Positions 1 through 64,000 of a DNA stretch of 64,000 nt are shown here, one piece after another. The stretch is taken from NCBI RefSeq assembly GCF_030010555.1, contig NZ_JASCQP010000026.1:62001-126000 (forward strand), given 5' to 3'. The position numbers and the translations under genes were made by a program. The notes below the pieces were generated by a model that worked only from the letters and a program-made list of their open reading frames with translations, was not told where the DNA came from and made no database searches. This stretch comes from Halomonas rhizosphaerae. GTDB lineage: Bacteria; Pseudomonadota; Gammaproteobacteria; Pseudomonadales; Halomonadaceae. The stretch's first letter is position 1, and each line of letters begins with the position of its first letter.

Positions 1-1
1 G

Positions 2-133
2 GGGCGCATCATCGAGGGCGGCACCCATCGCGAGCTGCTAGCCCGGGACGGCCTCTATGCCGCCCTATGGCGCCGTCAGTCCGGCGGATTCCTGGGGCTC
101 GATATCCGCGACGCGGCGACGGCAGGTGAGTGA
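2..133 (+). CDS. ABC exporter ATP-binding protein, C-terminal end (partial)
   Basis: The reading frame enters from the left edge and ends at TGA 131-133, giving the last 43 residues. They begin [19 protein letters not shown], the region after the H-loop of ABC exporter nucleotide-binding domains, where the line 'G.I.E.GTH.ELL...G.Y..L' is typical of MsbA-like or Atm1-like half-transporters that fuse membrane and ATPase domains. The Walker motifs and membrane part lie outside the window, so the substrate cannot be told. Family assignment rests on this short tail only. Confidence 0.7.
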
Positions 134-141
134 GCGGCGTG

Positions 142-756
142 CTATCGGGCCATGCCGTCATCGGGCCGGTAGAAGAGGAACTGCTCCGTTTCTGCGGTCC
201 GGGGATAGACGCTTGCCCAGTCGGGCGACACCGTCCGGTGGTGGAAATAGAGGGCGCCAGCGGTGTGGTCGGTCAGTTCCTGATTGATCGCCTGTCGGGC
301 GACCTCCCTGGCGACCTCGTAGGCGTCGGGTTCCACGATCTCGTCCGGGCGCCCGTCGCACCACCAGGAGAACTGGCAGGGGGGCTGCTCGGAGCCCTCG
401 GTGACGACCTCGCAGATCGAGTTGGGAAAGCCCTCGTGGGCGAGCCGGTTCATGACGACATTGGCGACGGCTTCCATGTCGCGACCGGGCACGCCCTTGG
501 CTTCCCAGTAGATGCTGCGTGCCAGGCAGGTGATCGGCTCCTCCAGCGGATCGCTGCCCGCCGGGTCCACGGCCTGCACCTCCTGTTCGGTGATCGGCTC
601 GTCGGGCGGGGTGGCGTGGGCGTCGGGGGCGACGACCCGCTCCAGCACCTCGGCCTTGGCGGCGGCGGCCTCCGCCCGCTCCTCCTGCTCGGCGACGGTC
701 GGGCCGCTGGCGAGCAGCAAGGCCAGCAGCGCGGCGGCGACCCATGGGCGGTGCAT
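142..756 (-). CDS. SleB/CwlJ-type cell wall hydrolase, secreted
   Basis: This is a 204-residue protein with a Sec signal peptide (residues 1 to about 22, AAALLALLLASGPTVA core). An Ala/Glu-rich linker follows, then a Hydrolase_2 (SleB/CwlJ) domain from about residue 75. Visible family features are CLARSIYWEAKG, VANVVMNR and a PPCQFSWWCDG segment. The catalytic glutamate is expected in the WEA segment. Such enzymes cleave peptidoglycan as amidases or lytic enzymes; in Gram-negatives they act in the periplasm and their role is poorly known. Start chosen for the AGAGGT ribosome site about 7 nt upstream. It stands alone, and its 3' end faces the end of the ABC exporter gene. Confidence 0.82.
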   Translation of the reverse strand: MHRPWVAAALLALLLASGPTVAEQEERAEAAAAKAEVLERVVAPDAHATPPDEPITEQEVQAVDPAGSDPLEEPITCLARSIYWEAKGVPGRDMEAVANVVMNRLAHEGFPNSICEVVTEGSEQPPCQFSWWCDGRPDEIVEPDAYEVAREVARQAINQELTDHTAGALYFHHRTVSPDWASVYPRTAETEQFLFYRPDDGMAR

Positions 757-898
757 GGCCGTACCTCTCGCGATCAGGGGCGTCGGGCTCGCCGTGCCGG
801 GGCAGCATACTCGGTACCGGCAGGACGGGTCGGCGCGGGGTGGGGAGCCGTCTCAGTATAGCCCGCCGCCGCCCGACGAGGCCGAGGGGCGAAAGGGA

Positions 899-928
899 CC
901 CGGGCCGGCAGCGGGGTGCCGGCCCGGG
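899..928 (-). terminator. Strong hairpin, terminator of the FAD oxidoreductase gene
   Basis: This is a perfect 12-bp inverted repeat (CCCGGGCCGGCA / TGCCGGCCCGGG) around a 6-nt GCGGGG loop. It lies 5 bp past the stop of the minus-strand oxidoreductase gene. Read on the minus strand, a short CCCTTT run follows, so it fits an intrinsic terminator with a weak U-tract. Confidence 0.6.
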
Positions 929-933
929 CGGGG

Positions 934-2373
934 TCATGCCGTCCTGGCCAGCACCGCGGGCGCGATGTTCTGGTTGATGCGAAAGAGGTTGTCGGGGTCG
1001 TACCGGCGCTTGACCTCCTGGAGCCGGGCGTAGTTCTGGCCATAGGCGCTGTCGACCCGGCCTGCCTCGTCCTCGGTCAGGAAGTTGACGTAGCCGCCGC
1101 CGGTGGCGAACGGGCCGGTGTCACGGAAGACGCCCCGCGCCCAGTCCCGCACCCGGTCATCCTCGGCGGGGTCCTGCCAGCGGCCATGCACGTTCATCAC
1201 GAAGTTGGCATCCCTGCCGGCGTAGGCGGTGTCCGCCACCTCGACCTCGCCGGCGGCACCGCCCAGCTGGGCGATGAAGACCTCGCACTCGGGCCCGGGC
1301 AGGGCCTCGGCCCCGCGGATCACCGCGTCGATGAGCTCATCGGTGACTGCCAGGAAGTTGTGGGACTTCCAGTAGTTCCTCGCACCGGCGGTGAGCAGCG
1401 GGTCGAAGGCGGTCTGGAAGCCGGCATAGGGCTGGGGTCCGAGCATGCTGCCGACCGGCTCGCCGAACTCGAGCACCCGGGCCGCCAGGCGCTCGCCCTC
1501 CTCGAGGGCGCCGTGGTGCACCAGGGCGAAGACCACTACCGGCTGGCCATGGATCGATTCGGGCAGGAACGGCAGCGGCGGTGCCTGGCGCAATACCGTC
1601 CAGATGCTGAGCTCGCGCGGCGCCCCGGCGCTGAGGTCGCGCCAGGCCCGCAACACCTTCTGTGCCTGGGCGAAGGGGTAGACCACCAGGCCGGCATGCA
1701 CCTGGGGGCCCACCGGGTGGAGCCGGAACTCGAAGGAGGTGACCACGCCGAAATTGCCGCCGCCGCCCTGCAGGGCCCAGAACAGCTCGGGTTCCTGGCT
1801 GGCCGAGACCACGTGCAGTTGGCCGTCGGCGGTCACGATGTCGGCGGATAGCAGGTTGTCGATGGTCAGGCCGTACTGGCGGGTCAGCCAGCCGAAGCCG
1901 CCGCCCAGACACAGCCCGGCCACCCCGGTGGTGGAGTTGATGCCCAGCGGTGTGGCCAGGCCGAAGGCCTGGGTCTCGTGGTCGACGTCGCCGAGCAGGG
2001 CGCCGGCGCCCACGCGTGCAGTCCGGGCCTGCGGGTCGACCCGCACGCCCCGCAGGGCCGAGAGGTCGATCACCAGGCCGCCTTCGGCCACGGCATTGCC
2101 GGCGATATGGTGGCCCCCGCCGCGCACGCTCACCAGCATGCGGTGGTCGCGGGCGAAGTCGATGGCACGACGCACGTCCTGGCTGCCCAGGCAGCGGGCG
2201 ATCAACGCCGGATGGCGGTCGACCATGCCGTTCCAGACGCGGCGGGTCGCCTCGTAGTCGGCATCGGCGGGGGTGATGACACCACCCCGGATGCCGGCGG
2301 CGAGTGCCTCGGCCTCCTCGGGTTGCAGCACGGCCAGGGGGCCGTCCAGGGAGCGATAGGTCAGGGTTTCCAT
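934..2373 (-). CDS. FAD-binding oxidoreductase, berberine-bridge-enzyme-like
   Basis: This 479-residue protein has an N-terminal FAD-binding PCMH (FAD_binding_4) domain, about residues 40-210. The VRGGGHHIAGNAV segment carries the His usually used for covalent FAD attachment in this family, and a GLCLGGGFGWLTRQYGL stretch follows. The C-terminal BBE domain ends with the characteristic NLFRINQNIAP. It probably oxidises a carbohydrate, alcohol or alkaloid-type substrate with O2; the substrate is unknown. Start at 2373 is chosen for the GGAGAGGACCC ribosome site; the frame stays open further upstream but runs through non-conserved sequence. It is divergent from an AraC-type gene, which may regulate it. 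Confidence 0.88.
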   Translation of the reverse strand: METLTYRSLDGPLAVLQPEEAEALAAGIRGGVITPADADYEATRRVWNGMVDRHPALIARCLGSQDVRRAIDFARDHRMLVSVRGGGHHIAGNAVAEGGLVIDLSALRGVRVDPQARTARVGAGALLGDVDHETQAFGLATPLGINSTTGVAGLCLGGGFGWLTRQYGLTIDNLLSADIVTADGQLHVVSASQEPELFWALQGGGGNFGVVTSFEFRLHPVGPQVHAGLVVYPFAQAQKVLRAWRDLSAGAPRELSIWTVLRQAPPLPFLPESIHGQPVVVFALVHHGALEEGERLAARVLEFGEPVGSMLGPQPYAGFQTAFDPLLTAGARNYWKSHNFLAVTDELIDAVIRGAEALPGPECEVFIAQLGGAAGEVEVADTAYAGRDANFVMNVHGRWQDPAEDDRVRDWARGVFRDTGPFATGGGYVNFLTEDEAGRVDSAYGQNYARLQEVKRRYDPDNLFRINQNIAPAVLARTA

Positions 2374-2567
2374 GGGTCCTCTCCGGGTCAGGGGAATGAC
2401 GGTGGCGGTGGCCACTGCGGAAGTATGCGGCGCCATGCGGTGGCGCGACTGGCCCCGACTCCGTCGGACTTGTCCGGGAATCCGGTTTGTCATGGCGATG
2501 GGGGGCATCGTCCGCGATACTGAGTGATACCGGCTTCGACGCACCTTCCCCCACCGACGAGGTGGCC

Positions 2568-3590
2568 ATGAGTCAGGACACGCTGTCCCAGGTACTGCGC
2601 AGCATCCGCTTGCGGGGGGCGGTGTTCTACCATGTCGAGGGCAATGACCGCTGGGTGAGCGAATCGCCCCCGGCCAGGGCCATCGCCGCGCTGATCATGC
2701 CGGGGATCGACCACGTCATGGCCTACCATGTGCTGACCCAGGGGAGCTGCTGGACCATGGTGGTCGGCGAGGCGCCGGTGCGGCTGCAGGAAGGCGACGT
2801 GGTGATGTTTCCCCACGGCGACCGCCATGTGATCTCCAGCGAGCCGGGCCTGCGCGGGGAGGTGGACATGCGCCCCTATGGATTGCCCCGCCCGGAGCAG
2901 CTGCCGTTCTTCGCCAGCCGGCGCGGTGCCTCGCTGTCGATGGCGCGACTGGACCCGGCCAGCGACCGGCACGGGGCGACCCTGGTATGCGGCTTCTTCG
3001 GCTGCGACGTGCACCCCTTCAACCCGCTGCTCGCCAGCCTCCCCCAGCTGCTGCATGTGCCTGCCGGGCAGGCCGATGACGATGACTGGATTGCCCACTT
3101 CATCCGCTTCGCGCTGTCGGAGTCGACCCTCAAGCGGCCGGGCGGGGAGGCGCTGCTCGAGCGACTGAGCGAGACGATGTTCGTCGCGCTGGTGCGCCGC
3201 TACCTCCATGACCTGCCCGAGGGGCCGCCGACCTGGCTGGCCGGGCTGAACGATCGCTATGTCGGGCGTGCCCTGGCGCTGCTTCATGCCCGGCCCGCCG
3301 AGGCCTGGACGATCGACCGGCTCGCCGATCACGTCGGCCTGTCACGTTCGTCCCTGCATGAGCGCTTCGCCCGCTTCACCGGCCATGCGCCGATGCATTA
3401 CCTCGCCAAGTGGCGCATGCAGGTGGCCGCCGGGCTGCTGCGCCAGTCCAGCGCACCGATCGCCTCGATTGCGCTGGAAGTCGGCTACGAGTCCGAGTCC
3501 GCCTTCAGTCGCGCCTTCCGCCGGGAAGTCGGCCAGCCACCCGCGGCCTGGCGGCGTCAGCGGGCCCGGCTGGGCGCCGGCGCGGCCTAG
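2568..3590 (+). CDS. AraC-family transcriptional regulator with N-terminal cupin
   Basis: This is a 340-residue protein. The N-terminal half resembles the AraC_binding (cupin-6) sensor: an RGAVFYHVEG start, a GSCWTMV segment and a GDVVMFPHGDRHVI turn typical of a cupin barrel. The C-terminal 100 residues form two AraC helix-turn-helix motifs (WTIDRLADHVGLSRSSLHERFARFTGHAPMHYL, split here as WTIDRLADHVGLSRSSLHER and the following FTGHAPMHYL; then IALEVGYESESAFSRAFRRE). ATG 2568 follows GACGAGG. It is divergently paired with the FAD oxidoreductase gene (195-bp gap), the usual arrangement for a regulator and its target. That link is inferred. Confidence 0.9.
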   Translation: MSQDTLSQVLRSIRLRGAVFYHVEGNDRWVSESPPARAIAALIMPGIDHVMAYHVLTQGSCWTMVVGEAPVRLQEGDVVMFPHGDRHVISSEPGLRGEVDMRPYGLPRPEQLPFFASRRGASLSMARLDPASDRHGATLVCGFFGCDVHPFNPLLASLPQLLHVPAGQADDDDWIAHFIRFALSESTLKRPGGEALLERLSETMFVALVRRYLHDLPEGPPTWLAGLNDRYVGRALALLHARPAEAWTIDRLADHVGLSRSSLHERFARFTGHAPMHYLAKWRMQVAAGLLRQSSAPIASIALEVGYESESAFSRAFRREVGQPPAAWRRQRARLGAGAA

Positions 3591-3614
3591 GGCAGTGGCA
3601 CTGCCAAGCAAGCG

Positions 3615-3640
3615 TCGCCCGGTCGAGGTCCGGGCGATTT
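3615..3640 (+). terminator. Hairpin after the AraC-type gene
   Basis: TCGCCCGG and CCGGGCGA form an 8-bp stem around a 7-nt loop and are followed by TTT. It lies 25 bp past the AraC-type stop and directly before the ribosome site of the next gene, so it may terminate or attenuate transcription between the two. Confidence 0.45.
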
Positions 3641-3651
3641 AGGAGGGAAAG

Positions 3652-4275
3652 ATGCTGCCGGAACTGCTGTCGATGGTGGCCCTCGGCCAGGCGAGCGACC
3701 CGGTCTCGGCGGCGCTGGCCCGCGTCGAGGAGGTCAACGCCTACCGCCTGGTGCTGCGCAGCCAGGGGCGACGCGGCGAGGAGGTCATCCGCTATGCCTA
3801 TCGTCGCCCGGGCTTCATCCGCATGGACCTGGTCTCGCCCTATCCGGGGGCCGTGGTGATCTACAGCCCCGAGACGCGGCGGGTCAGGCTGTGGCCCTTC
3901 GGGTCGCCACAGCGGCGTGCCGGCCTCTCCCTCAGCCCCCTCAACCCCCTGGTGCAAAGCGCCAGGGGACACCGGGTGGACCAGTCGGACGTCGCGTCCC
4001 TGCTGCGCAACGTGCAACGGCTGCACCGGCAGGGGGAGCTGCGCCTGCTGGGCGAGGCGCCGGTCGACGGCCGGCGCAGCCACCACCTGGTCGTGCAGGG
4101 CGGGGAGGGGCATCGCGTGGGCGAGGTCGCCCGCTATGAGCTGTGGCTCGACGCCGAGACGCTGTTTCCGCGCCGGGTCACCAGCAGCGACCGGTGGGGC
4201 AAGGTGATCGAGCGGGTACGGCTGGAGGAGATCGTCATCGATCCCGACCTGCCGGCCGGCTTCTTCACGCCCTGA
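3652..4275 (+). CDS. LolA-like / DUF1571-like envelope protein
   Basis: This is a 207-residue protein resembling the LolA-like fold family (LolA, LolB, RseB-N, DUF1571): an N-terminal helix, then a beta-rich body with GFIRMDLVSPYPGAVVIYSP and a closing segment YELWLDAETLFPRRV ('L..D..T.LP.R.'), typical of these half-barrels. Members bind lipids or lipoproteins at the cell envelope. No clear signal peptide is seen: the start MLPELLSMVALGQ is only weakly hydrophobic, so location is uncertain. Start supported by a strong AGGAGGG ribosome site. The SRPBCC gene follows after 34 bp. Confidence 0.6.
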   Translation: MLPELLSMVALGQASDPVSAALARVEEVNAYRLVLRSQGRRGEEVIRYAYRRPGFIRMDLVSPYPGAVVIYSPETRRVRLWPFGSPQRRAGLSLSPLNPLVQSARGHRVDQSDVASLLRNVQRLHRQGELRLLGEAPVDGRRSHHLVVQGGEGHRVGEVARYELWLDAETLFPRRVTSSDRWGKVIERVRLEEIVIDPDLPAGFFTP

Positions 4276-4309
4276 ATCCGCGTCCCGGACGATGCGCTGG
4301 AGCCCATGC

Positions 4310-4792
4310 ATGGCAGAGCTGCGGTTCGTCACCACCTGGTGGCTCGAGGCCCCCCTCGACGATGTGTACCGGACGATCGCACGATCGCAGTGCTGGCCGG
4401 CCTGGTGGAAGGGCCTGCGCACCGTGGAAGAACTGGCGCCGGGTAACAGTGAGGGAATCGGCCGCGTCTATCGCTATACCTGGCAGAGTCGTATGGGCTA
4501 TCGCCTGTGCTTCGAGGTCCGCGTGACCCGTGTCCTGCCGGGTCGGCTGATCGAGGGCGTGGCCCGGGGCGATGTGCAGGGAACCGGGCGCTGGCGGCTG
4601 AGCGAGGAGGGGCCTGTCACCCGAGTGCGCTACGAGTGGCGGGTACGACCCGTGCGGCGCTGGATGGCCCTGGTCGCCCCGGTCGCGGGGCCGCTGTTCG
4701 CCTGGAACCACCATGCCGTGATGCAGGACGGGGCCGAAGGGCTCGCCCGGCGGCTCGAGGCGCGGCTGCTGGGGACGTCCCAGGACGAATAA
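4310..4792 (+). CDS. SRPBCC-family (START-like) protein
   Basis: This 160-residue single-domain protein has the SRPBCC/polyketide-cyclase pattern: an N-terminal strand and turn with APLDDVYRTIARSQCWPAWW, central antiparallel strands (YRYTWQSRMGYRLCFEVRV, RLIEGVARGDVQGTGRWRL) and a long C-terminal helix (MQDGAEGLARRLEARL). Such folds bind hydrophobic ligands. The Met at 4310 is preferred over 4292 because it opens directly on the domain's first strand. Probably cotranscribed with the upstream LolA-like gene. The ligand is unknown. Confidence 0.72.
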   Translation: MAELRFVTTWWLEAPLDDVYRTIARSQCWPAWWKGLRTVEELAPGNSEGIGRVYRYTWQSRMGYRLCFEVRVTRVLPGRLIEGVARGDVQGTGRWRLSEEGPVTRVRYEWRVRPVRRWMALVAPVAGPLFAWNHHAVMQDGAEGLARRLEARLLGTSQDE

Positions 4793-4832
4793 CTGACGCT
4801 GCCTTCCACATGTCTCTGAGCGTGCCGGTGTC

Positions 4833-6113
4833 CTACAGCCACCAGGCCAGCGCCAGGCCCGCGCCCATCGAGGCGACCATCGGCAGGGCGACCCGCTTGC
4901 CAAGCTGTCGGGTACCGAAGGCGGTGGCCAGCCCCGACTTGAAGAGATTGTTGACCGCAGCGGCGATCACGATGCCCAGCACCGCGGTGGAGGGGGCGAT
5001 GCGCTCCAGCGACATGCGGGTCAGCGACAGGGTGATGGCGTCGACGTCGGCCACCCCCGAGGAGGCCGCCAGCAGGTAGATGCCGGCCTCGCCCAGGGCG
5101 CCGCGCAGCCACTCGCCGAGCAGCATGATCACCGCCAGCAGGCCGCCGAACAGCAGTGCCGTGCGCAGTTCCAGGGGGTTCTGGATCGGGGTGGTGCTTT
5201 CGACACTGAGGGCCTGGCGGTGGTGGCGCCAGAGGTACAGCGCCGGCAGATAGAGCATCATTCCCATCACCGTGACCGGGAGCAGCAGCGCCGGCAGCAG
5301 CCCGGGACTGATCACCGCGGCATAGAGCAGGATGCGCGGGAACATGGTGCCGCAGGCCAGCAGGATGCCGGCGGCCAGCATCGCCTCGACCTCCCGGCTC
5401 TGGCGCGATGTCCGCGCGAAGTGCAGGGTCAGCGCCGTGGAGGAGGAGAGCCCGGCGAAGAGGCCGGTGAAGAGGATGCCCTTCTCGGCGCCGCCCAGGC
5501 GCATGGCGAAGTAGCCGACGAAGGAGATCGAGGCGATCAGCACCACCATCCACCAGATCTCGTAGGGGTTGAGCGCTTCGCCGGGGCCCATGCCGCGATC
5601 GGGGAGCAGCGGCAGCATCACCACGGTGATCAGCAGCAGCTTGAGGCCGGCATCGAGCTCGTGGGCCTGCAGCTTGTTCAACAGGCCGTGAATCTCGTGC
5701 TTGTTGTCGAGGATCACCGCGGTGATCACCGCACAGGCGGCGGCCAGCGCCAGGTCGATCGCCACGGCCACCGCGCCGAAGCAGAAGGTCAGCAGCAGGC
5801 CCACCAGGCCGGTGATGCTGTAGTCATGCTGCTCGGCCAGCTTGGCGCGCCAGGCGACCAGGCTGATGCCGGCCACGGCCACGAAGACCAGCGGAAAGGC
5901 CCAGTCGCTGACGGTGTCCGAGAGCAGCGCGGCGATGCCGCCGAGCAGCCCGACCAGCGAGTGGGTACGGATCCCGGCGATGCGCTCGCCGGACTTCTGC
6001 TCCCGGGCCACCCAGCCGCGCTCGATGCCGATCAGGGCGCCCAGCAGCAGCGCCACGCCCAGGCGGATGGCGGAGTCATTGGCGGTGAGGAACTGGCTGG
6101 CGACATCGTCCAT
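4833..6113 (-). CDS. MgtC/SapB-type N-terminus with DUF4010 membrane protein
   Basis: This 426-residue inner-membrane protein has many transmembrane helices. The N-terminal part carries the MgtC/SapB signature (RLGVALLLGALIGIERGW, then GIRTHSLVGLLGG). The second half is DUF4010 (GGAEKGILFTGLFAGLSSST, SSGVADVDAITLSLTRM). Homologues are of unknown function and are often linked with metal or ion homeostasis. No operon partner is evident; it converges with the SRPBCC gene and is divergent from the GGDEF-EAL gene. Confidence 0.85.
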   Translation of the reverse strand: MDDVASQFLTANDSAIRLGVALLLGALIGIERGWVAREQKSGERIAGIRTHSLVGLLGGIAALLSDTVSDWAFPLVFVAVAGISLVAWRAKLAEQHDYSITGLVGLLLTFCFGAVAVAIDLALAAACAVITAVILDNKHEIHGLLNKLQAHELDAGLKLLLITVVMLPLLPDRGMGPGEALNPYEIWWMVVLIASISFVGYFAMRLGGAEKGILFTGLFAGLSSSTALTLHFARTSRQSREVEAMLAAGILLACGTMFPRILLYAAVISPGLLPALLLPVTVMGMMLYLPALYLWRHHRQALSVESTTPIQNPLELRTALLFGGLLAVIMLLGEWLRGALGEAGIYLLAASSGVADVDAITLSLTRMSLERIAPSTAVLGIVIAAAVNNLFKSGLATAFGTRQLGKRVALPMVASMGAGLALAWWL

Positions 6114-6286
6114 GGGCAGGGCTTCCCGGTGCCGTCCGATGGTTGGCGGATTCTTTCATGGTGGCCCGCGGTGAGGTCTGCTTCAATGGGGGCTGCGGGA
6201 AAGCGCCTCCACGATGGGCCGGACGCATTATTCCCACCCAGCCGGTACACTGAACGTCTTGATTCAACGCAAGGATTGCCCGTGAC

Positions 6287-9200
6287 ATGAGGGATGTGTC
6301 GCCCCCCTCCGACGAGGCGCTGCTGGAGAGCCGTCATCGGCGACTGCGTTGTCGTGCCATCGCCCTCTACCTGCTCGCCCTGCTGGCCCTGCTGCTGCTG
6401 TTCGCCGGGATCCTGCTGGACCAGCACCGACGCGACCTGGAGCTGGGTCGGGAGCGCGCCAGCGCGCGGGCCGACCTGGTGGCCGAATGGGTGGCCAGTA
6501 CCTTCGAGGTCAGCGATCACACGCTCTCCAGCCTGGTGCAGGTGTTCCAGTCGCCTCTCGGGCAGGCATTGCTGGCACGCCGCGGCAATGATGCGGCCCT
6601 CGAGGCACTCCTTCGCCAGCACAGCCATCGCCATGCCTTGATCGATGACCTCGGTATCGTCAGTGCCGGGGGGATGCTGCGGGCCTCTGCCAACCCGGCA
6701 TTTTCACAGGGTCTCGACGTCACCGGCCTGCCCCATTTTCAGGCCTTCGAGCAGGATGCAGACCGCCAGGAGTGGGTGTCCCCGCTCTTCTGGTCGGCCG
6801 TCAGCCAGGACTTCCATGTGGCGCATGCCCGTCGCCTGGTCGGGCCGGATGGGGACTTCCAGGGCCTGGCCGTGCTTAGGCTCAATCCCGACATCTTCGG
6901 CGAGGCCCTCGAGCGACTGAACATGACCCGCGGCGAAAGCATTGCCATTCTCGATACCGAAATGCGGCTGGTCACCCGGCGGCCGGCCTTCGATGAGAGG
7001 GGCGCCATGGGCGTGCTCGGCACCCCGGTCAGCGAGCCGCTGACACGGGCCTTCCTCGACAGCGGCGAGGCGGCGACGACCCTGCGCACCGCCTCGCCGC
7101 TGGACGGCAACGAGCGCCTCTATGCCATGCAGCGGGTCGAAGGGCTGCCACTCCTGGTGGTGGTCGGCGAGGAGCTCGAGGTGTTGCTCGCCGGCTGGTG
7201 GCAGCGGCTCTGGCTGCTGGGCGCCATCTTCCTGGTGGTGGCGGCGCTGGGCTGGTGGCTGCTGCACCATTACCTCGGTCGCTTGCAACTGGAGGGCGAC
7301 CTGCGCCGGCGGCTAATGGAGCGCGAGCAGGCCCGACGGGCGGTGCAGGACCGCGAGGCGAGGCTGCAGGCCCTGATCGGCTCGATCCAGGACATGATCT
7401 TCGTGTTCGATGCCGAGGGACGCTTCGTCTATGTCCATGCCGTGGACCGTGACCAGCTGCTCGACGAGGCCGAGGCACTGCTGCAGCGCCACTATCGCGA
7501 GGTTCTGCCGGACGCGGTGGCGCAACGGTTCGACCAGGCCCTGGCCAAGCTCAAGGCCAGCGGCGAGCCGGTGGAGACCGAGTATCGCGTCACCCTGGCC
7601 GGCGTGCCCCGCGACTTCCAGGCCATCATCAGTCCGCTGGCCGAGGAGGGCGAAGGCTTCAGCGGGGTGCTCGCCGTGGTGCGCGAGGTGACCCAGTCCC
7701 GCGCCACGGAGGCCCAGCTGCGCATCGCCGCCACCGCCTTCGAGACCCACATGGGGATGGTCATCACCGATGCCGAGAGCAGGATCCTCAAGGTCAACGA
7801 CACCTTCACCCGCATCACCGGCTATGCCGAGTCCGAGGTGCTGGGGCGCAATCCGAGCCTGCTCAGCTCCGGGCGCCACGACGAGGCCTTCTACCGGCAC
7901 CTCTGGGAGAGCGTGCAGGAGAACGGCAGCTGGCAGGGCGAGATCTGGAACCGGCGCAGGAACGGCGAGGTGTTCCCGGAGTGGCTGACCGTCAGCGCGG
8001 TGCGCGACGAGGCCGGCGAGCTGACCCACTACGTGGCCACCTTCAGCGATATCACCCAGCGCAAGGCCGCCGAGGAGGAGGTCCACCAGCTCGCCTTCTA
8101 CGACCCCCTGACCGGGCTGCCCAATCGCCGGCTGATGCTGGACCGCCTGGAGGGCGCGCTCAAGGACAGCTATCGCAGCGACCAGTTCGGCGCGCTGCTC
8201 TATCTCGACCTGGACAACTTCAAGCAGGTCAACGACACCCTGGGCCACCATGCCGGCGACCAGCTGCTGCAGCAGATCGCGAGTCGGTTGGGCGGGGTGT
8301 TGCGCGCCCCCGATACCCTGGCACGGCTGGGCGGCGACGAGTTCGCCGTGCTGCTGCACGACCTGGGGCGTGACCCGCAGCGAGTGGCGGTCGTTGCCGA
8401 GCGTATCGCCCACAAGCTGCTCGGGGTGCTCCAGGCGCCGGTCGGCCTGGCCGGAAGCTCGGTGACGATGACCGGCAGCATCGGCATCACGCTCTACCGC
8501 GATCACGGCACGACCCTCGACGAGATCCTCCAGCAGGCCGACATGGCCCTCTTCCAGGCGAAGCGGGCCGGGCGCGACACCCTGCGCTTCTTCGACCCTG
8601 CCATGCAGGCCCAGCTTCACGCCCGTGCCCGGCTCGAGGCGGACCTGCGCCAGGCCTTGGCCCGGGACGAGTTCCTGCTCCACTACCAGCCCCAGGTGGA
8701 TGCCGATCGTCGCATGATCGGGGTCGAGGCGCTGCTGCGCTGGCAGCACCCGGAACGGGGCATGGTCTCCCCCGGCGACTTCATCCCGCTGGCCGAGGAG
8801 AACCGGCTGATCGTGCCCATCGGCGGCTGGGTGCTGGAGGCCGCCTGTCGCCAGCTGGTGGCCTGGGCCGCGGATCCCGCCACGGCCGACCTCACGGTCT
8901 CGGTGAACGTCAGCCCCCAGCAGTTCCGCGAGGCGGCCTTCGTCGATCACGTACTGGCCACCCTGGCGAGCACCGGCGCCCGCCCCGAGCGGCTCAAGCT
9001 CGAGGTGACCGAGAGCCTGTTCGTCGACGATCGCGACGAGGCCCGCGAGACCATGCGGCGCCTCAGAGAGCATGGCGTGACCTTCGCCCTGGACGACTTC
9101 GGCACCGGCTATTCCTCGCTCTCCTACCTCAAGCGTCTGCCCCTGGACCAGCTCAAGATCGACCAGTCCTTCGTGCGCGACCTGCTGGAGGACGAGGCCA

Positions 9201-9379
9201 GTGCGGCCATCGTCGCCAGCACCATCGCCCTCTCCGAGAGCCTGGAGCTGGAGGTGATCGCCGAGGGGGTCGAGACCGAGGCCCAGCGGGCCTGGCTGGT
9301 GGCGCATGGCTGCCACGCCTTCCAGGGCTACCTCTTTGGACGGCCGGTGCCGGTGGAGGCGTTGGTGCTCAGCTGCTGA
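6287..9379 (+). CDS. Membrane-bound PAS-GGDEF-EAL cyclic-di-GMP enzyme
   Basis: This 1030-residue protein has TM1 at about 24-46, a periplasmic Cache-like sensor up to about 300, TM2 at about 308-328, a PAS domain from about 360, a second PAS from about 480, GGDEF from about 600 and EAL from about 780. The diguanylate cyclase motif GGDEF is intact (about 682-686), with an RxxD inhibitory site (RAPD) five residues before it. The EAL domain has GVEALLRWQHP, DDFGTGYSSL and KIDQSFVRDL, so it looks catalytically competent as a phosphodiesterase. It could make or degrade c-di-GMP in response to a periplasmic signal. AAGGA lies about 11 nt before the ATG. Monocistronic. Confidence 0.93.
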   Translation: MRDVSPPSDEALLESRHRRLRCRAIALYLLALLALLLLFAGILLDQHRRDLELGRERASARADLVAEWVASTFEVSDHTLSSLVQVFQSPLGQALLARRGNDAALEALLRQHSHRHALIDDLGIVSAGGMLRASANPAFSQGLDVTGLPHFQAFEQDADRQEWVSPLFWSAVSQDFHVAHARRLVGPDGDFQGLAVLRLNPDIFGEALERLNMTRGESIAILDTEMRLVTRRPAFDERGAMGVLGTPVSEPLTRAFLDSGEAATTLRTASPLDGNERLYAMQRVEGLPLLVVVGEELEVLLAGWWQRLWLLGAIFLVVAALGWWLLHHYLGRLQLEGDLRRRLMEREQARRAVQDREARLQALIGSIQDMIFVFDAEGRFVYVHAVDRDQLLDEAEALLQRHYREVLPDAVAQRFDQALAKLKASGEPVETEYRVTLAGVPRDFQAIISPLAEEGEGFSGVLAVVREVTQSRATEAQLRIAATAFETHMGMVITDAESRILKVNDTFTRITGYAESEVLGRNPSLLSSGRHDEAFYRHLWESVQENGSWQGEIWNRRRNGEVFPEWLTVSAVRDEAGELTHYVATFSDITQRKAAEEEVHQLAFYDPLTGLPNRRLMLDRLEGALKDSYRSDQFGALLYLDLDNFKQVNDTLGHHAGDQLLQQIASRLGGVLRAPDTLARLGGDEFAVLLHDLGRDPQRVAVVAERIAHKLLGVLQAPVGLAGSSVTMTGSIGITLYRDHGTTLDEILQQADMALFQAKRAGRDTLRFFDPAMQAQLHARARLEADLRQALARDEFLLHYQPQVDADRRMIGVEALLRWQHPERGMVSPGDFIPLAEENRLIVPIGGWVLEAACRQLVAWAADPATADLTVSVNVSPQQFREAAFVDHVLATLASTGARPERLKLEVTESLFVDDRDEARETMRRLREHGVTFALDDFGTGYSSLSYLKRLPLDQLKIDQSFVRDLLEDEASAAIVASTIALSESLELEVIAEGVETEAQRAWLVAHGCHAFQGYLFGRPVPVEALVLSC

Positions 9380-9388
9380 TCATCGGGC

Positions 9389-11362
9389 TCAACCCTCGCT
9401 GTCACCCAGGTGGGCCTCCGCCTCCTCGGCGCTCTCGTAGATGTGCGGCGAGACGGCGCGCGCCTCCAGGGCGTGGCCGAGCTTGCGGCGCATGAAGCCG
9501 CTGGTGGTGTAGCGGGTCACCCGGGTGTAGAAGCGCTGCTCGAGGCCGCGCACCATCTCGGTGTAGGGGGCGAGCAGGGCGTCGTCGATGCGGCAGTGGT
9601 CGTAGTTGACGATGGCCTGGACGCGGCGGCCCAGCGGGGCGAGGCGGCGCTCGACCTCCTGCTCGATGGCGTCGATGTCCTCCGGGGAGGCGACCCGCAG
9701 GTGCTCGAAGTTGATGAAGAGGATGCCTTTCTCCTCGTCGAGGCTGAAGCGCTGCGCCAGCGGCCGGTCGAGCAGCTCCTCGGCGAGCCCCATGGGCGCG
9801 TCGCGGAAGATCCGCGCGTCCATCAGCCGGGGCGGCTCGGGCATCCGCGGGGTGAAGGCCATCAGTGCCAGGACGTCTCGCTCCAGGTCGACCCCCGGGG
9901 CGATCTCGGTGAGGGTGAGCCCCTCCGGGGTGAGCTCGAACACCGCCCGCTCGGTGACGTAGCAGACCGGCTTGCCGTCCGCGGCGGCCAGGGTCCCGCT
10001 GAAGGTGCGATGCTCCACCTCGGCGACGAACTTGCCCTGGCCGACCGGGGGCGCCTCGAGCCGTCCGTCGACGATGGCAAGCGCCTCCCGGGTGGCCACG
10101 AAGGTGCCCATGAACACCACCTTGCGGGCGTTCTGGCTGATGTTGATGAAGCCGCCGGCGCCGGCCAGCCGGGGGCCGAAGCGCGAGACGTTGACGTGGC
10201 CCGCGCCATCCACCTGGGCCATGCCCAGGAAGGCGATGTCGAGCCCGCCGCCGTCGTAGAAGTCGAACTGGGCCGGCTGGTCGATGATCGCCTGGGTGTT
10301 CAGCGCCGCGCCGAAGTCGAGCCCGCCGGCCGGCAGCCCGCCGATCACCCCGGGCTCGGCGGTCAGGGTCAGGTGCTCGAGCAGGCGCTCCTCGCTCGCC
10401 ACCGCGCCGACGCCCTCGGGCATGCCGATCCCCAGGTTGACCACGCTGTTGGGCCTGAGCTCGAAGGCCGCGCGCCGGGCGATGATCTTGCGGGCCGAGA
10501 GCGGCAGCGGCTCGGGCGTCGCCATGGGGGCGCGGATCTCGCCGGAGAAGGCCGGGTTGTAGGCGGTGCGGAAGGTCTGCCAGTGGTGGGCCGGATCCTC
10601 GCAGACCACTACGCAGTCGACCAGGATGCCGGGGATCTTCACGTCCTTGGGGTGCAGGGTGCCGTGCTCGGCGAGGCGCTCCACCTGCACGATCACCACG
10701 CCCCCGGAGTTGCGCACCGCCGTGGCGATGGCCAGCGCCTCCAGGGTCAGGGCCTCGCGCTCCATGCTGACGTTGCCCAGGGTGTCGGCGGTGGTGCCGC
10801 GCAGCAGCGCCACCTGCAGCGGCAGGGCCCGGTAGAAGAGGTACTCCTGGCCGTCGATGGGCAGCAGCGAGACGCGCTCCTCGAGGGTGACGTCGTTGAT
10901 CCGGCCACCGCCCAGGCGCGGGTCGACGAAGGTGCCCAGGCCGACGCGGGTGAGGGTGCCCGGCTTGCCGGCGGCAATGTCGCGGAAGAGGTGCGAGATC
11001 ACCCCCTGGGGCAGGTTCCAGGCCTGGATGCGCCCCTCGATGGCGAGCTTCTGCAGGGCGGGCACCAGCCCCCAGTGGCCCCCGATCACCTTCGCCACCA
11101 GCCCCTCGTGGCCCAGGTGATTGAGCCCGCGCTCCTTGCCGTCGCCCTGGCCGGCGGCATACATCAGGGTCAGGTCGTGGGGCTCGCCGGTCTCCAGGAA
11201 ACGCGCCTCCAGGGCCACCGCCAGCCCCTCGGCGAAGCCGATGCCGACGAAGCCGCCGGTCGCCAGGGCGTCGCCGTCACGGATCAGGTTCACGGCCTCG
11301 CGGGCGGAGACCACCTTGCCCTTCGCGGTGAAGGGCTGGCGGGAGAGCAGGGGATGGGGCAT
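9389..11362 (-). CDS. Acyl-CoA:acetate/3-ketoacid CoA-transferase (family I), with C-terminal extension
   Basis: This is a 657-residue fused alpha-beta family I CoA-transferase, like propionate CoA-transferase and YdiF. The N-terminal half holds the [16 protein letters not shown] nucleotide-like segment. The second half holds [14 protein letters not shown] and, shortly after, the [10 protein letters not shown] segment with the catalytic Glu of the EXGXXG motif. It would move CoA between short-chain acids through a glutamyl-CoA intermediate. Residues beyond about 520 form an extra 130-residue region not found in the approximately 520-residue YdiF type. ATG 11362 follows AGGA. No operon partner. 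Confidence 0.88.
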
Positions 11363-11473
11363 GGCGGGCGTCCTGGTGAGGGTGCTTTGTAATTGTGCCT
11401 TGTGGAGGCTCCTTCACGGTAGCACGCGTCCCGGGTGCCGGCAGGGCTTGCCAGGCGGGGGAGAAGTGTCGAA

Positions 11474-11493
11474 TACTGTTAATATATACAGTA
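11474..11493. promoter_or_regulatory. LexA (SOS) box of umuDC
   Basis: TACTGTTAATATATACAGTA is a near-perfect match to the gammaproteobacterial LexA consensus (CTG-N10-CAG with an AT-rich centre). It lies 16 bp upstream of the umuD start codon, where bound LexA would block transcription of the umuDC pair until DNA damage. Confidence 0.93.
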
Positions 11494-11509
11494 TTTGAGG
11501 GAGAGGCCC

Positions 11510-11968
11510 ATGATGTCGTCGCTGTCCACCACCGCTCGGGTGATCGGCCGCGCCGTGCTATTCCCTGGCGAGTCGGCTCAGCCGCTGATGGGGTGCCGGG
11601 TACGGGCGGGCTTCCCGAGCCCCGCCGACGACCACCTGGACGTGGAGATCGACCTGCACGCCCATGTCGTGCGCCGCCCGGCCGCCACCTACTTCGTGCG
11701 GGCCGAGGGCGACTCCATGCTCGGCGACGGCATCCACGACGGCGACCTGCTGGTGGTGGACCGCAGCCTGGAGCCGCTGCCCGGGCGGGTAGTGGTGATC
11801 GCCGTGGATGGCGAGCCCACCGTGAAGCGCCTGGAGCGCCGCGGCGAGCAGACCTTCCTGGTGGCCAGCAACCCGCGCTTCGCGCCGATCCCCCTGACGG
11901 GCCGTGAATGCGAGGTGTGGGGCGTGGTCACCCATGTGCTCCACGCCCTGCCGGGGGGCGAGCCGTGA
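11510..11968 (+). CDS. umuD: UmuD, self-cleaving subunit of DNA polymerase V
   Basis: This 152-residue S24-family protein has the cleavage site Ala33-Gly34 within [10 protein letters not shown]. coli uses Cys-Gly. The catalytic Ser69 (in AEGDSM) and Lys106 (in EPTVKRL) are 37 residues apart, as in E. coli UmuD. RecA-stimulated cleavage would give UmuD', which joins UmuC for translesion synthesis. ATG 11510 follows GAGGGAGAGG; an upstream in-frame TTG at 11495 is less likely because it abuts the LexA box. Overlaps umuC by 4 nt (GTGA). Confidence 0.95.
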
Positions 11969-13239
11969 TCGCCCTGGTCGACTGCAACAACTTCTACGTC
12001 AGCTGCGAGCGGGTCTTCGCCCCGCGCCTGGAGGGGCGACCGGTCGGGGTGCTCTCCAACAACGACGGCTGTGTGGTGGCGCGCTCCAACGAGCTCAAGG
12101 CGCTGGGCGTGGCGATGGGCGCGCCGATGCACCTGCTGCCGCCGGCCATCCGCCGCCAGGCGGTGCTGCTCTCCAGCAACTATGCGCTCTACGGCGACAT
12201 GAGCCGCCGGGTCAACCTGATCCTGGCCGAGTTCTCGCCGGACGTGGAGGCCTACTCCATCGACGAGAGCTTCGTGGGTTTTTCCGGCTTCGCCCCGAGC
12301 GGCCTGGAGGCGCATGCCCAGCGACTGCGCGAGACGGTGCGCCGCGATACCGGCATCCCGGTCTGCGTGGGGCTGGCGCCGACCCGGGTGCTGGCCAAGG
12401 TGGCCAACCGGGCGGCCAAGTCGCTCGCGGTTTACGAGGGCGTCTGCCTGCTCGAGGCCGACGGGCCCGCCACCCGGGCGCTGCTCGAGGGGCTGCCGGT
12501 GACCGAACTGTGGGGGGTGGCGCGACGCACCGCCGAACGCCTCGCGCTGATGGAGATCCACACCGCCTGGCAGCTGCGCCAGGCCGACCCCAAGCAGGTC
12601 CGGCGCCATTTCTCGGTGGTGCTGGAGCGCATCGTCTGGGAGCTGCGCGGCCGCCCGGCCATCGTCCTCGATGACGTCCATGAGCCGCGCCAGCGTATCA
12701 TGGTCTCGCTCTCCTTCGGGCGGCTGACCGGCGCCTTCCCGGACCTGCAGGAGGCGGTGCGCCAGCACGCCGCCCGGGCCGCCGAGAAGCTGCGTGGCCA
12801 GGGCAGCCAGGCCCGGGCGCTGATGGTCTTTGTGCGCACCAACCCGCACCTGGCCGGCGAGCGCCAGTACCGCAACAGCGTGGTGGTACCCTTGCCGGCA
12901 CCCAGCGACGACAGTCGCGAGCTGCTCGAGGCCGCCGCCCATGGGCTCGCGGCGATCTTCCTCGAGGGCGTGCGCTACCAGAAGTGCGGGGTGATGCTGC
13001 TCGACCTGGTGGAGGCCGACCGCCACCAGCTCTCGCTGCTGGCGCCACGCAGCGAGGCCGCGCGTGGGCGCAGCCAGCGGCTGATGGCGACGGTGGACCG
13101 GCTCAACCGCGAGATGGGCCGCGATACCGTGCGCTTCGGCCTGCCGCGCCGGGGCACCGCCTGGGCGCTGCGCTGCGAGCGGCGCACCTCGCGCTACACC
13201 ACCCGCTGGGACGAGTTGATGCGGGTCAAGACGCGCTGA
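11965..13239 (+). CDS. umuC: UmuC, Y-family DNA polymerase V catalytic subunit
   Basis: This is a 424-residue Y-family polymerase (E. coli UmuC has 422). The palm opens with [17 protein letters not shown], holding the first metal-binding Asp, and [10 protein letters not shown] carries the second acidic pair (D-E). The [17 protein letters not shown] finger region, helix-hairpin-helix ([12 protein letters not shown]) and little-finger domain follow. The GTG start overlaps the umuD stop, so the two are translationally coupled. Together with UmuD' it copies past DNA lesions with low fidelity. Both are under the LexA box at 11474. Confidence 0.96.
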
Positions 13240-13356
13240 GAAGGTGCCGCAAGTCGGGGTGATGCGGGGTTTCCGCGGCGAGGCGATTGGCTACACTGGG
13301 GGCGCACCGGCGTGGCCGTTCGTCGCGCCGGCAGGTCATCGACAGGGAGAAGCATC

Positions 13357-14109
13357 ATGCGCATGAAGGGCAAGAACGTCATCGTCACCGGCGGCGCCAG
13401 CGGCATCGGTCTGGCCAGCGTCGAGCGCTGCCTGGAGGAGGGCGCCAGCGTGGTCATCGCCGACCTCGAGGGCGGCGACGGCCAGGCACAGGCCGCACGG
13501 CTCGATGACCGGTACGACGGCCGCTGCCTGTTCAAGGCGTGCGACGTCACCGACACCGCCCAGGTCGACCGCCTGTTCGCGGACACCGTGGCCGAGCTCG
13601 GCAGCGTGGAGGCGGTGTTCAACAACGCCGGCATCGGTGGCATCTGCCCCACCGACGAGCTTAGCGACGATGACTACCTGAAGGTCATCGACATCAACCT
13701 CAACGGGGTCTTCCGGGTGGCCCGGGCCGCGCTGCGGGTGATGTACCGCCAGGGCGGCGGCAGCATCGTCAACTGCGCCTCCATCCTCGGGGTCTTCGGG
13801 CAGTCCCAGACTGCCGCCTACACCGCCGCCAAGGGCGGGGTGGTCAACATGACCCGGACCCTGGCCATCGAGGCGGCGCCGAAGGGCGTGCGGGTCAACG
13901 CCATCGGCCCGGGCTATATCGACACCCCGCTGCTCGAGGCCCTGGACGATGACATGCTGCAGGGGCTGATCGGCCTGCATCCCATCGGCCGCCTGGGTCG
14001 CCCGGAGGAGATCGCCAACGCCTTCCTGTTCCTGGCCAGCGACGAGGCCAGCTTCGTCACCGGGGCCCACCTGCTGGTCGATGGCGGCTTCACCGCCGGC
14101 AAGTCCTGA
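13357..14109 (+). CDS. Short-chain dehydrogenase/reductase (SDR)
   Basis: This is a 250-residue classical SDR. The cofactor motif TGGASGIG lies at 11-18, NNAG near 90, an active-site Ser lies in NCASILG, and YTAAKGG gives the catalytic Tyr and Lys. The acidic residue after the second strand (ADLEGGDG) suggests NAD(H) over NADP(H). The substrate is unknown; close relatives are often named glucose 1-dehydrogenase or 3-ketoacyl reductase. ATG 13357 follows CAGGGAGAAG. It ends 4 bp from the convergent MFS gene, so it could act with the dicarboxylate operon, but that is speculation. Confidence 0.87.
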   Translation: MRMKGKNVIVTGGASGIGLASVERCLEEGASVVIADLEGGDGQAQAARLDDRYDGRCLFKACDVTDTAQVDRLFADTVAELGSVEAVFNNAGIGGICPTDELSDDDYLKVIDINLNGVFRVARAALRVMYRQGGGSIVNCASILGVFGQSQTAAYTAAKGGVVNMTRTLAIEAAPKGVRVNAIGPGYIDTPLLEALDDDMLQGLIGLHPIGRLGRPEEIANAFLFLASDEASFVTGAHLLVDGGFTAGKS

Positions 14110-14113
14110 GGCG

Positions 14114-15328
14114 TTATCCGGCGCCATTCTCGACCGGTAGCTGTTCGGCGGCCTCGCGCCGGGCGGCGAGGCGGGCCTGGCGGGTCAGCCACAGACCGAC
14201 CAGGGCCACGCCGGCGAGCACCGCGAAGACCGGCGTGTAGCGGCCGAACAGGCCGTGCAGCGCCGTGAACAGGGGCAGGCCGAGCAGCACGCCGCCATAG
14301 GTGAAGACCAGGCAGCCGCCGGCGGCATCGGCGATGCGCTCGGCCGGCGCCAGCTGGGTGATCTCGGCCATGAAGACGCCGTTCCAGCCTAGCGACGAGA
14401 GGCTCAGCAGGCACAGCAGGCCGGTGACCAGCGGCCTGGGCCAGGCCGGCGTCATGGTGGCCACCAGCAGGGCGCCGACGGCGGTGGTGCAGGCGATCAT
14501 GGCGAGGGTGGTCAGGCGGTCGCCCAGCAGGTCGCCGATCCAGCCCCAGCCGATGCGCCCGACGATCCCGACGACCTGCACGGCGGACATCACCAGCCCC
14601 GCCTCGACCAGGCCGAAGGCCAGGTCCTCCACCAGCAGCGCCACCGTGAAGGCAGAGACCGACAGCTGGATCGCCGAGAAGCAGAGGCTGAGCAGCGCCA
14701 CGTGGCGCAGTGAACGCTGGTGCCAGACGACGGCGAGCCCGGCGAAGGGGGTGGCCAGCCACGGCGTGTGGGGGGCGCGCTGATCGTCCCAGCGCGGGCG
14801 GGCGAGCTGCAGGGCGGCGATGCCGGCCAGGGCGAGGCCGGTGAGCATCAGCAGCCCCGCCTGCCAGCCGATGACCAGCGCCAGGGCGGGGGCGCTGGCG
14901 CCGGCGATCACCCCGCCCAGGGGCACGCCGGACTGCTTGAGGGAGAAGATCAGCCCGCGCCGCCCGGGTGGGGTGAAGCGCACCAGCAGCAGCGAGGCCG
15001 AGGGGTTGGTCAGGCCATAGCCGAGGCCGGCCAACAGCGAGGCGACGGCGAAGCTCGGCAGGGTGGGGATGGCCAGCAGCCCGGCCCCGCCGCCCAGCAG
15101 GGCCAGCGAGAGCTGGCTGGTACGACAGGGGCCCAGGCGCCGGGTCAGGGGGCCGCCCACCAGGGAGGTCAGCATGGCGCCGGCGAAGATCAGGCTGACC
15201 TGCAGGCCCACCGTGGCCGAGGAGACGCCCAGGGCCCTGGCCACCTCGGGCGCGATGGCGGCGGGAAACAGCGCCACCAGCGAGGAGAAGGCCAGGACCA
15301 GGGTGGTGGCGAGCAGGACGACCGGCAC
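14114..15328 (-). CDS. MFS transporter
   Basis: This 404-residue major facilitator protein has about 12 transmembrane helices. Loop 2-3 has GGPLTRRLGPCR, the second half has GRIGWGWIGDLLGDR in the matching loop, and the central loop is polar. The short spacing behind the HMG-CoA-lyase-like gene (6 bp) makes it the last gene of the gntR-caiB-dctMPQ-lyase operon. It may export a product or import a related acid; the operon already has a TRAP importer, so its role is unclear. Confidence 0.85.
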   Translation of the reverse strand: MPVVLLATTLVLAFSSLVALFPAAIAPEVARALGVSSATVGLQVSLIFAGAMLTSLVGGPLTRRLGPCRTSQLSLALLGGGAGLLAIPTLPSFAVASLLAGLGYGLTNPSASLLLVRFTPPGRRGLIFSLKQSGVPLGGVIAGASAPALALVIGWQAGLLMLTGLALAGIAALQLARPRWDDQRAPHTPWLATPFAGLAVVWHQRSLRHVALLSLCFSAIQLSVSAFTVALLVEDLAFGLVEAGLVMSAVQVVGIVGRIGWGWIGDLLGDRLTTLAMIACTTAVGALLVATMTPAWPRPLVTGLLCLLSLSSLGWNGVFMAEITQLAPAERIADAAGGCLVFTYGGVLLGLPLFTALHGLFGRYTPVFAVLAGVALVGLWLTRQARLAARREAAEQLPVENGAG

Positions 15329-15334
15329 GACGGC

Positions 15335-16267
15335 TCAGGCCACCCGGTCCCTGGGCACCTGCCGCAGGTGGCTGGCGGTCTGCCCCCCGGGGAGGGCGGC
15401 GATGGCATCGGCCGCCGCCAGCAGCCGAGACAGGTCGATCCCGCTGTCGACCTGGCCCCCGTTGAGGGCGTAGACGAGGTCTTCCGTGGCCGTGTTGCCG
15501 GTGGCCCCGGGGGCGAAGGGGCAGCCACCGAGGCCGGCGCAGGCGGCGTCCACCGTGGTGGCACCGTTATGGATAGCGAACAGCGCGTTGGCCACGCCCA
15601 TGCCGTAGGTGTCGTGGCCATGGAAGGCCCACGTCAGGCGCGGTCCGCGGTGTCGTGCGACCAGCTGGCGGAAGTGCTCGGCCACCCGGTAGGGCGTGGC
15701 GCGCCCGGTGGTGTCGCAGAGGGCGACCTCGAGGTGGAGGTCGCCGCAGAGGGCGCGGGCCCGTGAGAGGACGTCATCGACCTGGTGCCAGGCGATGCTG
15801 CCCTCGTAGGGACAGTCGAAGCTGGTGCCCAGGTCGAGGCGCAGGCAGGCATTGCCGTCGTGCTCGAGGAGCTCGACGATGCGGGCGAGATCCTCGAGGG
15901 ATTGCGCCACGCTGCGCCGCACGTTGGCCTGGTTGTGAGACTCGGAGACCGAGACCACGAAGACCAGCTCGCGAATGCCCTGGGCCAGGGCCAGTTCCGC
16001 GCCCCTGAGGTTGGGCACCAGGGCCGAGAAGCGCATGGCGGCCCGGTCGGCGAAGGCGGCGACCAGCGCCCCGGTATCGGCCATCTGCGGGATGGCTCGG
16101 GGGCTGACGAAGGAGCCGATCTCCATGCGGGTGATGCCGGCATCGATCAGCCGCTGGATGCAGCGGATCTTCTCGTCCGTGGGCAGCGGCTCGCGGATCG
16201 ACTGGAAACCGTCGCGCGGGGCGACCTCGACGATGTCCACCCGCTCGGGTGGCGACAGCAGGTTCAT
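15335..16267 (-). CDS. Hydroxymethylglutaryl-CoA lyase-like enzyme
   Basis: This 310-residue HMGL-like TIM-barrel protein keeps the metal and catalytic residues: Arg18-Asp19 in APRDGFQ, the FHGHDTYGMGVAN histidines, and the Cys of the signature AGLGGCPFAPGATGN. The classical PRDGLQN is PRDGFQS here, so the substrate may differ from HMG-CoA (for example citramalyl-CoA or another 3-hydroxy-3-methyl acyl-CoA). It would split the CoA ester into acetyl-CoA and a keto acid. The start codon overlaps the DctQ stop by 4 nt (ATGA), showing translational coupling. Confidence 0.88.
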   Translation of the reverse strand: MNLLSPPERVDIVEVAPRDGFQSIREPLPTDEKIRCIQRLIDAGITRMEIGSFVSPRAIPQMADTGALVAAFADRAAMRFSALVPNLRGAELALAQGIRELVFVVSVSESHNQANVRRSVAQSLEDLARIVELLEHDGNACLRLDLGTSFDCPYEGSIAWHQVDDVLSRARALCGDLHLEVALCDTTGRATPYRVAEHFRQLVARHRGPRLTWAFHGHDTYGMGVANALFAIHNGATTVDAACAGLGGCPFAPGATGNTATEDLVYALNGGQVDSGIDLSRLLAAADAIAALPGGQTASHLRQVPRDRVA

Positions 16268-16779
16268 CGGGTTTTCTCCTCGTCAGCGGCACCGGCCAGT
16301 CGTGGCACGGCCGCCAGGGCATCGATCAGGAACTGCAGGCCCAGGGCGGCGAAGCCGATCGGCAACAGCGCATAGGGATACACCATGGGGGTGCCCAGCG
16401 AGCTGGAGACCCGTTCGCCGTACTCGAGGGCCTGCAGGGCCATGATGCCGCCGCGCCACACCAGGATGGCGCAGAAGGCGAGACCCAGCAGCCCGGTGGC
16501 CAGGTCGATGGCGCCGCGCAGGCGCCGCGGCAGCTTGTCCTTGAAGTAGGTGATGCGGATATGGGCGTCGTGGCGCTGGGCCTCGGCGGCGCCGATCACG
16601 GCCAGGTAGACCAGCAGGAAGGAGTTGATCTCCAGGCTCCAGCTGGTCGGGGCCGTGAAGACGTAGCGCATGATGGCGTCGTAGCAGATCGACGCCATCA
16701 TGAACATCAGCACCGCCATCGACGTCCAGCGCAGGACGGCCAGCAGGCCGTCCCAGCTCCGCATGGCAGTCATGGTCAT
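16264..16779 (-). CDS. dctQ: TRAP transporter small permease (DctQ type)
   Basis: This 171-residue protein has four transmembrane helices in the DctQ pattern, with AIMRYVFTAPTSWSLEINSFLLVYLAVIG covering helices 1-2 (given as AIMRYVFTAPTSWSLEINSF and following). It is the small membrane subunit that works with DctM and the DctP binding protein in Na+-driven uptake of organic acids. ATG 16779 follows GAGGGAGAG. It lies 11 bp after dctP and overlaps the lyase gene. The order M-P-Q, with Q last, is less common than P-Q-M. Confidence 0.9.
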   Translation of the reverse strand: MTMTAMRSWDGLLAVLRWTSMAVLMFMMASICYDAIMRYVFTAPTSWSLEINSFLLVYLAVIGAAEAQRHDAHIRITYFKDKLPRRLRGAIDLATGLLGLAFCAILVWRGGIMALQALEYGERVSSSLGTPMVYPYALLPIGFAALGLQFLIDALAAVPRLAGAADEEKTR

Positions 16780-16790
16780 GGCACTCTCCC

Positions 16791-17837
16791 TCAGGCCTCG
16801 CCCAGGGCCAGGGCGATGGCCCGGTTGCCGACCTCCTCGCCGACCTCTTCCTTCCACATGTCCCAGACGTCCTGGACGCCGGCGTTGAAGGTCTCGAGGT
16901 CCTCCTCGGTGGGCTCGACGATCTCGACGCCGGCCTCCTCGACCTGGGGCCAGTACTCGTTGGGGTAGATGTCGTTGTTGCAGTGCTCGATGAAGTTCTC
17001 GTCGTACCAGTCGGCGGCCTTCTGCAGCACGGCACGGACGTCGTCGTCGAGGTTGTCCCAGGTGTCGCGCAGCATGAAGGGCGCCACCGAGAAGCCGGTG
17101 ATCGGCAGCTTGTAGCAGACCTTGAGCTGCTCCTGGAGGCTGCGGCCGATGACCGTCGAGATGTTGAAGACCCCCGCGTCCACGGTGCCGCGCTGCAGCG
17201 CCATGTAGGTCTCCGAGGAGGGAATGCGGGTCGCGCCCACGTTGTAGGGCTCGAAGGCCTGGGTGGCCTCGAAGCCGACGATGCGCACCTTCTTGCCGCG
17301 CACCTCGTCGAGGCGGCGGATCGGGCTCGCCTCGGTGCTCCACAGGTACTCCGGCTCGAGGATGCCCCCCCCGGAGGTGAGCATGTAGAGGTTCTCCTCG
17401 GCCAGCACCTCGTTGATCAGCTCCATCAGCGGGCTGCCCTGGCGCAGGCGCTCCGGATTGCGGTAGAGCTCGCCGACCACCCCGGGCAGGCCGGTCACGC
17501 CGAGGATGGGGATCGAGCGGGTGATGTAGGAGAAGGTGTGGAACATGAAATCGATGCTGCGCGCACGCAGCGCCGGCAGCTGCTCGTCCACCTTGAGCAG
17601 CTGGCCGGAGTCGTAGAACTCCACCGACAGGGCGTCACCGCCGTTCTCCTTGAGCATCTCCACGAAGCGGTTGGAGCCGTAGGTCAGCGCCTTGTAGGAG
17701 TCGGGCAGGTAGGTGACGCCGGTCAGGGTGGTGGCGGCGTGGCTGCGGGGCGCCAGCAGACTCTGGGTGCCGAACAGGGTGGCACCGGCGGTGGCGAAGG
17801 TGCCGTACTTCAGGACTTGGCGACGGGAAAGCGTCAT
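16791..17837 (-). CDS. dctP: TRAP transporter substrate-binding protein (DctP type), Tat signal
   Basis: This is a 348-residue periplasmic binding protein. The N-terminus has a twin-arginine signal (SRRQVLKYGTFATAGATLF) with a likely cleavage after SHA, so it may be exported folded. The body is DctP-like, with FMLRDTWDNLDDDVRAVLQK and a GSPLMELINEV segment. The conserved Arg that binds a substrate carboxylate is expected in the VRIVGFEATQAF region. It would bring an organic acid to DctQM. The substrate is unknown; the operon suggests a branched dicarboxylate. Confidence 0.9.
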   Translation of the reverse strand: MTLSRRQVLKYGTFATAGATLFGTQSLLAPRSHAATTLTGVTYLPDSYKALTYGSNRFVEMLKENGGDALSVEFYDSGQLLKVDEQLPALRARSIDFMFHTFSYITRSIPILGVTGLPGVVGELYRNPERLRQGSPLMELINEVLAEENLYMLTSGGGILEPEYLWSTEASPIRRLDEVRGKKVRIVGFEATQAFEPYNVGATRIPSSETYMALQRGTVDAGVFNISTVIGRSLQEQLKVCYKLPITGFSVAPFMLRDTWDNLDDDVRAVLQKAADWYDENFIEHCNNDIYPNEYWPQVEEAGVEIVEPTEEDLETFNAGVQDVWDMWKEEVGEEVGNRAIALALGEA

Positions 17838-17934
17838 GGTGAATCTCCTGCTTGTTGTTGTGATGAGTCGTTGTGATGGACCGTTGCGACGGTCGGTTGT
17901 GACGGTTCACTTCACTGACGTTGATACACCGGGG

Positions 17935-19224
17935 CTACATCAGCCCCGGCAACCACAGGCTGAGGCCGGGGAAGAACACGAACAGCATCAGCACGAGGAA
18001 CTGCACGGCGACGAAGGGCAGGGCGCTCCGGATGATCTCCTCCACCGAGAGTTCGGGACAGACCCCGCGCAGCGCATAGAGGTTGAGCCCCACCGGCGGG
18101 GTGACCACGGCGATCTCCAGGTTGAGCACCATGACGATGCCGAACCACAGCGGATCGTAGCCCAGGGCGGTGATCAGCGGCAGCAGCACCGGGGTGGTCA
18201 CCACGATCAGCGACACGGCATCGACGATCATGCCCAGCAGGATCAGCAGCAGCATCACCGCCACCAGGATCGCCCAGGCGGGCAGGCCGGTGGCGGTAAG
18301 CGCCTCGGTGAGCAGCTGCGGGACGCGTACCATGTTGAGGTAGTCGCCGAAGATCTTGGCGCAGCCGATGATCAGCAGGATGGCGCCGCTGATCCGCGCC
18401 GTGGTGGCCAGTATCTCCAGGAAGCGGCGCCAGCTGAGGCTGCGAAACACCAGGGTGGCGATCAGGAAGGCGCCGGCGGCGCCGATGCCCGCCGCCTCGC
18501 TGGGAGTGGCCAGGCCCGAGTAGATCGAGCCGAGCACCGCCACCACCAGCAGGCCGGCGTGCCAGATGTTGGCCAGGCTCGCCCAGCGCTGGCGCCAGGT
18601 GAAGTGCTCCTCGCTGGCCGGTGCCTCGGCCGGGTTCAGGCGCACGCGGATGTAGATGAACAGTGATAGGGCCAGCGCCAGCACGATGCCGGGCACGATG
18701 CCGCCGATGAATAGATCGGCCACCGAGACGCTGGAGACCGCGCCATAGATGATGAAGGGCACGCTGGGCGGGATCAGCATGGCCAGGGCACCGGCGCTGA
18801 CCACGGCGCCGGCGGCCAGCGAGCGGCTGTAGCCGCGCTGAAGCATCTGCGGTACGGCGATGGAGCCCACGGCGGCGACGCCGGCGAGGCTCACCCCCGA
18901 GACCGCGCCGAACATCGCCGAGGCGCCCACCGAGGAGATCGCCAGGCTGCCGCGCAGCCAGTTGAGCCAGCGCACCGCGGCGGTGAACAGGCTCGAACCT
19001 ACCGGGGTGGCGCCCAGGAAGTTTCCCATCAGGATGAACAGCGGCAGGGCGATCAGCTCGAAGGCGTTGAGCTGGCCGAAGAGCGACGAGGGCGCGAAGA
19101 AGAACGCCAGCGAGCCGCGGGCCATGTAGAGCCCGACCAGGCCGGAGAGGCCCAGGGCCAGGAAGATCGGGAAGCCGATGGTGATCAGCACGACCAGCAC
19201 GACCAGGACGATGACGGGATCCAT
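17935..19224 (-). CDS. dctM: TRAP transporter large permease (DctM type)
   Basis: This 429-residue protein has about 12 membrane helices of the DctM/ion-transporter family: IGFPIFLALGLSGLVGLYMA at the N-terminus, ALPLFILMGNFLG, and the MLIPPSVPFIIYG signature (P-P-S) of the re-entrant loop. It is the main transport channel of the TRAP system encoded here. It lies 12 bp behind the CoA-transferase gene. The 97-bp gap to dctP holds only imperfect GTTGTGA-type repeats. Confidence 0.92.
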   Translation of the reverse strand: MDPVIVLVVLVVLITIGFPIFLALGLSGLVGLYMARGSLAFFFAPSSLFGQLNAFELIALPLFILMGNFLGATPVGSSLFTAAVRWLNWLRGSLAISSVGASAMFGAVSGVSLAGVAAVGSIAVPQMLQRGYSRSLAAGAVVSAGALAMLIPPSVPFIIYGAVSSVSVADLFIGGIVPGIVLALALSLFIYIRVRLNPAEAPASEEHFTWRQRWASLANIWHAGLLVVAVLGSIYSGLATPSEAAGIGAAGAFLIATLVFRSLSWRRFLEILATTARISGAILLIIGCAKIFGDYLNMVRVPQLLTEALTATGLPAWAILVAVMLLLILLGMIVDAVSLIVVTTPVLLPLITALGYDPLWFGIVMVLNLEIAVVTPPVGLNLYALRGVCPELSVEEIIRSALPFVAVQFLVLMLFVFFPGLSLWLPGLM

Positions 19225-19236
19225 GGGGTGGCGTCC

Positions 19237-20454
19237 TCAGATCACGCCGTCGGCGCGCAGGGCGTCGAGGGCCTCGGGTGCCAGACCCAGCCAGCCGGTG
19301 AGCACCTGCTCGGTGTGCTCGCCCAGTGCCGGCCCCACCTCGCGGACGCGTCCCGGCGTGTCGGAGAGCCGCGGGAAGACGTTCTGCATGGGCAGCGGGC
19401 GGCCGTGGCGATCGGGCACCTCGACGATCGCCCCCCGGGCCTGGAAGTGCGGGTCATCGAGCATATCGGGCGCACGGTAGACGAGCCCCGCCGGGACGCC
19501 GGCCTCGGCCAGGATGTCGACCACCTGCTGGGCATCGTGCTCGCGCGTCCAGGCGGCGACCAGGTCATCGATGGCTGCCTGATGCTCGCCGCGGGCGCGG
19601 TGGGTGGCGTAGTCGGGGTGGTCGGCGAGGCCCGGCTGGCCCATCGCCTCGCAGAGGCGACGGAACACCGTGTCCTGGTTGGCGCCGATGATCACGTCGC
19701 GGCCATCGCGGGCCGGATAGGCGTTGGAGGGGGCGATCTTGGGCAGGAAGCTGCCGCTGCGCTCGCGCACCTTGCCGGCGCGGGCGTACTCCGGGACCAG
19801 GCTCTCCATCATCGCCAGCACCGACTCGAAGATGCTGCTGTCGACCACCTGGCCGCGACCGCTGCGGTGGCGCTGGTGCAGCGCCATCATGGTGCCCAGG
19901 GCGGCGTGCAGGCCCGCCAGGGTATCGCCCAGCGAGATGCCCACGCGCACCGGCGGGCGGTCCGGGTAGCCGCTCAGGTGGCGCAGGCCGCCCATGGCCT
20001 CGCACACCGAGGCGAAGCCGGCCCGCGAGGCGTAGGGGCCGTCCTGGCCGAAGCCGGTGACGCGCACCATCACCAGGCCGGGGTTGTGGCGGGAAAGCTC
20101 CTCGTACCCCAGCCCCCAGCGCTCCATGGTGCCGGGACGGAAGTTCTCGATGATGACATCGGCCTGGCTGGCCAGTTCGCGCAGCAGCGCCTGGCCGCGG
20201 GGCGTTCGCAGGTCCAGGGTCAGCGACTGCTTGTTGCGGCCGATGACGTTCCACCACAGCGGTTCGCCGGTGTCGCGGTCGGCCTCGCCCCACTGGCGCA
20301 TGGCGTCGCCCTTGCCGGGGGGCTCGACCTTGATCACCTGGGCGCCGAAGTCGGCCAGCACCTGGCCGCAGTAGGGTCCGGCGATCAGCTGGCCCAGTTC
20401 GAGGACCTTGATGTCGCTGAGGGGCGTCGGGGATTGGGTGTCATGGGGCGTCAT
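19237..20454 (-). CDS. CaiB/BaiF (family III) CoA-transferase
   Basis: This 405-residue family III CoA-transferase opens with the family's VLELGQLIAGPYCGQVLADF. The catalytic aspartate is Asp177 in VGISLGDTLAG. ENFRPGTMERWGLG and GQDGPYASRAGF are also typical. It resembles the succinyl-CoA:hydroxymethylglutarate (SUGCT), citramalate and itaconate transferase group. With an HMG-CoA-lyase-like enzyme and an organic-acid TRAP importer in one operon, it probably activates the imported acid by taking CoA from succinyl-CoA. The exact substrate is inferred, not shown. Confidence 0.9.
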   Translation of the reverse strand: MTPHDTQSPTPLSDIKVLELGQLIAGPYCGQVLADFGAQVIKVEPPGKGDAMRQWGEADRDTGEPLWWNVIGRNKQSLTLDLRTPRGQALLRELASQADVIIENFRPGTMERWGLGYEELSRHNPGLVMVRVTGFGQDGPYASRAGFASVCEAMGGLRHLSGYPDRPPVRVGISLGDTLAGLHAALGTMMALHQRHRSGRGQVVDSSIFESVLAMMESLVPEYARAGKVRERSGSFLPKIAPSNAYPARDGRDVIIGANQDTVFRRLCEAMGQPGLADHPDYATHRARGEHQAAIDDLVAAWTREHDAQQVVDILAEAGVPAGLVYRAPDMLDDPHFQARGAIVEVPDRHGRPLPMQNVFPRLSDTPGRVREVGPALGEHTEQVLTGWLGLAPEALDALRADGVI

Positions 20455-20478
20455 TGTTGTTGTGGTGCCTCTTCAGGG

Positions 20479-21198
20479 TCAGTGGGGGGAGGTCCCCGGC
20501 GGGGCGCCGTCGGAGACATCGGTTGACCGGACATGCAGGGCCTGGGCGGCCAGCAGGTGGGCGCGCATCACGTGCTCGGCCCACTCGGGGCTGCCGGCGA
20601 CGATGGCCTCGAGGATCTCGCGGTGGTGGCGCATGCTGCGGCGCAGGTTGGTGAGGTCGTAGTTGCCGAAGTTACGGCGGATCACCGAGGTGCGCACCAC
20701 GCTCTCCAGCACGCTGGCCAGGCGCTGGTTGTCGCTGGCCAGCACCAGCTCGCGGTGGAAGTCGTGGTTGAGGAGGGCGATCTCGTTGCGCACGCCGGGG
20801 TCCGTCTCGACGCGCTCGACGAGTGCCTCCATGCGTTCGGCCAGCGCCTCCAGGCGGCCCAGTCGTGCCGAGTCCATGCGCTGGCTGGCCAGGCGCACCG
20901 CCATGGGCTCGAGCACCAGGCGCAGCTCGAAGACCTCGCGGGCATCCTTCTCGGTCCAGGCGACCACCCGGGCGCCATGGTGGGGGATCGCCTCGAGCCA
21001 GCCCTCGGAGACCAGCTCGCGCAGCGCCTCGCGCACCGGGGTGCGGCTGACCTCGAGCTCGCGGGCCACGCTGGCCTCGCGGATGTAGTCGTGCGGCCGG
21101 TAGTTGCCGTCGAGGATGCGCTGCTTGATCGCCTCGTGAACCTGGGCGGTGGCCGTTCTCACGACGGGGGCGGCATCGAGGTGTCGGGTAGTGCTCAC
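20479..21198 (-). CDS. GntR-family regulator with FCD domain
   Basis: This FadR-subfamily regulator has a winged helix at its N-terminus (IKQRILDGNYRPHDYIREAS, then ELEVSRTPVREALREL) and a C-terminal all-helical FCD ligand domain. FCD metal ligands are visible as EVFELRLVLEP and the NHDFHREL and MRHHREIL histidines. GTG 21198 (239 residues) is preferred because AGGA lies 8 nt upstream. The in-frame ATG at 21219 lacks a ribosome site and lies within a palindromic operator. It is the first gene of the minus-strand operon and is probably an autorepressor released by the imported acid or its CoA ester. Confidence 0.88.
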   Translation of the reverse strand: MSTTRHLDAAPVVRTATAQVHEAIKQRILDGNYRPHDYIREASVARELEVSRTPVREALRELVSEGWLEAIPHHGARVVAWTEKDAREVFELRLVLEPMAVRLASQRMDSARLGRLEALAERMEALVERVETDPGVRNEIALLNHDFHRELVLASDNQRLASVLESVVRTSVIRRNFGNYDLTNLRRSMRHHREILEAIVAGSPEWAEHVMRAHLLAAQALHVRSTDVSDGAPPGTSPH

Positions 21199-21212
21199 GG
21201 CAGATGTCCTGG

Positions 21213-21224
21213 ATTGCATGCAAT
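21213..21224. promoter_or_regulatory. Palindromic operator 1 (GntR/FCD type)
   Basis: ATTGCATGCAAT is a perfect 12-bp palindrome just upstream of the GTG start of the GntR-type gene. TTGCATGCAA fits the general dyad pattern bound by FadR-subfamily regulators. It pairs with an identical 10-bp core at 21277, 63 bp away. Confidence 0.6.
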
Positions 21225-21276
21225 TTACAAGGTAGGAGAGATGCCGTGCGCCGTATCACTAGACTTTAGGCTAGAG

Positions 21277-21286
21277 TTGCATGCAA
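21277..21286. promoter_or_regulatory. Palindromic operator 2 (GntR/FCD type)
   Basis: This second TTGCATGCAA core lies 63 bp from the first, about six helical turns, so both sites face the same side of the DNA. The pair could support looping or cooperative autorepression of the downstream operon. Confidence 0.58.
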
Positions 21287-21325
21287 TTCGAGGCAGCCTT
21301 GCCTGGCGGTCGGGGGGGAGAAGGG

Positions 21326-21359
21326 AGAAAGCCGCTCGGCGGGTGCCGAGCGGCTTTCT
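21326..21359. terminator. Long hairpin between the gntR promoter and tRNA-Thr
   Basis: AGAAAGCCGCTCGGC and its exact complement form a 15-bp stem around a GGGT loop. The A-rich start and T-containing end on either strand fit a bidirectional terminator or insulator between the tRNA gene and the operon promoter. Confidence 0.55.
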
Positions 21360-21398
21360 GGTGGCGACTGGCTGTTTGCTGCCTAGACTGACCGGAAC

Positions 21399-21440
21399 GA
21401 AAAACGGCCACCGCGACGATTCGCCAAGTGGCCGTTTTTC
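21399..21440 (-). terminator. Terminator of tRNA-Thr
   Basis: GAAAAACGGCCAC and GTGGCCGTTTTTC form a 13-bp stem with a 16-nt loop, ending in a five-T run. It lies 16 bp past the 3' end of the minus-strand tRNA gene. Confidence 0.7.
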
Positions 21441-21455
21441 CTCGCTATGTAGACC

Positions 21456-21531
21456 TGGTGCCGCAAAGAGGAGTCGAACCTCCGACCTACGCATTACGAG
21501 TGCGTTGCTCTACCAGCTGAGCTATTGCGGC
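21456..21531 (-). tRNA. tRNA-Thr (anticodon CGU)
   Basis: This is a 76-nt cloverleaf on the minus strand. The acceptor stem is GCCGCAA / TTGCGGC with discriminator A and encoded CCA. The D-arm is AGCTCAGCTGGTAGAGC, the anticodon loop is CTCGTAA (anticodon CGT, reading ACG), and the T-arm is GGAGGTTCGACTCCT-like. Confidence 0.96.
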
Positions 21532-21572
21532 GCAGGGGCATGGTAGCGCCGCTTTTGGCACGATGCCAGGCG

Positions 21573-22388
21573 TCAGCGGCGCAGTCGGGTCAGTCCCTCC
21601 TGGGCGCTGGAGGCGACCAGCCGGCCCTGACGGTCGTAGATGCTGCCACGGGCGAAGCCCCGTGCCCCGCCGGCCCAGGGGCTGTCCATGTCGTAGAGCA
21701 GCCAGTCGTCGACCCTGACGTCATGATGGAACCAGAGGGCGTGGTCGAGGCTGGCGATCTGCAGCTGCGGGTCGCGAAAGTCGATGCCGTGGGGCACCAG
21801 GGCAGTGGTCAGCAGGTTGAAGTCGGAGCTGTAGGCGAGCAGGTAGCGGTGCAGCGCCTGGTCATCGGGCAGCTCGCCGACCAGGCGGAACCAGAGGCGC
21901 TTGCAGGCCGGTCGGCCCGGCTCGGCCTCGTCGCCGAGATGCAGGAACTCGATGGGGTGCCCGGGGAAGCGCTCGAGGCGGGCATCGCCGTCCGCCAGCG
22001 CCTCGGGCGGGGCGACCTCGGGCATGGCGGGCTGGTGGGCGATGCTCTGCTCCTCGCCGTGGAAGGAGGCACTGCAGAAGAAGATCGGCCGCCCCTTCTG
22101 GATGGCCGTGACCCGGCGGGTGGTGAAGCTGCCGCCATCGCGCACCGCATCGACCTGGTAGACCACCGGGCGGTGCGGGTCCCCGGGGCGCAGGAAGTAG
22201 CCGTGCAGGGAGTGGGTCCGGCGCGCCGGGTCGACGGTCTGGCTGGCCGCCGAGAGCGCCTGGCCCAGCACCTGGCCACCGAACAGCTGGGGCAGGCCGA
22301 GGTCCTGGCTGCGGCCGCGGAACAGGTTCTCCTCCAGGGCCTCCAGGGCGAGCAGGTCCACCAGGGCGTTGAGGGCGTCGGGCTTCAT
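21573..22388 (-). CDS. tesB: Acyl-CoA thioesterase II (TesB)
   Basis: This 271-residue double-hotdog thioesterase begins with LEALEENLFRGRSQDLGLPQLFGGQVLGQAL, of which NLFRGRSQDLGLPQLFGGQ is diagnostic. SLHGYFLRPGDPHRPVVYQV and the C-terminal SLDHALWFHHDVRVDDWLLY match the E. coli TesB active-site regions (the D-Q-T network, including the Asp in SLDHA). It hydrolyses medium- to long-chain acyl-CoA. ATG 22388 follows GGAGGAG. It is divergent from tadA. Confidence 0.93.
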   Translation of the reverse strand: MKPDALNALVDLLALEALEENLFRGRSQDLGLPQLFGGQVLGQALSAASQTVDPARRTHSLHGYFLRPGDPHRPVVYQVDAVRDGGSFTTRRVTAIQKGRPIFFCSASFHGEEQSIAHQPAMPEVAPPEALADGDARLERFPGHPIEFLHLGDEAEPGRPACKRLWFRLVGELPDDQALHRYLLAYSSDFNLLTTALVPHGIDFRDPQLQIASLDHALWFHHDVRVDDWLLYDMDSPWAGGARGFARGSIYDRQGRLVASSAQEGLTRLRR

Positions 22389-22442
22389 CGGTCTCCTCCG
22401 GGGCGATGGCGTGCCGGCCATCGGTATCATACGATCGTCTGA

Positions 22443-22943
<501 letters not shown>

Positions 22944-22961
22944 GGCCAGGGGCACCGCCGG

Positions 22962-24455
22962 TCAGAGAACGGGCGGGACCTGCTCGAACAGTGCGCCCTC
23001 GTCCTCGTCGGGCAGGCGCGCATTGAGTTCGTGAAACTGCTCCTGGCTGCGGTCCATGTAGGCCAGGATCTCGTAGTAGCGACGGATATTGCGCACATAG
23101 ATCACCGGCTCGCCGCCGCGGGCATAGCCGTGGCGGGTCTGGCTGTGCCACTCGCGCTCCTGGAGCAGCGGCAGCGCCTCGCGCACGTCGCGCCAGCGGT
23201 CGGGGTCGCCGCCGCGCTGCTCGGCGATCCTGCGGGCATCGTAGAGATGCCCGAGGCCAACGTTGTAGGCGGCCATGGCCATGAACAGGCGGTCGTCGCC
23301 CTGGATCGATTCCGGCAGCCGTTCGATAAGCTGGCGCAGGTAGCGGGCGCCGCCATGGATGCTCTGGGCCGGGTCGAGCCGATTGTCGACGCCGAGATCG
23401 CCGGCGGTGGCGTTGGTCAGCATCATCAGCCCGCGCACGCCGGTGGGGGAGGTGGCCCTGGGCTTCCAGTGGGACTCCTGGTAGCCCACGGCGGCCAGCA
23501 GTTTCCAGTCGAAGCGGGTGTTGCGGGCGGCCTCGCGGAACAGCTCGGTGTAGCGCGGCAGGCGCTTGCGGGCATGGGCGATGAAGGTGCGGGCGCCCAC
23601 GTACTCGAGGTAATCGTCGTGGCCGAAGTAGCTGGCCACCAGGGCGTCGAGCTCGCCGTCGCGGCGCAGGTCGTCGAGGAAGCGATTGGCGGCATTGACC
23701 AGCCCCAGTCCCCGTCCGGCGGGGAAGGCCCAGGCCAGGGAGAGCGGCTTGCCGAGGGTGAAGCCATCCTCGACCTCGGGGAAGAACAGCCGGTTGAGGC
23801 GGAACTGGTGCTCGAAGATCACCGCGGCATCCAGGGTGCCCCGGGCCACCTGGCCGAGCAGCTCGGCCACCTCCAGCTCACCGGACTCCTTCCAGCTCAG
23901 CCCGGGGTGCTCCGCCTGCAGCTCGCGCAGCACCCGGTCGGTGCCGGCCCCGCGCAGGGTGCCGATCTCCAGCCCCTCCAGCTCGGCGATCGTCTCCGGG
24001 GGGGACAGGCCGCGGCGATAGACCAGCAGCGGCTGCAGCAGCATGATCGGTCGGCTGAAGAGCAGGCCTTCTCGCGTCGGGTCCAGGGGCAGGGCGGCGG
24101 CGCCCAGGTCGCCTTCCTCGCGCACGGCGTCCAGCACGCCCTGGATATGGTGGTCGGCCTCCAGGGTCAGGCTGACCCCCAGGTGGTCGGCGAAGCGCCG
24201 CATCAGTTCGTATTCGAACCCGGTGGGGCCCTGGCGTCCCTCGTAGTAGGTGGTGGGGGTATTGCGGGTGTGCACGCTGAGGAAGTCCCGCGACAGTACC
24301 TCCCCCAGGTGCGGGCCCTCGGGCGTTCCGGAACGCCCGGGCAGCAGCGCCAGCAGGAGGGCACTGCACAGGAGGGCGGCCCCGCGCCACTGGCGCCGGG
24401 CAGGGTCGGTCGGGAATGCGGGCATGTGGGCGATGTGCGGCGATGAGACCCTCAA
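22962..24455 (-). CDS. mltF: Membrane-bound lytic murein transglycosylase F
   Basis: This 497-residue protein has an N-terminal hydrophobic segment (residues about 27-41, [16 protein letters not shown]), an SBP_bac_3-like sensor domain (about 55-285), and a C-terminal SLT lysozyme-like domain. The catalytic Glu lies in [19 protein letters not shown], and the fold continues with GVRGLMMLT and AAYNVGLGH. It cleaves peptidoglycan glycan strands, forming 1,6-anhydroMurNAc. The first ATG (24455) follows AAGG; another in-frame ATG 30 bp inside is possible. It is divergent from purL, as in E. coli. Confidence 0.94.
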
Positions 24456-24583
24456 CCTTAACCAGCGCGCGGGCGGCTGTCACCTACGCCGATTTCTCGC
24501 GCCCGGCGCTTTCCAGTATCATGTGCGCTCGTTGCCGCCGGCCGCGGCCCCGAATTCTCCCCCTGTTTCAGAGGCTCCAGGAT

Positions 24584-27500
24584 ATGCTCGAACTGCGAGG
24601 CGCGCCCGCCCTATCTGCTTTCCGTCATGCCAAGCTGCTGGACGCCCTGCGCGCATCCGTTCCCGAGGTCGAGTCCCTGCACGCCGACCATGTCCATTTC
24701 GTCGACCATGACGGCGACCTGGGGGACGACGAGCGGCGCCTGCTGGAGCAGCTCCTCGACTACGGCCCCGAGCGACAGGAGGAGGGCCCCGAGCGACCGA
24801 ACGAGAGCCGCGCCGCGGGCCAGCTGTTTCTGGTGGTGCCGCGCATCGGCACCCAGTCGCCGTGGTCCTCCAAGGCGACCGACATCGCCCGCAACTGCGG
24901 GCTGGCCAGGGTGCGGCGCATCGAGCGTGGTATCGCCTACCGGGTGAAGGTCGCCGGCACCCTCTCCGAGACCGCCTTCGAGCGGATCCAGGCCGCCCTG
25001 CATGACCGCATGACCGAGAGCGTGCTCGCCGACGCCTCCGACGCCGCCCGGCTCTTCGCCCACCACGAGCCGGCACCGCTGGGCAGCGTCGATGTGCTCG
25101 AAGGAGGGCGCGAGGCGCTGGTCACCGCCAATGCCGAGCTGGGCCTGGCGCTGGCCGAGGACGAGATCGACTACCTGGTCGAGGCCTTCCGCGACCTGGG
25201 CCGCAACCCGACGGACGTCGAGCTGATGATGTTCGCCCAGGCCAACTCCGAGCACTGTCGCCACAAGATCTTCAACGCCGACTGGGTGGTGGACGGCGAG
25301 GCGCAGAGTCACTCGCTGTTCCGGATGATCAAGCATACCCATGAGTGCTCGTCCGACGACATCCTCTCCGCCTACAGCGACAACGCCGCGGTGATCCGGG
25401 GGTCCGAGGCACCGCGCTTCTTCCCGACCCCGCTCACCGGCAAGGACGGTGAGCGCGCCGCCTATGGCAGTGCCCGGGAGCCGATCCAGATCCTGATGAA
25501 GGTGGAGACCCACAACCACCCGACGGCCATCGCGCCGCACCCCGGGGCGGCCACCGGCGCCGGCGGCGAGATCCGCGACGAGGGCGCCACCGGCATCGGC
25601 GGCAAGCCCAAGGCGGGCCTGACCGGCTTCACCGTCTCCAACCTGCGCATCCCCGAGTTCGTGCAGCCCTGGGAGGCGTTCGACTACGGCAAGCCCGAGC
25701 GCATCCAGTCGGCGCTTCAGATCATGCTCGAGGGCCCCATCGGCAGCGCCGCCTTCAACAACGAGTTCGGGCGCCCGAACCTCGCCGGCGTCTTTCGCAC
25801 CTACGAGCAGGACGCCCTGGGGCATGACGGCATCGAACGCCGTGGCTACCACAAGCCGATCATGCTCGCCGGCGGCTACGGCAATATCCGCGACGGCCAT
25901 GTCGAGAAGGGCGAGATCCCGGTCGGCGGCAAGCTGATCGTGATGGGCGGGCCGGCGATGCTGATCGGCCTGGGCGGCGGCGCGGCCTCCTCCATGGCCT
26001 CCGGCGCATCGAGCGCCGACCTGGACTTCGCCTCGGTGCAGCGCGGCAACCCCGAGATGGAGCGCCGCGCCCAGGAGGTCATCGACCGCTGCTGGGCGCT
26101 GGGCAGCGAGAATCCCATCCGTTTCATCCACGACGTGGGCGCCGGCGGCCTCTCCAACGCCCTGCCGGAGCTGGTCAAGGATGGCGAGCGCGGTGGCCTC
26201 TTCGACCTGCGTGCCGTGCCCAACGCCGAGCCGGGCATGAGCCCGCTGGAGATCTGGTGCAACGAGGCCCAGGAGCGCTACGTGCTGGCGGTGGCCCCGG
26301 AGGACCTCGACACCTTCGAGGCGCTGTGCCGGCGCGAGCGTTGCCCCTATGCGGTGGTGGGCGAGGCGACCGAGGCGCACCACCTGGCGGTCACCGACGG
26401 CCACTTCGAGAGCCAGCCGGTGGACCTGCCGATGAGCGTGCTGTTCGGCAAGCCGCCGAAGATGCAGCGCGAGTTCCAGCGCCGGGTCAATCCACTCTCC
26501 GGGGTGATGCTCGACAACCTCGACCTGCGCGAGGCCATGGACCGCGTGCTGCGCCTGCCCGCCGTGGCCTCCAAGAGCTTCCTGATCACCATCGGCGACC
26601 GCTCCATCACCGGCCAGGTGGCCCGCGACCAGATGGTCGGCCCCTGGCAGGTGCCGGTGGCCGACGTCGCCGTGACCACGGCGAGCTTCGACACCCATGC
26701 CGGCGAGGCCATGGCCATGGGCGAGCGGCCGCCGGTAGCGCTGATCGACCCGGCGGCCAGCGCCCGCCTGGCGGTGGCCGAGGCCATCACCAACCTGGCC
26801 GCCGCGCCCATCGAGAAGCTCGGCGACATCAAGCTCTCTGCCAACTGGATGAGCGCCGCCGACCATCCGGGGGAGAACCAGGCCCTGTATGACGCCGTCC
26901 ATGCGGTGGGCATGGCGCTCTGCCCGGCGCTGGGCATCGCCATCCCGGTGGGGAAGGACTCGATGTCCATGCGCACCGCCTGGCAGGAGGAGAGTGGCGC
27001 GGATGACGGGCAGGTCGAGGAGAAGAGCGTCACCTCGCCGCTGTCGCTCTCCGTGACCGGCTTCGCCCCGGTCACCGATGCCATGCGGACCCTGACCCCG
27101 CAGATCAACCTGGAGCAGGACGAGTCCGACCTGCTGCTGATCGACCTGGGCGGCGGCCGGAATCGCCTCGGCGGCTCGGCCCTGGCCCAGGTCTATGGCC
27201 AGGTGGGCAACGAGTGTCCGGATCTGGACGACCCGGAGGACCTCAAGGCGTTCTTCGCGGTGATCCAGGGGCTCAACGCCGAGGGCACGCTGCTGGCCTA
27301 CCATGACCGCAGCGACGGCGGCCTGCTGGTGACCCTGCTGGAGATGGCCTTCGCCGCCCATGCGGGCCTCGAGATCAAGCTCGACTGGCTGATCGACGAG
27401 CCCGTCGACGCCTTCAACGCGCTCTTCGCCGAGGAGCTCGGGGCGGTGATCCAGGTCAACCGCCGGCACACCGAGGCGGTGCTGGCCCAGTTCGCCGCCG

Positions 27501-28561
27501 CCGGCATCGAGACCTGCGGCGTCATCGCCCGCCCACGCTACGACGACCAGGTGCGGGTGACCCTCTTCGAGGAGCCGCTGCTGGAGACCACCCGGCTGCT
27601 GGCCGAGCGGACCTGGGCCGAGACCAGCTATCGCCTGCAGGCGCTGCGTGACAACGCCGACTGCGCCAAGAGCGAGTTCGATGGCCTGCTCGATGGCCGC
27701 GACCCCGGGCTCTGTGCCCAGCCGACCTTCGAGGTCGACGAGGATATCGCCGCGCCCTATGTCCAGGCACCCCAGCTCAACAAGGCACGCCCGGCGGTGG
27801 CGGTGCTGCGCGAGCAGGGCGTCAACGGCCAGCTGGAGATGGCCTGGGCCTTTGATCGGGCCGGCTTCAAGGCCGTGGACGTGCACATGAGTGACATCCT
27901 GGAAGGGCGGGTCTCCCTGGAGGCGTTCAAGGGCCTGGTGGCCTGCGGCGGCTTCTCCTACGGCGACGTGCTGGGGGCCGGCGGCGGCTGGGCCAAGTCG
28001 GTGCTGTTCAACCCCCGCGCCCGGGAGCAGTTCGCGGCCTTCTTCGAGCGCGACGACAGCTTCTCCCTGGGGGTGTGCAACGGCTGCCAGATGCTCGCCC
28101 AGCTCAAGGAGCTGATCCCCGGGGCCGAGGCCTGGCCGCGCTTCGTGCGCAACGAGTCCGAGCAGTTCGAGGCCAGGGTCTCCATGGTCCAGGTCGAGCA
28201 GAGCCCGTCGATCCTGCTGGCCGGCATGGAGGGGTCGCGCCTGCCCATTGCCGTGGCCCACGGCGAGGGCCGCGCCGAGTTTCGCGACAGTGCCCACCTG
28301 CGCGGCATCCAGGGCAGCGGCCAGGTCGCCCTGCGCTTCCTGGACAACCACGGCCAGGTGACCACCCGCTATCCGGCCAATCCCAACGGCTCGCCCTCCG
28401 GCATCACCGGCCTGACCACCCCCGACGGCCGGGTCACCATCATGATGCCTCACCCCGAGCGGGTGGTGCGCGCGGTGACCAACTCCTGGCGGCCTGCCGA
28501 GTGGACCCGCGACGGCGCCTGGATGCGCCTGTTCCGCAACGCACGGGTCTGGCTGGGCTGA
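24584..28561 (+). CDS. purL: Phosphoribosylformylglycinamidine synthase
   Basis: This is a 1325-residue single-chain FGAM synthase (E. coli PurL has 1295). In order it has a PurS-like N-terminal region, a linker, two AIR-synthase-type ATPase halves ([53 protein letters not shown]) and a C-terminal glutaminase. The glutaminase nucleophile is the Cys in [12 protein letters not shown] near residue 1165, with His and Glu in AHGEGRAEF and PHPER. It converts FGAR, ATP and glutamine to FGAM, the fourth step of purine synthesis. ATG 24584 opens [14 protein letters not shown], the usual start. A terminator follows. Confidence 0.97.
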
Positions 28562-28577
28562 TTCCCGCGAGGCCCGC

Positions 28578-28619
28578 AGACGACACGCAAGGCGGCCCGA
28601 GGGCCGCCTTCCGTCGTCT
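28578..28619 (+). terminator. purL terminator, nested hairpin
   Basis: The inner stem AAGGCGGCCC / GGGCCGCCTT is enclosed by outer arms AGACGAC / GTCGTCT. It lies 17 bp past purL and between convergent genes, so it may work in both directions. Confidence 0.65.
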
Positions 28620-28636
28620 CGGGAGCGCCTCGCCGG

Positions 28637-29137
28637 TCAGGCGCGGCGGCGCTGCACCTGACCGGCGCCGCTCTCGAGGCAGTGCTCGCGCAGGATCGCC
28701 AGCTCCGCCTGCTTCTGGCGGGCAATGGCGACGAACTCATGGCCCAGGGAGGAGGCCGCGCCGACCTCGCCGAGTCGCGCGTAGAACCGCCGGGAGGCGG
28801 CGGCATCGGCCATGGCCTGGGACAGGGCGTCCCGCGCCATCTTCAGGCTGTCGACCAGGACCGGTGGTGCCACGGCCGGCGCGGCCAGGCGCGTGGCCGC
28901 GTCGCCGCGCGGCTCGTCCAGGCCTAGGCGGCATGCGGCCCGGGCGAGGCCCGCCAGACGCATCTCGCACTCGATGCCCAGGGCAGCCATCAGCCGACTG
29001 GTGGCGCTGCTGAAGGCCAGGAAACGGAAGGCGAGGCCGCGGTAGCGCTCGAGCTCGTCGCGCTCATGATCGCTGGCGAGGCCCAGAAGCTCCTCGGGCA
29101 GCAGGCGGGGGGTGGCGCTTGTTGGAATTGTGTGCAT
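28637..29137 (-). CDS. Hypothetical alpha-helical protein, possibly ferritin-like
   Basis: This 166-residue, nearly all-helical protein of unknown family contains SDHERDELERYRGLAFRFLAFSS and later GHEFVAIARQKQAELAILREHC. The spacing of Glu, Tyr and His resembles a four-helix bundle with possible metal sites, but no family signature is certain. ATG 29137 is chosen for its GAGGAG ribosome site; the longer open frame upstream looks non-coding. An ANR/FNR-like dyad lies about 65 bp upstream. Confidence 0.6.
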   Translation of the reverse strand: MHTIPTSATPRLLPEELLGLASDHERDELERYRGLAFRFLAFSSATSRLMAALGIECEMRLAGLARAACRLGLDEPRGDAATRLAAPAVAPPVLVDSLKMARDALSQAMADAAASRRFYARLGEVGAASSLGHEFVAIARQKQAELAILREHCLESGAGQVQRRRA

Positions 29138-29201
29138 GGCGCTCTCCTCTATCGGGAGTCTTGGAAAAGTGCCATGCTGCTGCAGGCTAGTGTCGCCCGG
29201 C

Positions 29202-29215
29202 ATGACCCCGATCAA
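29202..29215 (-). promoter_or_regulatory. Possible ANR/FNR box
   Basis: On the minus strand this reads TTGATCGGGGTCAT, against the consensus TTGAT-N4-ATCAA (the second half-site varies, and Pseudomonas sites often have GTCAA). It is placed about 65 bp before the hypothetical helical gene, a plausible activator position. One imperfect site only. Confidence 0.35.
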
Positions 29216-29399
29216 GTTTCTGCCAGTCGGGGGCGGCGAAGCGTCGATCTCATACGCCGGCTGTCGGCAATGTCGTCGGTTTCCTGACCGCTCGGTCGAC
29301 AATCCGGAGGGTCGGAGGGCCGCCACCCTTCTCCTGCCCCCTGACGACGGCGCGGCGTCCCGCTAAGATGGCGGCCCGTCTCGCCATCCCGGAACCTGC

Positions 29400-31223
29400 A
29401 TGACTGCCCCCGCTGCTACCACGCCCTGCGCTGTCCCCCCGACCCTGCGCCCCTACCAGCAGGCGGCGGTACGTCGCGTCGTCGCGCATTTCCGCGGCTC
29501 CAGCGATCCGGCAGTGGTGGTGCTGCCCACCGGCAGCGGCAAGTCGCTGGTGATCGCCGAGCTGGCGCGCCTGGCCCGGGGGCGGGTGCTGGTGCTGGCC
29601 CATGTGCGCGAGCTGGTGGAGCAGAACCACGCCAAGTACCTGGCCTACGGCCTCGAGGCCGACATCTTCAGCGCCGGCCTGGGGTGCAAGGAGGCCGGAC
29701 GCCAGGTGGTGTTCGGCTCGGTGCAGTCGGTGGTGCGCAACCTCGAACGCTTCGCCGCGGCGGACCATCCGCGCGGCCCCTTCACCCTGCTGGTGGTCGA
29801 CGAGTGCCATCGGGTATCGCCGGCGGAGGACTCCAGCTACCGCCAGGTGGTCGACCATCTGCGCGCGGCCAACCCGCGCCTCAAGATCCTCGGCCTCACG
29901 GCGACCCCCTATCGCCTCGGCCAGGGCTTCATCTACCATCGCCATCACCATGGCATGGTGCGCGGCGACGTGGATGCCTTCTTTCGCGACTGCGTCTTCG
30001 AGCAGCCACTGCGGCTGATGGTCAAGCAGGGCTACCTCGCTGAGCCGCGGCGCATCGATGCGGCCCTTTTCAAGGACGGGCAAGAGCTGCGCTACGACTT
30101 CTCGGCGCTCGTCCCGGCCTCGAGTGGGCTCTTCCGCGAGGAGGAGCTCAACCGGGTGGTGGCGGGCCACCGCGCCACCCCGGGCATCATCGCCGAGATC
30201 GTGGCGCGTGCCCGGAACCGCCAGGGGGTGATGCTCTTCGCGGCAAGCGTGGCCCACGCCGAGGAGATCCTCGGCTACCTGCCGGCGGGCGAGGCGTCGC
30301 TGGTCACCGGCGAGACCCCCTCTGCCGAACGCGAGCGGATCATCGATGCCTTCAAGGCGCGTGAACTCAAGTACCTGGTCAACGTGGCGGTGCTCACCAC
30401 CGGCTTCGATGCCCCCCACGTGGACCTGATCGCCATCCTGCGTCCCACCGAATCGGTGAGCCTCTACCAGCAGATCGTCGGCCGCGGCCTGCGCCTCGCG
30501 CCGGGCAAGCGCGACTGCCTGGTCCTCGACTATGCCGGCAATCCCTGGGACCTCTATGCCCCGGAGGTGGGTTCGCCCAAACCGACCGGCGACAGCGAGC
30601 CGGTGCAGGTGGAGTGTCCGGCCTGCGGCCATGCCAATCTCTTCTGGGGGCGTCGCGACGGCGAAGTGGTGATCGAGCACTTCGGTCGCCGCTGCCAGGG
30701 GCTGGTGGAGGACGAGCGCGGCAAGCGCACTCAGTGCGACTTCCGGTTTCGCTTCAAGGTGTGCCCCGAGTGCGGCGCCGAGAACGATATCGCCGCCCGG
30801 CGCTGTCACGGCTGCGAGACCCTGCTGGTGGACGCCGACGACAAGCTCAAGGAGGCGCTGCGCCTGCGCGACGCCCGGGTGCTGCGCGTGGCCGGCATGC
30901 AGCTCGAGGCCACCGTCAACGGCCGCGGCCTGCCGCGATTGAAGGTGACCTACCATGACGAGGACGGTGCCACGCTGTCGGAGTGGTTCGCCCTGGAGAC
31001 CCCGGCCCAGCGCGGCGCCTTCGCCGCGGCCTTCCTGCGCGAGCACCTGCGCGCCCCGGGCGTGCCTTTCCGCCCCACCACCCCCGAGGAGGTGGTCGCC
31101 GAGCGCCACCGCCTGCGCCACCCCGACTTCGTGGTGGGCCGAAAGGTGGGCCGCCACTGGCAGGTGCGGGAGAAGCTCTTCGACTACACCGGGCGTTACC
31201 GCAAGGCCGCCGAGGCGGAGTAG
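29400..31223 (+). CDS. radD: RadD-like DEAD/DEAH-box ATPase
   Basis: This 607-residue superfamily 2 ATPase is close in layout to E. coli RadD/YejH (586 residues). Motif I is PTGSGKS, motif II VVDECH, motif III LTATPYR, and motif [14 protein letters not shown]. Two CxxC pairs follow the helicase core ([10 protein letters not shown] and [20 protein letters not shown]), giving a likely zinc-binding region, then a basic C-terminal domain ([11 protein letters not shown]). RadD works with RecA in recombinational repair. No operon partner; a possible intergenic repeat follows. Confidence 0.88.
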
Positions 31224-31543
31224 CAGGCATGCATGGTCTGAACGAGAGGCGCCGGGGGCAGGCCGTAGGGGAGGTCCTACGCCATGGGTGAGGAGCATGG
31301 CTCCGAACGGGCTGGCCAGGGATGGCCAGCACCGGACCTGCAAGCGGAGCGGGACGCGAAAGCGAAGCAGGGCGTCGGTAGCGTACAGGGAGGTATTCAC
31401 AGCGCCTCCCCGGTGGTCCGACACTTCGGGGCCTGTCACCGGATCAGCCTCGAGTGGGCGGTCGGTGGCGTCGATGCTGTTTCCCTCGGCACCATCTTGC
31501 TAGACTGCCCCGTTGATCCTGCGTCCCCGGAGAGGCACGCCGC
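31224..31543. other. Intergenic stretch with hairpins, possible dispersed repeat
   Basis: No credible gene is present. The stretch holds GCTGGCCA-GGGA-TGGCCAGC (31311-31330) and GGGAGG-tattcacagcg-CCTCCC (31388-31410). From memory, blocks combining 'CCAGGGATGGCC' with 'CAGGGAGGTATTCACAGCG' recur between genes in Halomonas-like genomes, which would make this a short interspersed repeat. The part after about 31430 must contain the scpA promoter. Confidence 0.45.
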
Positions 31544-32479
31544 GTGAGCGCCACCCCCGATACCGCCAGCCCCGAACAGACCGATGCCGCGGCCGGCCAC
31601 GCCGAGGTGCTGGGGCGGCTGTTCAACGAGCCGATCACCCAGCTGCCGGAAGATCTCTATATTCCGCCGGAGGCGCTGCGCGTCTTCCTCGAGGCCTTCG
31701 AGGGGCCGCTCGACCTGCTGCTCTACCTGATCCGCCGTCAGAACCTGGATATCCTGGCCATCGACGTGGCCGCCATCACCCGCCAGTACATCGAGTACGT
31801 GGAGCTGATGAAGGCCATGGAGATCGAGCTGGCCGGGGAGTACCTGCTGATGGCGGCCATGCTGGCCGAGATCAAGTCGCGTACCCTGCTGCCGCGCCCG
31901 CCGAAGGAGGGCGGGGACGACGAGGAGGAGGACCCGCGGGCCGAGCTGATCCGCCGGCTGCAGGAGTACGAGCGGCTCAAGTATGCCGCCGAGTCGCTGG
32001 CCGAGCTGCCGCGGCTGGGGCGCGACTGGTTTCCGGCCCGGGCGGCCCTGCCGGCCCTGGAGGCGCGGGTGATCCACCCCGACGTGGAGCTCGACGAGCT
32101 GCTCGGGGCCCTGGCCGGCATCCTGCGCCGTGCGGAGCTCAATCAGGCCCACCAGATCAGCCGCGAGGGGCTCTCGACCCGGGAGCGCATGCTGGCGATC
32201 ATGGAGCGCCTGGGCGACGAGCACTACACCGCCTTCGAGGCGCTGTTCACCCTCGAGGAGGGGCGGGCCGGGGTGATCGTCACCTTCATGGCGATCCTCG
32301 AGCTGGCCAAGGAGGCGATGATCGAGATCGTGCAGAATGCCCCGCTCTCGCCGATCCATGTGCGCGCCAGGGCCGCCCGGGACGAGGGGCCCGAGGAGGC
32401 GTTCCTCGAGGAGGAGGGCGGCGAGAGCGCCTTCGATGACCATCCCTTGGATGACCCGGAGGGGAGCGACCCGGCATGA
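31544..32479 (+). CDS. scpA: Segregation and condensation protein A
   Basis: This is a 311-residue kleisin. Conserved segments are FEGPLDLLLYLIRRQNLDILAIDV (the SMC-neck binding region; shown here as FEGPLDLLLYLIRRQ and onward), IELAGEYLLMAAMLAEIKSR, and a C-terminal winged helix that binds the SMC head (FEALFTLEEGRAGVIVTFMAI, given in part). ScpA joins ScpB and SMC for chromosome organisation. GTG start with GGAGAGG upstream. The stop overlaps the scpB start (ATGA). Confidence 0.94.
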   Translation: MSATPDTASPEQTDAAAGHAEVLGRLFNEPITQLPEDLYIPPEALRVFLEAFEGPLDLLLYLIRRQNLDILAIDVAAITRQYIEYVELMKAMEIELAGEYLLMAAMLAEIKSRTLLPRPPKEGGDDEEEDPRAELIRRLQEYERLKYAAESLAELPRLGRDWFPARAALPALEARVIHPDVELDELLGALAGILRRAELNQAHQISREGLSTRERMLAIMERLGDEHYTAFEALFTLEEGRAGVIVTFMAILELAKEAMIEIVQNAPLSPIHVRARAARDEGPEEAFLEEEGGESAFDDHPLDDPEGSDPA

Positions 32480-33342
32480 CCGCCATGGAATTTCCCGATG
32501 CCCTGGACGAGATCCTCGAGGCGGCGCTGCTGGCGGCCGGGGAGCCGCTGGGGCTGGAGCGCCTGGAGGGGCTGTTCGATGACCACGAGCGTCCGCCGCG
32601 GCGCGCCCTGCGCGAGGCCCTGGAGCGCCTGGGGGACCGCCACGAGCGGGGGGCCATGGAGCTGGTCGAGACCGCTTCGGGCTACCAGCTGCGTATCCGG
32701 CCGCGCCTCTCGCGCTGGGTCTCGCGGCTCTGGGACGAGCGGCCCCAGCGCTATTCCCGGGCGCTGCTGGAGACGCTGGCACTGATCGCCTACCGCCAGC
32801 CGGTGACCCGTGGTGACATCGAGGAGGTGCGGGGCGTCACGGTGAGCGGCTCGATCATGCGCACCCTGCTCGACCGCGGCTGGATCCGGGTGGTGGGCCA
32901 CCGCGACGTTCCCGGGCGCCCGGGGGTCTATGCCACCACGCGAAGCTTCCTCGACGATTTTGGCCTCAAGACCCTCGACGAGCTGCCGCCGATGCACGAG
33001 CTCAGGCACTTCGAGGAGCCGGTCGTGGAGGAGGAGGCACCGCCTCCCCAGCACGAGCTGCTGGCCCAGGCGGACGAGGCCGAGGCGGTCGATGACTCGC
33101 CCGAGGCGGACGAGGCAGAAGACGAGATGTCGCCCGAGACGGGCGGCGAGGTGGCCCCCCAGGCCGCCGACCCGACGGCCGGGAGGGCCGACGATGATGA
33201 CCACGCCGGGAAGGCGTCCGAGCGGGCAGGGCTGAGCTTCGCCGATCTGGAGGCTCGACTGTCCGAACGTGCCCGGGGCCGCGTCGCCGATGACGCTGCC
33301 CCGGGGACGGAATCCACACCCAGTGAGAATGACGACCGATGA
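32476..33342 (+). CDS. scpB: Segregation and condensation protein B, with acidic C-terminal tail
   Basis: This is a 288-residue ScpB. Two winged-helix domains span about residues 5-180, with [20 protein letters not shown] and [20 protein letters not shown] (the usual ScpB signature) and GRPGVYATT. Residues beyond about 185 form a long acidic, low-complexity tail ([20 protein letters not shown]), longer than in the basic approximately 200-residue type. It is coupled by 4-nt overlaps to scpA and rluB. Confidence 0.93.
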
Positions 33343-34196
33343 GCACTACCACCGAGAAACTGCAGAAGGTCCTGGCGCGTGCCGGACTCGGCTCGCGCCG
33401 CGAGATGGAGGCCGCCATCGCCGATGGCCGGGTCAAGGTCAACGGCAAGGTGGCCACCCTGGGCGACCGCATCGAGATGCGCGACCGGGTGGCCGTCGAT
33501 GACCGCCCGGTGACCCTGCGCGGCGCCGAGGAGGTGCCGCGCCGGGTGATCATGTACAACAAGCCCGAGGGCGAACTGTGTACCCGCAAGGACCCGGAAG
33601 GGCGGCGTACCGTCTTCGATCGCCTGCCGCGCCTCAAGGGCGAGCGCTGGATCGCCATCGGCCGCCTGGACATCAACACCAGCGGCCTGCTGCTGTTCAC
33701 CACCGATGGGGAACTGGCCAACAAGCTGATGCATCCCTCCACCGAGGTGGAGCGTGAATATGCCGTTCGCGTGATGGGCGAGGTGAAGAAGGAGCAGGTC
33801 GTGGCCATGGTCGAGGGCGTGATGCTCGATGACGGGCCGGCACGCTTCACCGACGTCCAGGAGTTCGGCGGCGAGGGCATCAACACCTGGTTCCACGTGG
33901 TCATCATGGAGGGCCGCAACCGCGAGGTGCGTCGCCTGTGGGAGTCCCAGGGGCTCACCGTCAGCCGCCTGAAGCGGGTGCGCTACGGGAACATCTTCCT
34001 CGACAAGCGGACCAAGGCCGGCGAGTGGGTGGAACTCTCCCAGGACGAGATCGATGACCTCTCGGCGACGGCCGGCCTGGAAGCACGCAAGGTGCCGGAA
34101 CTGACTCCGGACGAGAAGAACCGCTGGAGCCGGGACAAGCACAAGCGCCGGCCGGTGCAGGCCATGCGCAAGCCCAAGGGCCAGCGCGGGCGCTGA
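33339..34196 (+). CDS. rluB: 23S rRNA pseudouridine(2605) synthase
   Basis: This 285-residue RsuA/RluB-family enzyme has an N-terminal S4 RNA-binding domain ([20 protein letters not shown]) and a catalytic domain whose [20 protein letters not shown] carries the catalytic Asp. [27 protein letters not shown] matches RluB/RsuA (split here as [15 protein letters not shown] and SRLKRVRYG). The C-terminal tail is basic ([20 protein letters not shown]). It modifies U2605 of 23S rRNA. Third gene of the scpA-scpB-rluB unit. Confidence 0.94.
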
Positions 34197-34232
34197 GCGC
34201 GGCCCCGCCTTGCGACCAAAGGCAAAAAGCGC

Positions 34233-34261
34233 TTGCCATCACGGGGGCAGATCAGTAATAT
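34233..34261 (+). promoter_or_regulatory. Sigma-70 promoter of the tRNA-Lys pair
   Basis: TTGCCA and TAATAT are separated by exactly 17 bp, one of the best sigma-70 matches in the window. The -10 ends 16 bp before the first tRNA-Lys. A GC-rich stretch (CACCCG) follows the -10, which may be a stringent discriminator. Confidence 0.78.
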
Positions 34262-34277
34262 CTGCACCCGTTCGGAG

Positions 34278-34353
34278 GGGTCGTTAGCTCAGTTGGTAGA
34301 GCAGTTGGCTTTTAACCAATTGGTCGTAGGTTCGAATCCTACACGACCCACCA
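34278..34353 (+). tRNA. tRNA-Lys (anticodon UUU), copy 1
   Basis: This is a 76-nt tRNA with encoded CCA. Acceptor stem GGGTCGT / ACGACCC, D-arm AGCTCAGTTGGTAGAGC, anticodon loop CTTTTAA (TTT), T-arm TAGGTTCGAATCCTA. Identical to the second copy 30 bp downstream. Confidence 0.97.
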
Positions 34354-34383
34354 TCCGAGCCTGTATGCTTGCCCACAAGCACC

Positions 34384-34459
34384 GGGTCGTTAGCTCAGTT
34401 GGTAGAGCAGTTGGCTTTTAACCAATTGGTCGTAGGTTCGAATCCTACACGACCCACCA
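34384..34459 (+). tRNA. tRNA-Lys (anticodon UUU), copy 2
   Basis: This is identical in sequence to copy 1 (34278-34353). It is probably cotranscribed from the same promoter and followed by a strong terminator. The accessory island begins right after it. Confidence 0.97.
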
Positions 34460-34469
34460 GATTGCCAGC

Positions 34470-34504
34470 AAAACGCCCTCGCTTCCAGGAAGCGAGGGCG
34501 TTTT
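34470..34504 (+). terminator. Terminator of the tRNA-Lys pair
   Basis: AAAACGCCCTCGCTTCC and its complement GGAAGCGAGGGCGTTTT form a long stem ending in TTTT, 10 bp past the second tRNA-Lys. The A-run and T-run make it effective on both strands. Confidence 0.85.
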
Positions 34505-34671
34505 GCGTAATGGGATCCATGTGAGTTCACTGTCGAGCATGGCCCGCGCTACTGGCGATCACCTCGCCCTTTGCTGATGGTCACGGGGACGTTTCCAGTG
34601 AGATGGCGCGTCTTCGGCCGGCAGCCCCACGGGTTCTGCTGCCTTGCCGATCCAGTCGCTCGTCGCGGGTC

Positions 34672-34746
34672 TCAACGAAGACCGAGAACGGAGAGAATCA
34701 CCAACACGATGACGATTGCGCCGACGATATAGACGATGTTGTTCAT
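34672..34746 (-). CDS. 24-residue single-helix membrane microprotein
   Basis: The reading frame encodes MNNIVYIVGAIVIVLVILS followed by VLGLR, a single hydrophobic helix ending in Leu-Arg. An AGGAA ribosome site lies about 10 nt upstream. Small proteins with the pattern 'MNxIVYxVGxxVIVLxxLxFxGLR' occur in Pseudomonas and Halomonas (from memory), which argues it is real. Function unknown; it lies at the start of the stress island with other small membrane proteins. Confidence 0.65.
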   Translation of the reverse strand: MNNIVYIVGAIVIVLVILSVLGLR

Positions 34747-35067
34747 TAAGACGTATTCCTGTTTGACGCATGATCCTGTGTGAGGATGCTGCGGGATGGC
34801 TCGTGTCATGATGGCGTCGCAGTCCGTGCGACGCATGGTGTAACTCCCTGTACAGGCGGTTCCCTTGCCTCACCCATGCTGAGGATAAGTTATCGGTGGC
34901 CTCCCATCTGTGCGCTGCCGTACATTGCCCTCTTTGCCCGAAGCCCGGTAGAACGATCGAGCCAAGGGGATGATCCCGGCGGGCTGGGCGCATCCGGGGA
35001 ACGGATGCGTTCCGTCAACCAGGGCTCGGGCACCGGAGACGACCTCCGTGAGCAGCACGTCCCTCCC
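34747..35067. other. Intergenic stretch, no gene seen
   Basis: This holds the upstream region of the microprotein gene (minus strand) and the 3' flank of the GGDEF gene. Open frames through it show no recognisable protein and no good ribosome site. Nothing further is supported. Confidence 0.5.
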
Positions 35068-36213
35068 CTAGAAGTCGAAAACGTATTGCGATGGCTGCAG
35101 GGGGGGATGCAGGCCTGGTTCGGTCCGCCTTCGTTGAAGGGGGCGGGTATTCATCTCGGCTGTGAAGCAGTGATGCCCGTTTCGACCATTTCGCTTGGCG
35201 TGGTACATGGCCGTGTCGGCGTTGTGCATGAGGGTATCCGCATCGTCGGCATCATCGGGGTAGAGGCTGATGCCGATGCTAAGCGTGATAAGGAGTTCAT
35301 GACCCTGGATACCGTATGGCCTGCCGAGGACGGCGAGCAGTTTTTCCGCGACTCGCGTGGCATCCTCGGGTCGCCTGATCTCGGCGAGCAGGATCACGAA
35401 TTCGTCGCCACCCTGGCGGCAGACGGTGTCGATGTCGCGCATGCAGTCCTGAACACGACTCGCAACCGCCTGGAGCAGGCTGTCCCCCACGGCATGGCCG
35501 AATGAATCATTGATGGGCTTGAAGTCGTCGAGGTCGAGATAGAGCAGGGCGACCAGGTGTCGGTGTCGTCGAGCCAGGCCAATGGCTCGGGAGAGCCGCT
35601 CCGTCAGCAGGGCGCGATTGGGCAGGCCGGTGAGTGCATCATGCTGCGCCTGGTAGGCTATCCGCTCCAGCATGACCTGTGACTGGGAGGCGTCGTGGAA
35701 CACGATCACGGCGCCGATGACTCGACCTTCCCGGTCATGGATGGGCGCCGCTGAATCCTCGATCGCAAGCTTGCTGCCATCCTGTCGGACGAGCACGCAA
35801 TCCAGAGCGAGGCCTACCGCTCTGTTCTCCTCGATGGCGCGCCGCCCGGGGGTGACCGTCGTCTGGTGTGTCTTGCCATCGACAAGATGGAACACACGGG
35901 ACAGAGGCTTGCCGATCGCTTCCGGTTGCGACCAGCCTGTCAGGGTCTCCGCTACCCGGTTCATGTGGGTGACCGCGCCGTGAAGATCGATGGTCAGGAC
36001 GGCATCGCCAATGGTATCGAGCGCTACCCGAGCCCATGCCTTCTCGGCATCCAGGGCGGCTGCGATATCTCGCCTCGCGACGAGGGTCGCTTTTCGCCCG
36101 GGGAAGTCTTCCACTCTCGGGGTAGGGCCATGCCGCACCGGCTGTTCTGCGCGGAAGGAGGCGGAATCGAGGGGCGTCCAGGCGGAGCCCTGAAGCATCG
36201 AGTCGTCCCTCAT
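35068..36213 (-). CDS. PAS-GGDEF diguanylate cyclase, no EAL
   Basis: The 381-residue form has a PAS domain (RVALDTIGDAVLTIDLHGAV, then GWSQPEAIGKPLSRVF) and a C-terminal GGDEF domain (HDALTGLPNRALLTERL, CRQGGDEFVILL) with an RxxD inhibitory site (RDID) five residues before GGDEF. It should make c-di-GMP. There is no membrane segment, so it is probably cytoplasmic. The frame stays open 60 codons upstream of 36213, but that part looks non-coding; no start has a clear ribosome site. The tail (MNTRPLQRRRTEPGLH) resembles the linker that often leads into an EAL domain, so the gene may be truncated. Confidence 0.82.
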   Translation of the reverse strand: MRDDSMLQGSAWTPLDSASFRAEQPVRHGPTPRVEDFPGRKATLVARRDIAAALDAEKAWARVALDTIGDAVLTIDLHGAVTHMNRVAETLTGWSQPEAIGKPLSRVFHLVDGKTHQTTVTPGRRAIEENRAVGLALDCVLVRQDGSKLAIEDSAAPIHDREGRVIGAVIVFHDASQSQVMLERIAYQAQHDALTGLPNRALLTERLSRAIGLARRHRHLVALLYLDLDDFKPINDSFGHAVGDSLLQAVASRVQDCMRDIDTVCRQGGDEFVILLAEIRRPEDATRVAEKLLAVLGRPYGIQGHELLITLSIGISLYPDDADDADTLMHNADTAMYHAKRNGRNGHHCFTAEMNTRPLQRRRTEPGLHPPLQPSQYVFDF

Positions 36214-36737
36214 GGACTCGACCCGGGGACACGCATCCGCCACTGGCCGTATACCGGATGGTGGGGGTAGAGCACAATGGCCGGGTGTGTCGCTCGAGGC
36301 CGTGAGACAAGAGGCCTGATCATCAGAAACGGTGGCACAACCATGAGTCGATTCCCTGTTCGGCTTGCGTGCGAGCCCCCTGTGGGACGGCATGGCCTGA
36401 CCCGAATCCCGGGGCTTGGCCAGTATCTAGCGAGCCTAGTGGCGTGACCGCGTCGCTTCCGTGCGTTAGCGTACACGGCATGGGCTACGCTTCATGCGAG
36501 TGTGTCGGCGGCGGGGAGTGCAGAGAGCCTCGTGTGACTCGGAGCTTTCTATCTATTTCAATGGGTAATCGGTTGCCTGCTGCCGCGGGGCATCCGGTTG
36601 CCTGTCTCTTGATGTGATCCGGGGTGCGGCCGGCAAGGCGTTTCAGCGGCGGCCACGGGTCATCAACCACCATCGGACCAGTCCCTTTTTTGCACCCTGT
36701 TATCGGGGGTGGCTTGTCCGATACGGGAGTGTCAGTC
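36214..36737. other. Intergenic region between GGDEF and Crp/Fnr genes
   Basis: No gene is supported. It contains one copy of the 14-bp island motif (36461-36474) and must hold the promoters of the two divergent genes. Otherwise no clear structure. Confidence 0.5.
36461..36474. promoter_or_regulatory. Island motif GTGCG-N4-CGCAC, site A
   Basis: GTGCGTTAGCGTAC differs from the perfect dyad at one base. It lies within a second, wider dyad CCGTG...CACGG (36459-36478). It sits midway between the GGDEF gene and the first Crp/Fnr gene, about 260 bp from the latter. Confidence 0.55.
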
Positions 36738-37457
36738 ATGGCCCTGCAACATGATCCTCGTCAGAATCACTTGCTGGCGGCCCTGTCGAGGGATGAATAC
36801 CAGCGCCTTGCGCCCCACCTCGAGCGGGTCGATCTGAGGCTGGGGGAGTCGCTGGCCGAGTCGGGAAAGGTGATGCGCCATGTCTATTTCCCGGTGGACT
36901 GCATCGTATCGCTACTGTGCGTCATGGAAGATGGAGATTCGACGGAAATTGCCGTCGTCGGTGCCGAGGGTATCGTCGGCATCTCGCTGTTCATGGGCGG
37001 CGAAACCACGCCTAGCCGTGCCGTCGTGCAGAGCGCCGGCAGCGCCTATCGCCTCAAGGGACAACTGATCAAGGATGAATTCGATCGCGCGTCAACGCTC
37101 CAGCATTTGTTGCTGCGCTACACGCAGGCCCTGATCACCCAGATGGCCCAGACTGCGGTATGCAACCGGCATCACAGCCTGGATCAGCAGCTGTGTCGCT
37201 GGCTGTTGCTGAGCCTGGATCGCTTGCCGACCAACGAGCTGGTCATGACCCAGGAGTTGATCGCCAACATGCTGGGTGTCCGTCGAGAGGGCGTCACCGA
37301 GTCGGCCGGCAAGCTGCAGCGGGCCGGGCTGATTTCCTACCATCGTGGGCACATCAGTATCCTGGACAGGACTGGCCTGGAGGCGCGGGTATGTGAGTGC
37401 TATGCGGTCGTCAAGAAGGAGTACGACCGCCTGCTGAGCTATCATCGCACCGGATGA
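36738..37457 (+). CDS. Crp/Fnr-family transcriptional regulator 1
   Basis: This 239-residue protein has a cyclic-nucleotide-binding-like beta-roll (LAESGKVMRHVYFPVDCIVS, EIAVVGAEGIVGISLFMGG) and a C-terminal Crp-type winged helix (MTQELIANMLGVRREGVTES). The recognition helix keeps Arg-Glu (RREGV), as in CRP's SRETV. The FNR-type N-terminal cysteine cluster is absent. ATG 36738 follows CGGGAG. A second paralogue follows. It is a candidate regulator of the surrounding stress island and of the GTGCG-N4-CGCAC sites; that link is inference. Confidence 0.88.
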   Translation: MALQHDPRQNHLLAALSRDEYQRLAPHLERVDLRLGESLAESGKVMRHVYFPVDCIVSLLCVMEDGDSTEIAVVGAEGIVGISLFMGGETTPSRAVVQSAGSAYRLKGQLIKDEFDRASTLQHLLLRYTQALITQMAQTAVCNRHHSLDQQLCRWLLLSLDRLPTNELVMTQELIANMLGVRREGVTESAGKLQRAGLISYHRGHISILDRTGLEARVCECYAVVKKEYDRLLSYHRTG

Positions 37458-37671
37458 CGGGGCCCTTTCCCTTATGGACCTGGTAGGGTGCTTGAGCAGG
37501 GCGTTTCCTGGCGTGTGTACCCTGGCGCACCGACGGCATGTTGCTGGACATGCCAGTGTTCGTGTACCGGCTTATCGGTGATTCCATGATCACTCCCTGC
37601 TGTCGTTGACGTCAGAGCCCTTTGATTTCTTGCCATGTGCCGATTGCCGGTTTTCCACCAGGAGCGTGCAC

Positions 37672-38394
37672 ATGAAGCCTTCGACCCTCGGTCCGATAAC
37701 CAACCACCTCATCGACAGCTTGCCGCGTCAGGACAGGGCATCTCTCCTTGCCGACTGCGAGGTCATCGACCTGGAGTTCGGTGAAGTGATCACCGAGCCC
37801 GGTGGACGGATCCTGCATGTCCATTTTCCCCTCAACAGCTTCATTTCCCTGATTGCGAATTTGAGTGACGGTGAGCAGCTGGAAGTGGCGATGGTCGGCA
37901 GTGAAGGCATGTACGGGATGCCCTTGATCCTGGGACTCGATAAATCGCCCTTGCGCGCCCTGGTGCAGGGGGCAGGGCCGGCACTGCGCCTGCCGACGAT
38001 TGTCTTTGGCCGTCACCTGGAGCAGAGTCCTGCGCTTCAGGTATTGCTGAAGCGCTATCTCTATGTGCTCATGCACCAACTGTCCCGGGTGGCGGCGTGT
38101 TCCCACTTTCATCAGGTCGAGGCCCGCCTGGCGCGCTGGCTGTTGATGACTCAGGATCGGGCGCATTCGGATCAGCTGCATCTCACCCACGAGTTCCTGG
38201 CCATGATGCTGGGGGTGCGTCGTGCCGGCATCACCCTGGCCGCTATGGCGCTTCAGGCGCGCCGGCTGATCAGCTATCACCGGGGGGATATCACGGTGCT
38301 GGACCGAGCGGGCCTGATCGAGGCCTCTTGTGGGTGCTATGCCGCCGATCGAAGTCTCTACCGGCGCGTCATCACCGACGGAGGCGCACCATGA
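37672..38394 (+). CDS. Crp/Fnr-family transcriptional regulator 2
   Basis: This 240-residue paralogue of the preceding protein has the same layout: beta-roll (VITEPGGRILHVHFPLNSFI, EVAMVGSEGMYGMPLILG) and winged helix (LTHEFLAMMLGVRRAGITLA). The recognition helix differs from regulator 1 in having Ala for Glu (RRAGI versus RREGV), so it may bind another site or bind more weakly. ATG 37672 has a CAGGAG ribosome site. The 214-bp gap to regulator 1 suggests its own promoter. A hairpin follows the stop. Confidence 0.87.
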   Translation: MKPSTLGPITNHLIDSLPRQDRASLLADCEVIDLEFGEVITEPGGRILHVHFPLNSFISLIANLSDGEQLEVAMVGSEGMYGMPLILGLDKSPLRALVQGAGPALRLPTIVFGRHLEQSPALQVLLKRYLYVLMHQLSRVAACSHFHQVEARLARWLLMTQDRAHSDQLHLTHEFLAMMLGVRRAGITLAAMALQARRLISYHRGDITVLDRAGLIEASCGCYAADRSLYRRVITDGGAP

Positions 38395-38397
38395 GGT

Positions 38398-38429
38398 GGC
38401 TGGTGCGCTCTGGGGAGAGCGCGCCAGCC
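38398..38429 (+). terminator. Hairpin after Crp/Fnr regulator 2
   Basis: GGCTGGTGCGCTC and GAGCGCGCCAGCC pair over 13 bp with one G-T wobble around TGGGGA. It lies 4 bp past the stop. There is no T-run, so termination strength is uncertain. Confidence 0.45.
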
Positions 38430-38577
38430 AGGATGTCATGACAACAATGCGGAGGGGGAGCGTCTCGATATCGTGGCTCAGCACCCCCAGCGACGCGGAT
38501 GACGCCTTCAGGGTGATGAGGGGCGGGCGCCTACCCGGAGTATGGGCTGCGACTTCTGAGGATGGAGTCAAGACAAC

Positions 38578-38596
38578 GGGGGCACGATGTGCCCCC
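38578..38596 (-). terminator. Hairpin after the periplasmic PRC-barrel gene
   Basis: GGGGGCAC-GAT-GTGCCCCC is a perfect 8-bp stem, 18 bp past the minus-strand PRC-barrel stop. It is followed on that strand by GTTGTCTT, a weak U-rich tail. Confidence 0.55.
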
Positions 38597-38613
38597 GCCG
38601 ACTGTGGGTTGGA

Positions 38614-39081
38614 TCAATCGCGCTCGTATTCGGGCGAGTTCCGCAGCGTTTCCTCGTCAAGATCCGTGTAGAACACGGATTCGTCATCTTCCATGGTGTG
38701 CTCTATGTGGTCCCAGCCCAGCCCCACGTGTTGTCCGCCGAGCCCCAGGAAGCCACTAGTCTCGACCACGACGCCGACGATGCGGCCGTCATTGCCGATG
38801 ACCAGATCCTGGATCTCGCCCACATCCTCATCTGTACCGCGGTGCTTGACGGTCTGGCCGATGACGTCGTCGGCGTAGAAGGCACCAGCGGGCTTACCGC
38901 TCATCTGCTGCTCGCCGGCTTTTTGCTGTTCGCCGGTGCTTTGCTGCTCGGCATGCTGCTCACCGTCTGCCTTCATGGCGTCTTGCTTCTCGGCGTCATG
39001 CTTCTCGGCTATTGCCGTCGTGCTAAATGCTAGTGCCGGTACAATGGCGGCGGAAAGGATTAACCTCTTTAGCTTCTTCAT
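38614..39081 (-). CDS. Exported PRC-barrel domain protein
   Basis: This 155-residue protein has a Sec signal peptide (LILSAAIVPALAFSTTAIA), then a Gln/Glu/Lys-rich linker with repeated EQQ and ADGEQHAEQQ-type segments. A PRC-barrel domain follows from about residue 68 (AFYADDVIGQTVKHRGTDED, VGEIQDLVIGNDGRIVGVVV, FLGLGGQHVGLGWDHIE). PRC-barrels bind small ligands or partner proteins. Exported stand-alone versions are common in stress gene clusters, but their role is unknown. It shares the domain with the 40.3-kb gene. Confidence 0.82.
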   Translation of the reverse strand: MKKLKRLILSAAIVPALAFSTTAIAEKHDAEKQDAMKADGEQHAEQQSTGEQQKAGEQQMSGKPAGAFYADDVIGQTVKHRGTDEDVGEIQDLVIGNDGRIVGVVVETSGFLGLGGQHVGLGWDHIEHTMEDDESVFYTDLDEETLRNSPEYERD

Positions 39082-39436
39082 GATTGAGCCTCCTCTGCTT
39101 AACGGCAGTCTTCCGGACCCTCGTGGGTCTGGAGAGCAGTTCCCGAATCAGGGGAATGCCATGTCAGGCTGGGCAAAAAAGATCGCTTTGTCGGTGCGGT
39201 ACCAAACATAGTTACGACATTCCTTGACGTGGCAATGAAGAAGATACAAGTCGAAATTTGGAGATGGTTGCAGTGCTTTCAGGTATCTGTAGGAACGGGA
39301 TATCGGCGCGCTCAGTCACGCATGTGCGATTTCCAATGGACGTGAGGGTTCCGTCATGTCAGCCCTGCGCCATTGGCGTCCCCACTGCCAGACCTGCCGG
39401 TGACCTCGCCGGCTTCGGCGTTCTGCAAGCCGTGCG
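39082..39436. other. Intergenic region upstream of the exported PRC-barrel gene
   Basis: No gene is supported. It holds the first copy of a 22-bp repeat (39125-39146), a GACCC-tcgt-GGGTC hairpin just before it, and a weak half-site of the island motif (39194-39207, GTGCG followed by CAAAC). Confidence 0.5.
39125..39146. repeat. 22-bp direct repeat, copy 1
   Basis: GGGTCTGGAGAGCAGTTCCC (and GA) recurs with one mismatch at 39891-39912. Both copies lie upstream of minus-strand stress genes (PRC-barrel here, DUF883 there) and next to a short hairpin. Confidence 0.6.
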
Positions 39437-39721
39437 TTACCGGCGACGCCTCAGGGATGAGTACAGCACGCCAGCAACAAAGGCGATGCCAATGGACAGC
39501 AGCGGCTTCTCGCGGACGTGGCCGGTCACGCGTTCGAGCAGATCATCTGCCCGCTGGCGCCCATGGGCTGCTACCTCCCGAACGCGCTCATCGGCGTGGG
39601 ATGCGTGCTGCCGAGCGTACTCCTCCGCCTTGCCAGCGGTCTGGGCGGCCCTGTTCATCGCTTCGTGAGCCTTGCCCTCGACCGGATCGGCAGTATCGTG
39701 TTCGCTTGCTTTCGTCGCCAT
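39437..39721 (-). CDS. DUF883 (ElaB/YqjD-like) membrane-anchored protein
   Basis: This 94-residue protein has an amphipathic helical body (EGKAHEAMNRAAQTAGKAEE, RVREVAAHGRQRADDLLERV), then VREKPLLSIGIAFVAGVLY and a C-terminal Arg cluster. This is the DUF883 layout with one C-terminal membrane helix. ElaB and YqjD of E. coli bind ribosomes at the inner membrane in stationary phase; the same role here is a guess. ATG 39721 is chosen because the family always starts near this point; the open frame extends much further upstream without similarity. Confidence 0.83.
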   Translation of the reverse strand: MATKASEHDTADPVEGKAHEAMNRAAQTAGKAEEYARQHASHADERVREVAAHGRQRADDLLERVTGHVREKPLLSIGIAFVAGVLYSSLRRRR

Positions 39722-39890
39722 GATCCAACCCTCTTGTGTCGCTGTGTAGACGGGCGACAACGCCCTGTCTGGTGTGACGATCATCGTCGTCGGTGGTCTC
39801 GATGCGTATCTGACGGTCGAATTCATCAGTCCATATCGTGTTGATATCTTTGGATAGTCGGGGTATGGACACCAACTACCGGGGCCTCCA

Positions 39891-39912
39891 GGGTCTGGAG
39901 AGCAGTCCCCGA
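39891..39912. repeat. 22-bp direct repeat, copy 2
   Basis: This matches 39125-39146 at 21 of 22 positions (C for T in the CAGT[T/C]CCC part). Confidence 0.6.
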
Positions 39913-39969
39913 GACCCGGAAAGCCATTTCGATCCGGGTTCAGCTTAGGCATAAGCGAACGATATTTCG

Positions 39970-39983
39970 GTGCGCCAGCACAC
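39970..39983. promoter_or_regulatory. Island motif, site D
   Basis: GTGCGCCAGCACAC has a perfect left arm and one mismatch in the right arm. It lies 249 bp before the DUF883 start and 179 bp before the CsbD-like start, in their shared intergenic region. Confidence 0.5.
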
Positions 39984-40161
39984 AGAGCCGCCGTACCGTA
40001 AGGCAGCGCCCCCGATGCCTGCCTGAAAGAATGGCCCCGCATAAGTTGTGCAGCGCACAGACCGGACCTCGGGCCTCGACTATCTTGACAGGAGCCACCC
40101 TGGACTAAAAAGGATCCATGGTGAGGGAAAGAACCCAAAAAACTCATATGGAGTTCAGGTC

Positions 40162-40320
40162 ATGAACAAGAATCAGGTCAAAGAGAGTGCGAGTAAGAAA
40201 GACAAGAAGGTTGCCGGCGACAAGCGCACTGAGCAGACGGGTAATGCGAAAGAACATGGCGGCAAGGATGGAGCCGTGTTGAAAGAACTCAATAGCGATG
40301 CCAAGAAGGAAAAGAAATGA
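40162..40320 (+). CDS. Small CsbD-like stress protein (diverged)
   Basis: This 52-residue, highly charged protein has the CsbD layout: MNKNQVKESASKKDKKVAGD at the N-terminus, then KRTEQTGNAKEHGGK, matching the family's 'GDK.TE..G.A..HGGK'. The central part is shorter than the usual approximately 60-residue CsbD, so it is diverged. CsbD proteins are induced in general stress and are largely unstructured. Ribosome site GGAG about 11 nt upstream, or AGGT nearer. The stop overlaps the next gene by 4 nt (ATGA). A broken relative lies at 54.5 kb. Confidence 0.68.
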   Translation: MNKNQVKESASKKDKKVAGDKRTEQTGNAKEHGGKDGAVLKELNSDAKKEKK

Positions 40321-40709
40321 ACGATGCAATGATGCCATCGAAGAGTGGTCACGCCGCCTCCGATGATATGCAGGCCGGCGTCACATTACTGAGCGCCTCC
40401 ACGATAACCGGCGACAATGTCTGTAATATGCAGGATGAAGAGCTAGGCAAGATTCAGGATCTTATGCTCGATGTAGCCGAGGGAAGGATTCGTTACGCAG
40501 TCTTGGCCTCGGGCGGTTTTCTCGGCATGGGTGATCGCCTGTTCGCGATTCCTTGGAAGGCCTTGAAGCACGACAAGGTGAACAATCGTTTCATGCTCGA
40601 TGTAGATGTCGAGCGGTTGAAGAATGCACCAGGCTTCGAGAAGCATCAATGGCCGAATATGGCTGACGCCACCTGGAGTTCGACCATCGAGTCCTTCTAT
40701 ACCAGGTGA
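40317..40709 (+). CDS. Cytoplasmic PRC-barrel domain protein
   Basis: This 130-residue PRC-barrel protein has TGDNVCNMQDEELGKIQDLM, LDVAEGRIRYAVLASGGFLG and MGDRLFAIPWKALKHD. There is no signal peptide, unlike the 38.6-kb protein, so it acts in the cytoplasm. It overlaps the CsbD-like gene (ATGA) and is followed after 23 bp by the AI-2E-type permease, forming a three-gene unit. Function unknown; the domain is typical of stress operons. Confidence 0.82.
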   Translation: MNDAMMPSKSGHAASDDMQAGVTLLSASTITGDNVCNMQDEELGKIQDLMLDVAEGRIRYAVLASGGFLGMGDRLFAIPWKALKHDKVNNRFMLDVDVERLKNAPGFEKHQWPNMADATWSSTIESFYTR

Positions 40710-40732
40710 TCGGATTTATCAGGAGGCTGAGC

Positions 40733-41992
40733 GTGGCTTCTGCGATGGCCGGTGATGGGCTGTTGATATTCAATAAACACGAACAGCTAACGCAGGAATT
40801 CGCAATGGCTCACGATAGGCAGGAACCCTTGGCTGGCGGAGCGAAAGTTGCTAGCCAAGACCCGCCGGAGCTACGTCCGGAACAACGACTGTTCAATGCG
40901 GCTGAGCTTCGCCTGTTTCGCTACACAACGGTTCTGTTGTCTCTGGTTGCAATGACCTCGCTGATAGGGATCATCGTATGGTCATTCGGTTGGGTACTGA
41001 ATGCGTTCTATAACCTTCTTCTGTCGCTTTCTCTGGCCGGTATTCTGGCGCTTGTGCTTTATCCGGTGGTGGAATTTCTCGAAAGAAAGCTTCGCTTGCC
41101 ACGCTTGCTGGCCATTATTCTTCTACTGGTGATCTTTTTCGTGGGTATTGGCGGCCTGATTTTCCTGCTCGTCCCCGTTGTGGTCAAACAGTTCGTCCAG
41201 TTGATGACCGTTTTGCCTGACACACTGGCAAGCTGGCAGGAATATTTCTCCTTTCACTTCCCGGAACTCAGCTCCATGATTTCTACCCGCATGGAGAGCA
41301 ACGGTGGGAAGGAGTCCGAGGCTGTCGTGCCAGGAATGGAAGACCCGGGCAGGAGGATCATGTCATATCTGGGGTTGTTGGCCGCTATCAGCTTCGTGCC
41401 TCTGTTCCTTTTCTTCACCCTGCTTTCTGGGAACTTGCTCCGGGGGCAGGCAACTGAACTTTTATCCATCTTCCATGAATCCACTCAGCAGAAAACGCTG
41501 TATTTCATGGATGTATTTGTCGGATACGTCACCGCCTTCTTTCAGGGCCAGCTGATCATCGCCGTGTGCATGGGTACCTTGTATGCCATGAGCTTTACGT
41601 TGATCGGCCTGGAATACGGCGTTCTTGTCGGGCTGGTGCTGGGCCTGCTGAATATTGTCCCCTTCCTGGGCACTCTGATCGGCCTGCTGGTGGTTTTGCC
41701 CATGGCCTATCTGCAGTCGGATGGCGGCATTGAGTTACTGGTCCTGACCGGGCTGGTGTTCGCGGCGGTGCAACTGGTGGAAAGTTGGCTGCTGACACCG
41801 AAGATCATGGCCAACCGCTCGGGGCTGCACCCTGCACTCGTGGTTATTTCCCTTTTCTTCTGGGGCACGGTCTTGGGTGGCATTATCGGCATGGTACTCG
41901 CGGTGCCCCTGACGGCGTTCTTCGTTGCCATCTGGGGCGAGATTAAGTCCAGCCTGAAACGGACACTGAGTAGCGGGGATGAAAGGCCATGA
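40733..41992 (+). CDS. AI-2E/PerM-family membrane transporter
   Basis: This 419-residue protein of the AI-2E exporter/PerM family has about eight transmembrane helices, with paired N-terminal helices (LLSLVAMTSLIGIIVWSFGW), a soluble middle part, then GLEYGVLVGLVLGLLNIVPF and the C-terminal PKIMANRSGLHPALVVISLF motif. GTG 40733 is chosen for a perfect AGGAGG 6 nt upstream; an ATG at 40805 with AGGAA is an alternative. The substrate is unknown; many members are Na+/H+-type antiporters. A second family member lies at 58.4 kb in the core region. Confidence 0.85.
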   Translation: MASAMAGDGLLIFNKHEQLTQEFAMAHDRQEPLAGGAKVASQDPPELRPEQRLFNAAELRLFRYTTVLLSLVAMTSLIGIIVWSFGWVLNAFYNLLLSLSLAGILALVLYPVVEFLERKLRLPRLLAIILLLVIFFVGIGGLIFLLVPVVVKQFVQLMTVLPDTLASWQEYFSFHFPELSSMISTRMESNGGKESEAVVPGMEDPGRRIMSYLGLLAAISFVPLFLFFTLLSGNLLRGQATELLSIFHESTQQKTLYFMDVFVGYVTAFFQGQLIIAVCMGTLYAMSFTLIGLEYGVLVGLVLGLLNIVPFLGTLIGLLVVLPMAYLQSDGGIELLVLTGLVFAAVQLVESWLLTPKIMANRSGLHPALVVISLFFWGTVLGGIIGMVLAVPLTAFFVAIWGEIKSSLKRTLSSGDERP

Positions 41993-42010
41993 AGGTAGCG
42001 GATCTTTCCA

Positions 42011-44605
42011 TCACGATCGCAGATCCTTGCGAAGGGCCTGTTCCAATTCCTTGGTTGCGGTGATATCGAGAAGGGTGATGACCACCCCGTCAATCACATT
42101 GTCCAGACGGCGATAGGGCATGATCCGTACCGTAAACCAGCGGCCGTCGGAGGCGGGGACCTGCTTCTCGGAATATGCCAAGGTGCTCAGGGTGGTAAGG
42201 GCATCATCATTCAGTTCCGGATACTGCAGGGTAGTGGTCAGGTCACTGAGTGGGCGGCCGATATCGCTTTCACGGATATTGATGATCTTTGATGCCCTGT
42301 CAGTGTAACGACGGACGTTCAGGTTATGGTCGAGAAAAAGAATAGCGATATCGATGCTGTTGAGCAGATTTTTCATATCGCTCTGGGCGAGGGCGAGATC
42401 GTCGAGCTTGGTCTGCATTTCCGCGTTGATGGTCTGCAGTTCCTCATTCATGGACTGCATTTCCTCTTTCGACGTGGTCAGCTCCTCATTGGTCGACTGC
42501 AATTCCTCATTTGTCGACTGCAATTCCTCATTGGCCGACTGCAGCTCTTCCTGGGACGCGCGGTTTTCCTCCCGCAATGTCTGGATTTCATCCTGGTACT
42601 GTTGCAACTCCTTCGCATGAGTATGTTGCGTAGCCGTCTTCGACCTGTTCTTGTCCGGCTGGCCGGCATGAGCCGGGGCGATGTCGCGGAACACGATCAT
42701 CTTCATCCCACGCAGGGTGGCAGGTTCTCGCAGCGCCTGTACGGTGATATCGACGCTCTGCGTTCCCCCGCCTGGCAGTTGCACCTGAAGGTCTTGCAAG
42801 GATACCGGTTCGCTCCGGTTCGAGGCCTGGCGCAGGGCGCTGGCGATGGGGGTCCGCAGGCCTTCCCGCACCATGGCGTAAAAATTCCAGTTGGCCTTGC
42901 CGGCGGCAGGCTCCAGGTACTTTCCCGTGCGTCCGCTGATATAGACGATATCACCCTCATCGTTGACCACCACTGCGGCGGGGGCATAGACCTGCAGTAA
43001 CACCTGATCGGCTGCCGCCTGCAGATTATCATGTGTGTGGGAGGATGAGTCGCTGGGGGTCACGGGAAGCTCCTTGGCTATCCTGGCCAGAGGTGGAAAC
43101 GACTTTACCGGCAACCGGATATCGCGGTTCTGGACATTCTCCTGGCGCAGGTAAAGTCGGAGTTTGGGTTGGATAGGTGCAAACAACTGAGTGTTGCGCC
43201 CTACCGTCTCCGAGCTCCCCAGCAACAGCACACCCCCAGTGCGCAGGCTGTAGTGAAACAGGGGAATGAGTTTGCGTTGCAGGCTCTGATCGAAATAGAT
43301 CAACAGATTGCGGCAGGAAATCAGGTCGAGTCGAGTGAAGGGGGGATCGAGCACCACATCCTGCTGGGCGAACATTACCAGGTCGCGGATATCCCTGTTG
43401 ATCTGGTAGCCGTTGCCATGGATGCTGAAAAAGCGCGCCAGGCGCTCCGCCGAGACACTGCTGCTGATGTCGGCAGGGTAATGGCCGCGGCGAGCTGTAG
43501 AAATGGCGTCGGGACTCAGGTCGGAGGCGAAGATCTGCAGGGTAATACCATGGGGACGTGGCAGCTTGTCCAGCGCCTCCGTGAAGATCATGGCCAGGGA
43601 GTAAGCCTCTTCGCCGGTTGAGCAGCCAACCACCCAGGCGCGCAGGTGGGGCTCACTGTGCTGTCGCGCCAGCAGTTCCGGCAGACCGGTATCCGCCAGA
43701 TACTGCCAGACCTCGGCATCACGGAAAAAGCTGGTCACCCCGATGAGTACTTCCTTGAACAGAAGGTCGATCTCCTGGGGGTTGCGCTTGAGGAAATCCA
43801 CGTAAAGGCTCAGGGTGGCGATTTCATGGATCGCCATGCGCCGGGCCATCCGGCGGTGCAGGGTGCTGGGCTTGTAGAGGGAGAAGTCGTGCCGGGTTCG
43901 CTGTTGAAGCAGACGTAAAATGCGCTGCAAGGGCGTTGATTCCGGCTCAGTTTCTGCTTCTGGTTCTGTCGAAAGCCCGCCGGAGGCGCTCGGGGTGGGC
44001 GCCCGGGAAAGGCAGTTCAGGATACGGACGGGCAATTCGCCGGGCGGGGCGATGATATCGGCGCAGTTTGCGGCGATGGCGCTGTTGGGCATGGCATCGA
44101 ACTGTGCCGTGTCGGGCTGTTGCACTGCCGTGAGGCCGCCCACGGCCTTTATCGCCTGTAGACCCAGGGTGCCGTCGGAGCCCATGCCGGACAGTACCAC
44201 CCCGATGGCGTGCTCTCCCTGGGCGCGTGCCAGGGAAGAAAACAGCACGTTGATAGGCAGGCGCATGCCCCTGGGTTCCATGGGTTCGGCCAGGTTCAGA
44301 AGGCCGTCGACAACGCTGAGTTCCGTATTCGGCGGAATCACATACACGCAGTCAGGTTCGATGGGCATGCCATGGGTCGCCTGCCGCACCGACATCGGGG
44401 TAGTGCGCTGGAGTAATTCCGGGAGCAACGCCTTGTGGGTGGGATCGAGATGCTGCACCACCACATAGGCCATGTGGCTGTGGGGCGGGATCCGGGCAAG
44501 GAACTCTTCCAGCGGCGCCAGGCCACCGGCGGATGCGCCAATACCCAGGATGCGTAAGGCCGCCGGTGGGGGGCTTGGCATATCGGCAGGGCTCAAGGCA
44601 GCCAT
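42011..44605 (-). CDS. CheB-CheR-PAS fusion protein without kinase
   Basis: This is an 864-residue fusion. The CheB methylesterase domain (about 17-200) has Ser in GIGASAGG, His in VVQHLDPTH and Asp in SGMGSDGTLG. The CheR methyltransferase (about 225-490) has TSFFRD and the SAM site VVGCSTGEEAYSLAM. A PAS domain, a coiled coil of ELQSxNE heptads (about 660-740) and a C-terminal PAS follow. No receiver domain regulates CheB, and no histidine kinase follows the last PAS, although many relatives have one. The likely role is sensing tied to glutamate methylation; targets are unknown. The PAS gene upstream probably cooperates. Confidence 0.88.
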   Translation of the reverse strand: MAALSPADMPSPPPAALRILGIGASAGGLAPLEEFLARIPPHSHMAYVVVQHLDPTHKALLPELLQRTTPMSVRQATHGMPIEPDCVYVIPPNTELSVVDGLLNLAEPMEPRGMRLPINVLFSSLARAQGEHAIGVVLSGMGSDGTLGLQAIKAVGGLTAVQQPDTAQFDAMPNSAIAANCADIIAPPGELPVRILNCLSRAPTPSASGGLSTEPEAETEPESTPLQRILRLLQQRTRHDFSLYKPSTLHRRMARRMAIHEIATLSLYVDFLKRNPQEIDLLFKEVLIGVTSFFRDAEVWQYLADTGLPELLARQHSEPHLRAWVVGCSTGEEAYSLAMIFTEALDKLPRPHGITLQIFASDLSPDAISTARRGHYPADISSSVSAERLARFFSIHGNGYQINRDIRDLVMFAQQDVVLDPPFTRLDLISCRNLLIYFDQSLQRKLIPLFHYSLRTGGVLLLGSSETVGRNTQLFAPIQPKLRLYLRQENVQNRDIRLPVKSFPPLARIAKELPVTPSDSSSHTHDNLQAAADQVLLQVYAPAAVVVNDEGDIVYISGRTGKYLEPAAGKANWNFYAMVREGLRTPIASALRQASNRSEPVSLQDLQVQLPGGGTQSVDITVQALREPATLRGMKMIVFRDIAPAHAGQPDKNRSKTATQHTHAKELQQYQDEIQTLREENRASQEELQSANEELQSTNEELQSTNEELTTSKEEMQSMNEELQTINAEMQTKLDDLALAQSDMKNLLNSIDIAILFLDHNLNVRRYTDRASKIINIRESDIGRPLSDLTTTLQYPELNDDALTTLSTLAYSEKQVPASDGRWFTVRIMPYRRLDNVIDGVVITLLDITATKELEQALRKDLRS

Positions 44606-44626
44606 GGCATGGAACGGCTAACGGGG

Positions 44627-45229
44627 TTACTCCCCACTGGCGCACTCGCAGCAGGCCAACAGGATATGCTCGCGCCCTGGGGGGATGGATGCCAGAAACT
44701 GTAAGTGGCGGGAGCCCTGTGCGCCTCCACCCGTCTTGGCTACGCAGGAATCCCTGGCACCGCTCTTCGCCACATGCTGTAGCAACCCGCGCAGCTGCGG
44801 CCGGCTCTCCGCTGGCAGGCATGTGTCGATGGGGTGTCCCTCAAGATCGTCACGCCCGACGCCAAAGAGTTCCGTGCCGGCAAGATTAACCTGAATAACC
44901 TTGCCCTCCAGGTCGACGAGAAAGTAGCCAAAGGGGGCGGAATCGTAAGAGTTCCGGTAAAGGCTCAACTCCTCCCCAAGTGCTTGCTCATTGGCAGCAA
45001 CCTCCTCGTTCTGCAAGTCAAGCTCCACCTGATGGACCTGCAATTCATGGAGCAGCTTGAGGGCATCTTCCGCATTGTCGGGATTGCTGGACAGCCGGTG
45101 GAGGAGGCTCAGGGCGTCAACGCCCACGGACCAGTGACTCGCTGTCGGCGTCGTGCCCATCTGCAGCTGCGCTTCAGCCTTGTCTCGCAGCTGTGTATAG
45201 ACACTGGATTCATTACTGGTGGTAGGCAT
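44627..45229 (-). CDS. Stand-alone PAS sensor protein
   Basis: This 200-residue protein has a coiled-coil leader (LHELQVHQVELDLQNEEVAA), the pattern that normally precedes PAS in kinases or GGDEF proteins, and one PAS domain (YDSAPFGYFLVDLEGKVIQV, GTELFGVGRDDLEGHPID). The chain ends with no output domain. ATG 45229 follows GGAG; a TTG upstream is possible. Its stop is 21 bp from the CheB-CheR start, so the two are cotranscribed and the sensor may dock to the CheB-CheR coiled coil. Confidence 0.8.
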   Translation of the reverse strand: MPTTSNESSVYTQLRDKAEAQLQMGTTPTASHWSVGVDALSLLHRLSSNPDNAEDALKLLHELQVHQVELDLQNEEVAANEQALGEELSLYRNSYDSAPFGYFLVDLEGKVIQVNLAGTELFGVGRDDLEGHPIDTCLPAESRPQLRGLLQHVAKSGARDSCVAKTGGGAQGSRHLQFLASIPPGREHILLACCECASGE

Positions 45230-45760
45230 ACGAGACTCCAAACTTACGCTCAAGATTACAGTTTGTATTATAGCTTATTTCGGCAGGGATTGGTATTGAA
45301 ATTTCGGCTATATCCGGGGTTTGTGCATTTTTATTCAACACCCTCAAGTGGCGGTCGCATATGATCTGGCCGCAATGATCTGATATAGCTCCGTGCCGAT
45401 AGAACGTTGCGGTATGCCAGAAACGCTTTCTCGACACTAAAATCAAGTATGAATAAGTGTCACTGATAGATGGGGCTATTCCCCGACATCTTAATACGCG
45501 ACAATGCGGGTTTCGATATCCGGTATAGAGATTCTTGTAATGCCTAGTGACCAATAAATCGAGGGAAGCCCGGTTAGAGCGGTGTGTACGCTGACGAACA
45601 GATCATTTCGCGGAATTCTGTCATGATTTATTTTAGTTATAGCTGCCGTGCAAGTGCATCAGCTCAGCACAGCAGCACGGCAGGATGTGAATTCCTTTTG
45701 CAATCATTACAGATTCTCGAGTGATGCATTGGACACATTGTTGGCATCGTGGGTGGGGTC
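45230..45760. other. AT-rich intergenic region
   Basis: This is the most AT-rich stretch of the window. No gene is supported. It has CTGCCGTGC / GCACGGCAG arms (45643-45683, 23-nt loop) and a weak island-type dyad GTACG-CTGA-CGAAC (45586-45599) before the endonuclease gene. Its base composition suggests transferred DNA. Confidence 0.5.
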
Positions 45761-46855
45761 ATGCTCTTCCGAGAAGCTCTTTCAAGTCCCGTGAAAATTA
45801 TTCTTGTCTTTCTGGCTATGCTGCTGGTGGTTGCGACAGCTCTCCCATTACTTCGGTTCGATCAGTGGTGGATTCGTGTTTTTGATTTTCCAAGAGCGCA
45901 GATTGCCATCTCAGGTGTCGTATTGCTTGCCCTCTGTCTCTGTTTCTGGAACCCACGTCGCGTCCACGAATCCGTCGTTCTTGGGCTGTTGGTTCTGGCC
46001 GTGGGATATCAGGTTGTGAAGGTGCTTCCGTACACGATGCTGATGCCCAAGCAGGTACTGGCGACTGAGGCACGTTCTGACGACGCCAACCTGAGGCTAC
46101 TGGTTGCAAACGTGCTGATGGAAAACCGGAAGTCGCAGGCCTTCTTGGATATCGTGCGCGAGTATGATCCGGATGTGGTCTTGTCGTTGGAGACAGACCA
46201 GTGGTGGGAAGAAGCGCTAAGGCCCCTGGAAGAGAAATATCCGTACACGCTCAAGAACCCACTCGACAACACCTATGGCATGCTCCTACATAGCCGACTG
46301 GCGATGATCGATCCCGAGATCCGGTTTATTCTAAAGGACAGCATCCCATCGATGCACATGCAGCTGGTGCTGCCGTCAGATGACCGGATATTCATGCATT
46401 TCGTGCATTCCGATCCGCCCAACCCGAAGTATGCGACCGAGACAACGGAACGAGATGCGGAACTGTTGATCGTGGGCCGGGAAGTGGAGAAACGCGATAG
46501 GCCAACAATTGTTGCAGGCGATTTCAACGATGTGGCCTAGTCATACACCACGAGCCTGTTTCAGAAAGCCAGTGGTCTACTCGACCCGCGCGTCGGGCGG
46601 GGCATGTATAACACCTACCACGCCAAGAACCTGCTACTGCGCTGGCCTCTCGATCACGTCTTCCACACCGATCATTTCAAGCTCGTCCGTATTGACAGAG
46701 GGCCCGCCTGGGGATCGGATCATTTTCCTATCTTTATCGAACTCAGCCTGGAGGCCGGCGCAGAAGCGGAACAGGAGGAGCCGGATACGACCCGGACGGA
46801 AGAGGAGCAGGTAAATGAAAAGATCGAAGACGGTAAGCAGCACCCGGACGAGTGA
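45761..46855 (+). pseudogene. Endonuclease/exonuclease/phosphatase-family protein with internal amber
   Basis: The gene encodes two or three N-terminal membrane helices (VKIILVFLAMLLVVATALPL; IAISGVVLLALCLCFW; VLGLLVLAVGYQVV) and an EEP domain with VANVLMENRKSQ, PDVVLSLETDQWW and VAGDFNDVA. A TAG at 46538-46540 follows directly, where homologues have Trp ('GDFND.AWS'). The same frame continues with the rest of the domain, LLDPRVGRGMYNTY, PLDHVFHTDHF and GSDHFPIF. A single TGG-to-TAG change is therefore the likely cause. The truncated product lacks the catalytic D-H pair. ATG 45761 is used; a GTG 12 bp earlier is possible. Confidence 0.85.
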
Positions 46856-46975
46856 GCCTGTCGACATCGGGTCGCCCGAGCACCCTCAATAGTGTTGCGA
46901 TTGGAACTTTAGACCGCCTACTCAGCCGCACCGGTTTGATGGGGTGTCGGTTGTCGCGAGAATGCGAACCGAATT

Positions 46976-47344
46976 TCAGCGTGGCGCGCTGCGATCCAGA
47001 TAGGCATCCATCAGCCTGGCGTTGCGCTGATTGGCCTTGAACGCGACATCGAACACGTCGCCGAGCACCGGAATCGCGCCGACCACGGCATCCAGCGCGA
47101 CGTTCAGTGCCATGCGCGCTAGTACCCTGACCGACACACCGGCGTGAGCCGCCTGTGCGACGATGTAGAACGACACCCCGGCCGCAGCGAGATCGCCGAC
47201 CACCGGTACTAGCCCGATGAGCCCGTCGACCCCGATGCGGAAACCTCCGGGCAGGCGAATCGAACTGTCCATCAGTCGCGCGAGCCGATGCACGCGCTCA
47301 CGAGCGTCGGCGGGTCGGCGCTGGGGCGCGTCAGATGGTGACAT
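46976..47344 (-). CDS. DUF4112 membrane protein
   Basis: This 122-residue protein matches DUF4112: LARLMDSSIRLPGGFRIGVD, GLIGLVPVVGDLAAAGVSFY, and NVALDAVVGAIPVLGDVFDV-AFKANQRN. The two 'P.(V/L)GD' turns in hydrophobic stretches are the family signature. It has about two membrane helices and no known function. It lies 27 bp after a YqaE/Pmp3-family gene on the same strand, so the two are probably cotranscribed. Confidence 0.85.
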   Translation of the reverse strand: MSPSDAPQRRPADARERVHRLARLMDSSIRLPGGFRIGVDGLIGLVPVVGDLAAAGVSFYIVAQAAHAGVSVRVLARMALNVALDAVVGAIPVLGDVFDVAFKANQRNARLMDAYLDRSAPR

Positions 47345-47371
47345 CGCGGTGCGCCTTCACAAACGCCGTGT

Positions 47372-47530
47372 TCATCGTCTGGCGATGATCCACACGGCGT
47401 GGACGATGCCGGGAATATAGCCGAACAGCGTGAGCAGAATGTTGATCCAGAAATGCTTTCCGATGCCTTCCTGCAAAAAGACGCCCAGCGGCGGCAGGAA
47501 GATCGCGATGATGATGCGTAACAGGTCCAA
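47372..47530 (-). CDS. YqaE/Pmp3-family small membrane protein, TTG start
   Basis: This 52-residue protein has the strongly conserved Pmp3 pattern: IIIAIFLPPLGVFLQEG, then HFWINILLTLFGYIPGIVHA and WII near the end. Two membrane helices. The start is TTG at 47530, supported by AGGAG 8 nt upstream and by homologue length; there is no ATG at this point. Pmp3-type proteins guard membrane potential under salt or cold stress in yeast and plants; here the role is inferred. A weak island-type motif lies about 45 bp upstream. Confidence 0.85.
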   Translation of the reverse strand: MDLLRIIIAIFLPPLGVFLQEGIGKHFWINILLTLFGYIPGIVHAVWIIARR

Positions 47531-47694
47531 TGGCTGTGCTCCTGGTTGCGTTGGGATGCCGTTCGGGCAGCCGCACGCGGTAGCTCACGAGGGTCAAGAG
47601 ACGCCGCGTGCTGATCCGTCTGGCCCGAGGGTTCGGTACGACATGCCACACTCACCGACACTACTACAATATCAGGCCCACCTTGCTGCCTTCG

Positions 47695-48315
47695 TCAGTG
47701 CTTCGACTTCAGCATGTCGTCGCGCTGGTGCTCCGCCCGCGCGGCGCCGATCGCCGTTTCCACTTTTTTCACTTCCTCGGGGGGTGGCAGGACCGCCGGC
47801 AACCCGAGCGACTCGATCCACAATTCGCGCAGGAACCCTTTCGTGTGAAGGAGGTGATGCTCTTCTTCCTTGCCCACCGCTTCGAAGGCGGTGCTGAGCA
47901 CGCGGGTTTCCTCTCCCTGGCCGTGTTCTGCCAGATGCCCGATCAAGTCCCAGTTCTGGAGGTCCTTGGTTTCCGCCAGGACCACACACTCACCGGCAAC
48001 GAGTTGGGCATCCGCGGCGCTGCCTTTTGCCTTCGCCATTTCCATCGCGGTAACCAGCGAATCCCCCAGGTGTGCTACCACTTCTCGGCCGGGCGTGACG
48101 GTATCCGGATTCAGTCCCAGCTCCTCGAACACCGTCAGCAGCACCTCTTCGTGGGTGCGGGTCTGCTCGAGGTACTCCTCCCATTCACCTTTCAGTTCTT
48201 CGTTCAGCACACATGAGAGCGCGGTTTTGTAGATCTTTGTACCACCGCGCTCCGTCTCGAGAGCTTGAAATAGCAACTCGTGCAACTGCTTCTTGATAAT
48301 CGGTTTCTTATTCAC
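47695..48315 (-). CDS. Ferritin-like domain protein
   Basis: This 206-residue, all-helical protein has ferritin-like ligands spread over four helices: QALETERGGTKIYKTAL, YLEQTRTHEEVLLTVFEELG, VLAETKDLQNWDLIGHLAE and VGKEEEHHLLHTKGFLRELW. It probably binds two iron or manganese ions, as rubrerythrin-like proteins do, and may protect from peroxide. GTG 48315 is preferred because AGGAG lies 7 nt before it; an ATG at 48333 is the alternative and would place AGGAG inside the gene. Unnamed family; moderate certainty. Confidence 0.7.
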   Translation of the reverse strand: MNKKPIIKKQLHELLFQALETERGGTKIYKTALSCVLNEELKGEWEEYLEQTRTHEEVLLTVFEELGLNPDTVTPGREVVAHLGDSLVTAMEMAKAKGSAADAQLVAGECVVLAETKDLQNWDLIGHLAEHGQGEETRVLSTAFEAVGKEEEHHLLHTKGFLRELWIESLGLPAVLPPPEEVKKVETAIGAARAEHQRDDMLKSKH

Positions 48316-48519
48316 GGTTTTACTCCTGACCATCGGTGGCGGCGCGCACGACAGGCGTGCTGCGACATTGGCTTGGGTTCAACGGTGCGACAGATGGCGG
48401 CCAGTTGAATGTCCAATGATAGGAGGTAGGTGCTGCTGGGTCGGTGCTGTAGCCCACATAGCAGTTCGGTGCCGCGGGCCTGATTCGCCCGGTCATCATC
48501 CACTCGCCGCGGTCCCAGT

Positions 48520-48533
48520 GTTCGATAGCGCAC
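48520..48533. promoter_or_regulatory. Island motif, site F
   Basis: GTTCGATAGCGCAC has one mismatch to GTGCG-N4-CGCAC. It lies 77 bp before the GTG start of the GlsB-like gene and 205 bp before the divergent ferritin-like gene. Confidence 0.5.
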
Positions 48534-48609
48534 GGTGACCGCGTAATATGAGCCGTAGAATCGATTTTTTGGCGCCAGGCGCGCCACGATTATGTTGAGG
48601 CACGGAATC

Positions 48610-49005
48610 GTGGGTATTATCGTATGGCTCGTCATGGGCGGCCTGCTAGGTTGGGTCGCGAGCATGATCATGGGCACTAACGCCCAGCACGGCATCATCC
48701 TCAACGTCGTGGTCGGTATCGTCGGCGCACTTGACGGGTTTCTGATCGGGCCGCTGCTCGGCGTCGGCTCGATTAACGACGTCTTAACCATCACGAGCTG
48801 CGTCATGTCGCTGACCGGCGCGATAATACTGCTGGCCATCCTGAGTTTGTTCCAGCGCAGCAGGATACTCCGATCAATCAGCGTTTCCCCAGCCGGAGGG
48901 AAATATAAGAGGTTTACCGGTCTGCGGTCTTCAGTAACTCCTGAGGCCTCTCGACGCCGACCAGGCTGGAGCCGCCCCCATTCTCGCCCGGCCGGACGAC
49001 ACTAA
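48610..49005 (+). CDS. GlsB/YeaQ/YmgE-family membrane protein with abnormal tail
   Basis: Residues 1-85 match the three-helix GlsB/YeaQ family: GIIVWLVMGGLLGWVASMIM, IILNVVVGIVGALDGFLIGP, GAIILLAILSLFQR. GTG 48610 gives the family's usual 'MGII.W' start and has GAGG 9 nt upstream; an ATG at 48592 has no ribosome site. Members normally end near residue 82-88, but this frame continues about 45 residues with Arg/Pro/Ser-rich sequence that runs antisense over the end of the YetF-type gene. The stop was probably lost by mutation or frameshift. Confidence 0.75.
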   Translation: MGIIVWLVMGGLLGWVASMIMGTNAQHGIILNVVVGIVGALDGFLIGPLLGVGSINDVLTITSCVMSLTGAIILLAILSLFQRSRILRSISVSPAGGKYKRFTGLRSSVTPEASRRRPGWSRPHSRPAGRH

Positions 49006-49450
49006 ACGAACCGTCGGTTTCCAGGACGACTGCGCGCACCTTGTGCATCGAGTTGACCCCGGCCGAGCGTACCGCCGCCCGTATCTCGTCTTCGGTTACA
49101 CGCGCTTGACGCAGAGCCGTTGGCAGGAAATTGCCGTCGTAAAGCAGCATCATCGGTTCTCCCGTCGCCAGTCGCCGCACCCATCGTGCCCGGACGCTGG
49201 ACCAGGTGACGGCGAACTGCAGGCCGATGAGCAGGGCGAAGGCCAGGACCCCTTCGGCTAGTGCGACATCATTGGCCAGAAGGACGGTTGCCAGGGTCGA
49301 GCCGAGGGCGACGGTCACGATCAGGTCGAAGGCGTTCAACTTGGAGAGTGTCCGCTTCCCCGAGACGCGAAGGAAGACGACAAGCGTAACGTAAGCCAGG
49401 ATGCCAACGACCAAGGTGCGCAACAGACTGTCCCATCCACTAAACAGCAT
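48914..49450 (-). CDS. DUF421/YetF-family membrane protein
   Basis: This is a 178-residue YetF-type protein. Three N-terminal membrane helices (LLRTLVVGILAYVTLVVFLR; NAFDLIVTVALGSTLATVLL; LAFALLIGLQFAVTW) are followed by the cytoplasmic DUF421 domain (PMMLLYDGNFLPTALRQARV, VTEDEIRAAVRSAGVNSMHK). YetF/YcaP-like proteins are linked to stress and spore functions, but their activity is unknown. ATG 49450 is chosen because AGGAG lies 7 nt before it. Its 3' end overlaps the tail of the GlsB-like gene on the other strand. Confidence 0.85.
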   Translation of the reverse strand: MLFSGWDSLLRTLVVGILAYVTLVVFLRVSGKRTLSKLNAFDLIVTVALGSTLATVLLANDVALAEGVLAFALLIGLQFAVTWSSVRARWVRRLATGEPMMLLYDGNFLPTALRQARVTEDEIRAAVRSAGVNSMHKVRAVVLETDGSFSVVRPGENGGGSSLVGVERPQELLKTADR

Positions 49451-49479
49451 CTGTTTTCTCCTGCCGACAGCGGGCTGTG

Positions 49480-51870
49480 TCATTTCGTTGGTGGATCGCG
49501 GTCTCGGGATGGATGGCGATGAGCGGCGACCGCATCGATGAAGGCCGTTGCGATCTCGGCTGCGTCGACGCCCTCCGCCAGCAGGATACCCGGGTCTTGG
49601 TTTGTCGCGGGCTCGATGCCTGCCATTTCCAGTAGCTTCCGTCCAGCGCCCAGGACCAGAATCGTCTTGCAGTGCCTGAACTGATCTTTTATAAACTCCA
49701 CCGTATGCCCGTTACCCGCGAGCGCCTGGACCGCCTCGCTGCCATCGGGCACCACCAGCGCATCGAACAGGAATCCTGGAGAATTCTCCATCGACTTGTC
49801 AGCTTCAACCTTCTCACCGGAGGTGCCGACGAACGTGCCCACCCGTGGCCCCACGAAATGCACGACGGCACCCGCCTCGGTCAAGGCCGCGTGAAGGGCA
49901 ACGAGCGAGGCATGGTGGACACCATTCTCGACCAGCACGGCAATCTGCCGTGTGCGGACTCCGCATTCGCCCGGGAGCGCCATTAGCGACAACGCCGGAG
50001 AAACGCTCACCTCCGGCGGATTCGGGTCGGCGACCGCCTTCGGCATGGCATTGGGAACTTCCATTCCCAGTCCGGACGCAACCTCTGCGGCCAGTTCCCG
50101 TGAAACGTTCCCCAGTGAAGCCAACATCCGCTCACGTATCGCGGGGATACCGACCTTGCTCAGCTCGAATCGGAAGGCGGCCGCAATATGGGCCTTCTCG
50201 ACGGCCGTCTGACTTTCGTAGAACAAGGTGGCTTGCGCATAATGCTCCGCGAATTTCTCCGGTTTTCCTCGGACCTTGTCTCCGGTAATGGACTCGGGGT
50301 AGGAGACGAATCCGCTTGTTCCGGCCTGGAAGGGGCAACCACCTGCCAGTGAGTTCGGCTCGTACGCCACGCGCCCGCGATGCAGTGCCTGACGGTGCAT
50401 GCCATCGCGTTGGTTGTTCTGTACCGAGGCAAGCGACGAATTGATCGGGATCTCGTGGAAATTGGGACCACCGAGTCGCGTGATCTGCGTATCGGCATAG
50501 GAATGGATACGACCGGCGAGCAACGGATCGTTGGAGAAGTCTATGCCCGGTATGATGTGCGCCGTGCAGAATGCTACCTGCTCGGTTTCCGCGAAGAAGT
50601 TGTCCGGGTTGCGGTTGAGTACCATTCGTCCGACAGGCGTAAGCGGTACGAGCTCCTCCGGGACGATCTTGGTCGCGTCGAGCACATCGAAGCTGAAGCC
50701 TTCGGCCTGTTCTTCTGTGAATATCTGCAGTCCCAGCTCCCATTCAGGAAATTCGCCCGATTCGATGGCTTCCCACAAATCAGCCCGATGGAAATCGGGG
50801 TTAGCGCCGGAGATCTTCACGGCTTCATCCCAGACGAGTGAATGGGTTCCCTGGAGCGGCTTCCAGTGGAACTTGCAGAAGACGGATTGCCCCTGTTCGT
50901 TGACCAGACGAAACGTATGCACGCCAAAGCCCTGCATCATCCGGTAGCTGCGAGGTATACCGCGATCCGACATCACCCACATCAGCATGTGGGTTGACTC
51001 CGGCATCAAGGAGACGAAGTCCCAGAAGGTGTCATGCGCCGACGCCGCTTGAGGCATGCCGTGATGCGGCTCCGGCTTGAGGGCATGGACCAGATCGGGA
51101 AACTTCATCGCATCCTGGATGAAGAAGACCGGTATGTTATTTCCGACCAGATCCCAGTTGCCTTCGTCACTATAGAACTTCACCGCGAAGCCACGCGCAT
51201 CGCGTGCGGTGTCTTTCGAACCGCGTTCGCCGGCCACCGTGGAGAATCGCGCGAATACAGGCGTGATCTTGCCTTTCTCGGCGAAGGGTGCCGCGCGAGT
51301 GTACTGGGTCAGCGTGTCATAGGCTTCGAAATAGCCATGGGCTGCTGATCCGCGTGCATGGACGACGCGTTCCGGGATGCGTTCGTGATCGAAATGCGTG
51401 ATCTTTTCTCGAAGGATGAAATCCTCGAGTAATGAGGGACCCCGCAATCCGGCTTTCAGGGTGTTCTGATTATCGCCAATGCGAACACCTTGGTTGGTCG
51501 TCAACGGCTCATTGCTGGGATCGACTCTGACACGGTCGAGTGAGGCGACGTTTGCGTTCTTTCCGAGTGGCGCAGCCCCGCCGGTTTTCGCAGTCCCGGT
51601 ATCTTCGGTCGCCGTGCTCGCCGTCAACGCGCTGGAGCCCGGCTCCACGACCTCTCCTGCCGGCGGCGCCACGGCGTTGTCGTGACCGTACTCTAGGGCC
51701 TTGATGGGGTTGCAGGGCATCGCGGCGACGAAGTCGTCGCTGGCACTGGCATGCTCCGCGACGACGTCGTTGGTTCTGAGCACGCCGTCATTGCCCTGTA
51801 CTGGTGTGCTGGACTCATCGCCTTTGCTTTTCACTCGCGACGATCGATCTGGTTTCTTGTTCTTAGCCAT
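49480..51870 (-). CDS. katE: Large-subunit (clade II) catalase KatE/HPII
   Basis: This is a 796-residue catalase. After a polar N-terminal extension (about 125 residues), the core starts at [20 protein letters not shown]. The catalytic His171 lies in [12 protein letters not shown], the distal Asn in [12 protein letters not shown], and the haem-ligand Tyr in [14 protein letters not shown]. The C-terminal 150 residues form the DJ-1/PfpI-like domain of clade II catalases ([27 protein letters not shown]). It breaks H2O2 into water and O2, usually in stationary phase. ATG 51870 has GGAG upstream. Two island motifs lie 96 and 161 bp upstream. Confidence 0.96.
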
Positions 51871-51965
51871 GATTATTCTCCGGGTACGTGGGGGATGTGG
51901 ACCATTGCGCTGCCGTTCGATCCGCCAGTCTTTGTCGATCTTCATGTCACCGGGGAGAACTGTCC

Positions 51966-51979
51966 GTGCGTTAGCGCAC
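51966..51979. promoter_or_regulatory. Island motif, site B (katE proximal)
   Basis: GTGCGTTAGCGCAC is the best copy: both 5-bp arms are perfectly complementary around TTAG. It lies 96 bp upstream of the katE start. Confidence 0.6.
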
Positions 51980-52030
51980 AATCGCACCGCGTCGGGCCTG
52001 CCGCAGGGCTCCCGTTCCGTTTGGCGCCCA

Positions 52031-52044
52031 GTGTGATAACACAC
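52031..52044. promoter_or_regulatory. Island motif, site J (katE distal)
   Basis: GTGTGATAACACAC is a perfect dyad with one symmetric change in each arm (GTGTG/CACAC). It lies 65 bp from the proximal site, about six helical turns. It also resembles a CRP half-site pair (TGTGA...ACACA). Confidence 0.55.
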
Positions 52045-52478
52045 CGACCGACGGTCGCTATCTGACACAGATGCCGTGAATGATTCGTCAGGGGTGAGCG
52101 GTGGACTTGATAGCGGACAACTGTTCTGGACGGTCGAGAGTGGCGTGACCTGGATGCCCGCGTGCAGGCAACACCGCTATTGCGTCTGGTAGCGCACAGA
52201 CCCTACGCCAAAACCTTGGAAAGCTCAGTTCGGAAGCACGTCGATTGGAATGTGCTAGCCACGGAGTTCTCCACGAGCAATCGCGAGATCTGTATCGTTT
52301 ACTTTACGGCCTTGCAAATGTTCCCGGTCGCATCGATTACGATGCAGCGCACGCCTCGCACACTGTTTGCTTACGCGTCCCGCCGTGGATGGTGTGTTTC
52401 TCTCGAGCACTTTCTGTACACGTGCGAATCCGTAATCCATCAAGAGCGGGCATTCGAATGAATGCCGAGGAGTGTGTC

Positions 52479-53108
52479 ATGACACCATCGAACCCAGGTT
52501 CCAGTCGCCGCAGTTCAGGCAACATGTCCGACGACCCCAGTAACGGCTCCCCGAAGCAGAAAGTTGATCAAGATGTCCGCGAAGCGAAGCGTGAAGTGGG
52601 CAGCGAAGCGCGCGAGAAGGTCGAAGCCGGCCAGCACCGGTTCGCGGATGAGGCGAACGCCCTGTCGGATGCCATCGATGCAGCGGCATCAAAGCTCGGC
52701 GATCAAGACCGCGAAGGCCTGGCGCGCTATGCCCGCGAGTTGAGCAGTAACCTCGCGAATGCGGCCGAACAGCTCGAAGGTCGCAGCGTCGAAGAACTTG
52801 CGAACGATGCCAAGCAGCTGTCACGGAACAATCCCGCCTTATTCATGCTCGGTAGCATTGCAGTCGGATTTGGCTTGTCTCGGTTCTTCAAGGCAAGCGC
52901 AGAGCACGATCACCATGACGATGACGATGACGAGGCGAGCATGGAGCACGACCACCACGACGAGGACAACGCTTTCCGGAGCGATGACACTTCGCGTTAT
53001 GAAGATGGCTCGACCGGCACGTCAGCGAAGCAGTACGAACGGGAAATGACGGAACCCTATACGACATCGACTGCCCCGGGCAGTAGTCACGGGAGGGAAT
53101 TGCTATGA
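52479..53108 (+). CDS. Helical membrane-associated stress protein, His/Asp-rich tail
   Basis: This is a 209-residue protein. Charged helices (VDQDVREAKREVGSEAREKV; HRFADEANALSDAIDAAASK) precede a single membrane helix (NPALFMLGSIAVGFGLSRFF). A cytoplasmic or periplasmic tail with repeated DHHDDDDDEASMEHDHHDED follows, a likely metal-binding stretch. Similar proteins precede DUF1469 and DUF3618 genes in many proteobacteria and are sometimes called nutrient-deprivation-induced. ATG 52479 has GAGGAG 7 nt upstream. It overlaps the next gene by 4 nt. Confidence 0.75.
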   Translation: MTPSNPGSSRRSSGNMSDDPSNGSPKQKVDQDVREAKREVGSEAREKVEAGQHRFADEANALSDAIDAAASKLGDQDREGLARYARELSSNLANAAEQLEGRSVEELANDAKQLSRNNPALFMLGSIAVGFGLSRFFKASAEHDHHDDDDDEASMEHDHHDEDNAFRSDDTSRYEDGSTGTSAKQYEREMTEPYTTSTAPGSSHGRELL

Positions 53109-53533
53109 GACAGGAACAAGAATCCGCGGCGGTTCCATCGGCGAGCCGCGAATACGGTGCCGACTCGATTGCCGACCTGATTCGCAACCTCGCCACGGAT
53201 CTGTCCACGCTGCTCGGCAAAGAGATCGAGCTGGCGAAATCCGAAGTCGGGGAATCTGTCGCAGAAGCGAAGACGGCAGTCGGCGCGATCGCGACGGGCG
53301 CTGCCATCGCCATGGCGGGGCTCGTGGTGCTGCTCATGAGCGCGGTGTACGGGCTCAGCAACGTCGTTGAGCCGTGGCTCGCAGCGCTGATCGTCGGCGC
53401 GGTAGCACTGCTGGTCGGTTACCTGATGGTCGGCTCGGCCAAGAAAAAAATGAGCGCGAACTCGATCGTTCCGGATCGCACGCTGGAGTCCACGAAGAAA
53501 GATAAAGAAACATTGAAGAGGGCAACTCGATGA
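53105..53533 (+). CDS. DUF1469 (phage-holin-like) membrane protein
   Basis: This 142-residue protein of the DUF1469/Phage_holin_3_6 family has an N-terminal amphipathic region (IADLIRNLATDLSTLLGKEI, ELAKSEVGESVAEAKTAVG) and two membrane helices (GAAIAMAGLVVLLMSAVYGL; WLAALIVGAVALLVGYLMVG). Despite the name it is not a prophage sign: this family is usually chromosomal and linked to stress operons. It is coupled by 4-nt overlaps to both neighbours. Confidence 0.85.
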   Translation: MRQEQESAAVPSASREYGADSIADLIRNLATDLSTLLGKEIELAKSEVGESVAEAKTAVGAIATGAAIAMAGLVVLLMSAVYGLSNVVEPWLAALIVGAVALLVGYLMVGSAKKKMSANSIVPDRTLESTKKDKETLKRATR

Positions 53534-54213
53534 ACAAGGACACTGATACCCGGAGCGATAGCATTCGCCGCGACGACGATCAAGGTGACGAGACGAAAAG
53601 ACCGGAACAGCTGGAGCGCGAAGTCGACCAGGCGCGTGCTCGTCTCGGCTGGACCGCGAGCGAGCTGTCCGATCGGCTTTCTCCCGGCGAACTCATCGAC
53701 CAGGCGCTCGGCATGGCCCGCGAACACGGAGGAGAGTTTGGCCGCAACCTGGGTGCCGAGGTGAAGAACAACCCGATGCCGATGATACTCACCAGCATCG
53801 GCCTCTCGTGGATGATGATGTCGTCCGGCAACAATGACGCTGCGCATGCTCATGAAGCACACGATACGAGCACAGACGAGAATGGGCGCGGCTTGAAGGG
53901 TGCCCTTGGCGATACCGCCGCTAAATCGCAGGACAAGGCCGCCGCGGTGGGTGATCGCGTGCACGGGGCAACCGCGAACATGAAGGAGTCGGCGCAGAAT
54001 GCCCGGGAAGGCCTGGTGCAGTTCTATCGCGACCAACCGCTGATCGCGGGAAGCCTCGGCATCGCTATCGGCGCAGCTCTGGGTGCGTTGGTACCGCCAA
54101 CCGAGATCGAGGACGACATGCTCGGCAAAGCGAGAGATCGCAGCGTCGATGCCGCGAAGTCCGAAGCCGCAAGGAAGTACGGCGAAGTTCGCGAGTCGGT
54201 ACGGTCGGAATAA
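53530..54213 (+). CDS. DUF3618 protein
   Basis: This is a 227-residue protein. The DUF3618 start is clear: EQLEREVDQARARLGWTASE followed by LSDRLSPGELIDQ. A short hydrophobic stretch (MPMILTSIGLSWMMM) follows, then a helical, charged part (AAVGDRVHGATANMKESAQN), then a C-terminal membrane helix (PLIAGSLGIAIGAALGALVP). It ends the coupled trio begun at 52479. Function unknown; presumably these three form a membrane-associated complex. Confidence 0.83.
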   Translation: MNKDTDTRSDSIRRDDDQGDETKRPEQLEREVDQARARLGWTASELSDRLSPGELIDQALGMAREHGGEFGRNLGAEVKNNPMPMILTSIGLSWMMMSSGNNDAAHAHEAHDTSTDENGRGLKGALGDTAAKSQDKAAAVGDRVHGATANMKESAQNAREGLVQFYRDQPLIAGSLGIAIGAALGALVPPTEIEDDMLGKARDRSVDAAKSEAARKYGEVRESVRSE

Positions 54214-54476
54214 ACCGTTCCTACAGCAGATACCGCCTCGAGACGATCAGTTGCGCTGGAGAGTCCGCAGTCGTCAGGTTCCGCATTTTGCTATCCAGCA
54301 GTAAAGTGCGGTTTTTACCGGTGACTCCGCTAAATCAATGGCTTAGCACCAGTCAGGCTTCGCGCAGTCCATGCCGCGAGCTGAAAATATATCGGTATTG
54401 TCAGCTTCACCCTGCACCCATATGAGTACATGGTGAGAGGGATTACCCCAGCGAACAACTATCTGGAGCTGAGCTC

Positions 54477-54656
54477 ATGGACAAGAATCAGGCCAAGGGG
54501 CATGCGAATAGAGGCGAAGGGTACGGTCAAGGAGATTGCCGGCAGGGTGACCGGCGACAATGAGCTGGAATACAAGGGCAAGGCCGAAAGCAGGGCGACA
54601 AGGCAGAAGTCGGGTACGGCGATCTCAAGAGCGATATCAAGACGTCAACCAAGTGA
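54477..54656 (+). pseudogene. Broken csbD-like gene, two compensating frameshifts
   Basis: The start MDKNQAKGHAN reads in one frame. The centre EAKGTVKEIAGRVTGDNELE-YKGKAES reads in a second, and the end GDKAEVGYGDLKSDIKTSTK returns to the first, ending at TGA 54654-54656. Joined, they give a full CsbD protein of about 60 residues. The first shift lies near 54511-54514 (AATAGAGG) and the second near 54592-54597 (CAGGGCG). GGAG lies about 10 nt before the ATG. Unless the sequence has errors, no complete CsbD is made. Related to the gene at 40162. Confidence 0.82.
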
Positions 54657-54772
54657 ACAGCTCAGCGGCCTTCTCGACGTGCCGTCTTGATCCGGCCCGG
54701 TGACAGTCAGACCCGTATTTTCGTTGCCGGATGCTGCTGGCGCACCTCGTCGAGGTCGCGCCAGTCGCTAGG

Positions 54773-55018
54773 CTACAGGAGCGGGTTGAAATCGACTGCG
54801 TTGATATCCTGGCTCATCAGGTCATCGCCGCCTTCGGCGGCGCGCTTGGTCGGCTCATCGAGTTCCTCCTCGGGAATCGTCTCGAGTGGTGCTTCGGGCA
54901 AGCGTTGTGGCCTGAAGGGGTAGCCGTGCTGCTGCTCGCCTGGTTCGCGGCCGGGCAGGCGTGTGAATGTCTCGAACGTGGGCGGGGTAGGGATGGTGTG
55001 CTGGATGGATGATGACAT
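54773..55018 (-). CDS. Small hypothetical protein, acidic
   Basis: This 81-residue protein shows no recognised domain. It is rich in Pro and Glu (GREPGEQQHGYPFRPQRLPE; PLETIPEEELDEPTKRAAEG) and ends DDLMSQDINAVDFNPLL. A GAGGT ribosome site lies just before ATG 55018, and one island motif lies 84 bp upstream. These support it over the overlapping open frame on the other strand. It may be a small stress protein. Confidence 0.5.
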   Translation of the reverse strand: MSSSIQHTIPTPPTFETFTRLPGREPGEQQHGYPFRPQRLPEAPLETIPEEELDEPTKRAAEGGDDLMSQDINAVDFNPLL

Positions 55019-55367
55019 GGTGACCTCGCGTCATTGTCCTGCCTTCACGATGTCGTGAAGCATCGGTAGCTTGATTCTGGTGGAACGCCCGGCCACCGTC
55101 GGTGCGCTAACACACCCTCGCCACCGTATCGCCAAGCGTCCGGAGTGCCCTTGAACCCACCGGGCGCAGCCCTCATATACCTTGTGACGCTTTTCTGACC
55201 GGGACTGGTCAATATTGCACCGTTCTGGTCTAGAATGGAGTTTCGGGTCGACCATCGCGAAAGACGCAGCGGTTGGCCCTCTGGCGTGTTGCCCCGTGCG
55301 GAGTGCACGAGCGGCGGCACCTGGTGTAATGCAGGGGGAGCCCCTGCCTGTCACGGTGGTAGACACG
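55019..55367. other. Intergenic region before nadA, island boundary
   Basis: No gene is supported. It contains the island motif at 55102-55115 and, nearer nadA, a TAGAAT -10-like hexamer (about 55232) with no good -35. The base composition returns to the GC-rich core level towards nadA. Confidence 0.45.
55102..55115. promoter_or_regulatory. Island motif, site C
   Basis: GTGCGCTAACACAC has one mismatch in the right arm. On the minus strand it reads GTGTG-TTAG-CGCAC, keeping the TTAG centre seen in sites A and B. It lies 84 bp upstream of the small hypothetical gene. Confidence 0.52.
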
Positions 55368-56396
55368 ATGACGATCATGACTTCCCGTGCCGATCTGCGC
55401 GAGCAGCTCGCACGCACCTACTGCCCCACCCGCATTCCCGCCGAGGACGAGGCGCGCATCGAGGAGATCAAGCGTCTGCTCGAGGCCAACAATGCCGTGC
55501 TGGTGGCGCACTACTATACCGACGACGCCATCCAGCAGCTCGCCGAGGAGACCGGCGGCTGCGTGGCTGACTCCCTGGAGATGGCGCGCTTCGGCGCCCG
55601 CCACGAGGCGGACACCCTGGTGGTGGCTGGCGTGCGCTTCATGGGCGAGACCGCCAAGATCCTCTCCCCGGAGAAGCGGGTGCTGATGCCCACCCTGGAG
55701 GCGACCTGCTCGCTGGACGTGGGTTGCCCGGCCGACGAATTCAGCGCCTTCTGCGACGCCCATCCTGACCGCACCGTGGTGGTCTATGCCAACACCTCCG
55801 CGGCGGTGAAGGCGCGCGCCGACTGGGTGGTGACCTCCTCCATCGCCGTTGACGTGATCGAGCACCTGCAGGCGCGCGGGGAGAAGATCCTCTGGGCCCC
55901 GGACAAGCATCTGGGGGGCTATATCCAGAAGCAGACCGGCGCCGACATGCTGCTCTGGGACGGTGCCTGCATCGTCCACGAGGAGTTCAAGGCCCAGGGC
56001 GTCGAGGACCTCAAGGGCCTCTACCCCGAGGCGGCCGTGCTGGTGCACCCGGAGTCGCCGGCCTCGGTGGTCGAGCTGGCCGACGTGGCGGGCTCCACCT
56101 CCCAGCTGATCAAGGCGGCGAAGGAGCTGCCCCACGACAAGCTGATCGTGGCGACCGATCGCGGTATCTTCTTCAAGATGCAGCAGGCGGTCCCCGAGAA
56201 GACGCTCTTCGAGGCGCCCACCGCCGGCAATGGCGCGACCTGCAAGAGCTGCGCCCACTGCCCCTGGATGGCGATGAATGCGCTGGACAACCTGGCGGGC
56301 ACCCTGCGTGACGGTTCGGGCGAGATCTTCGTCGACGACGCCCTGCGCCTGGCGGCCCTCAAGCCCCTCGAGCGGATGCTCAACTTCCAGCGTTAG
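55368..56396 (+). CDS. nadA: Quinolinate synthase
   Basis: This 342-residue NadA has the three cysteines of the [4Fe-4S] cluster in the family's segments ([41 protein letters not shown]). [18 protein letters not shown] and [13 protein letters not shown] are also conserved. It condenses iminoaspartate and dihydroxyacetone phosphate to quinolinate in NAD synthesis. ATG 55368 is used; the open frame upstream runs through intergenic sequence. Marks the return to core genes. Confidence 0.96.
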
Positions 56397-56504
56397 GCAC
56401 CAAGTGACAAGGGGCAAGCCACAAGGAACCCCATCCCGGGACTAGTGAAAAGCTACAAGGTCAGGCGCCAAGGTCTCGGTGCAATCTGAAGTGCATGCAT
56501 ACTG

Positions 56505-56537
56505 CCTTGCTCCTTGCTCCTTGCTCCTTGCTCCTTG
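56505..56537. repeat. Heptamer tandem repeat
   Basis: CCTTGCT is repeated four times, then CCTTG. It lies in the gap between the convergent nadA and bepA genes, just past the bepA stop. On the other strand it reads as repeated CAAGGAG, and nearby ACAAGG segments (56400-56460) are degenerate relatives. Confidence 0.85.
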
Positions 56538-56540
56538 TAG

Positions 56541-58043
56541 CTAGAACTTCTCCAGCGTCTCCCGGTAGCCGATGAAGTCCTCGCGACGCCGCTCGATATG
56601 GCTGGCGGCGGCGCCGTCACCCTCGCGCTCGGCCACCTCCTTGGCCACCTCCAGCTGGCGAATGGCGCGGTCGATGCGACCGGTGAGCTGCAGCTGTTCG
56701 GCGCGGGCCAGGTGGCCCCAGGCCTCGCGACCGCTGCGGCCGGCGGCCTCGGCGAGCAGGGTGAACGCCTGCGGGTCCTCGGGGCGGGCGTCGGCCAGGT
56801 CGCGCAGCACGCGATAGGCCTCGTTGGGGTCACGTTGCAGCAGCGCCTCGCCCAGCAGTCGGCTCGCCGGCGCGTAGTCCGGCATCAGCCGCAGCTGGCG
56901 ACGGCTGCGGGTAATTGCCTCGTCGATGCGGCCGGCCTCGAAGGCGACCTGGGCCGCCGAGGCCGGCAGCATCGCCAGGTCGGGCTGTGACCGGGCCAGG
57001 GCGTCGAGCGCGTCCAGTGCCCGGTCGGTACGACCGGCCCGGGCATCGATCAGCGCGGCCAGGTAGCGCCGGGCCGCCTCGGGCGCCTGGTCCTGGGCCA
57101 GGCGGGTGCTGGCCTGCTGCGGGTCGCGCTCATGGATCGTCAGCAGCGCCCGGGCCCTCACCAGCTGGTAGTGAAGGTCCCCGTCGCGCGGCGTCGCCAC
57201 CGAGACCTGGTTGGCGCGGGCCTGGGTATCGCTGATGCGTGACTCGGTCACCGGGTGGGTGAGCAGGAACTCCGGGGGATTTCCCCCCTGCAGGCTCATC
57301 ATGCGCTGCATGGCGCGAAACATCTCCACCATGGCCCCCGGTTCATAGCCGGCGTCTGCCATGGCCTGCAGGCCCACGCGGTCGGCCTCCTGCTCGAAGC
57401 GCCGCGAGTAGCTCAGCTGGTCCTGGATGACGGCCGCCTGGGAGCCCATGGCGGCGGCGATGCCGGCATCGCCGCCGCCCCCGGCGGCGAGCAGCATGCC
57501 GGCGAGCATGGCGGCCATCGCCGGGATTTGGGTCTGCTCGGCGCGGGCCTGGCCGCGGGCATAGTGGCGCTGGGAGAGATGGCCGAGCTCGTGGGCGACC
57601 ACCGAGGCCAGCTCGGCCTCGTGTTCGGCGAAGGCGAACAGCCCGGCATTGACGCCGATCACCCCGCCGGGCACGGCGAAGGCATTGAGCAGGCGGCTCT
57701 CCACCAGGGTGACGGCCGTGCGGGCGTCACCCAGGCCGCTGTGGGGCAGCAGGCGGGCCACCAGCGACTCCACGTAGTCCTGGGCGATGGCGTCCTGCCA
57801 TTCGGGGGCGCGGGCGCGGAACTGGCGCAACCAGGCGCGGCCCAGGCGGTACTCCTCGCCGCTGATGGCCTGGCTGTCACCGCGGGTCAGGCTGGGTAGC
57901 CCGTAGTCGCCTCCGGCCGCGACCTCGGGGCTTCGGGTCAGGCCGGGTGCCTCGTAGCGGCCGGGTGACTGGGCCTGGGCCGGCAGGGCAAGCACCAGGC
58001 TCAGGGCGCAGGCGGTGAGGCAGGTTCCGGTTCGACGCAGCAT
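56541..58043 (-). CDS. bepA: M48-family periplasmic metalloprotease/chaperone BepA-like
   Basis: This is a 500-residue protein. Sec signal peptide (LTACALSLVLALPAQAQ), M48 peptidase domain with the zinc motif HELGH in SVVAHELGHLSQRHYARG near residue 150 and the downstream Glu ligand in RFEQEADRVGLQAM, then C-terminal TPR-like helices (about 300-500). E. coli BepA assists LptD assembly and degrades misfolded outer-membrane proteins. ATG 58043 follows GAGG; a TTG 15 bp earlier is possible. Confidence 0.92.
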   Translation of the reverse strand: MLRRTGTCLTACALSLVLALPAQAQSPGRYEAPGLTRSPEVAAGGDYGLPSLTRGDSQAISGEEYRLGRAWLRQFRARAPEWQDAIAQDYVESLVARLLPHSGLGDARTAVTLVESRLLNAFAVPGGVIGVNAGLFAFAEHEAELASVVAHELGHLSQRHYARGQARAEQTQIPAMAAMLAGMLLAAGGGGDAGIAAAMGSQAAVIQDQLSYSRRFEQEADRVGLQAMADAGYEPGAMVEMFRAMQRMMSLQGGNPPEFLLTHPVTESRISDTQARANQVSVATPRDGDLHYQLVRARALLTIHERDPQQASTRLAQDQAPEAARRYLAALIDARAGRTDRALDALDALARSQPDLAMLPASAAQVAFEAGRIDEAITRSRRQLRLMPDYAPASRLLGEALLQRDPNEAYRVLRDLADARPEDPQAFTLLAEAAGRSGREAWGHLARAEQLQLTGRIDRAIRQLEVAKEVAEREGDGAAASHIERRREDFIGYRETLEKF

Positions 58044-58187
58044 GGCCGTCCTCGTCAAGGGGAGCGCAAGGGATGGCAGGTACCCAGATGTGACATTGAT
58101 TCGGCCTGCAAAGTGCCTTTAAATCGCAGGGACTTGCGTGCGGGCGCGTTGCCCGGCACGTGCCACTGCATTTTCCCGGGAGACACC

Positions 58188-58436
58188 ATGGCGCTGCAAC
58201 CCGATGACCTGCTCGATGCCCGCGGTCTTCCCTGCCCCCTGCCGCTGCTCAAGGCCAAGCAGGCGCTGTCACGCCTCGCGACCGGCCAGTTGCTGGAGGT
58301 CATGGCCACCGATGCGGGCTCCTGGCGCGACTTCGAGACCTTCGTGGCCCAGAGCGCGCACGAGATGCCGGCTCGGGAGGAGCGCGGTGACGTCTACCAT
58401 TTCTGGATCCGCAAGGGCGGGGAGCCGGCTTCATGA
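58188..58436 (+). CDS. TusA-family sulfurtransferase-like protein
   Basis: This 82-residue SirA/TusA/YedF-fold protein has the sulfur-accepting Cys in the CPxP motif (LLDARGLPCPLPLLKAKQAL), followed by the family's basic helix and short strands (LLEVMATDAGSWRDF; GDVYHFWIRKG). It may pass persulfide sulfur in tRNA thiolation or other sulfur routes; the true tusA could lie elsewhere. CGGGAG ribosome site. Coupled to the next gene by a 4-nt overlap (ATGA). Confidence 0.88.
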   Translation: MALQPDDLLDARGLPCPLPLLKAKQALSRLATGQLLEVMATDAGSWRDFETFVAQSAHEMPAREERGDVYHFWIRKGGEPAS

Positions 58437-59533
58437 CCCTGAGGTCGGTCTTCAGGCGCTGGATGGATCACTACTTCTCGGACGAGGAGGCGGTGATCCT
58501 GCTGGTGGTGCTGGTGCTGGGCTTCACCGCGGTGATCCTCTTCGGGCGCATGCTGGCGCCCTTCCTCACCGCCCTGGTGGTTGCCTTCCTGCTGCAGGGG
58601 CCGGTGAGCTGGATGGAGCGGCGCAGGATGCCGCGCCTGCTGGCGGTGTTCGTGGTGTTCCTCGCCTTCATCGGCGTGCTGCTGGCGCTGGCCTTCATCC
58701 TGATGCCACTGATCTGGAACCAGCTGGTGGGGCTGGTCCAGGAGGCGCCGCGGATGTTCGCCAGTGGCCAGCAGCTGCTGGATGATCTCCAGGAGCGCTA
58801 TCCCAACCTGGTCACTCCCGACCAGATGCAGAACTGGATCGACGTGGCCGGCCGCGAGGTGACGCAGCTCGGCCAGCGCGCCCTGACCCTGTCGCTGGCC
58901 TCGCTGGGCAACGTCCTGACACTGATCGTCTACCTGATCCTGGTGCCGATCCTGGTGTTCTTCATGCTCAAGGACCGCGACCGGCTGGTGGGCTTCACCA
59001 TCTCGCTGCTGCCCCAGCGGCGCGAGCTGATGACTCGCATCTGGGAGGAGATGGACGACCAGATCGCCAACTACGTGCGCGGCAAGTTCATCGAGATCAT
59101 CATCGTCGGCACCGTCGCCTTCTTCACCTTCGCCTACTTCGGGCTCCCCTACACGGCGCTGCTGGCGGTGGTGGTGGGCCTGTCGGTGCTGGTGCCCTAT
59201 ATCGGGGCGGCGGTGACCACCCTGCCGGTGGCAGCGGTGGCCGGCTTCCACTTCGGCCTGACGAACGAGTTCCTCTATGTGCTGGTCGCCTATGGCGTGC
59301 TGCAGGCGCTGGATGGCAACGTCCTGTCGCCGATCCTGTTCTCCGAGGCGGTCAACATCCACCCGGTATCGATCATCCTGGCGATCCTCTTCTTCGGCGG
59401 GATCTGGGGCTTCTGGGGGGTCTTCTTCGCCATCCCCCTGGCGACCCTGCTCAAGGCGCTGGTCTATGCCTGGCCGCGGGGCATCAAGCAGCGCCACCTC
59501 AGGGAATCGGCCGAGACGCACACCGAGTCGTGA
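58433..59533 (+). CDS. perM: AI-2E/PerM-family permease
   Basis: This 366-residue protein has about eight membrane helices: EEAVILLVVLVLGFTAVILF and FLTALVVAFLLQGPVSWME at the N-terminus, LVVLVPYIGAAVTT-like segments (VVVGLSVLVPYIGAAVTTLP) and the C-terminal LDGNVLSPILFSEAVNIHPV signature. Place in the order bepA - TusA-like - perM - bcp - dapA matches E. coli yfgO/perM. Function unclear; some relatives are sodium/proton antiporters. Confidence 0.88.
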   Translation: MTLRSVFRRWMDHYFSDEEAVILLVVLVLGFTAVILFGRMLAPFLTALVVAFLLQGPVSWMERRRMPRLLAVFVVFLAFIGVLLALAFILMPLIWNQLVGLVQEAPRMFASGQQLLDDLQERYPNLVTPDQMQNWIDVAGREVTQLGQRALTLSLASLGNVLTLIVYLILVPILVFFMLKDRDRLVGFTISLLPQRRELMTRIWEEMDDQIANYVRGKFIEIIIVGTVAFFTFAYFGLPYTALLAVVVGLSVLVPYIGAAVTTLPVAAVAGFHFGLTNEFLYVLVAYGVLQALDGNVLSPILFSEAVNIHPVSIILAILFFGGIWGFWGVFFAIPLATLLKALVYAWPRGIKQRHLRESAETHTES

Positions 59534-59569
59534 GCGTCCCGGGGCGCGGTGCAACACGCGGCAGAGCGC

Positions 59570-60043
59570 TCAGCCGGCGTGCAGGGCCTGGGCGGCGTCC
59601 AGCACCTCCTGGGCATGTCCCTTGACCTTGACGCCGCGCCACTCGCGGGCGAGCCTGCCGTCGGCATCGATCAGGAAGGTGCTGCGCTCGATTCCCAGGT
59701 GCTCCTTGCCGTAGAGCTTCTTCAGCTTGATGACGTCGAACAGCCGGCACAGCGCCTCGTCCTTGTCGGAGATCAGCGCGAAGTTGAAGTCCTGCTTGGC
59801 CTTGAAGTTCTCCTGGGCGCGGATGCCGTCCCGCGAGACGCCGAGGATCACGGTGTTGGCGGCGTCGAAGGCCTCCTTGCGGTCGCGGAAGTCGCCGCCC
59901 TCGGTCGTGCACCCGGGGGTGCTGGCCTTGGGGTAGAAGTAGACCACCACCTGTTTCCCCTTAAGCTCGGAGAGGGTGACGGTGGTGTCGCCGGTGGCAG
60001 TGGCGGTGAAGTCCGGAACGGGCTCTCCGAGGCTGACGCTCAT
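59570..60043 (-). CDS. bcp: Thiol peroxidase, BCP/PrxQ type
   Basis: This 157-residue peroxiredoxin has the peroxidatic Cys45 in YPKASTPGCTTEGGDFRD, with the Thr and Arg partners of the family. The usual BCP resolving cysteine five residues later is Gly50 here. The only other Cys is Cys99 (DEALCRLF), so the enzyme is either of the PrxQ type with a distant resolving Cys or a one-Cys form. It reduces peroxides using thioredoxin or glutathione. Divergent from dapA, the conserved arrangement. Confidence 0.93.
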   Translation of the reverse strand: MSVSLGEPVPDFTATATGDTTVTLSELKGKQVVVYFYPKASTPGCTTEGGDFRDRKEAFDAANTVILGVSRDGIRAQENFKAKQDFNFALISDKDEALCRLFDVIKLKKLYGKEHLGIERSTFLIDADGRLAREWRGVKVKGHAQEVLDAAQALHAG

Positions 60044-60234
60044 GGTCGTGCTCCTGTCGTGGATGGAAGATAGAAGGCCTGATTACACGCAAGCGCTGGC
60101 GAACTGTAAAGTCGCGGCTGTACAGGCTCCCGAGGCCTGAGTACCATTTGGCCCTTGGCACCGGGGCATACCCCGGGGCGTTGCCCGAGGTCTGAGAGGC
60201 CGCGAATGCAGGCGAATCGAGAGGAATCGAGAGG

Positions 60235-61119
60235 ATGATCACTGGCAGTATCGTCGCGCTGGCGACGCCGATGAAAGTCAACGGCGATATCGACTGGGAG
60301 GCCCTGCGCCGCCTGGTACACTTTCATCTCGACAACGGTACCGATGCGATCGTGGCGGCCGGCACCACCGGCGAGCCGACCACCATGTCGTTCGCCGAGC
60401 ACTTCGATGTCATCCGTACCGTGGTGGAGGAAGTGAACGGGCGCATCCCGGTCATCGCCGGTACCGGCTCCAACAATACCACCGAGGCGGTGGAGCTGGC
60501 CCGCTACGCCAGCGAGGTCGGGGCGGACTGCTGCCTGACCGTGGCGCCCTACTACAACAAGCCCACCCAGGAAGGGCTCTACCGGCACTTCAAGGCCATC
60601 GCCGAGAGCAGCGACCTGCCGGTGATCCTCTACAACGTGCCGGGGCGCACCTGCTCGGACATCTACAACGAGACCGTGCTGCGCCTGGCCGAGGTCGACA
60701 AGATCATCGGGCTCAAGGACGCTACCGGCAACCTGGAGCGTGCCGAGGACCTGATCGCGCGCCTCAAGGGCAGCGGCTTCATGCTCTATTCCGGGGATGA
60801 CGCCACCGCCTGCGACTTCATGTTGATGGGGGGCCATGGCGACATCTCGGTGACCGCCAACGTGGCCCCACGGGCCATGCACGAGCTGTGCAGCGCCGCC
60901 GTGGCCGGTGATGCCGACCGGGCCCACCAGATCAACACCCGCCTGATGCCGCTGCACACCAACCTGGGGATCGAGTCCAACCCGATTCCGGTCAAGTGGG
61001 CGCTTTACCGCATGGGCCACATCGAGCCCGGCATCCGGCTGCCGCTGACCTGGCTCTCCGAGAAGTATCACTCCACCGTCAGCGAGGCCCTGCAGCTGGC
61101 GGGCCTGATCGACGACTGA
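60235..61119 (+). CDS. dapA: 4-hydroxy-tetrahydrodipicolinate synthase
   Basis: This 294-residue DapA has the Schiff-base Lys in [11 protein letters not shown], Tyr in LYNVPGRT, the active-site [15 protein letters not shown] loop and [14 protein letters not shown]. It condenses pyruvate and aspartate semialdehyde in lysine and diaminopimelate synthesis. The 191-bp divergent gap to bcp holds its promoter; GAGAGG precedes the ATG. bamC follows after 49 bp, as in E. coli. Confidence 0.97.
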
Positions 61120-61168
61120 GCGGTGCCCGGCACCGCGCACCCCGCACAACTCTAGGCAAGGTGGACGC

Positions 61169-62137
61169 ATGAACTCTGCGCTGAAATGGATGCCGCTGGT
61201 GGCGGTGATCGCCCTGGCCACGGCCGGCTGTGCCCGTGATGGCTTCTATCATGATCGCAACCTCGACTACGGCGAGGCCGAGGAGTCTGCGCCCCTGGTG
61301 CTGCCGGATGGCCGCGATGCCGAGCGCTACCGGGATGCCATGCCGGTCCCCGAGGTGAGCGGCACGCGGCCCGCCGAGGATGGCGTGGTCGAGGCACCGC
61401 TCCCCCAGGCCCTGTCGCCCGGGCGCAGCATGGATCGAGGCTATGTCGAGCGTCGCGCGGTCGGCGACGAGCGCTGGCTGGTGGTGGGCGCCGAACCGGC
61501 AACGGTCTGGCCGGAGCTCGAGCGCTTCGTGCGCAGCCGCGGCCTGACCGTCACCGCCAGTGACTCCCATCGCGGCATCCTGGAAACCGACCAGGCCAGG
61601 CTCAGCGTCCGCCCGGCGCTGCGCAGCGGCGACAGCGAGATACGCTGCGAGCAGGGCGGGACCACGCAGGCCGCCTGCCTGACGGCACTGGAACGCCACT
61701 TCGAGGGGGTCAGTGCTTCGTCGAGCGCCGCCTCGCTGGCTGCCCAGCGGCCCGATGCCCAGAATCCTGCCAGGTTCGAGCAGCGTGGCGACGACTGGCA
61801 GGTGATCCTGCCCTTCGCGGCGGACCGTCTCTGGGCCGAACTGAGCCACCAGCTGGAGCTCGACTTCGCGGTCGAGGGCCGTCGTGAGCTGCTCGAGCGC
61901 GACCCCGCCGCGCGCAGCTTCCTGGTGGGCTACCTGACCCAGAGCGAGCGGGAGCGGGGCCTGTTGCAATCGCTTGCGACCCTCAACCTGGGCGAGTCGA
62001 CCCGGCAGGTCCGCCTGGTGCTGGAGGCCCGTGGCCCCGAGGAGACCGTGCTCAAGGCGCAGGGTGCCGGCGAGGAAGCGCTCTCCACCGAGGACCAGCG
62101 CGAGCTGCTCGAGCGGGTGGCGGGCCTGCTGCGCTGA
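61169..62137 (+). CDS. bamC: Outer membrane assembly lipoprotein BamC
   Basis: This is a 322-residue lipoprotein. The signal (WMPLVAVIALATAGCARDG) has a lipobox ending ATAGC, with lipidated Cys at about residue 18. An unstructured N-terminal lasso with DGRDAERYRDAMPVPE follows (the part that binds BamD), then two helix-grip domains (WLVVGAEPATVWPELERFVR; WQVILPFAADRLWAELSHQL). It stabilises the BAM complex for beta-barrel insertion. It is coupled to the next gene by TGATG. Confidence 0.9.
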   Translation: MNSALKWMPLVAVIALATAGCARDGFYHDRNLDYGEAEESAPLVLPDGRDAERYRDAMPVPEVSGTRPAEDGVVEAPLPQALSPGRSMDRGYVERRAVGDERWLVVGAEPATVWPELERFVRSRGLTVTASDSHRGILETDQARLSVRPALRSGDSEIRCEQGGTTQAACLTALERHFEGVSASSSAASLAAQRPDAQNPARFEQRGDDWQVILPFAADRLWAELSHQLELDFAVEGRRELLERDPAARSFLVGYLTQSERERGLLQSLATLNLGESTRQVRLVLEARGPEETVLKAQGAGEEALSTEDQRELLERVAGLLR

Positions 62138-62931
62138 TGAGCGGTACGGTGCCGGGTGGGCGCGGGCGCCTCTCCTTCGCCTCTCTGGGCAGCGGCAGCA
62201 AGGGCAACGCCACCCTGGTCAGCGACGGCGAGACGCACCTGCTGGTCGACTGCGGCTTCACCCTGCGCGAGACCGAGCGCCGACTGGCCCGCCTGGGGCT
62301 GCATCCTCGTCAGCTCGATGCCCTGCTGGTGACCCACGAGCATGGCGATCATGTGCGGGGCGTCGGCCCCCTGGCCCGCCGCCACGGGATGCCGGTCTAT
62401 CTGACGCCGGGGACCTGGCTGTCGGGTCGGCTCGGCGAGCTGCCGCGCCGCCACTGGATCACCCCCCAGGCCCGGTTCGCGGTCAAGGGGCTGACCATCG
62501 ACCCCGTCACCGTGCCCCACGACGCCCGGGAGCCGGTGCAGTTTCGCATCGTCGCCGGCGAGCGGCGCCTCGGCCTGCTCACCGACCTGGGGCACCCCAG
62601 CGCGCATGTGATCGAGGCCTTCGCCCGCTGCGACGGCCTGGTGCTGGAGTGCAACCACGACCCGCGGATGCTCGCCGAGGGGCCCTATCCCGCGAGCCTC
62701 AAGCGGCGCGTCGGCGGCGACTGGGGGCACCTGGCCAACGGCCAGGCGGCCTGGCTGCTGCAGCGGCTGGGGCTCGACCGCCTGCAGCGCATCGTCTGCT
62801 CCCACCTCTCCGAACACAACAACCGCCCCGAGCTGGCCCTGGAGGCCCTGGTGCCACTGCTCGACGGCGATGAATCCCGGCTGAGGGTCGCCGCCCAGGA
62901 CGATGGCCTGGTGTGGCAGACGCTCGGCTGA
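62137..62931 (+). CDS. MBL-fold metallohydrolase, YycJ/WalJ-like
   Basis: This is a 264-residue metallo-beta-lactamase-fold protein. The metal motif [10 protein letters not shown] and later [10 protein letters not shown] and [10 protein letters not shown] match the YycJ group. These enzymes are suggested to be nucleases or phosphodiesterases linked to DNA replication or repair. It lies between bamC and purC and overlaps the bamC stop by one base, so it is cotranscribed. Substrate not known. Confidence 0.88.
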
Positions 62932-62972
62932 ACGACCATCCTGATCCGTATCCGCGCCTCTGGAGGCTCCCC

Positions 62973-63686
62973 ATGGAAAAGCGCCAAGCACTCTATGCCG
63001 GCAAGGCCAAGTCGGTCCATGCCACCGATGACCCCGATCGCCTGATTCTGACCTTCCGCGACGACACCAGCGCCTTCGACGGCGAGCGCATGGAGTCGCT
63101 GGCCCGCAAGGGGATGGTCAACAACCGCTTCAATGCCTTCATCATGGAGAAGCTGCAGGCAGCGGGCATTCCCACCCATTTCGACCGGCGCCTCTCCGAT
63201 ACCGAGAGCCTGGTGAAGCGGCTCGAGATGATCCCGGTGGAGTGCGTGGTGCGCAACATCGCCGCCGGCGGCCTGGTCAAGCGTCTCGGCGTGGAGGAGG
63301 GGCAGGCGCTCGACCCGCCCACCTTCGAGCTGTTCCTCAAGAACGATGCCCTGCACGACCCCATGATCAACGAGTCGCTGGCCGAGACCTTCGGCTGGGC
63401 GACCCCCGAGCAGCTGGCCGAGATGAAGGCGCTCACCTTCCGGGTCAACGAGGTGCTCAAGGCGCTGTTCGCCGAGGGTGGCCTGCTGCTGGTGGACTAC
63501 AAGCTGGAGTTCGGCCTGTTCAAGGGCGAGATCGTGCTGGGTGACGAGTTCTCCCCGGACGGCTGTCGCCTGTGGGACGCCAAGACCCGCGAGAAGCTCG
63601 ACAAGGACCGCTTTCGCCAGGGGTTGGGCGGCGTGATCGAGGCCTACGAGGAGGTCGGGCGGCGCATCGGCATCGATTTCGACTGA
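62973..63686 (+). CDS. purC: Phosphoribosylaminoimidazole-succinocarboxamide synthase
   Basis: This is a 237-residue SAICAR synthetase. The N-terminal ATP-binding part is [20 protein letters not shown], the substrate loop is [19 protein letters not shown], and [20 protein letters not shown] and [20 protein letters not shown] (in shortened form) are family signatures. It couples CAIR and aspartate in purine synthesis. ATG 62973 has TGGAGG upstream. A terminator follows. Confidence 0.97.
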
Positions 63687-63705
63687 CGCCGTCGGCGCGA
63701 CGCGA

Positions 63706-63728
63706 GAAGGGCCCCGCGGGGCCCTTTG
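63706..63728. terminator. Terminator between purC and trmO
   Basis: AAGGGCCCC-GC-GGGGCCCTTT is a near-perfect stem ending in TTT, placed between two convergent stops (purC 63686, trmO 63729). It likely works for both genes. Confidence 0.75.
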
Positions 63729-64000
63729 TCATGTCCGGCCCTCGGCCGGGACGATCTCGACCACCCTGAGGGTCGTGGGACCGGCGTGTTCCTGCCGAGC
63801 CTGGAAGCGCACGTCCACGTCGCGCAGCCGGACCCCGTAGACCCGCGCCTCGGCGCCGTTGCGGTAGGCGGGGCGCGGGTCCTGGGCCAGCACCTGACGG
63901 ATCAGTTCGCGCAGCGAGTCACCGTCCGGGCGCTGGACGAGCACCTCCTCGGCCTCGGGCGAGAGGCTGACCGCCAGGGTCGGCGGCGGCTCGGGGGCGA
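63729..64000 (-). CDS. trmO: tRNA (t6A37) methyltransferase TrmO-like, C-terminal part (partial)
   Basis: This is the last 90 residues of a protein that enters from the right edge. LAQDPRPAYRNGAEARVYGV and RLRDVDVRFQ match the C-terminal domain of TrmO/TsaA (YaeB), where 'DPRPAY' and 'YG..LYD.(D/N)VR(W/F)' are conserved. TrmO N6-methylates t6A in tRNA-Thr. The catalytic N-terminal beta-barrel lies outside the window. Confidence 0.8.
   Translation of the reverse strand, partial: APEPPPTLAVSLSPEAEEVLVQRPDGDSLRELIRQVLAQDPRPAYRNGAEARVYGVRLRDVDVRFQARQEHAGPTTLRVVEIVPAEGRT

Follow-up and report, generated by a model that had tools for sequence, protein, structure and literature searches.

What compound is taken up and degraded through the seven-gene operon at 21219-14114 on the minus strand of a Halomonas-type genome, within the window (the whole 64,000-nucleotide stretch analysed here)? 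A preliminary description had proposed import, CoA activation and cleavage of a branched dicarboxylate, either 3-hydroxy-3-methylglutarate or citramalate. That interpretation is supported in part: import, CoA transfer and lyase cleavage agree with the gene families, the catalytic residues and the conserved linkage. With respect to the substrate, we infer that the operon serves to degrade a branched acid of the malate type, (R)-citramalate being the likeliest, a reading whose chances appear nearly even.

Organization, conservation and probable regulation of the operon

All seven genes lie where they had been placed, have intact reading frames and follow the order previously claimed, for which no strand had been given: GntR/FCD regulator, family III CoA-transferase, TRAP DctM-DctP-DctQ, HMGL-type lyase and MFS. 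Pfam and NCBIfam confirmed the families (GntR+FCD, CoA_transf_3, DctM, DctP, DctQ, HMGL-like/NF004283 and MFS_1; Table 1). The spacing is tight, as had been stated, with 24 nt between GntR and CaiB, 12 nt between CaiB and DctM, 97 nt between DctM and DctP, 11 nt between DctP and DctQ (ATG at 16779) and 6 nt between the lyase and MFS, but instead of several overlapping genes there is a single overlap, of 4 nt, between DctQ and the lyase. Omega values against the related locus L006 were 0.07-0.46 across the seven genes, which are under purifying selection. The order CaiB-DctM-DctP-DctQ-lyase is kept in 34 of the 42 nearest loci compared, ranging from Halomonas to Roseobacteraceae and Aurantimonadaceae, and the linkage therefore exceeds chance expectation. 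The operon is real. The MFS gene is present in 10 of 42 related loci. A promoter and terminator scan gave no excess compared with shuffled sequences.

Table 1. Features of the operon and its upstream region, with positions in the window
Feature	Position	Strand	Evidence
GntR/FCD transcriptional regulator	20479..21219	-	Pfam GntR 68 bits, FCD 88 bits; operator at annotated start
Family III (CaiB/BaiF) CoA-transferase	19237..20454	-	CoA_transf_3 (PF02515) 442 bits; aligned family Asp in RVGISLGDTLAG segment
TRAP large permease DctM	17935..19224	-	PF06808 317 bits, TIGR00786 373 bits
TRAP solute-binding protein DctP	16791..17837	-	PF03480 103 bits; twin-arginine-like leader (by eye)
TRAP small permease DctQ, 171 aa, ATG at 16779	16264..16779	-	PF04290 117 bits; start read from sequence
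DctQ/lyase junction, ACN site in many relatives	16268..16317	-	50 bp; unalignable to L006 (about 2.0 kb there), resembles ACN-less L018
HMGL-type (DRE-TIM) acyl-CoA lyase	15335..16267	-	NF004283 283 bits (cut-off 246); motifs PRDGFQS, DTTGR, HGH, GGCPFAPGATGN
MFS transporter, last gene	14114..15328	-	PF07690 120 bits
Predicted twin operator TTGCATGCAA, 63 bp apart	21214-21223 and 21277-21286 (span 21214..21286)	.	Motif count and conservation

The pattern TTGCATGCAA occurs twice in the window, compared with 0.04 expected. In the 4.07 Mb genome it was found in 3 places and a reversed control pattern in 2, so the case for an operator rests on the short distance between the two sites and on how the pair recurs in related loci, not on rarity in the genome. 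Upstream of GntR in the 23 related loci scanned, a pair 60-64 bp apart was found in 13, a single site in 6 and none in 4. The pair is thus probably a twin operator of the GntR regulator, which, judging from conservation and place, would switch the operon from these sites. The true GntR start is probably slightly downstream of 21219, because the ATG there falls within the first operator.

Proposed uptake, CoA transfer and cleavage

DctP, DctQ and DctM together make up a TRAP transporter, and from the function of this family they would import a dianion. Arg185 and Arg204 of DctP do not vary among the 12 orthologues aligned. Sequence searches for the DctP ligand gave weak matches only. The AlphaFold2 model of DctP (mean pLDDT 85.7) has the fold of TRAP binding proteins (best Z 31.6), and the 50 matches listed (isethionate, pyroglutamate, ectoine, PA0884 and others) are nearly tied at 13-20% identity; the substrate therefore cannot be read off from the fold. 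The MFS protein may act as an accessory transporter.

The transferase belongs to family III by its PF02515 match and by the RVGISLGDTLAG segment, in which the aligned Asp is presumably the catalytic Asp of the family. This Asp region aligns to all three of the nearest solved structures, 4ed9, 10uh and human SUGCT 9br6. The operon transferase shares the domain and the aligned Asp segment with human SUGCT and other family III enzymes, but it is below every listed NCBIfam equivalog cut-off (298 bits against 750 for succinate:glutarate, 263 against 700 for succinyl-CoA:mesaconate), and a substrate could not be assigned by family model. From the reaction type of the family, the enzyme would place CoA on the CH2-COOH carboxyl, with succinyl-CoA, as had been proposed, or the product acetyl-CoA as candidate donors.

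HMGL (DRE-TIM) enzymes cleave 3-hydroxyacyl-CoA. The operon lyase matches PF00682 at 146.8 bits and keeps R41, D42, E72, H233, H235, C266 and N275 (human numbering), which we take to be the catalytic and metal residues. It would deprotonate a tertiary 3-hydroxyl to give acetyl-CoA and a 2-oxo acid, which would be pyruvate if the substrate is citramalyl-CoA. The fold family, these seven residues and an NF004283 score over the cut-off are shared with LiuE PA2011 and human HMGCL. In contrast to these, the operon lyase carries L44F, N46S, W81A and V208R, is linked to a transferase and TRAP genes, and falls in a separate clade: in a quick tree, the human enzyme, PA2011 and a second lyase of the same genome (L147, on contig C39) formed one clade with SH-aLRT 100, and the window lyase was placed elsewhere. 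Instead of the PRDGLQN of LiuE, the leucine-pathway HMG-CoA lyase, PRDGFQS occurs in all 43 lyases of the operon clade (window and L006-L047); position 81 is Ala or Ile in the clade and position 208 is Arg in 42 of 43 rows and His in one. The earlier suggestion that PRDGFQS indicates a non-standard lyase was right, as the motif sets this subfamily apart from the genome's likely leucine-pathway lyase, the separate gene L147.

Candidate substrates

A 645-aa protein of the aconitase family, here called ACN, is encoded in 22 of 39 scorable loci of the clade (the window among the 39), and in 19 of these 22 its gene lies between DctQ and the lyase. The window genome has no ACN. ACN scores 305 bits with PF00330 and 814 bits with the aconitate hydratase model NF005558 (cut-off 612). 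Excerpts of PMC7308503 describe GSSRE and the substrate loop as the two substrate regions of the aconitase-family domain.

In the substrate loop of ACN, W496 aligns to aconitase Arg580, and an Asn (N542) follows GSSRE. We take Arg580 to be a substrate-binding residue; a literature search on it found nothing. W496 and N542 are present in 44 of 44 distinct near-group ACN, whereas 23 of 23 less related aconitases examined, none of which was seen near such a lyase, have Arg and His at these two positions. In lacking the aconitase Arg in this loop, ACN fits a citramalate/isopropylmalate-type hydratase. It is like isopropylmalate/citramalate isomerase and aconitase in its family, GSSRE motif and substrate-recognition loop, but unlike them it is a single chain, has Trp where aconitase has Arg580 and is encoded in an operon of catabolic type.

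Aconitase-type hydratases yield 2-hydroxy-1,2-diacids. ACN therefore favours a malate-type substrate over 3-hydroxy-3-methylglutarate, which would be taken up by TRAP, converted to HMG-CoA and cleaved to acetyl-CoA and acetoacetate. For the latter speak the lyase's best-scoring subfamily model (hydroxymethylglutaryl-CoA lyase) and the nearness to human SUGCT, named succinate--hydroxymethylglutarate CoA-transferase in PDB. In addition, an SDR gene adjoins the operon downstream and a ketone-body-like (FadX-like) CoA-transferase gene (9389-11362; 385 bits, cut-off 750) follows about 2.8 kb downstream; both are also near in L007 and L008. These genes would suit acetoacetate and count against citramalate. 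However, a 3-hydroxyglutarate would hardly account for the ACN partner found in 22 of 39 loci, and the lyase is unlike the LiuE type at active-site loop positions. An AceE-like E1 gene in three Roseobacteraceae loci (L044-L046), ending at the transferase start in two and divergent in the third (L044's being the one scanned), also fits a 2-oxo acid product. We therefore consider this substrate unlikely, and of the two proposed earlier citramalate is favoured by ACN and by stereochemistry.

The E1 gene counts against (R)-citramalate as well, since a dedicated E1 would hardly be expected for plain pyruvate. It would better suit another 2-alkylmalate or malate, such as 2-isopropylmalate or 2-ethylmalate (giving 2-oxoisovalerate or 2-oxobutyrate), 2,3-dimethylmalate, or (R)-malate from maleate. 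The chemistry and the ACN argument are as for citramalate, and the loop Trp suits a hydrophobic group, but no recurring gene for further branched-chain steps was seen among the few neighbours matched to families, and the stereochemical and literature support is weaker; the probability of such a substrate is low. A tricarboxylate (citrate, aconitate or 2-methylcitrate), with ACN as ordinary aconitase and the lyase as citryl-CoA lyase, would agree with the NF005558 score and with the arrangement in L035 and L039, where the transferase and the lyase flank a TctA-type transporter (L035's being the one scanned). Because Trp is at the Arg580 position in every ACN seen beside a lyase, and CoA activation is needless for a TCA-cycle substrate, this is improbable.

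The stereochemistry points to (R)-citramalate. According to excerpts of PMC6689899 and PMC9875883, the HMGL-type PA2011 is specific for (S)-HMG-CoA, whereas the (S)-citramalyl-CoA lyase Ccl (PA0883) is specific for (R)-HMG-CoA; the HMGL geometry thus matches (R)-citramalyl-CoA. Degradation of itaconate or (S)-citramalate, as in Pseudomonas and Burkholderia clusters, is accordingly very improbable, since this geometry is opposite to (S)-citramalyl-CoA. The Pseudomonas cluster PA0878-PA0886 (Ict, Ich, Ccl and transporter, with PA0884 a TRAP binding protein by the titles of the fold matches) is comparable in having dedicated uptake, a CoA-transferase and a lyase yielding acetyl-CoA and a keto acid (PMC9875883, in part). 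In the excerpts of that paper, the characterised itaconate/(S)-citramalate route employs a CitE-type lyase, and PA0878-PA0883 in P. putida gave no use of (R)-citramalate or citraconate. Its Ccl is CitE-type and (S)-specific, but the operon here has an HMGL-type lyase, and neither a CitE-type Ccl nor the itaconyl-CoA hydratase Ich is among its genes. Rv2498c and CLYBL, (S)-citramalyl-CoA and (R)-HMG-CoA lyases, catalyse the same overall reaction type with mirror stereochemistry expected; they are CitE-like and do not resemble HMG-CoA lyases in sequence (PMC6689899, in part). None of the papers listed in our searches connected the breakdown of citramalate or citraconate with a lyase of the HMGL type, and for HMG-CoA lyase with citramalyl-CoA only PMC6689899 was listed, in whose excerpts the lyase is CitE-like. 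No known ligand or activity was found for a member of the operon.

The aconitase-family gene in relatives

IPMI-type hydration converts citraconate to (R)-citramalate. In many relatives ACN would thus feed the pathway from the unsaturated acid, and the window genome, lacking ACN, would use the hydroxy acid only. ACN gain and loss on the lyase tree requires 11-12 changes, and its presence is barely clustered (75 of 500 shuffles were as low), so nearly half of the clade does without it. L030, compared with L031, bears the scar of an in-frame ACN deletion, and by these comparisons ACN is often lost or exchanged among relatives. A simple local deletion in the window is not certain, and from the 50-bp junction an exchange with an ACN-less allele appears as likely. 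No gene decay after ACN loss was seen in the omega values or open frames of the operon.

More tentatively, and with some doubt, the operon and its relatives may represent a gene-level (R)-citramalate/citraconate route. In it, a family III CoA-transferase would work together with a lyase of the HMGL type acting on (R)-citramalyl-CoA, and citraconate would be hydrated by an aconitase-like enzyme that has Trp instead of Arg580. Such a route would be a stereochemical mirror of the itaconate/(S)-citramalate route, with the hydratase gene as a cassette that relatives acquired or lost about 11 times, so that the diet is extended from the hydroxy acid to the unsaturated acid or narrowed again. If true, the (R)-citramalate/citraconate branch, left uncovered by the Pseudomonas cluster moved into P. 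putida (PMC9875883, in part), would have genes assigned to it. The route would also illustrate how an enzyme resembling HMG-CoA lyase can be redirected, and in bacteria of marine and saline habitats the labels 'hydroxymethylglutaryl-CoA lyase' and 'aconitate hydratase' would need correcting. A small candidate regulator-operator pair would be offered for study.

When searches were begun from ACN alone, an HMGL gene was beside 24 of 28 W-type genes examined and 0 of 22 R-type. Four W-type genes (L219-L222) had no HMGL or CaiB within about 7 kb, so ACN may also act without the operon lyase. W-type ACN are at least 65% identical to that of the Halomonas ventosae locus L007 and the others at most 61%; by identity the W-type looks like a single clade, and the loop change may therefore be a single event. 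The transferase-lyase-ACN trio was also found with other transporters, a TAXI-TRAP in L144 and a sodium symporter in L169 and, judged by its like sequence, in L223, and in L144 and L169 the lyase is from a different HMGL subfamily.

Organization and conservation of the operon

The preliminary description had reported a seven-gene operon predicted to import, activate and cleave an organic acid, and our analysis confirmed the gene arrangement: all genes are present as described, their frames are open, and the order CaiB–DctM–DctP–DctQ–lyase is kept in 34 of the 42 nearest loci (L006–L047), taken from a lyase search of named genomes in which the best 80 of 569 relatives were retained. The host genome, G000, is of Halomonas type and 4.07 Mb in size, with the operon on contig C20. 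The gaps between genes, from GntR to MFS, are 24, 12, 97, 11, −4 and 6 bases. Compared with L006 (94% DNA identity), omega is 0.07–0.46 across the seven genes and highest in DctQ; therefore, the operon is maintained.

Coordinates of the operon and associated features (window positions unless a locus or contig is named)
Feature	Position	Strand or orientation	Remark
GntR/FCD regulator	21219-20479	minus	
Family III CoA-transferase	20454-19237	minus	
DctM	19224-17935	minus	
DctP	17837-16791	minus	
DctQ	16779-16264	minus	
HMGL-type lyase	16267-15335	minus	
MFS	15328-14114	minus	
SDR gene	13312-14109	plus	converges with MFS stop, 4 bases apart
FadX-like fused acetate/3-oxoacid-type CoA-transferase	9389-11362		
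Palindrome TTGCATGCAA	21214-21223 and 21277-21286		putative operator pair
tRNA-Thr (CGT)	21456-21531	same strand as operon	directly upstream of operon
Second CaiB–HMGL pair (L146)	contig C17, 5525-7659		third HMGL gene of the genome, beside another CaiB-type gene
AceE-like E1 gene	L044:2507-4828	ends at transferase start	180 bits, cut-off 860 (only E1 protein scanned)
AceE-like E1 gene	L045:1927-4422	divergent from transferase	
AceE-like E1 gene	L046:2357-4837	ends at transferase start	
PrpB-like gene	L031:1867-2724	divergent regulator/CoA-transferase interval	

L022 (Halomonas olivaria TYRC17) is among the 34 loci, with DctM and DctP matching piecewise in an operon that looks frameshifted. 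Outside the 34, L020, L029 and L042 are short contigs ending near the lyase; L036, also short, carries the transferase immediately ahead of the lyase. L035 and L039 carry a TctA-type transporter in place of the TRAP genes, L038 has the regulator, a CaiB matching as two pieces, an aconitase-family gene (ACN) and the lyase, and L025 has the lyase with the rest of the operon absent. The MFS gene occurs in 10 of the 42. Close lyase orthologues (E under 1e-140) were found in 23 of 151 Halomonadaceae genomes, including the host, and a 24th has a homologue at 56% identity.

The window holds two copies of the pattern TTGYATRCAA, where 0.04 would be expected. Genome-wide it is found at three places, two of them at the operon, and a reversed control pattern is found at two, so the genome count alone proves little. 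Upstream of GntR, 13 of 23 related loci scanned with the exact pattern have two sites 60–64 bp apart; six have one site and four have none.

Residues of the lyase

Compared with human HMGCL, the operon lyase retains R41, D42, E72, H233, H235, C266 and N275. All 43 rows of its clade carry both L44F and N46S. V208 is replaced by Arg in 42 of the 43 (His in L024), and W81 mostly by Ala (Ile in L016). The likely leucine-type lyase of the genome is encoded at L147 and forms one clade with PA2011 and the human enzyme; a frame resembling acyl-CoA dehydrogenase was seen nearby by eye. The third HMGL protein belongs to the HNTRG subfamily.

The aconitase-family gene of related operons

ACN, of about 645 codons, is present in 22 of 39 scored operon-clade loci (L025, L029, L036 and L042 were left out). 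In 19 of these loci it occupies the DctQ–lyase interval. The exceptions are L038, where it separates transferase and lyase, L040, where it follows the regulator and precedes the transferase, and L020, a cut contig on which it comes ahead of the lyase. Its family assignment rests on PF00330 (305 bits) and NF005558, aconitate hydratase (814 bits, cut-off 612). The window is among the 17 loci lacking the gene, and ACN is absent from G000 as a whole, where the matches are 29–44% pieces of other aconitases. Fifteen of the 17 genomes with such loci yielded no orthologue; the other two have a homologue elsewhere (71% in G157, Trp type; 60% in G151, Arg type).

On a quick lyase tree, ACN presence requires 11–12 changes, eight of them forced by well-supported branches, and its clustering barely exceeds that of shuffled labels (75 of 500 shuffles scored as low). 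The L030 locus of Aurantimonas marina retains the first and last codons of ACN, fused in frame before the lyase, and the gene is whole in its relative L031; therefore, loss is real in L030. The window's 50-bp DctQ/lyase junction fails to align to L006 and is similar to the junction of L018, which lacks ACN, so allele exchange is as likely as local deletion.

In ACN of the operon group, residue 496 is Trp and residue 542 is Asn (L007 numbering). In a less related ACN, the residue matching 496 is an Arg that aligns to mitochondrial aconitase Arg580, in a register fixed by a shared TTDHI, the loop segment alone giving just 3.8 bits. Residue 542 aligns to aconitase His646, directly after GSSRE. 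Arg580 has a role in substrate binding, and its loss in Trp-type ACN suggests a substrate without a third carboxylate. PMC7308503 names two regions of the aconitase domain as critical for the substrate, GSSRE and the substrate-recognition loop, and states that the loop sets preference.

The 67 distinct ACN sequences fall into 44 with Trp/Asn and 23 with Arg/His, and no mixed pair occurs. Of the 44, 40 have an HMGL gene at a distance of up to 8 kb, versus none of the 23; many of the 44 were fetched via the lyase, and in these the link is forced. Searches begun from ACN itself gave 24 of 28 for Trp-type versus 0 of 22 for Arg-type, excluding 19 further matches without a locus and with HMGL absence weaker on four Arg-type contigs shorter than 9 kb (L173, L174, L175 and L183). 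The unlinked Trp-type genes (L219–L222) have no lyase or transferase nearby; in three of them ACN adjoins a GntR gene 56–57% identical to that of the window. By eye, L219 and L220 also contain a frame similar to the L144 TAXI binding protein.

The trio of CoA-transferase, HMGL lyase and Trp-type ACN recurs away from DctPQM in L144 (a second cluster of Halomonas sp. A40-4, near TAXI-TRAP), in L169 with a sodium:solute symporter, and in L223, arranged as in L169. The L144 and L169 lyases fall in another HMGL subfamily, with HNTRG in place of HDTYG, so the combination exists with two lyase types.

Citramalate or 3-hydroxy-3-methylglutarate as substrate

The pathway in the preliminary description stands in outline; its two candidate substrates can be narrowed, and a citramalate-type acid is favoured over 3-hydroxy-3-methylglutarate (HMG) as the putative substrate. 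PMC8184944 places aconitase, 2-methylcitrate dehydratase, homoaconitase and isopropylmalate isomerase in the functional aconitase superfamily, with AcnX as an outlier. Each of these four uses a 2-hydroxy acid that carries a neighbouring carboxylate, a class to which HMG does not belong. A CoA ester that is both cleavable by an HMGL enzyme and suppliable by an aconitase-type hydratase is a 2-alkylmalyl-CoA. On the side of HMG, the SDR and FadX-like CoA-transferase genes near the operon, also close by in L007 and L008, would suit acetoacetate released from it.

For citramalate, hydration of citraconate of the isopropylmalate isomerase type yields the (R) form. PMC6689899 describes PA2011 as specific for (S)-HMG-CoA and PA0883 for (R)-HMG-CoA, and Rv2498c as cleaving (S)-citramalyl-CoA as well as (R)-HMG-CoA. 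Because of these stereospecificities, priority rules indicate that (R)-citramalyl-CoA would be the ester accommodated by the HMGL pocket. The literature searched yielded no gene set for the (R) side, and the known itaconate route differs in using a lyase of another family.

Three Roseobacteraceae loci have an AceE-like gene for a homodimeric-type 2-oxoacid dehydrogenase E1 beside the CoA-transferase. This fits a 2-oxo acid product and could mean one other than pyruvate. A Lrp-like frame was seen by eye near the E1 gene in two of these loci. The PrpB-like gene of Aurantimonas coralicida (L031) resembles the methylisocitrate lyase family, with a score below the cut-off.
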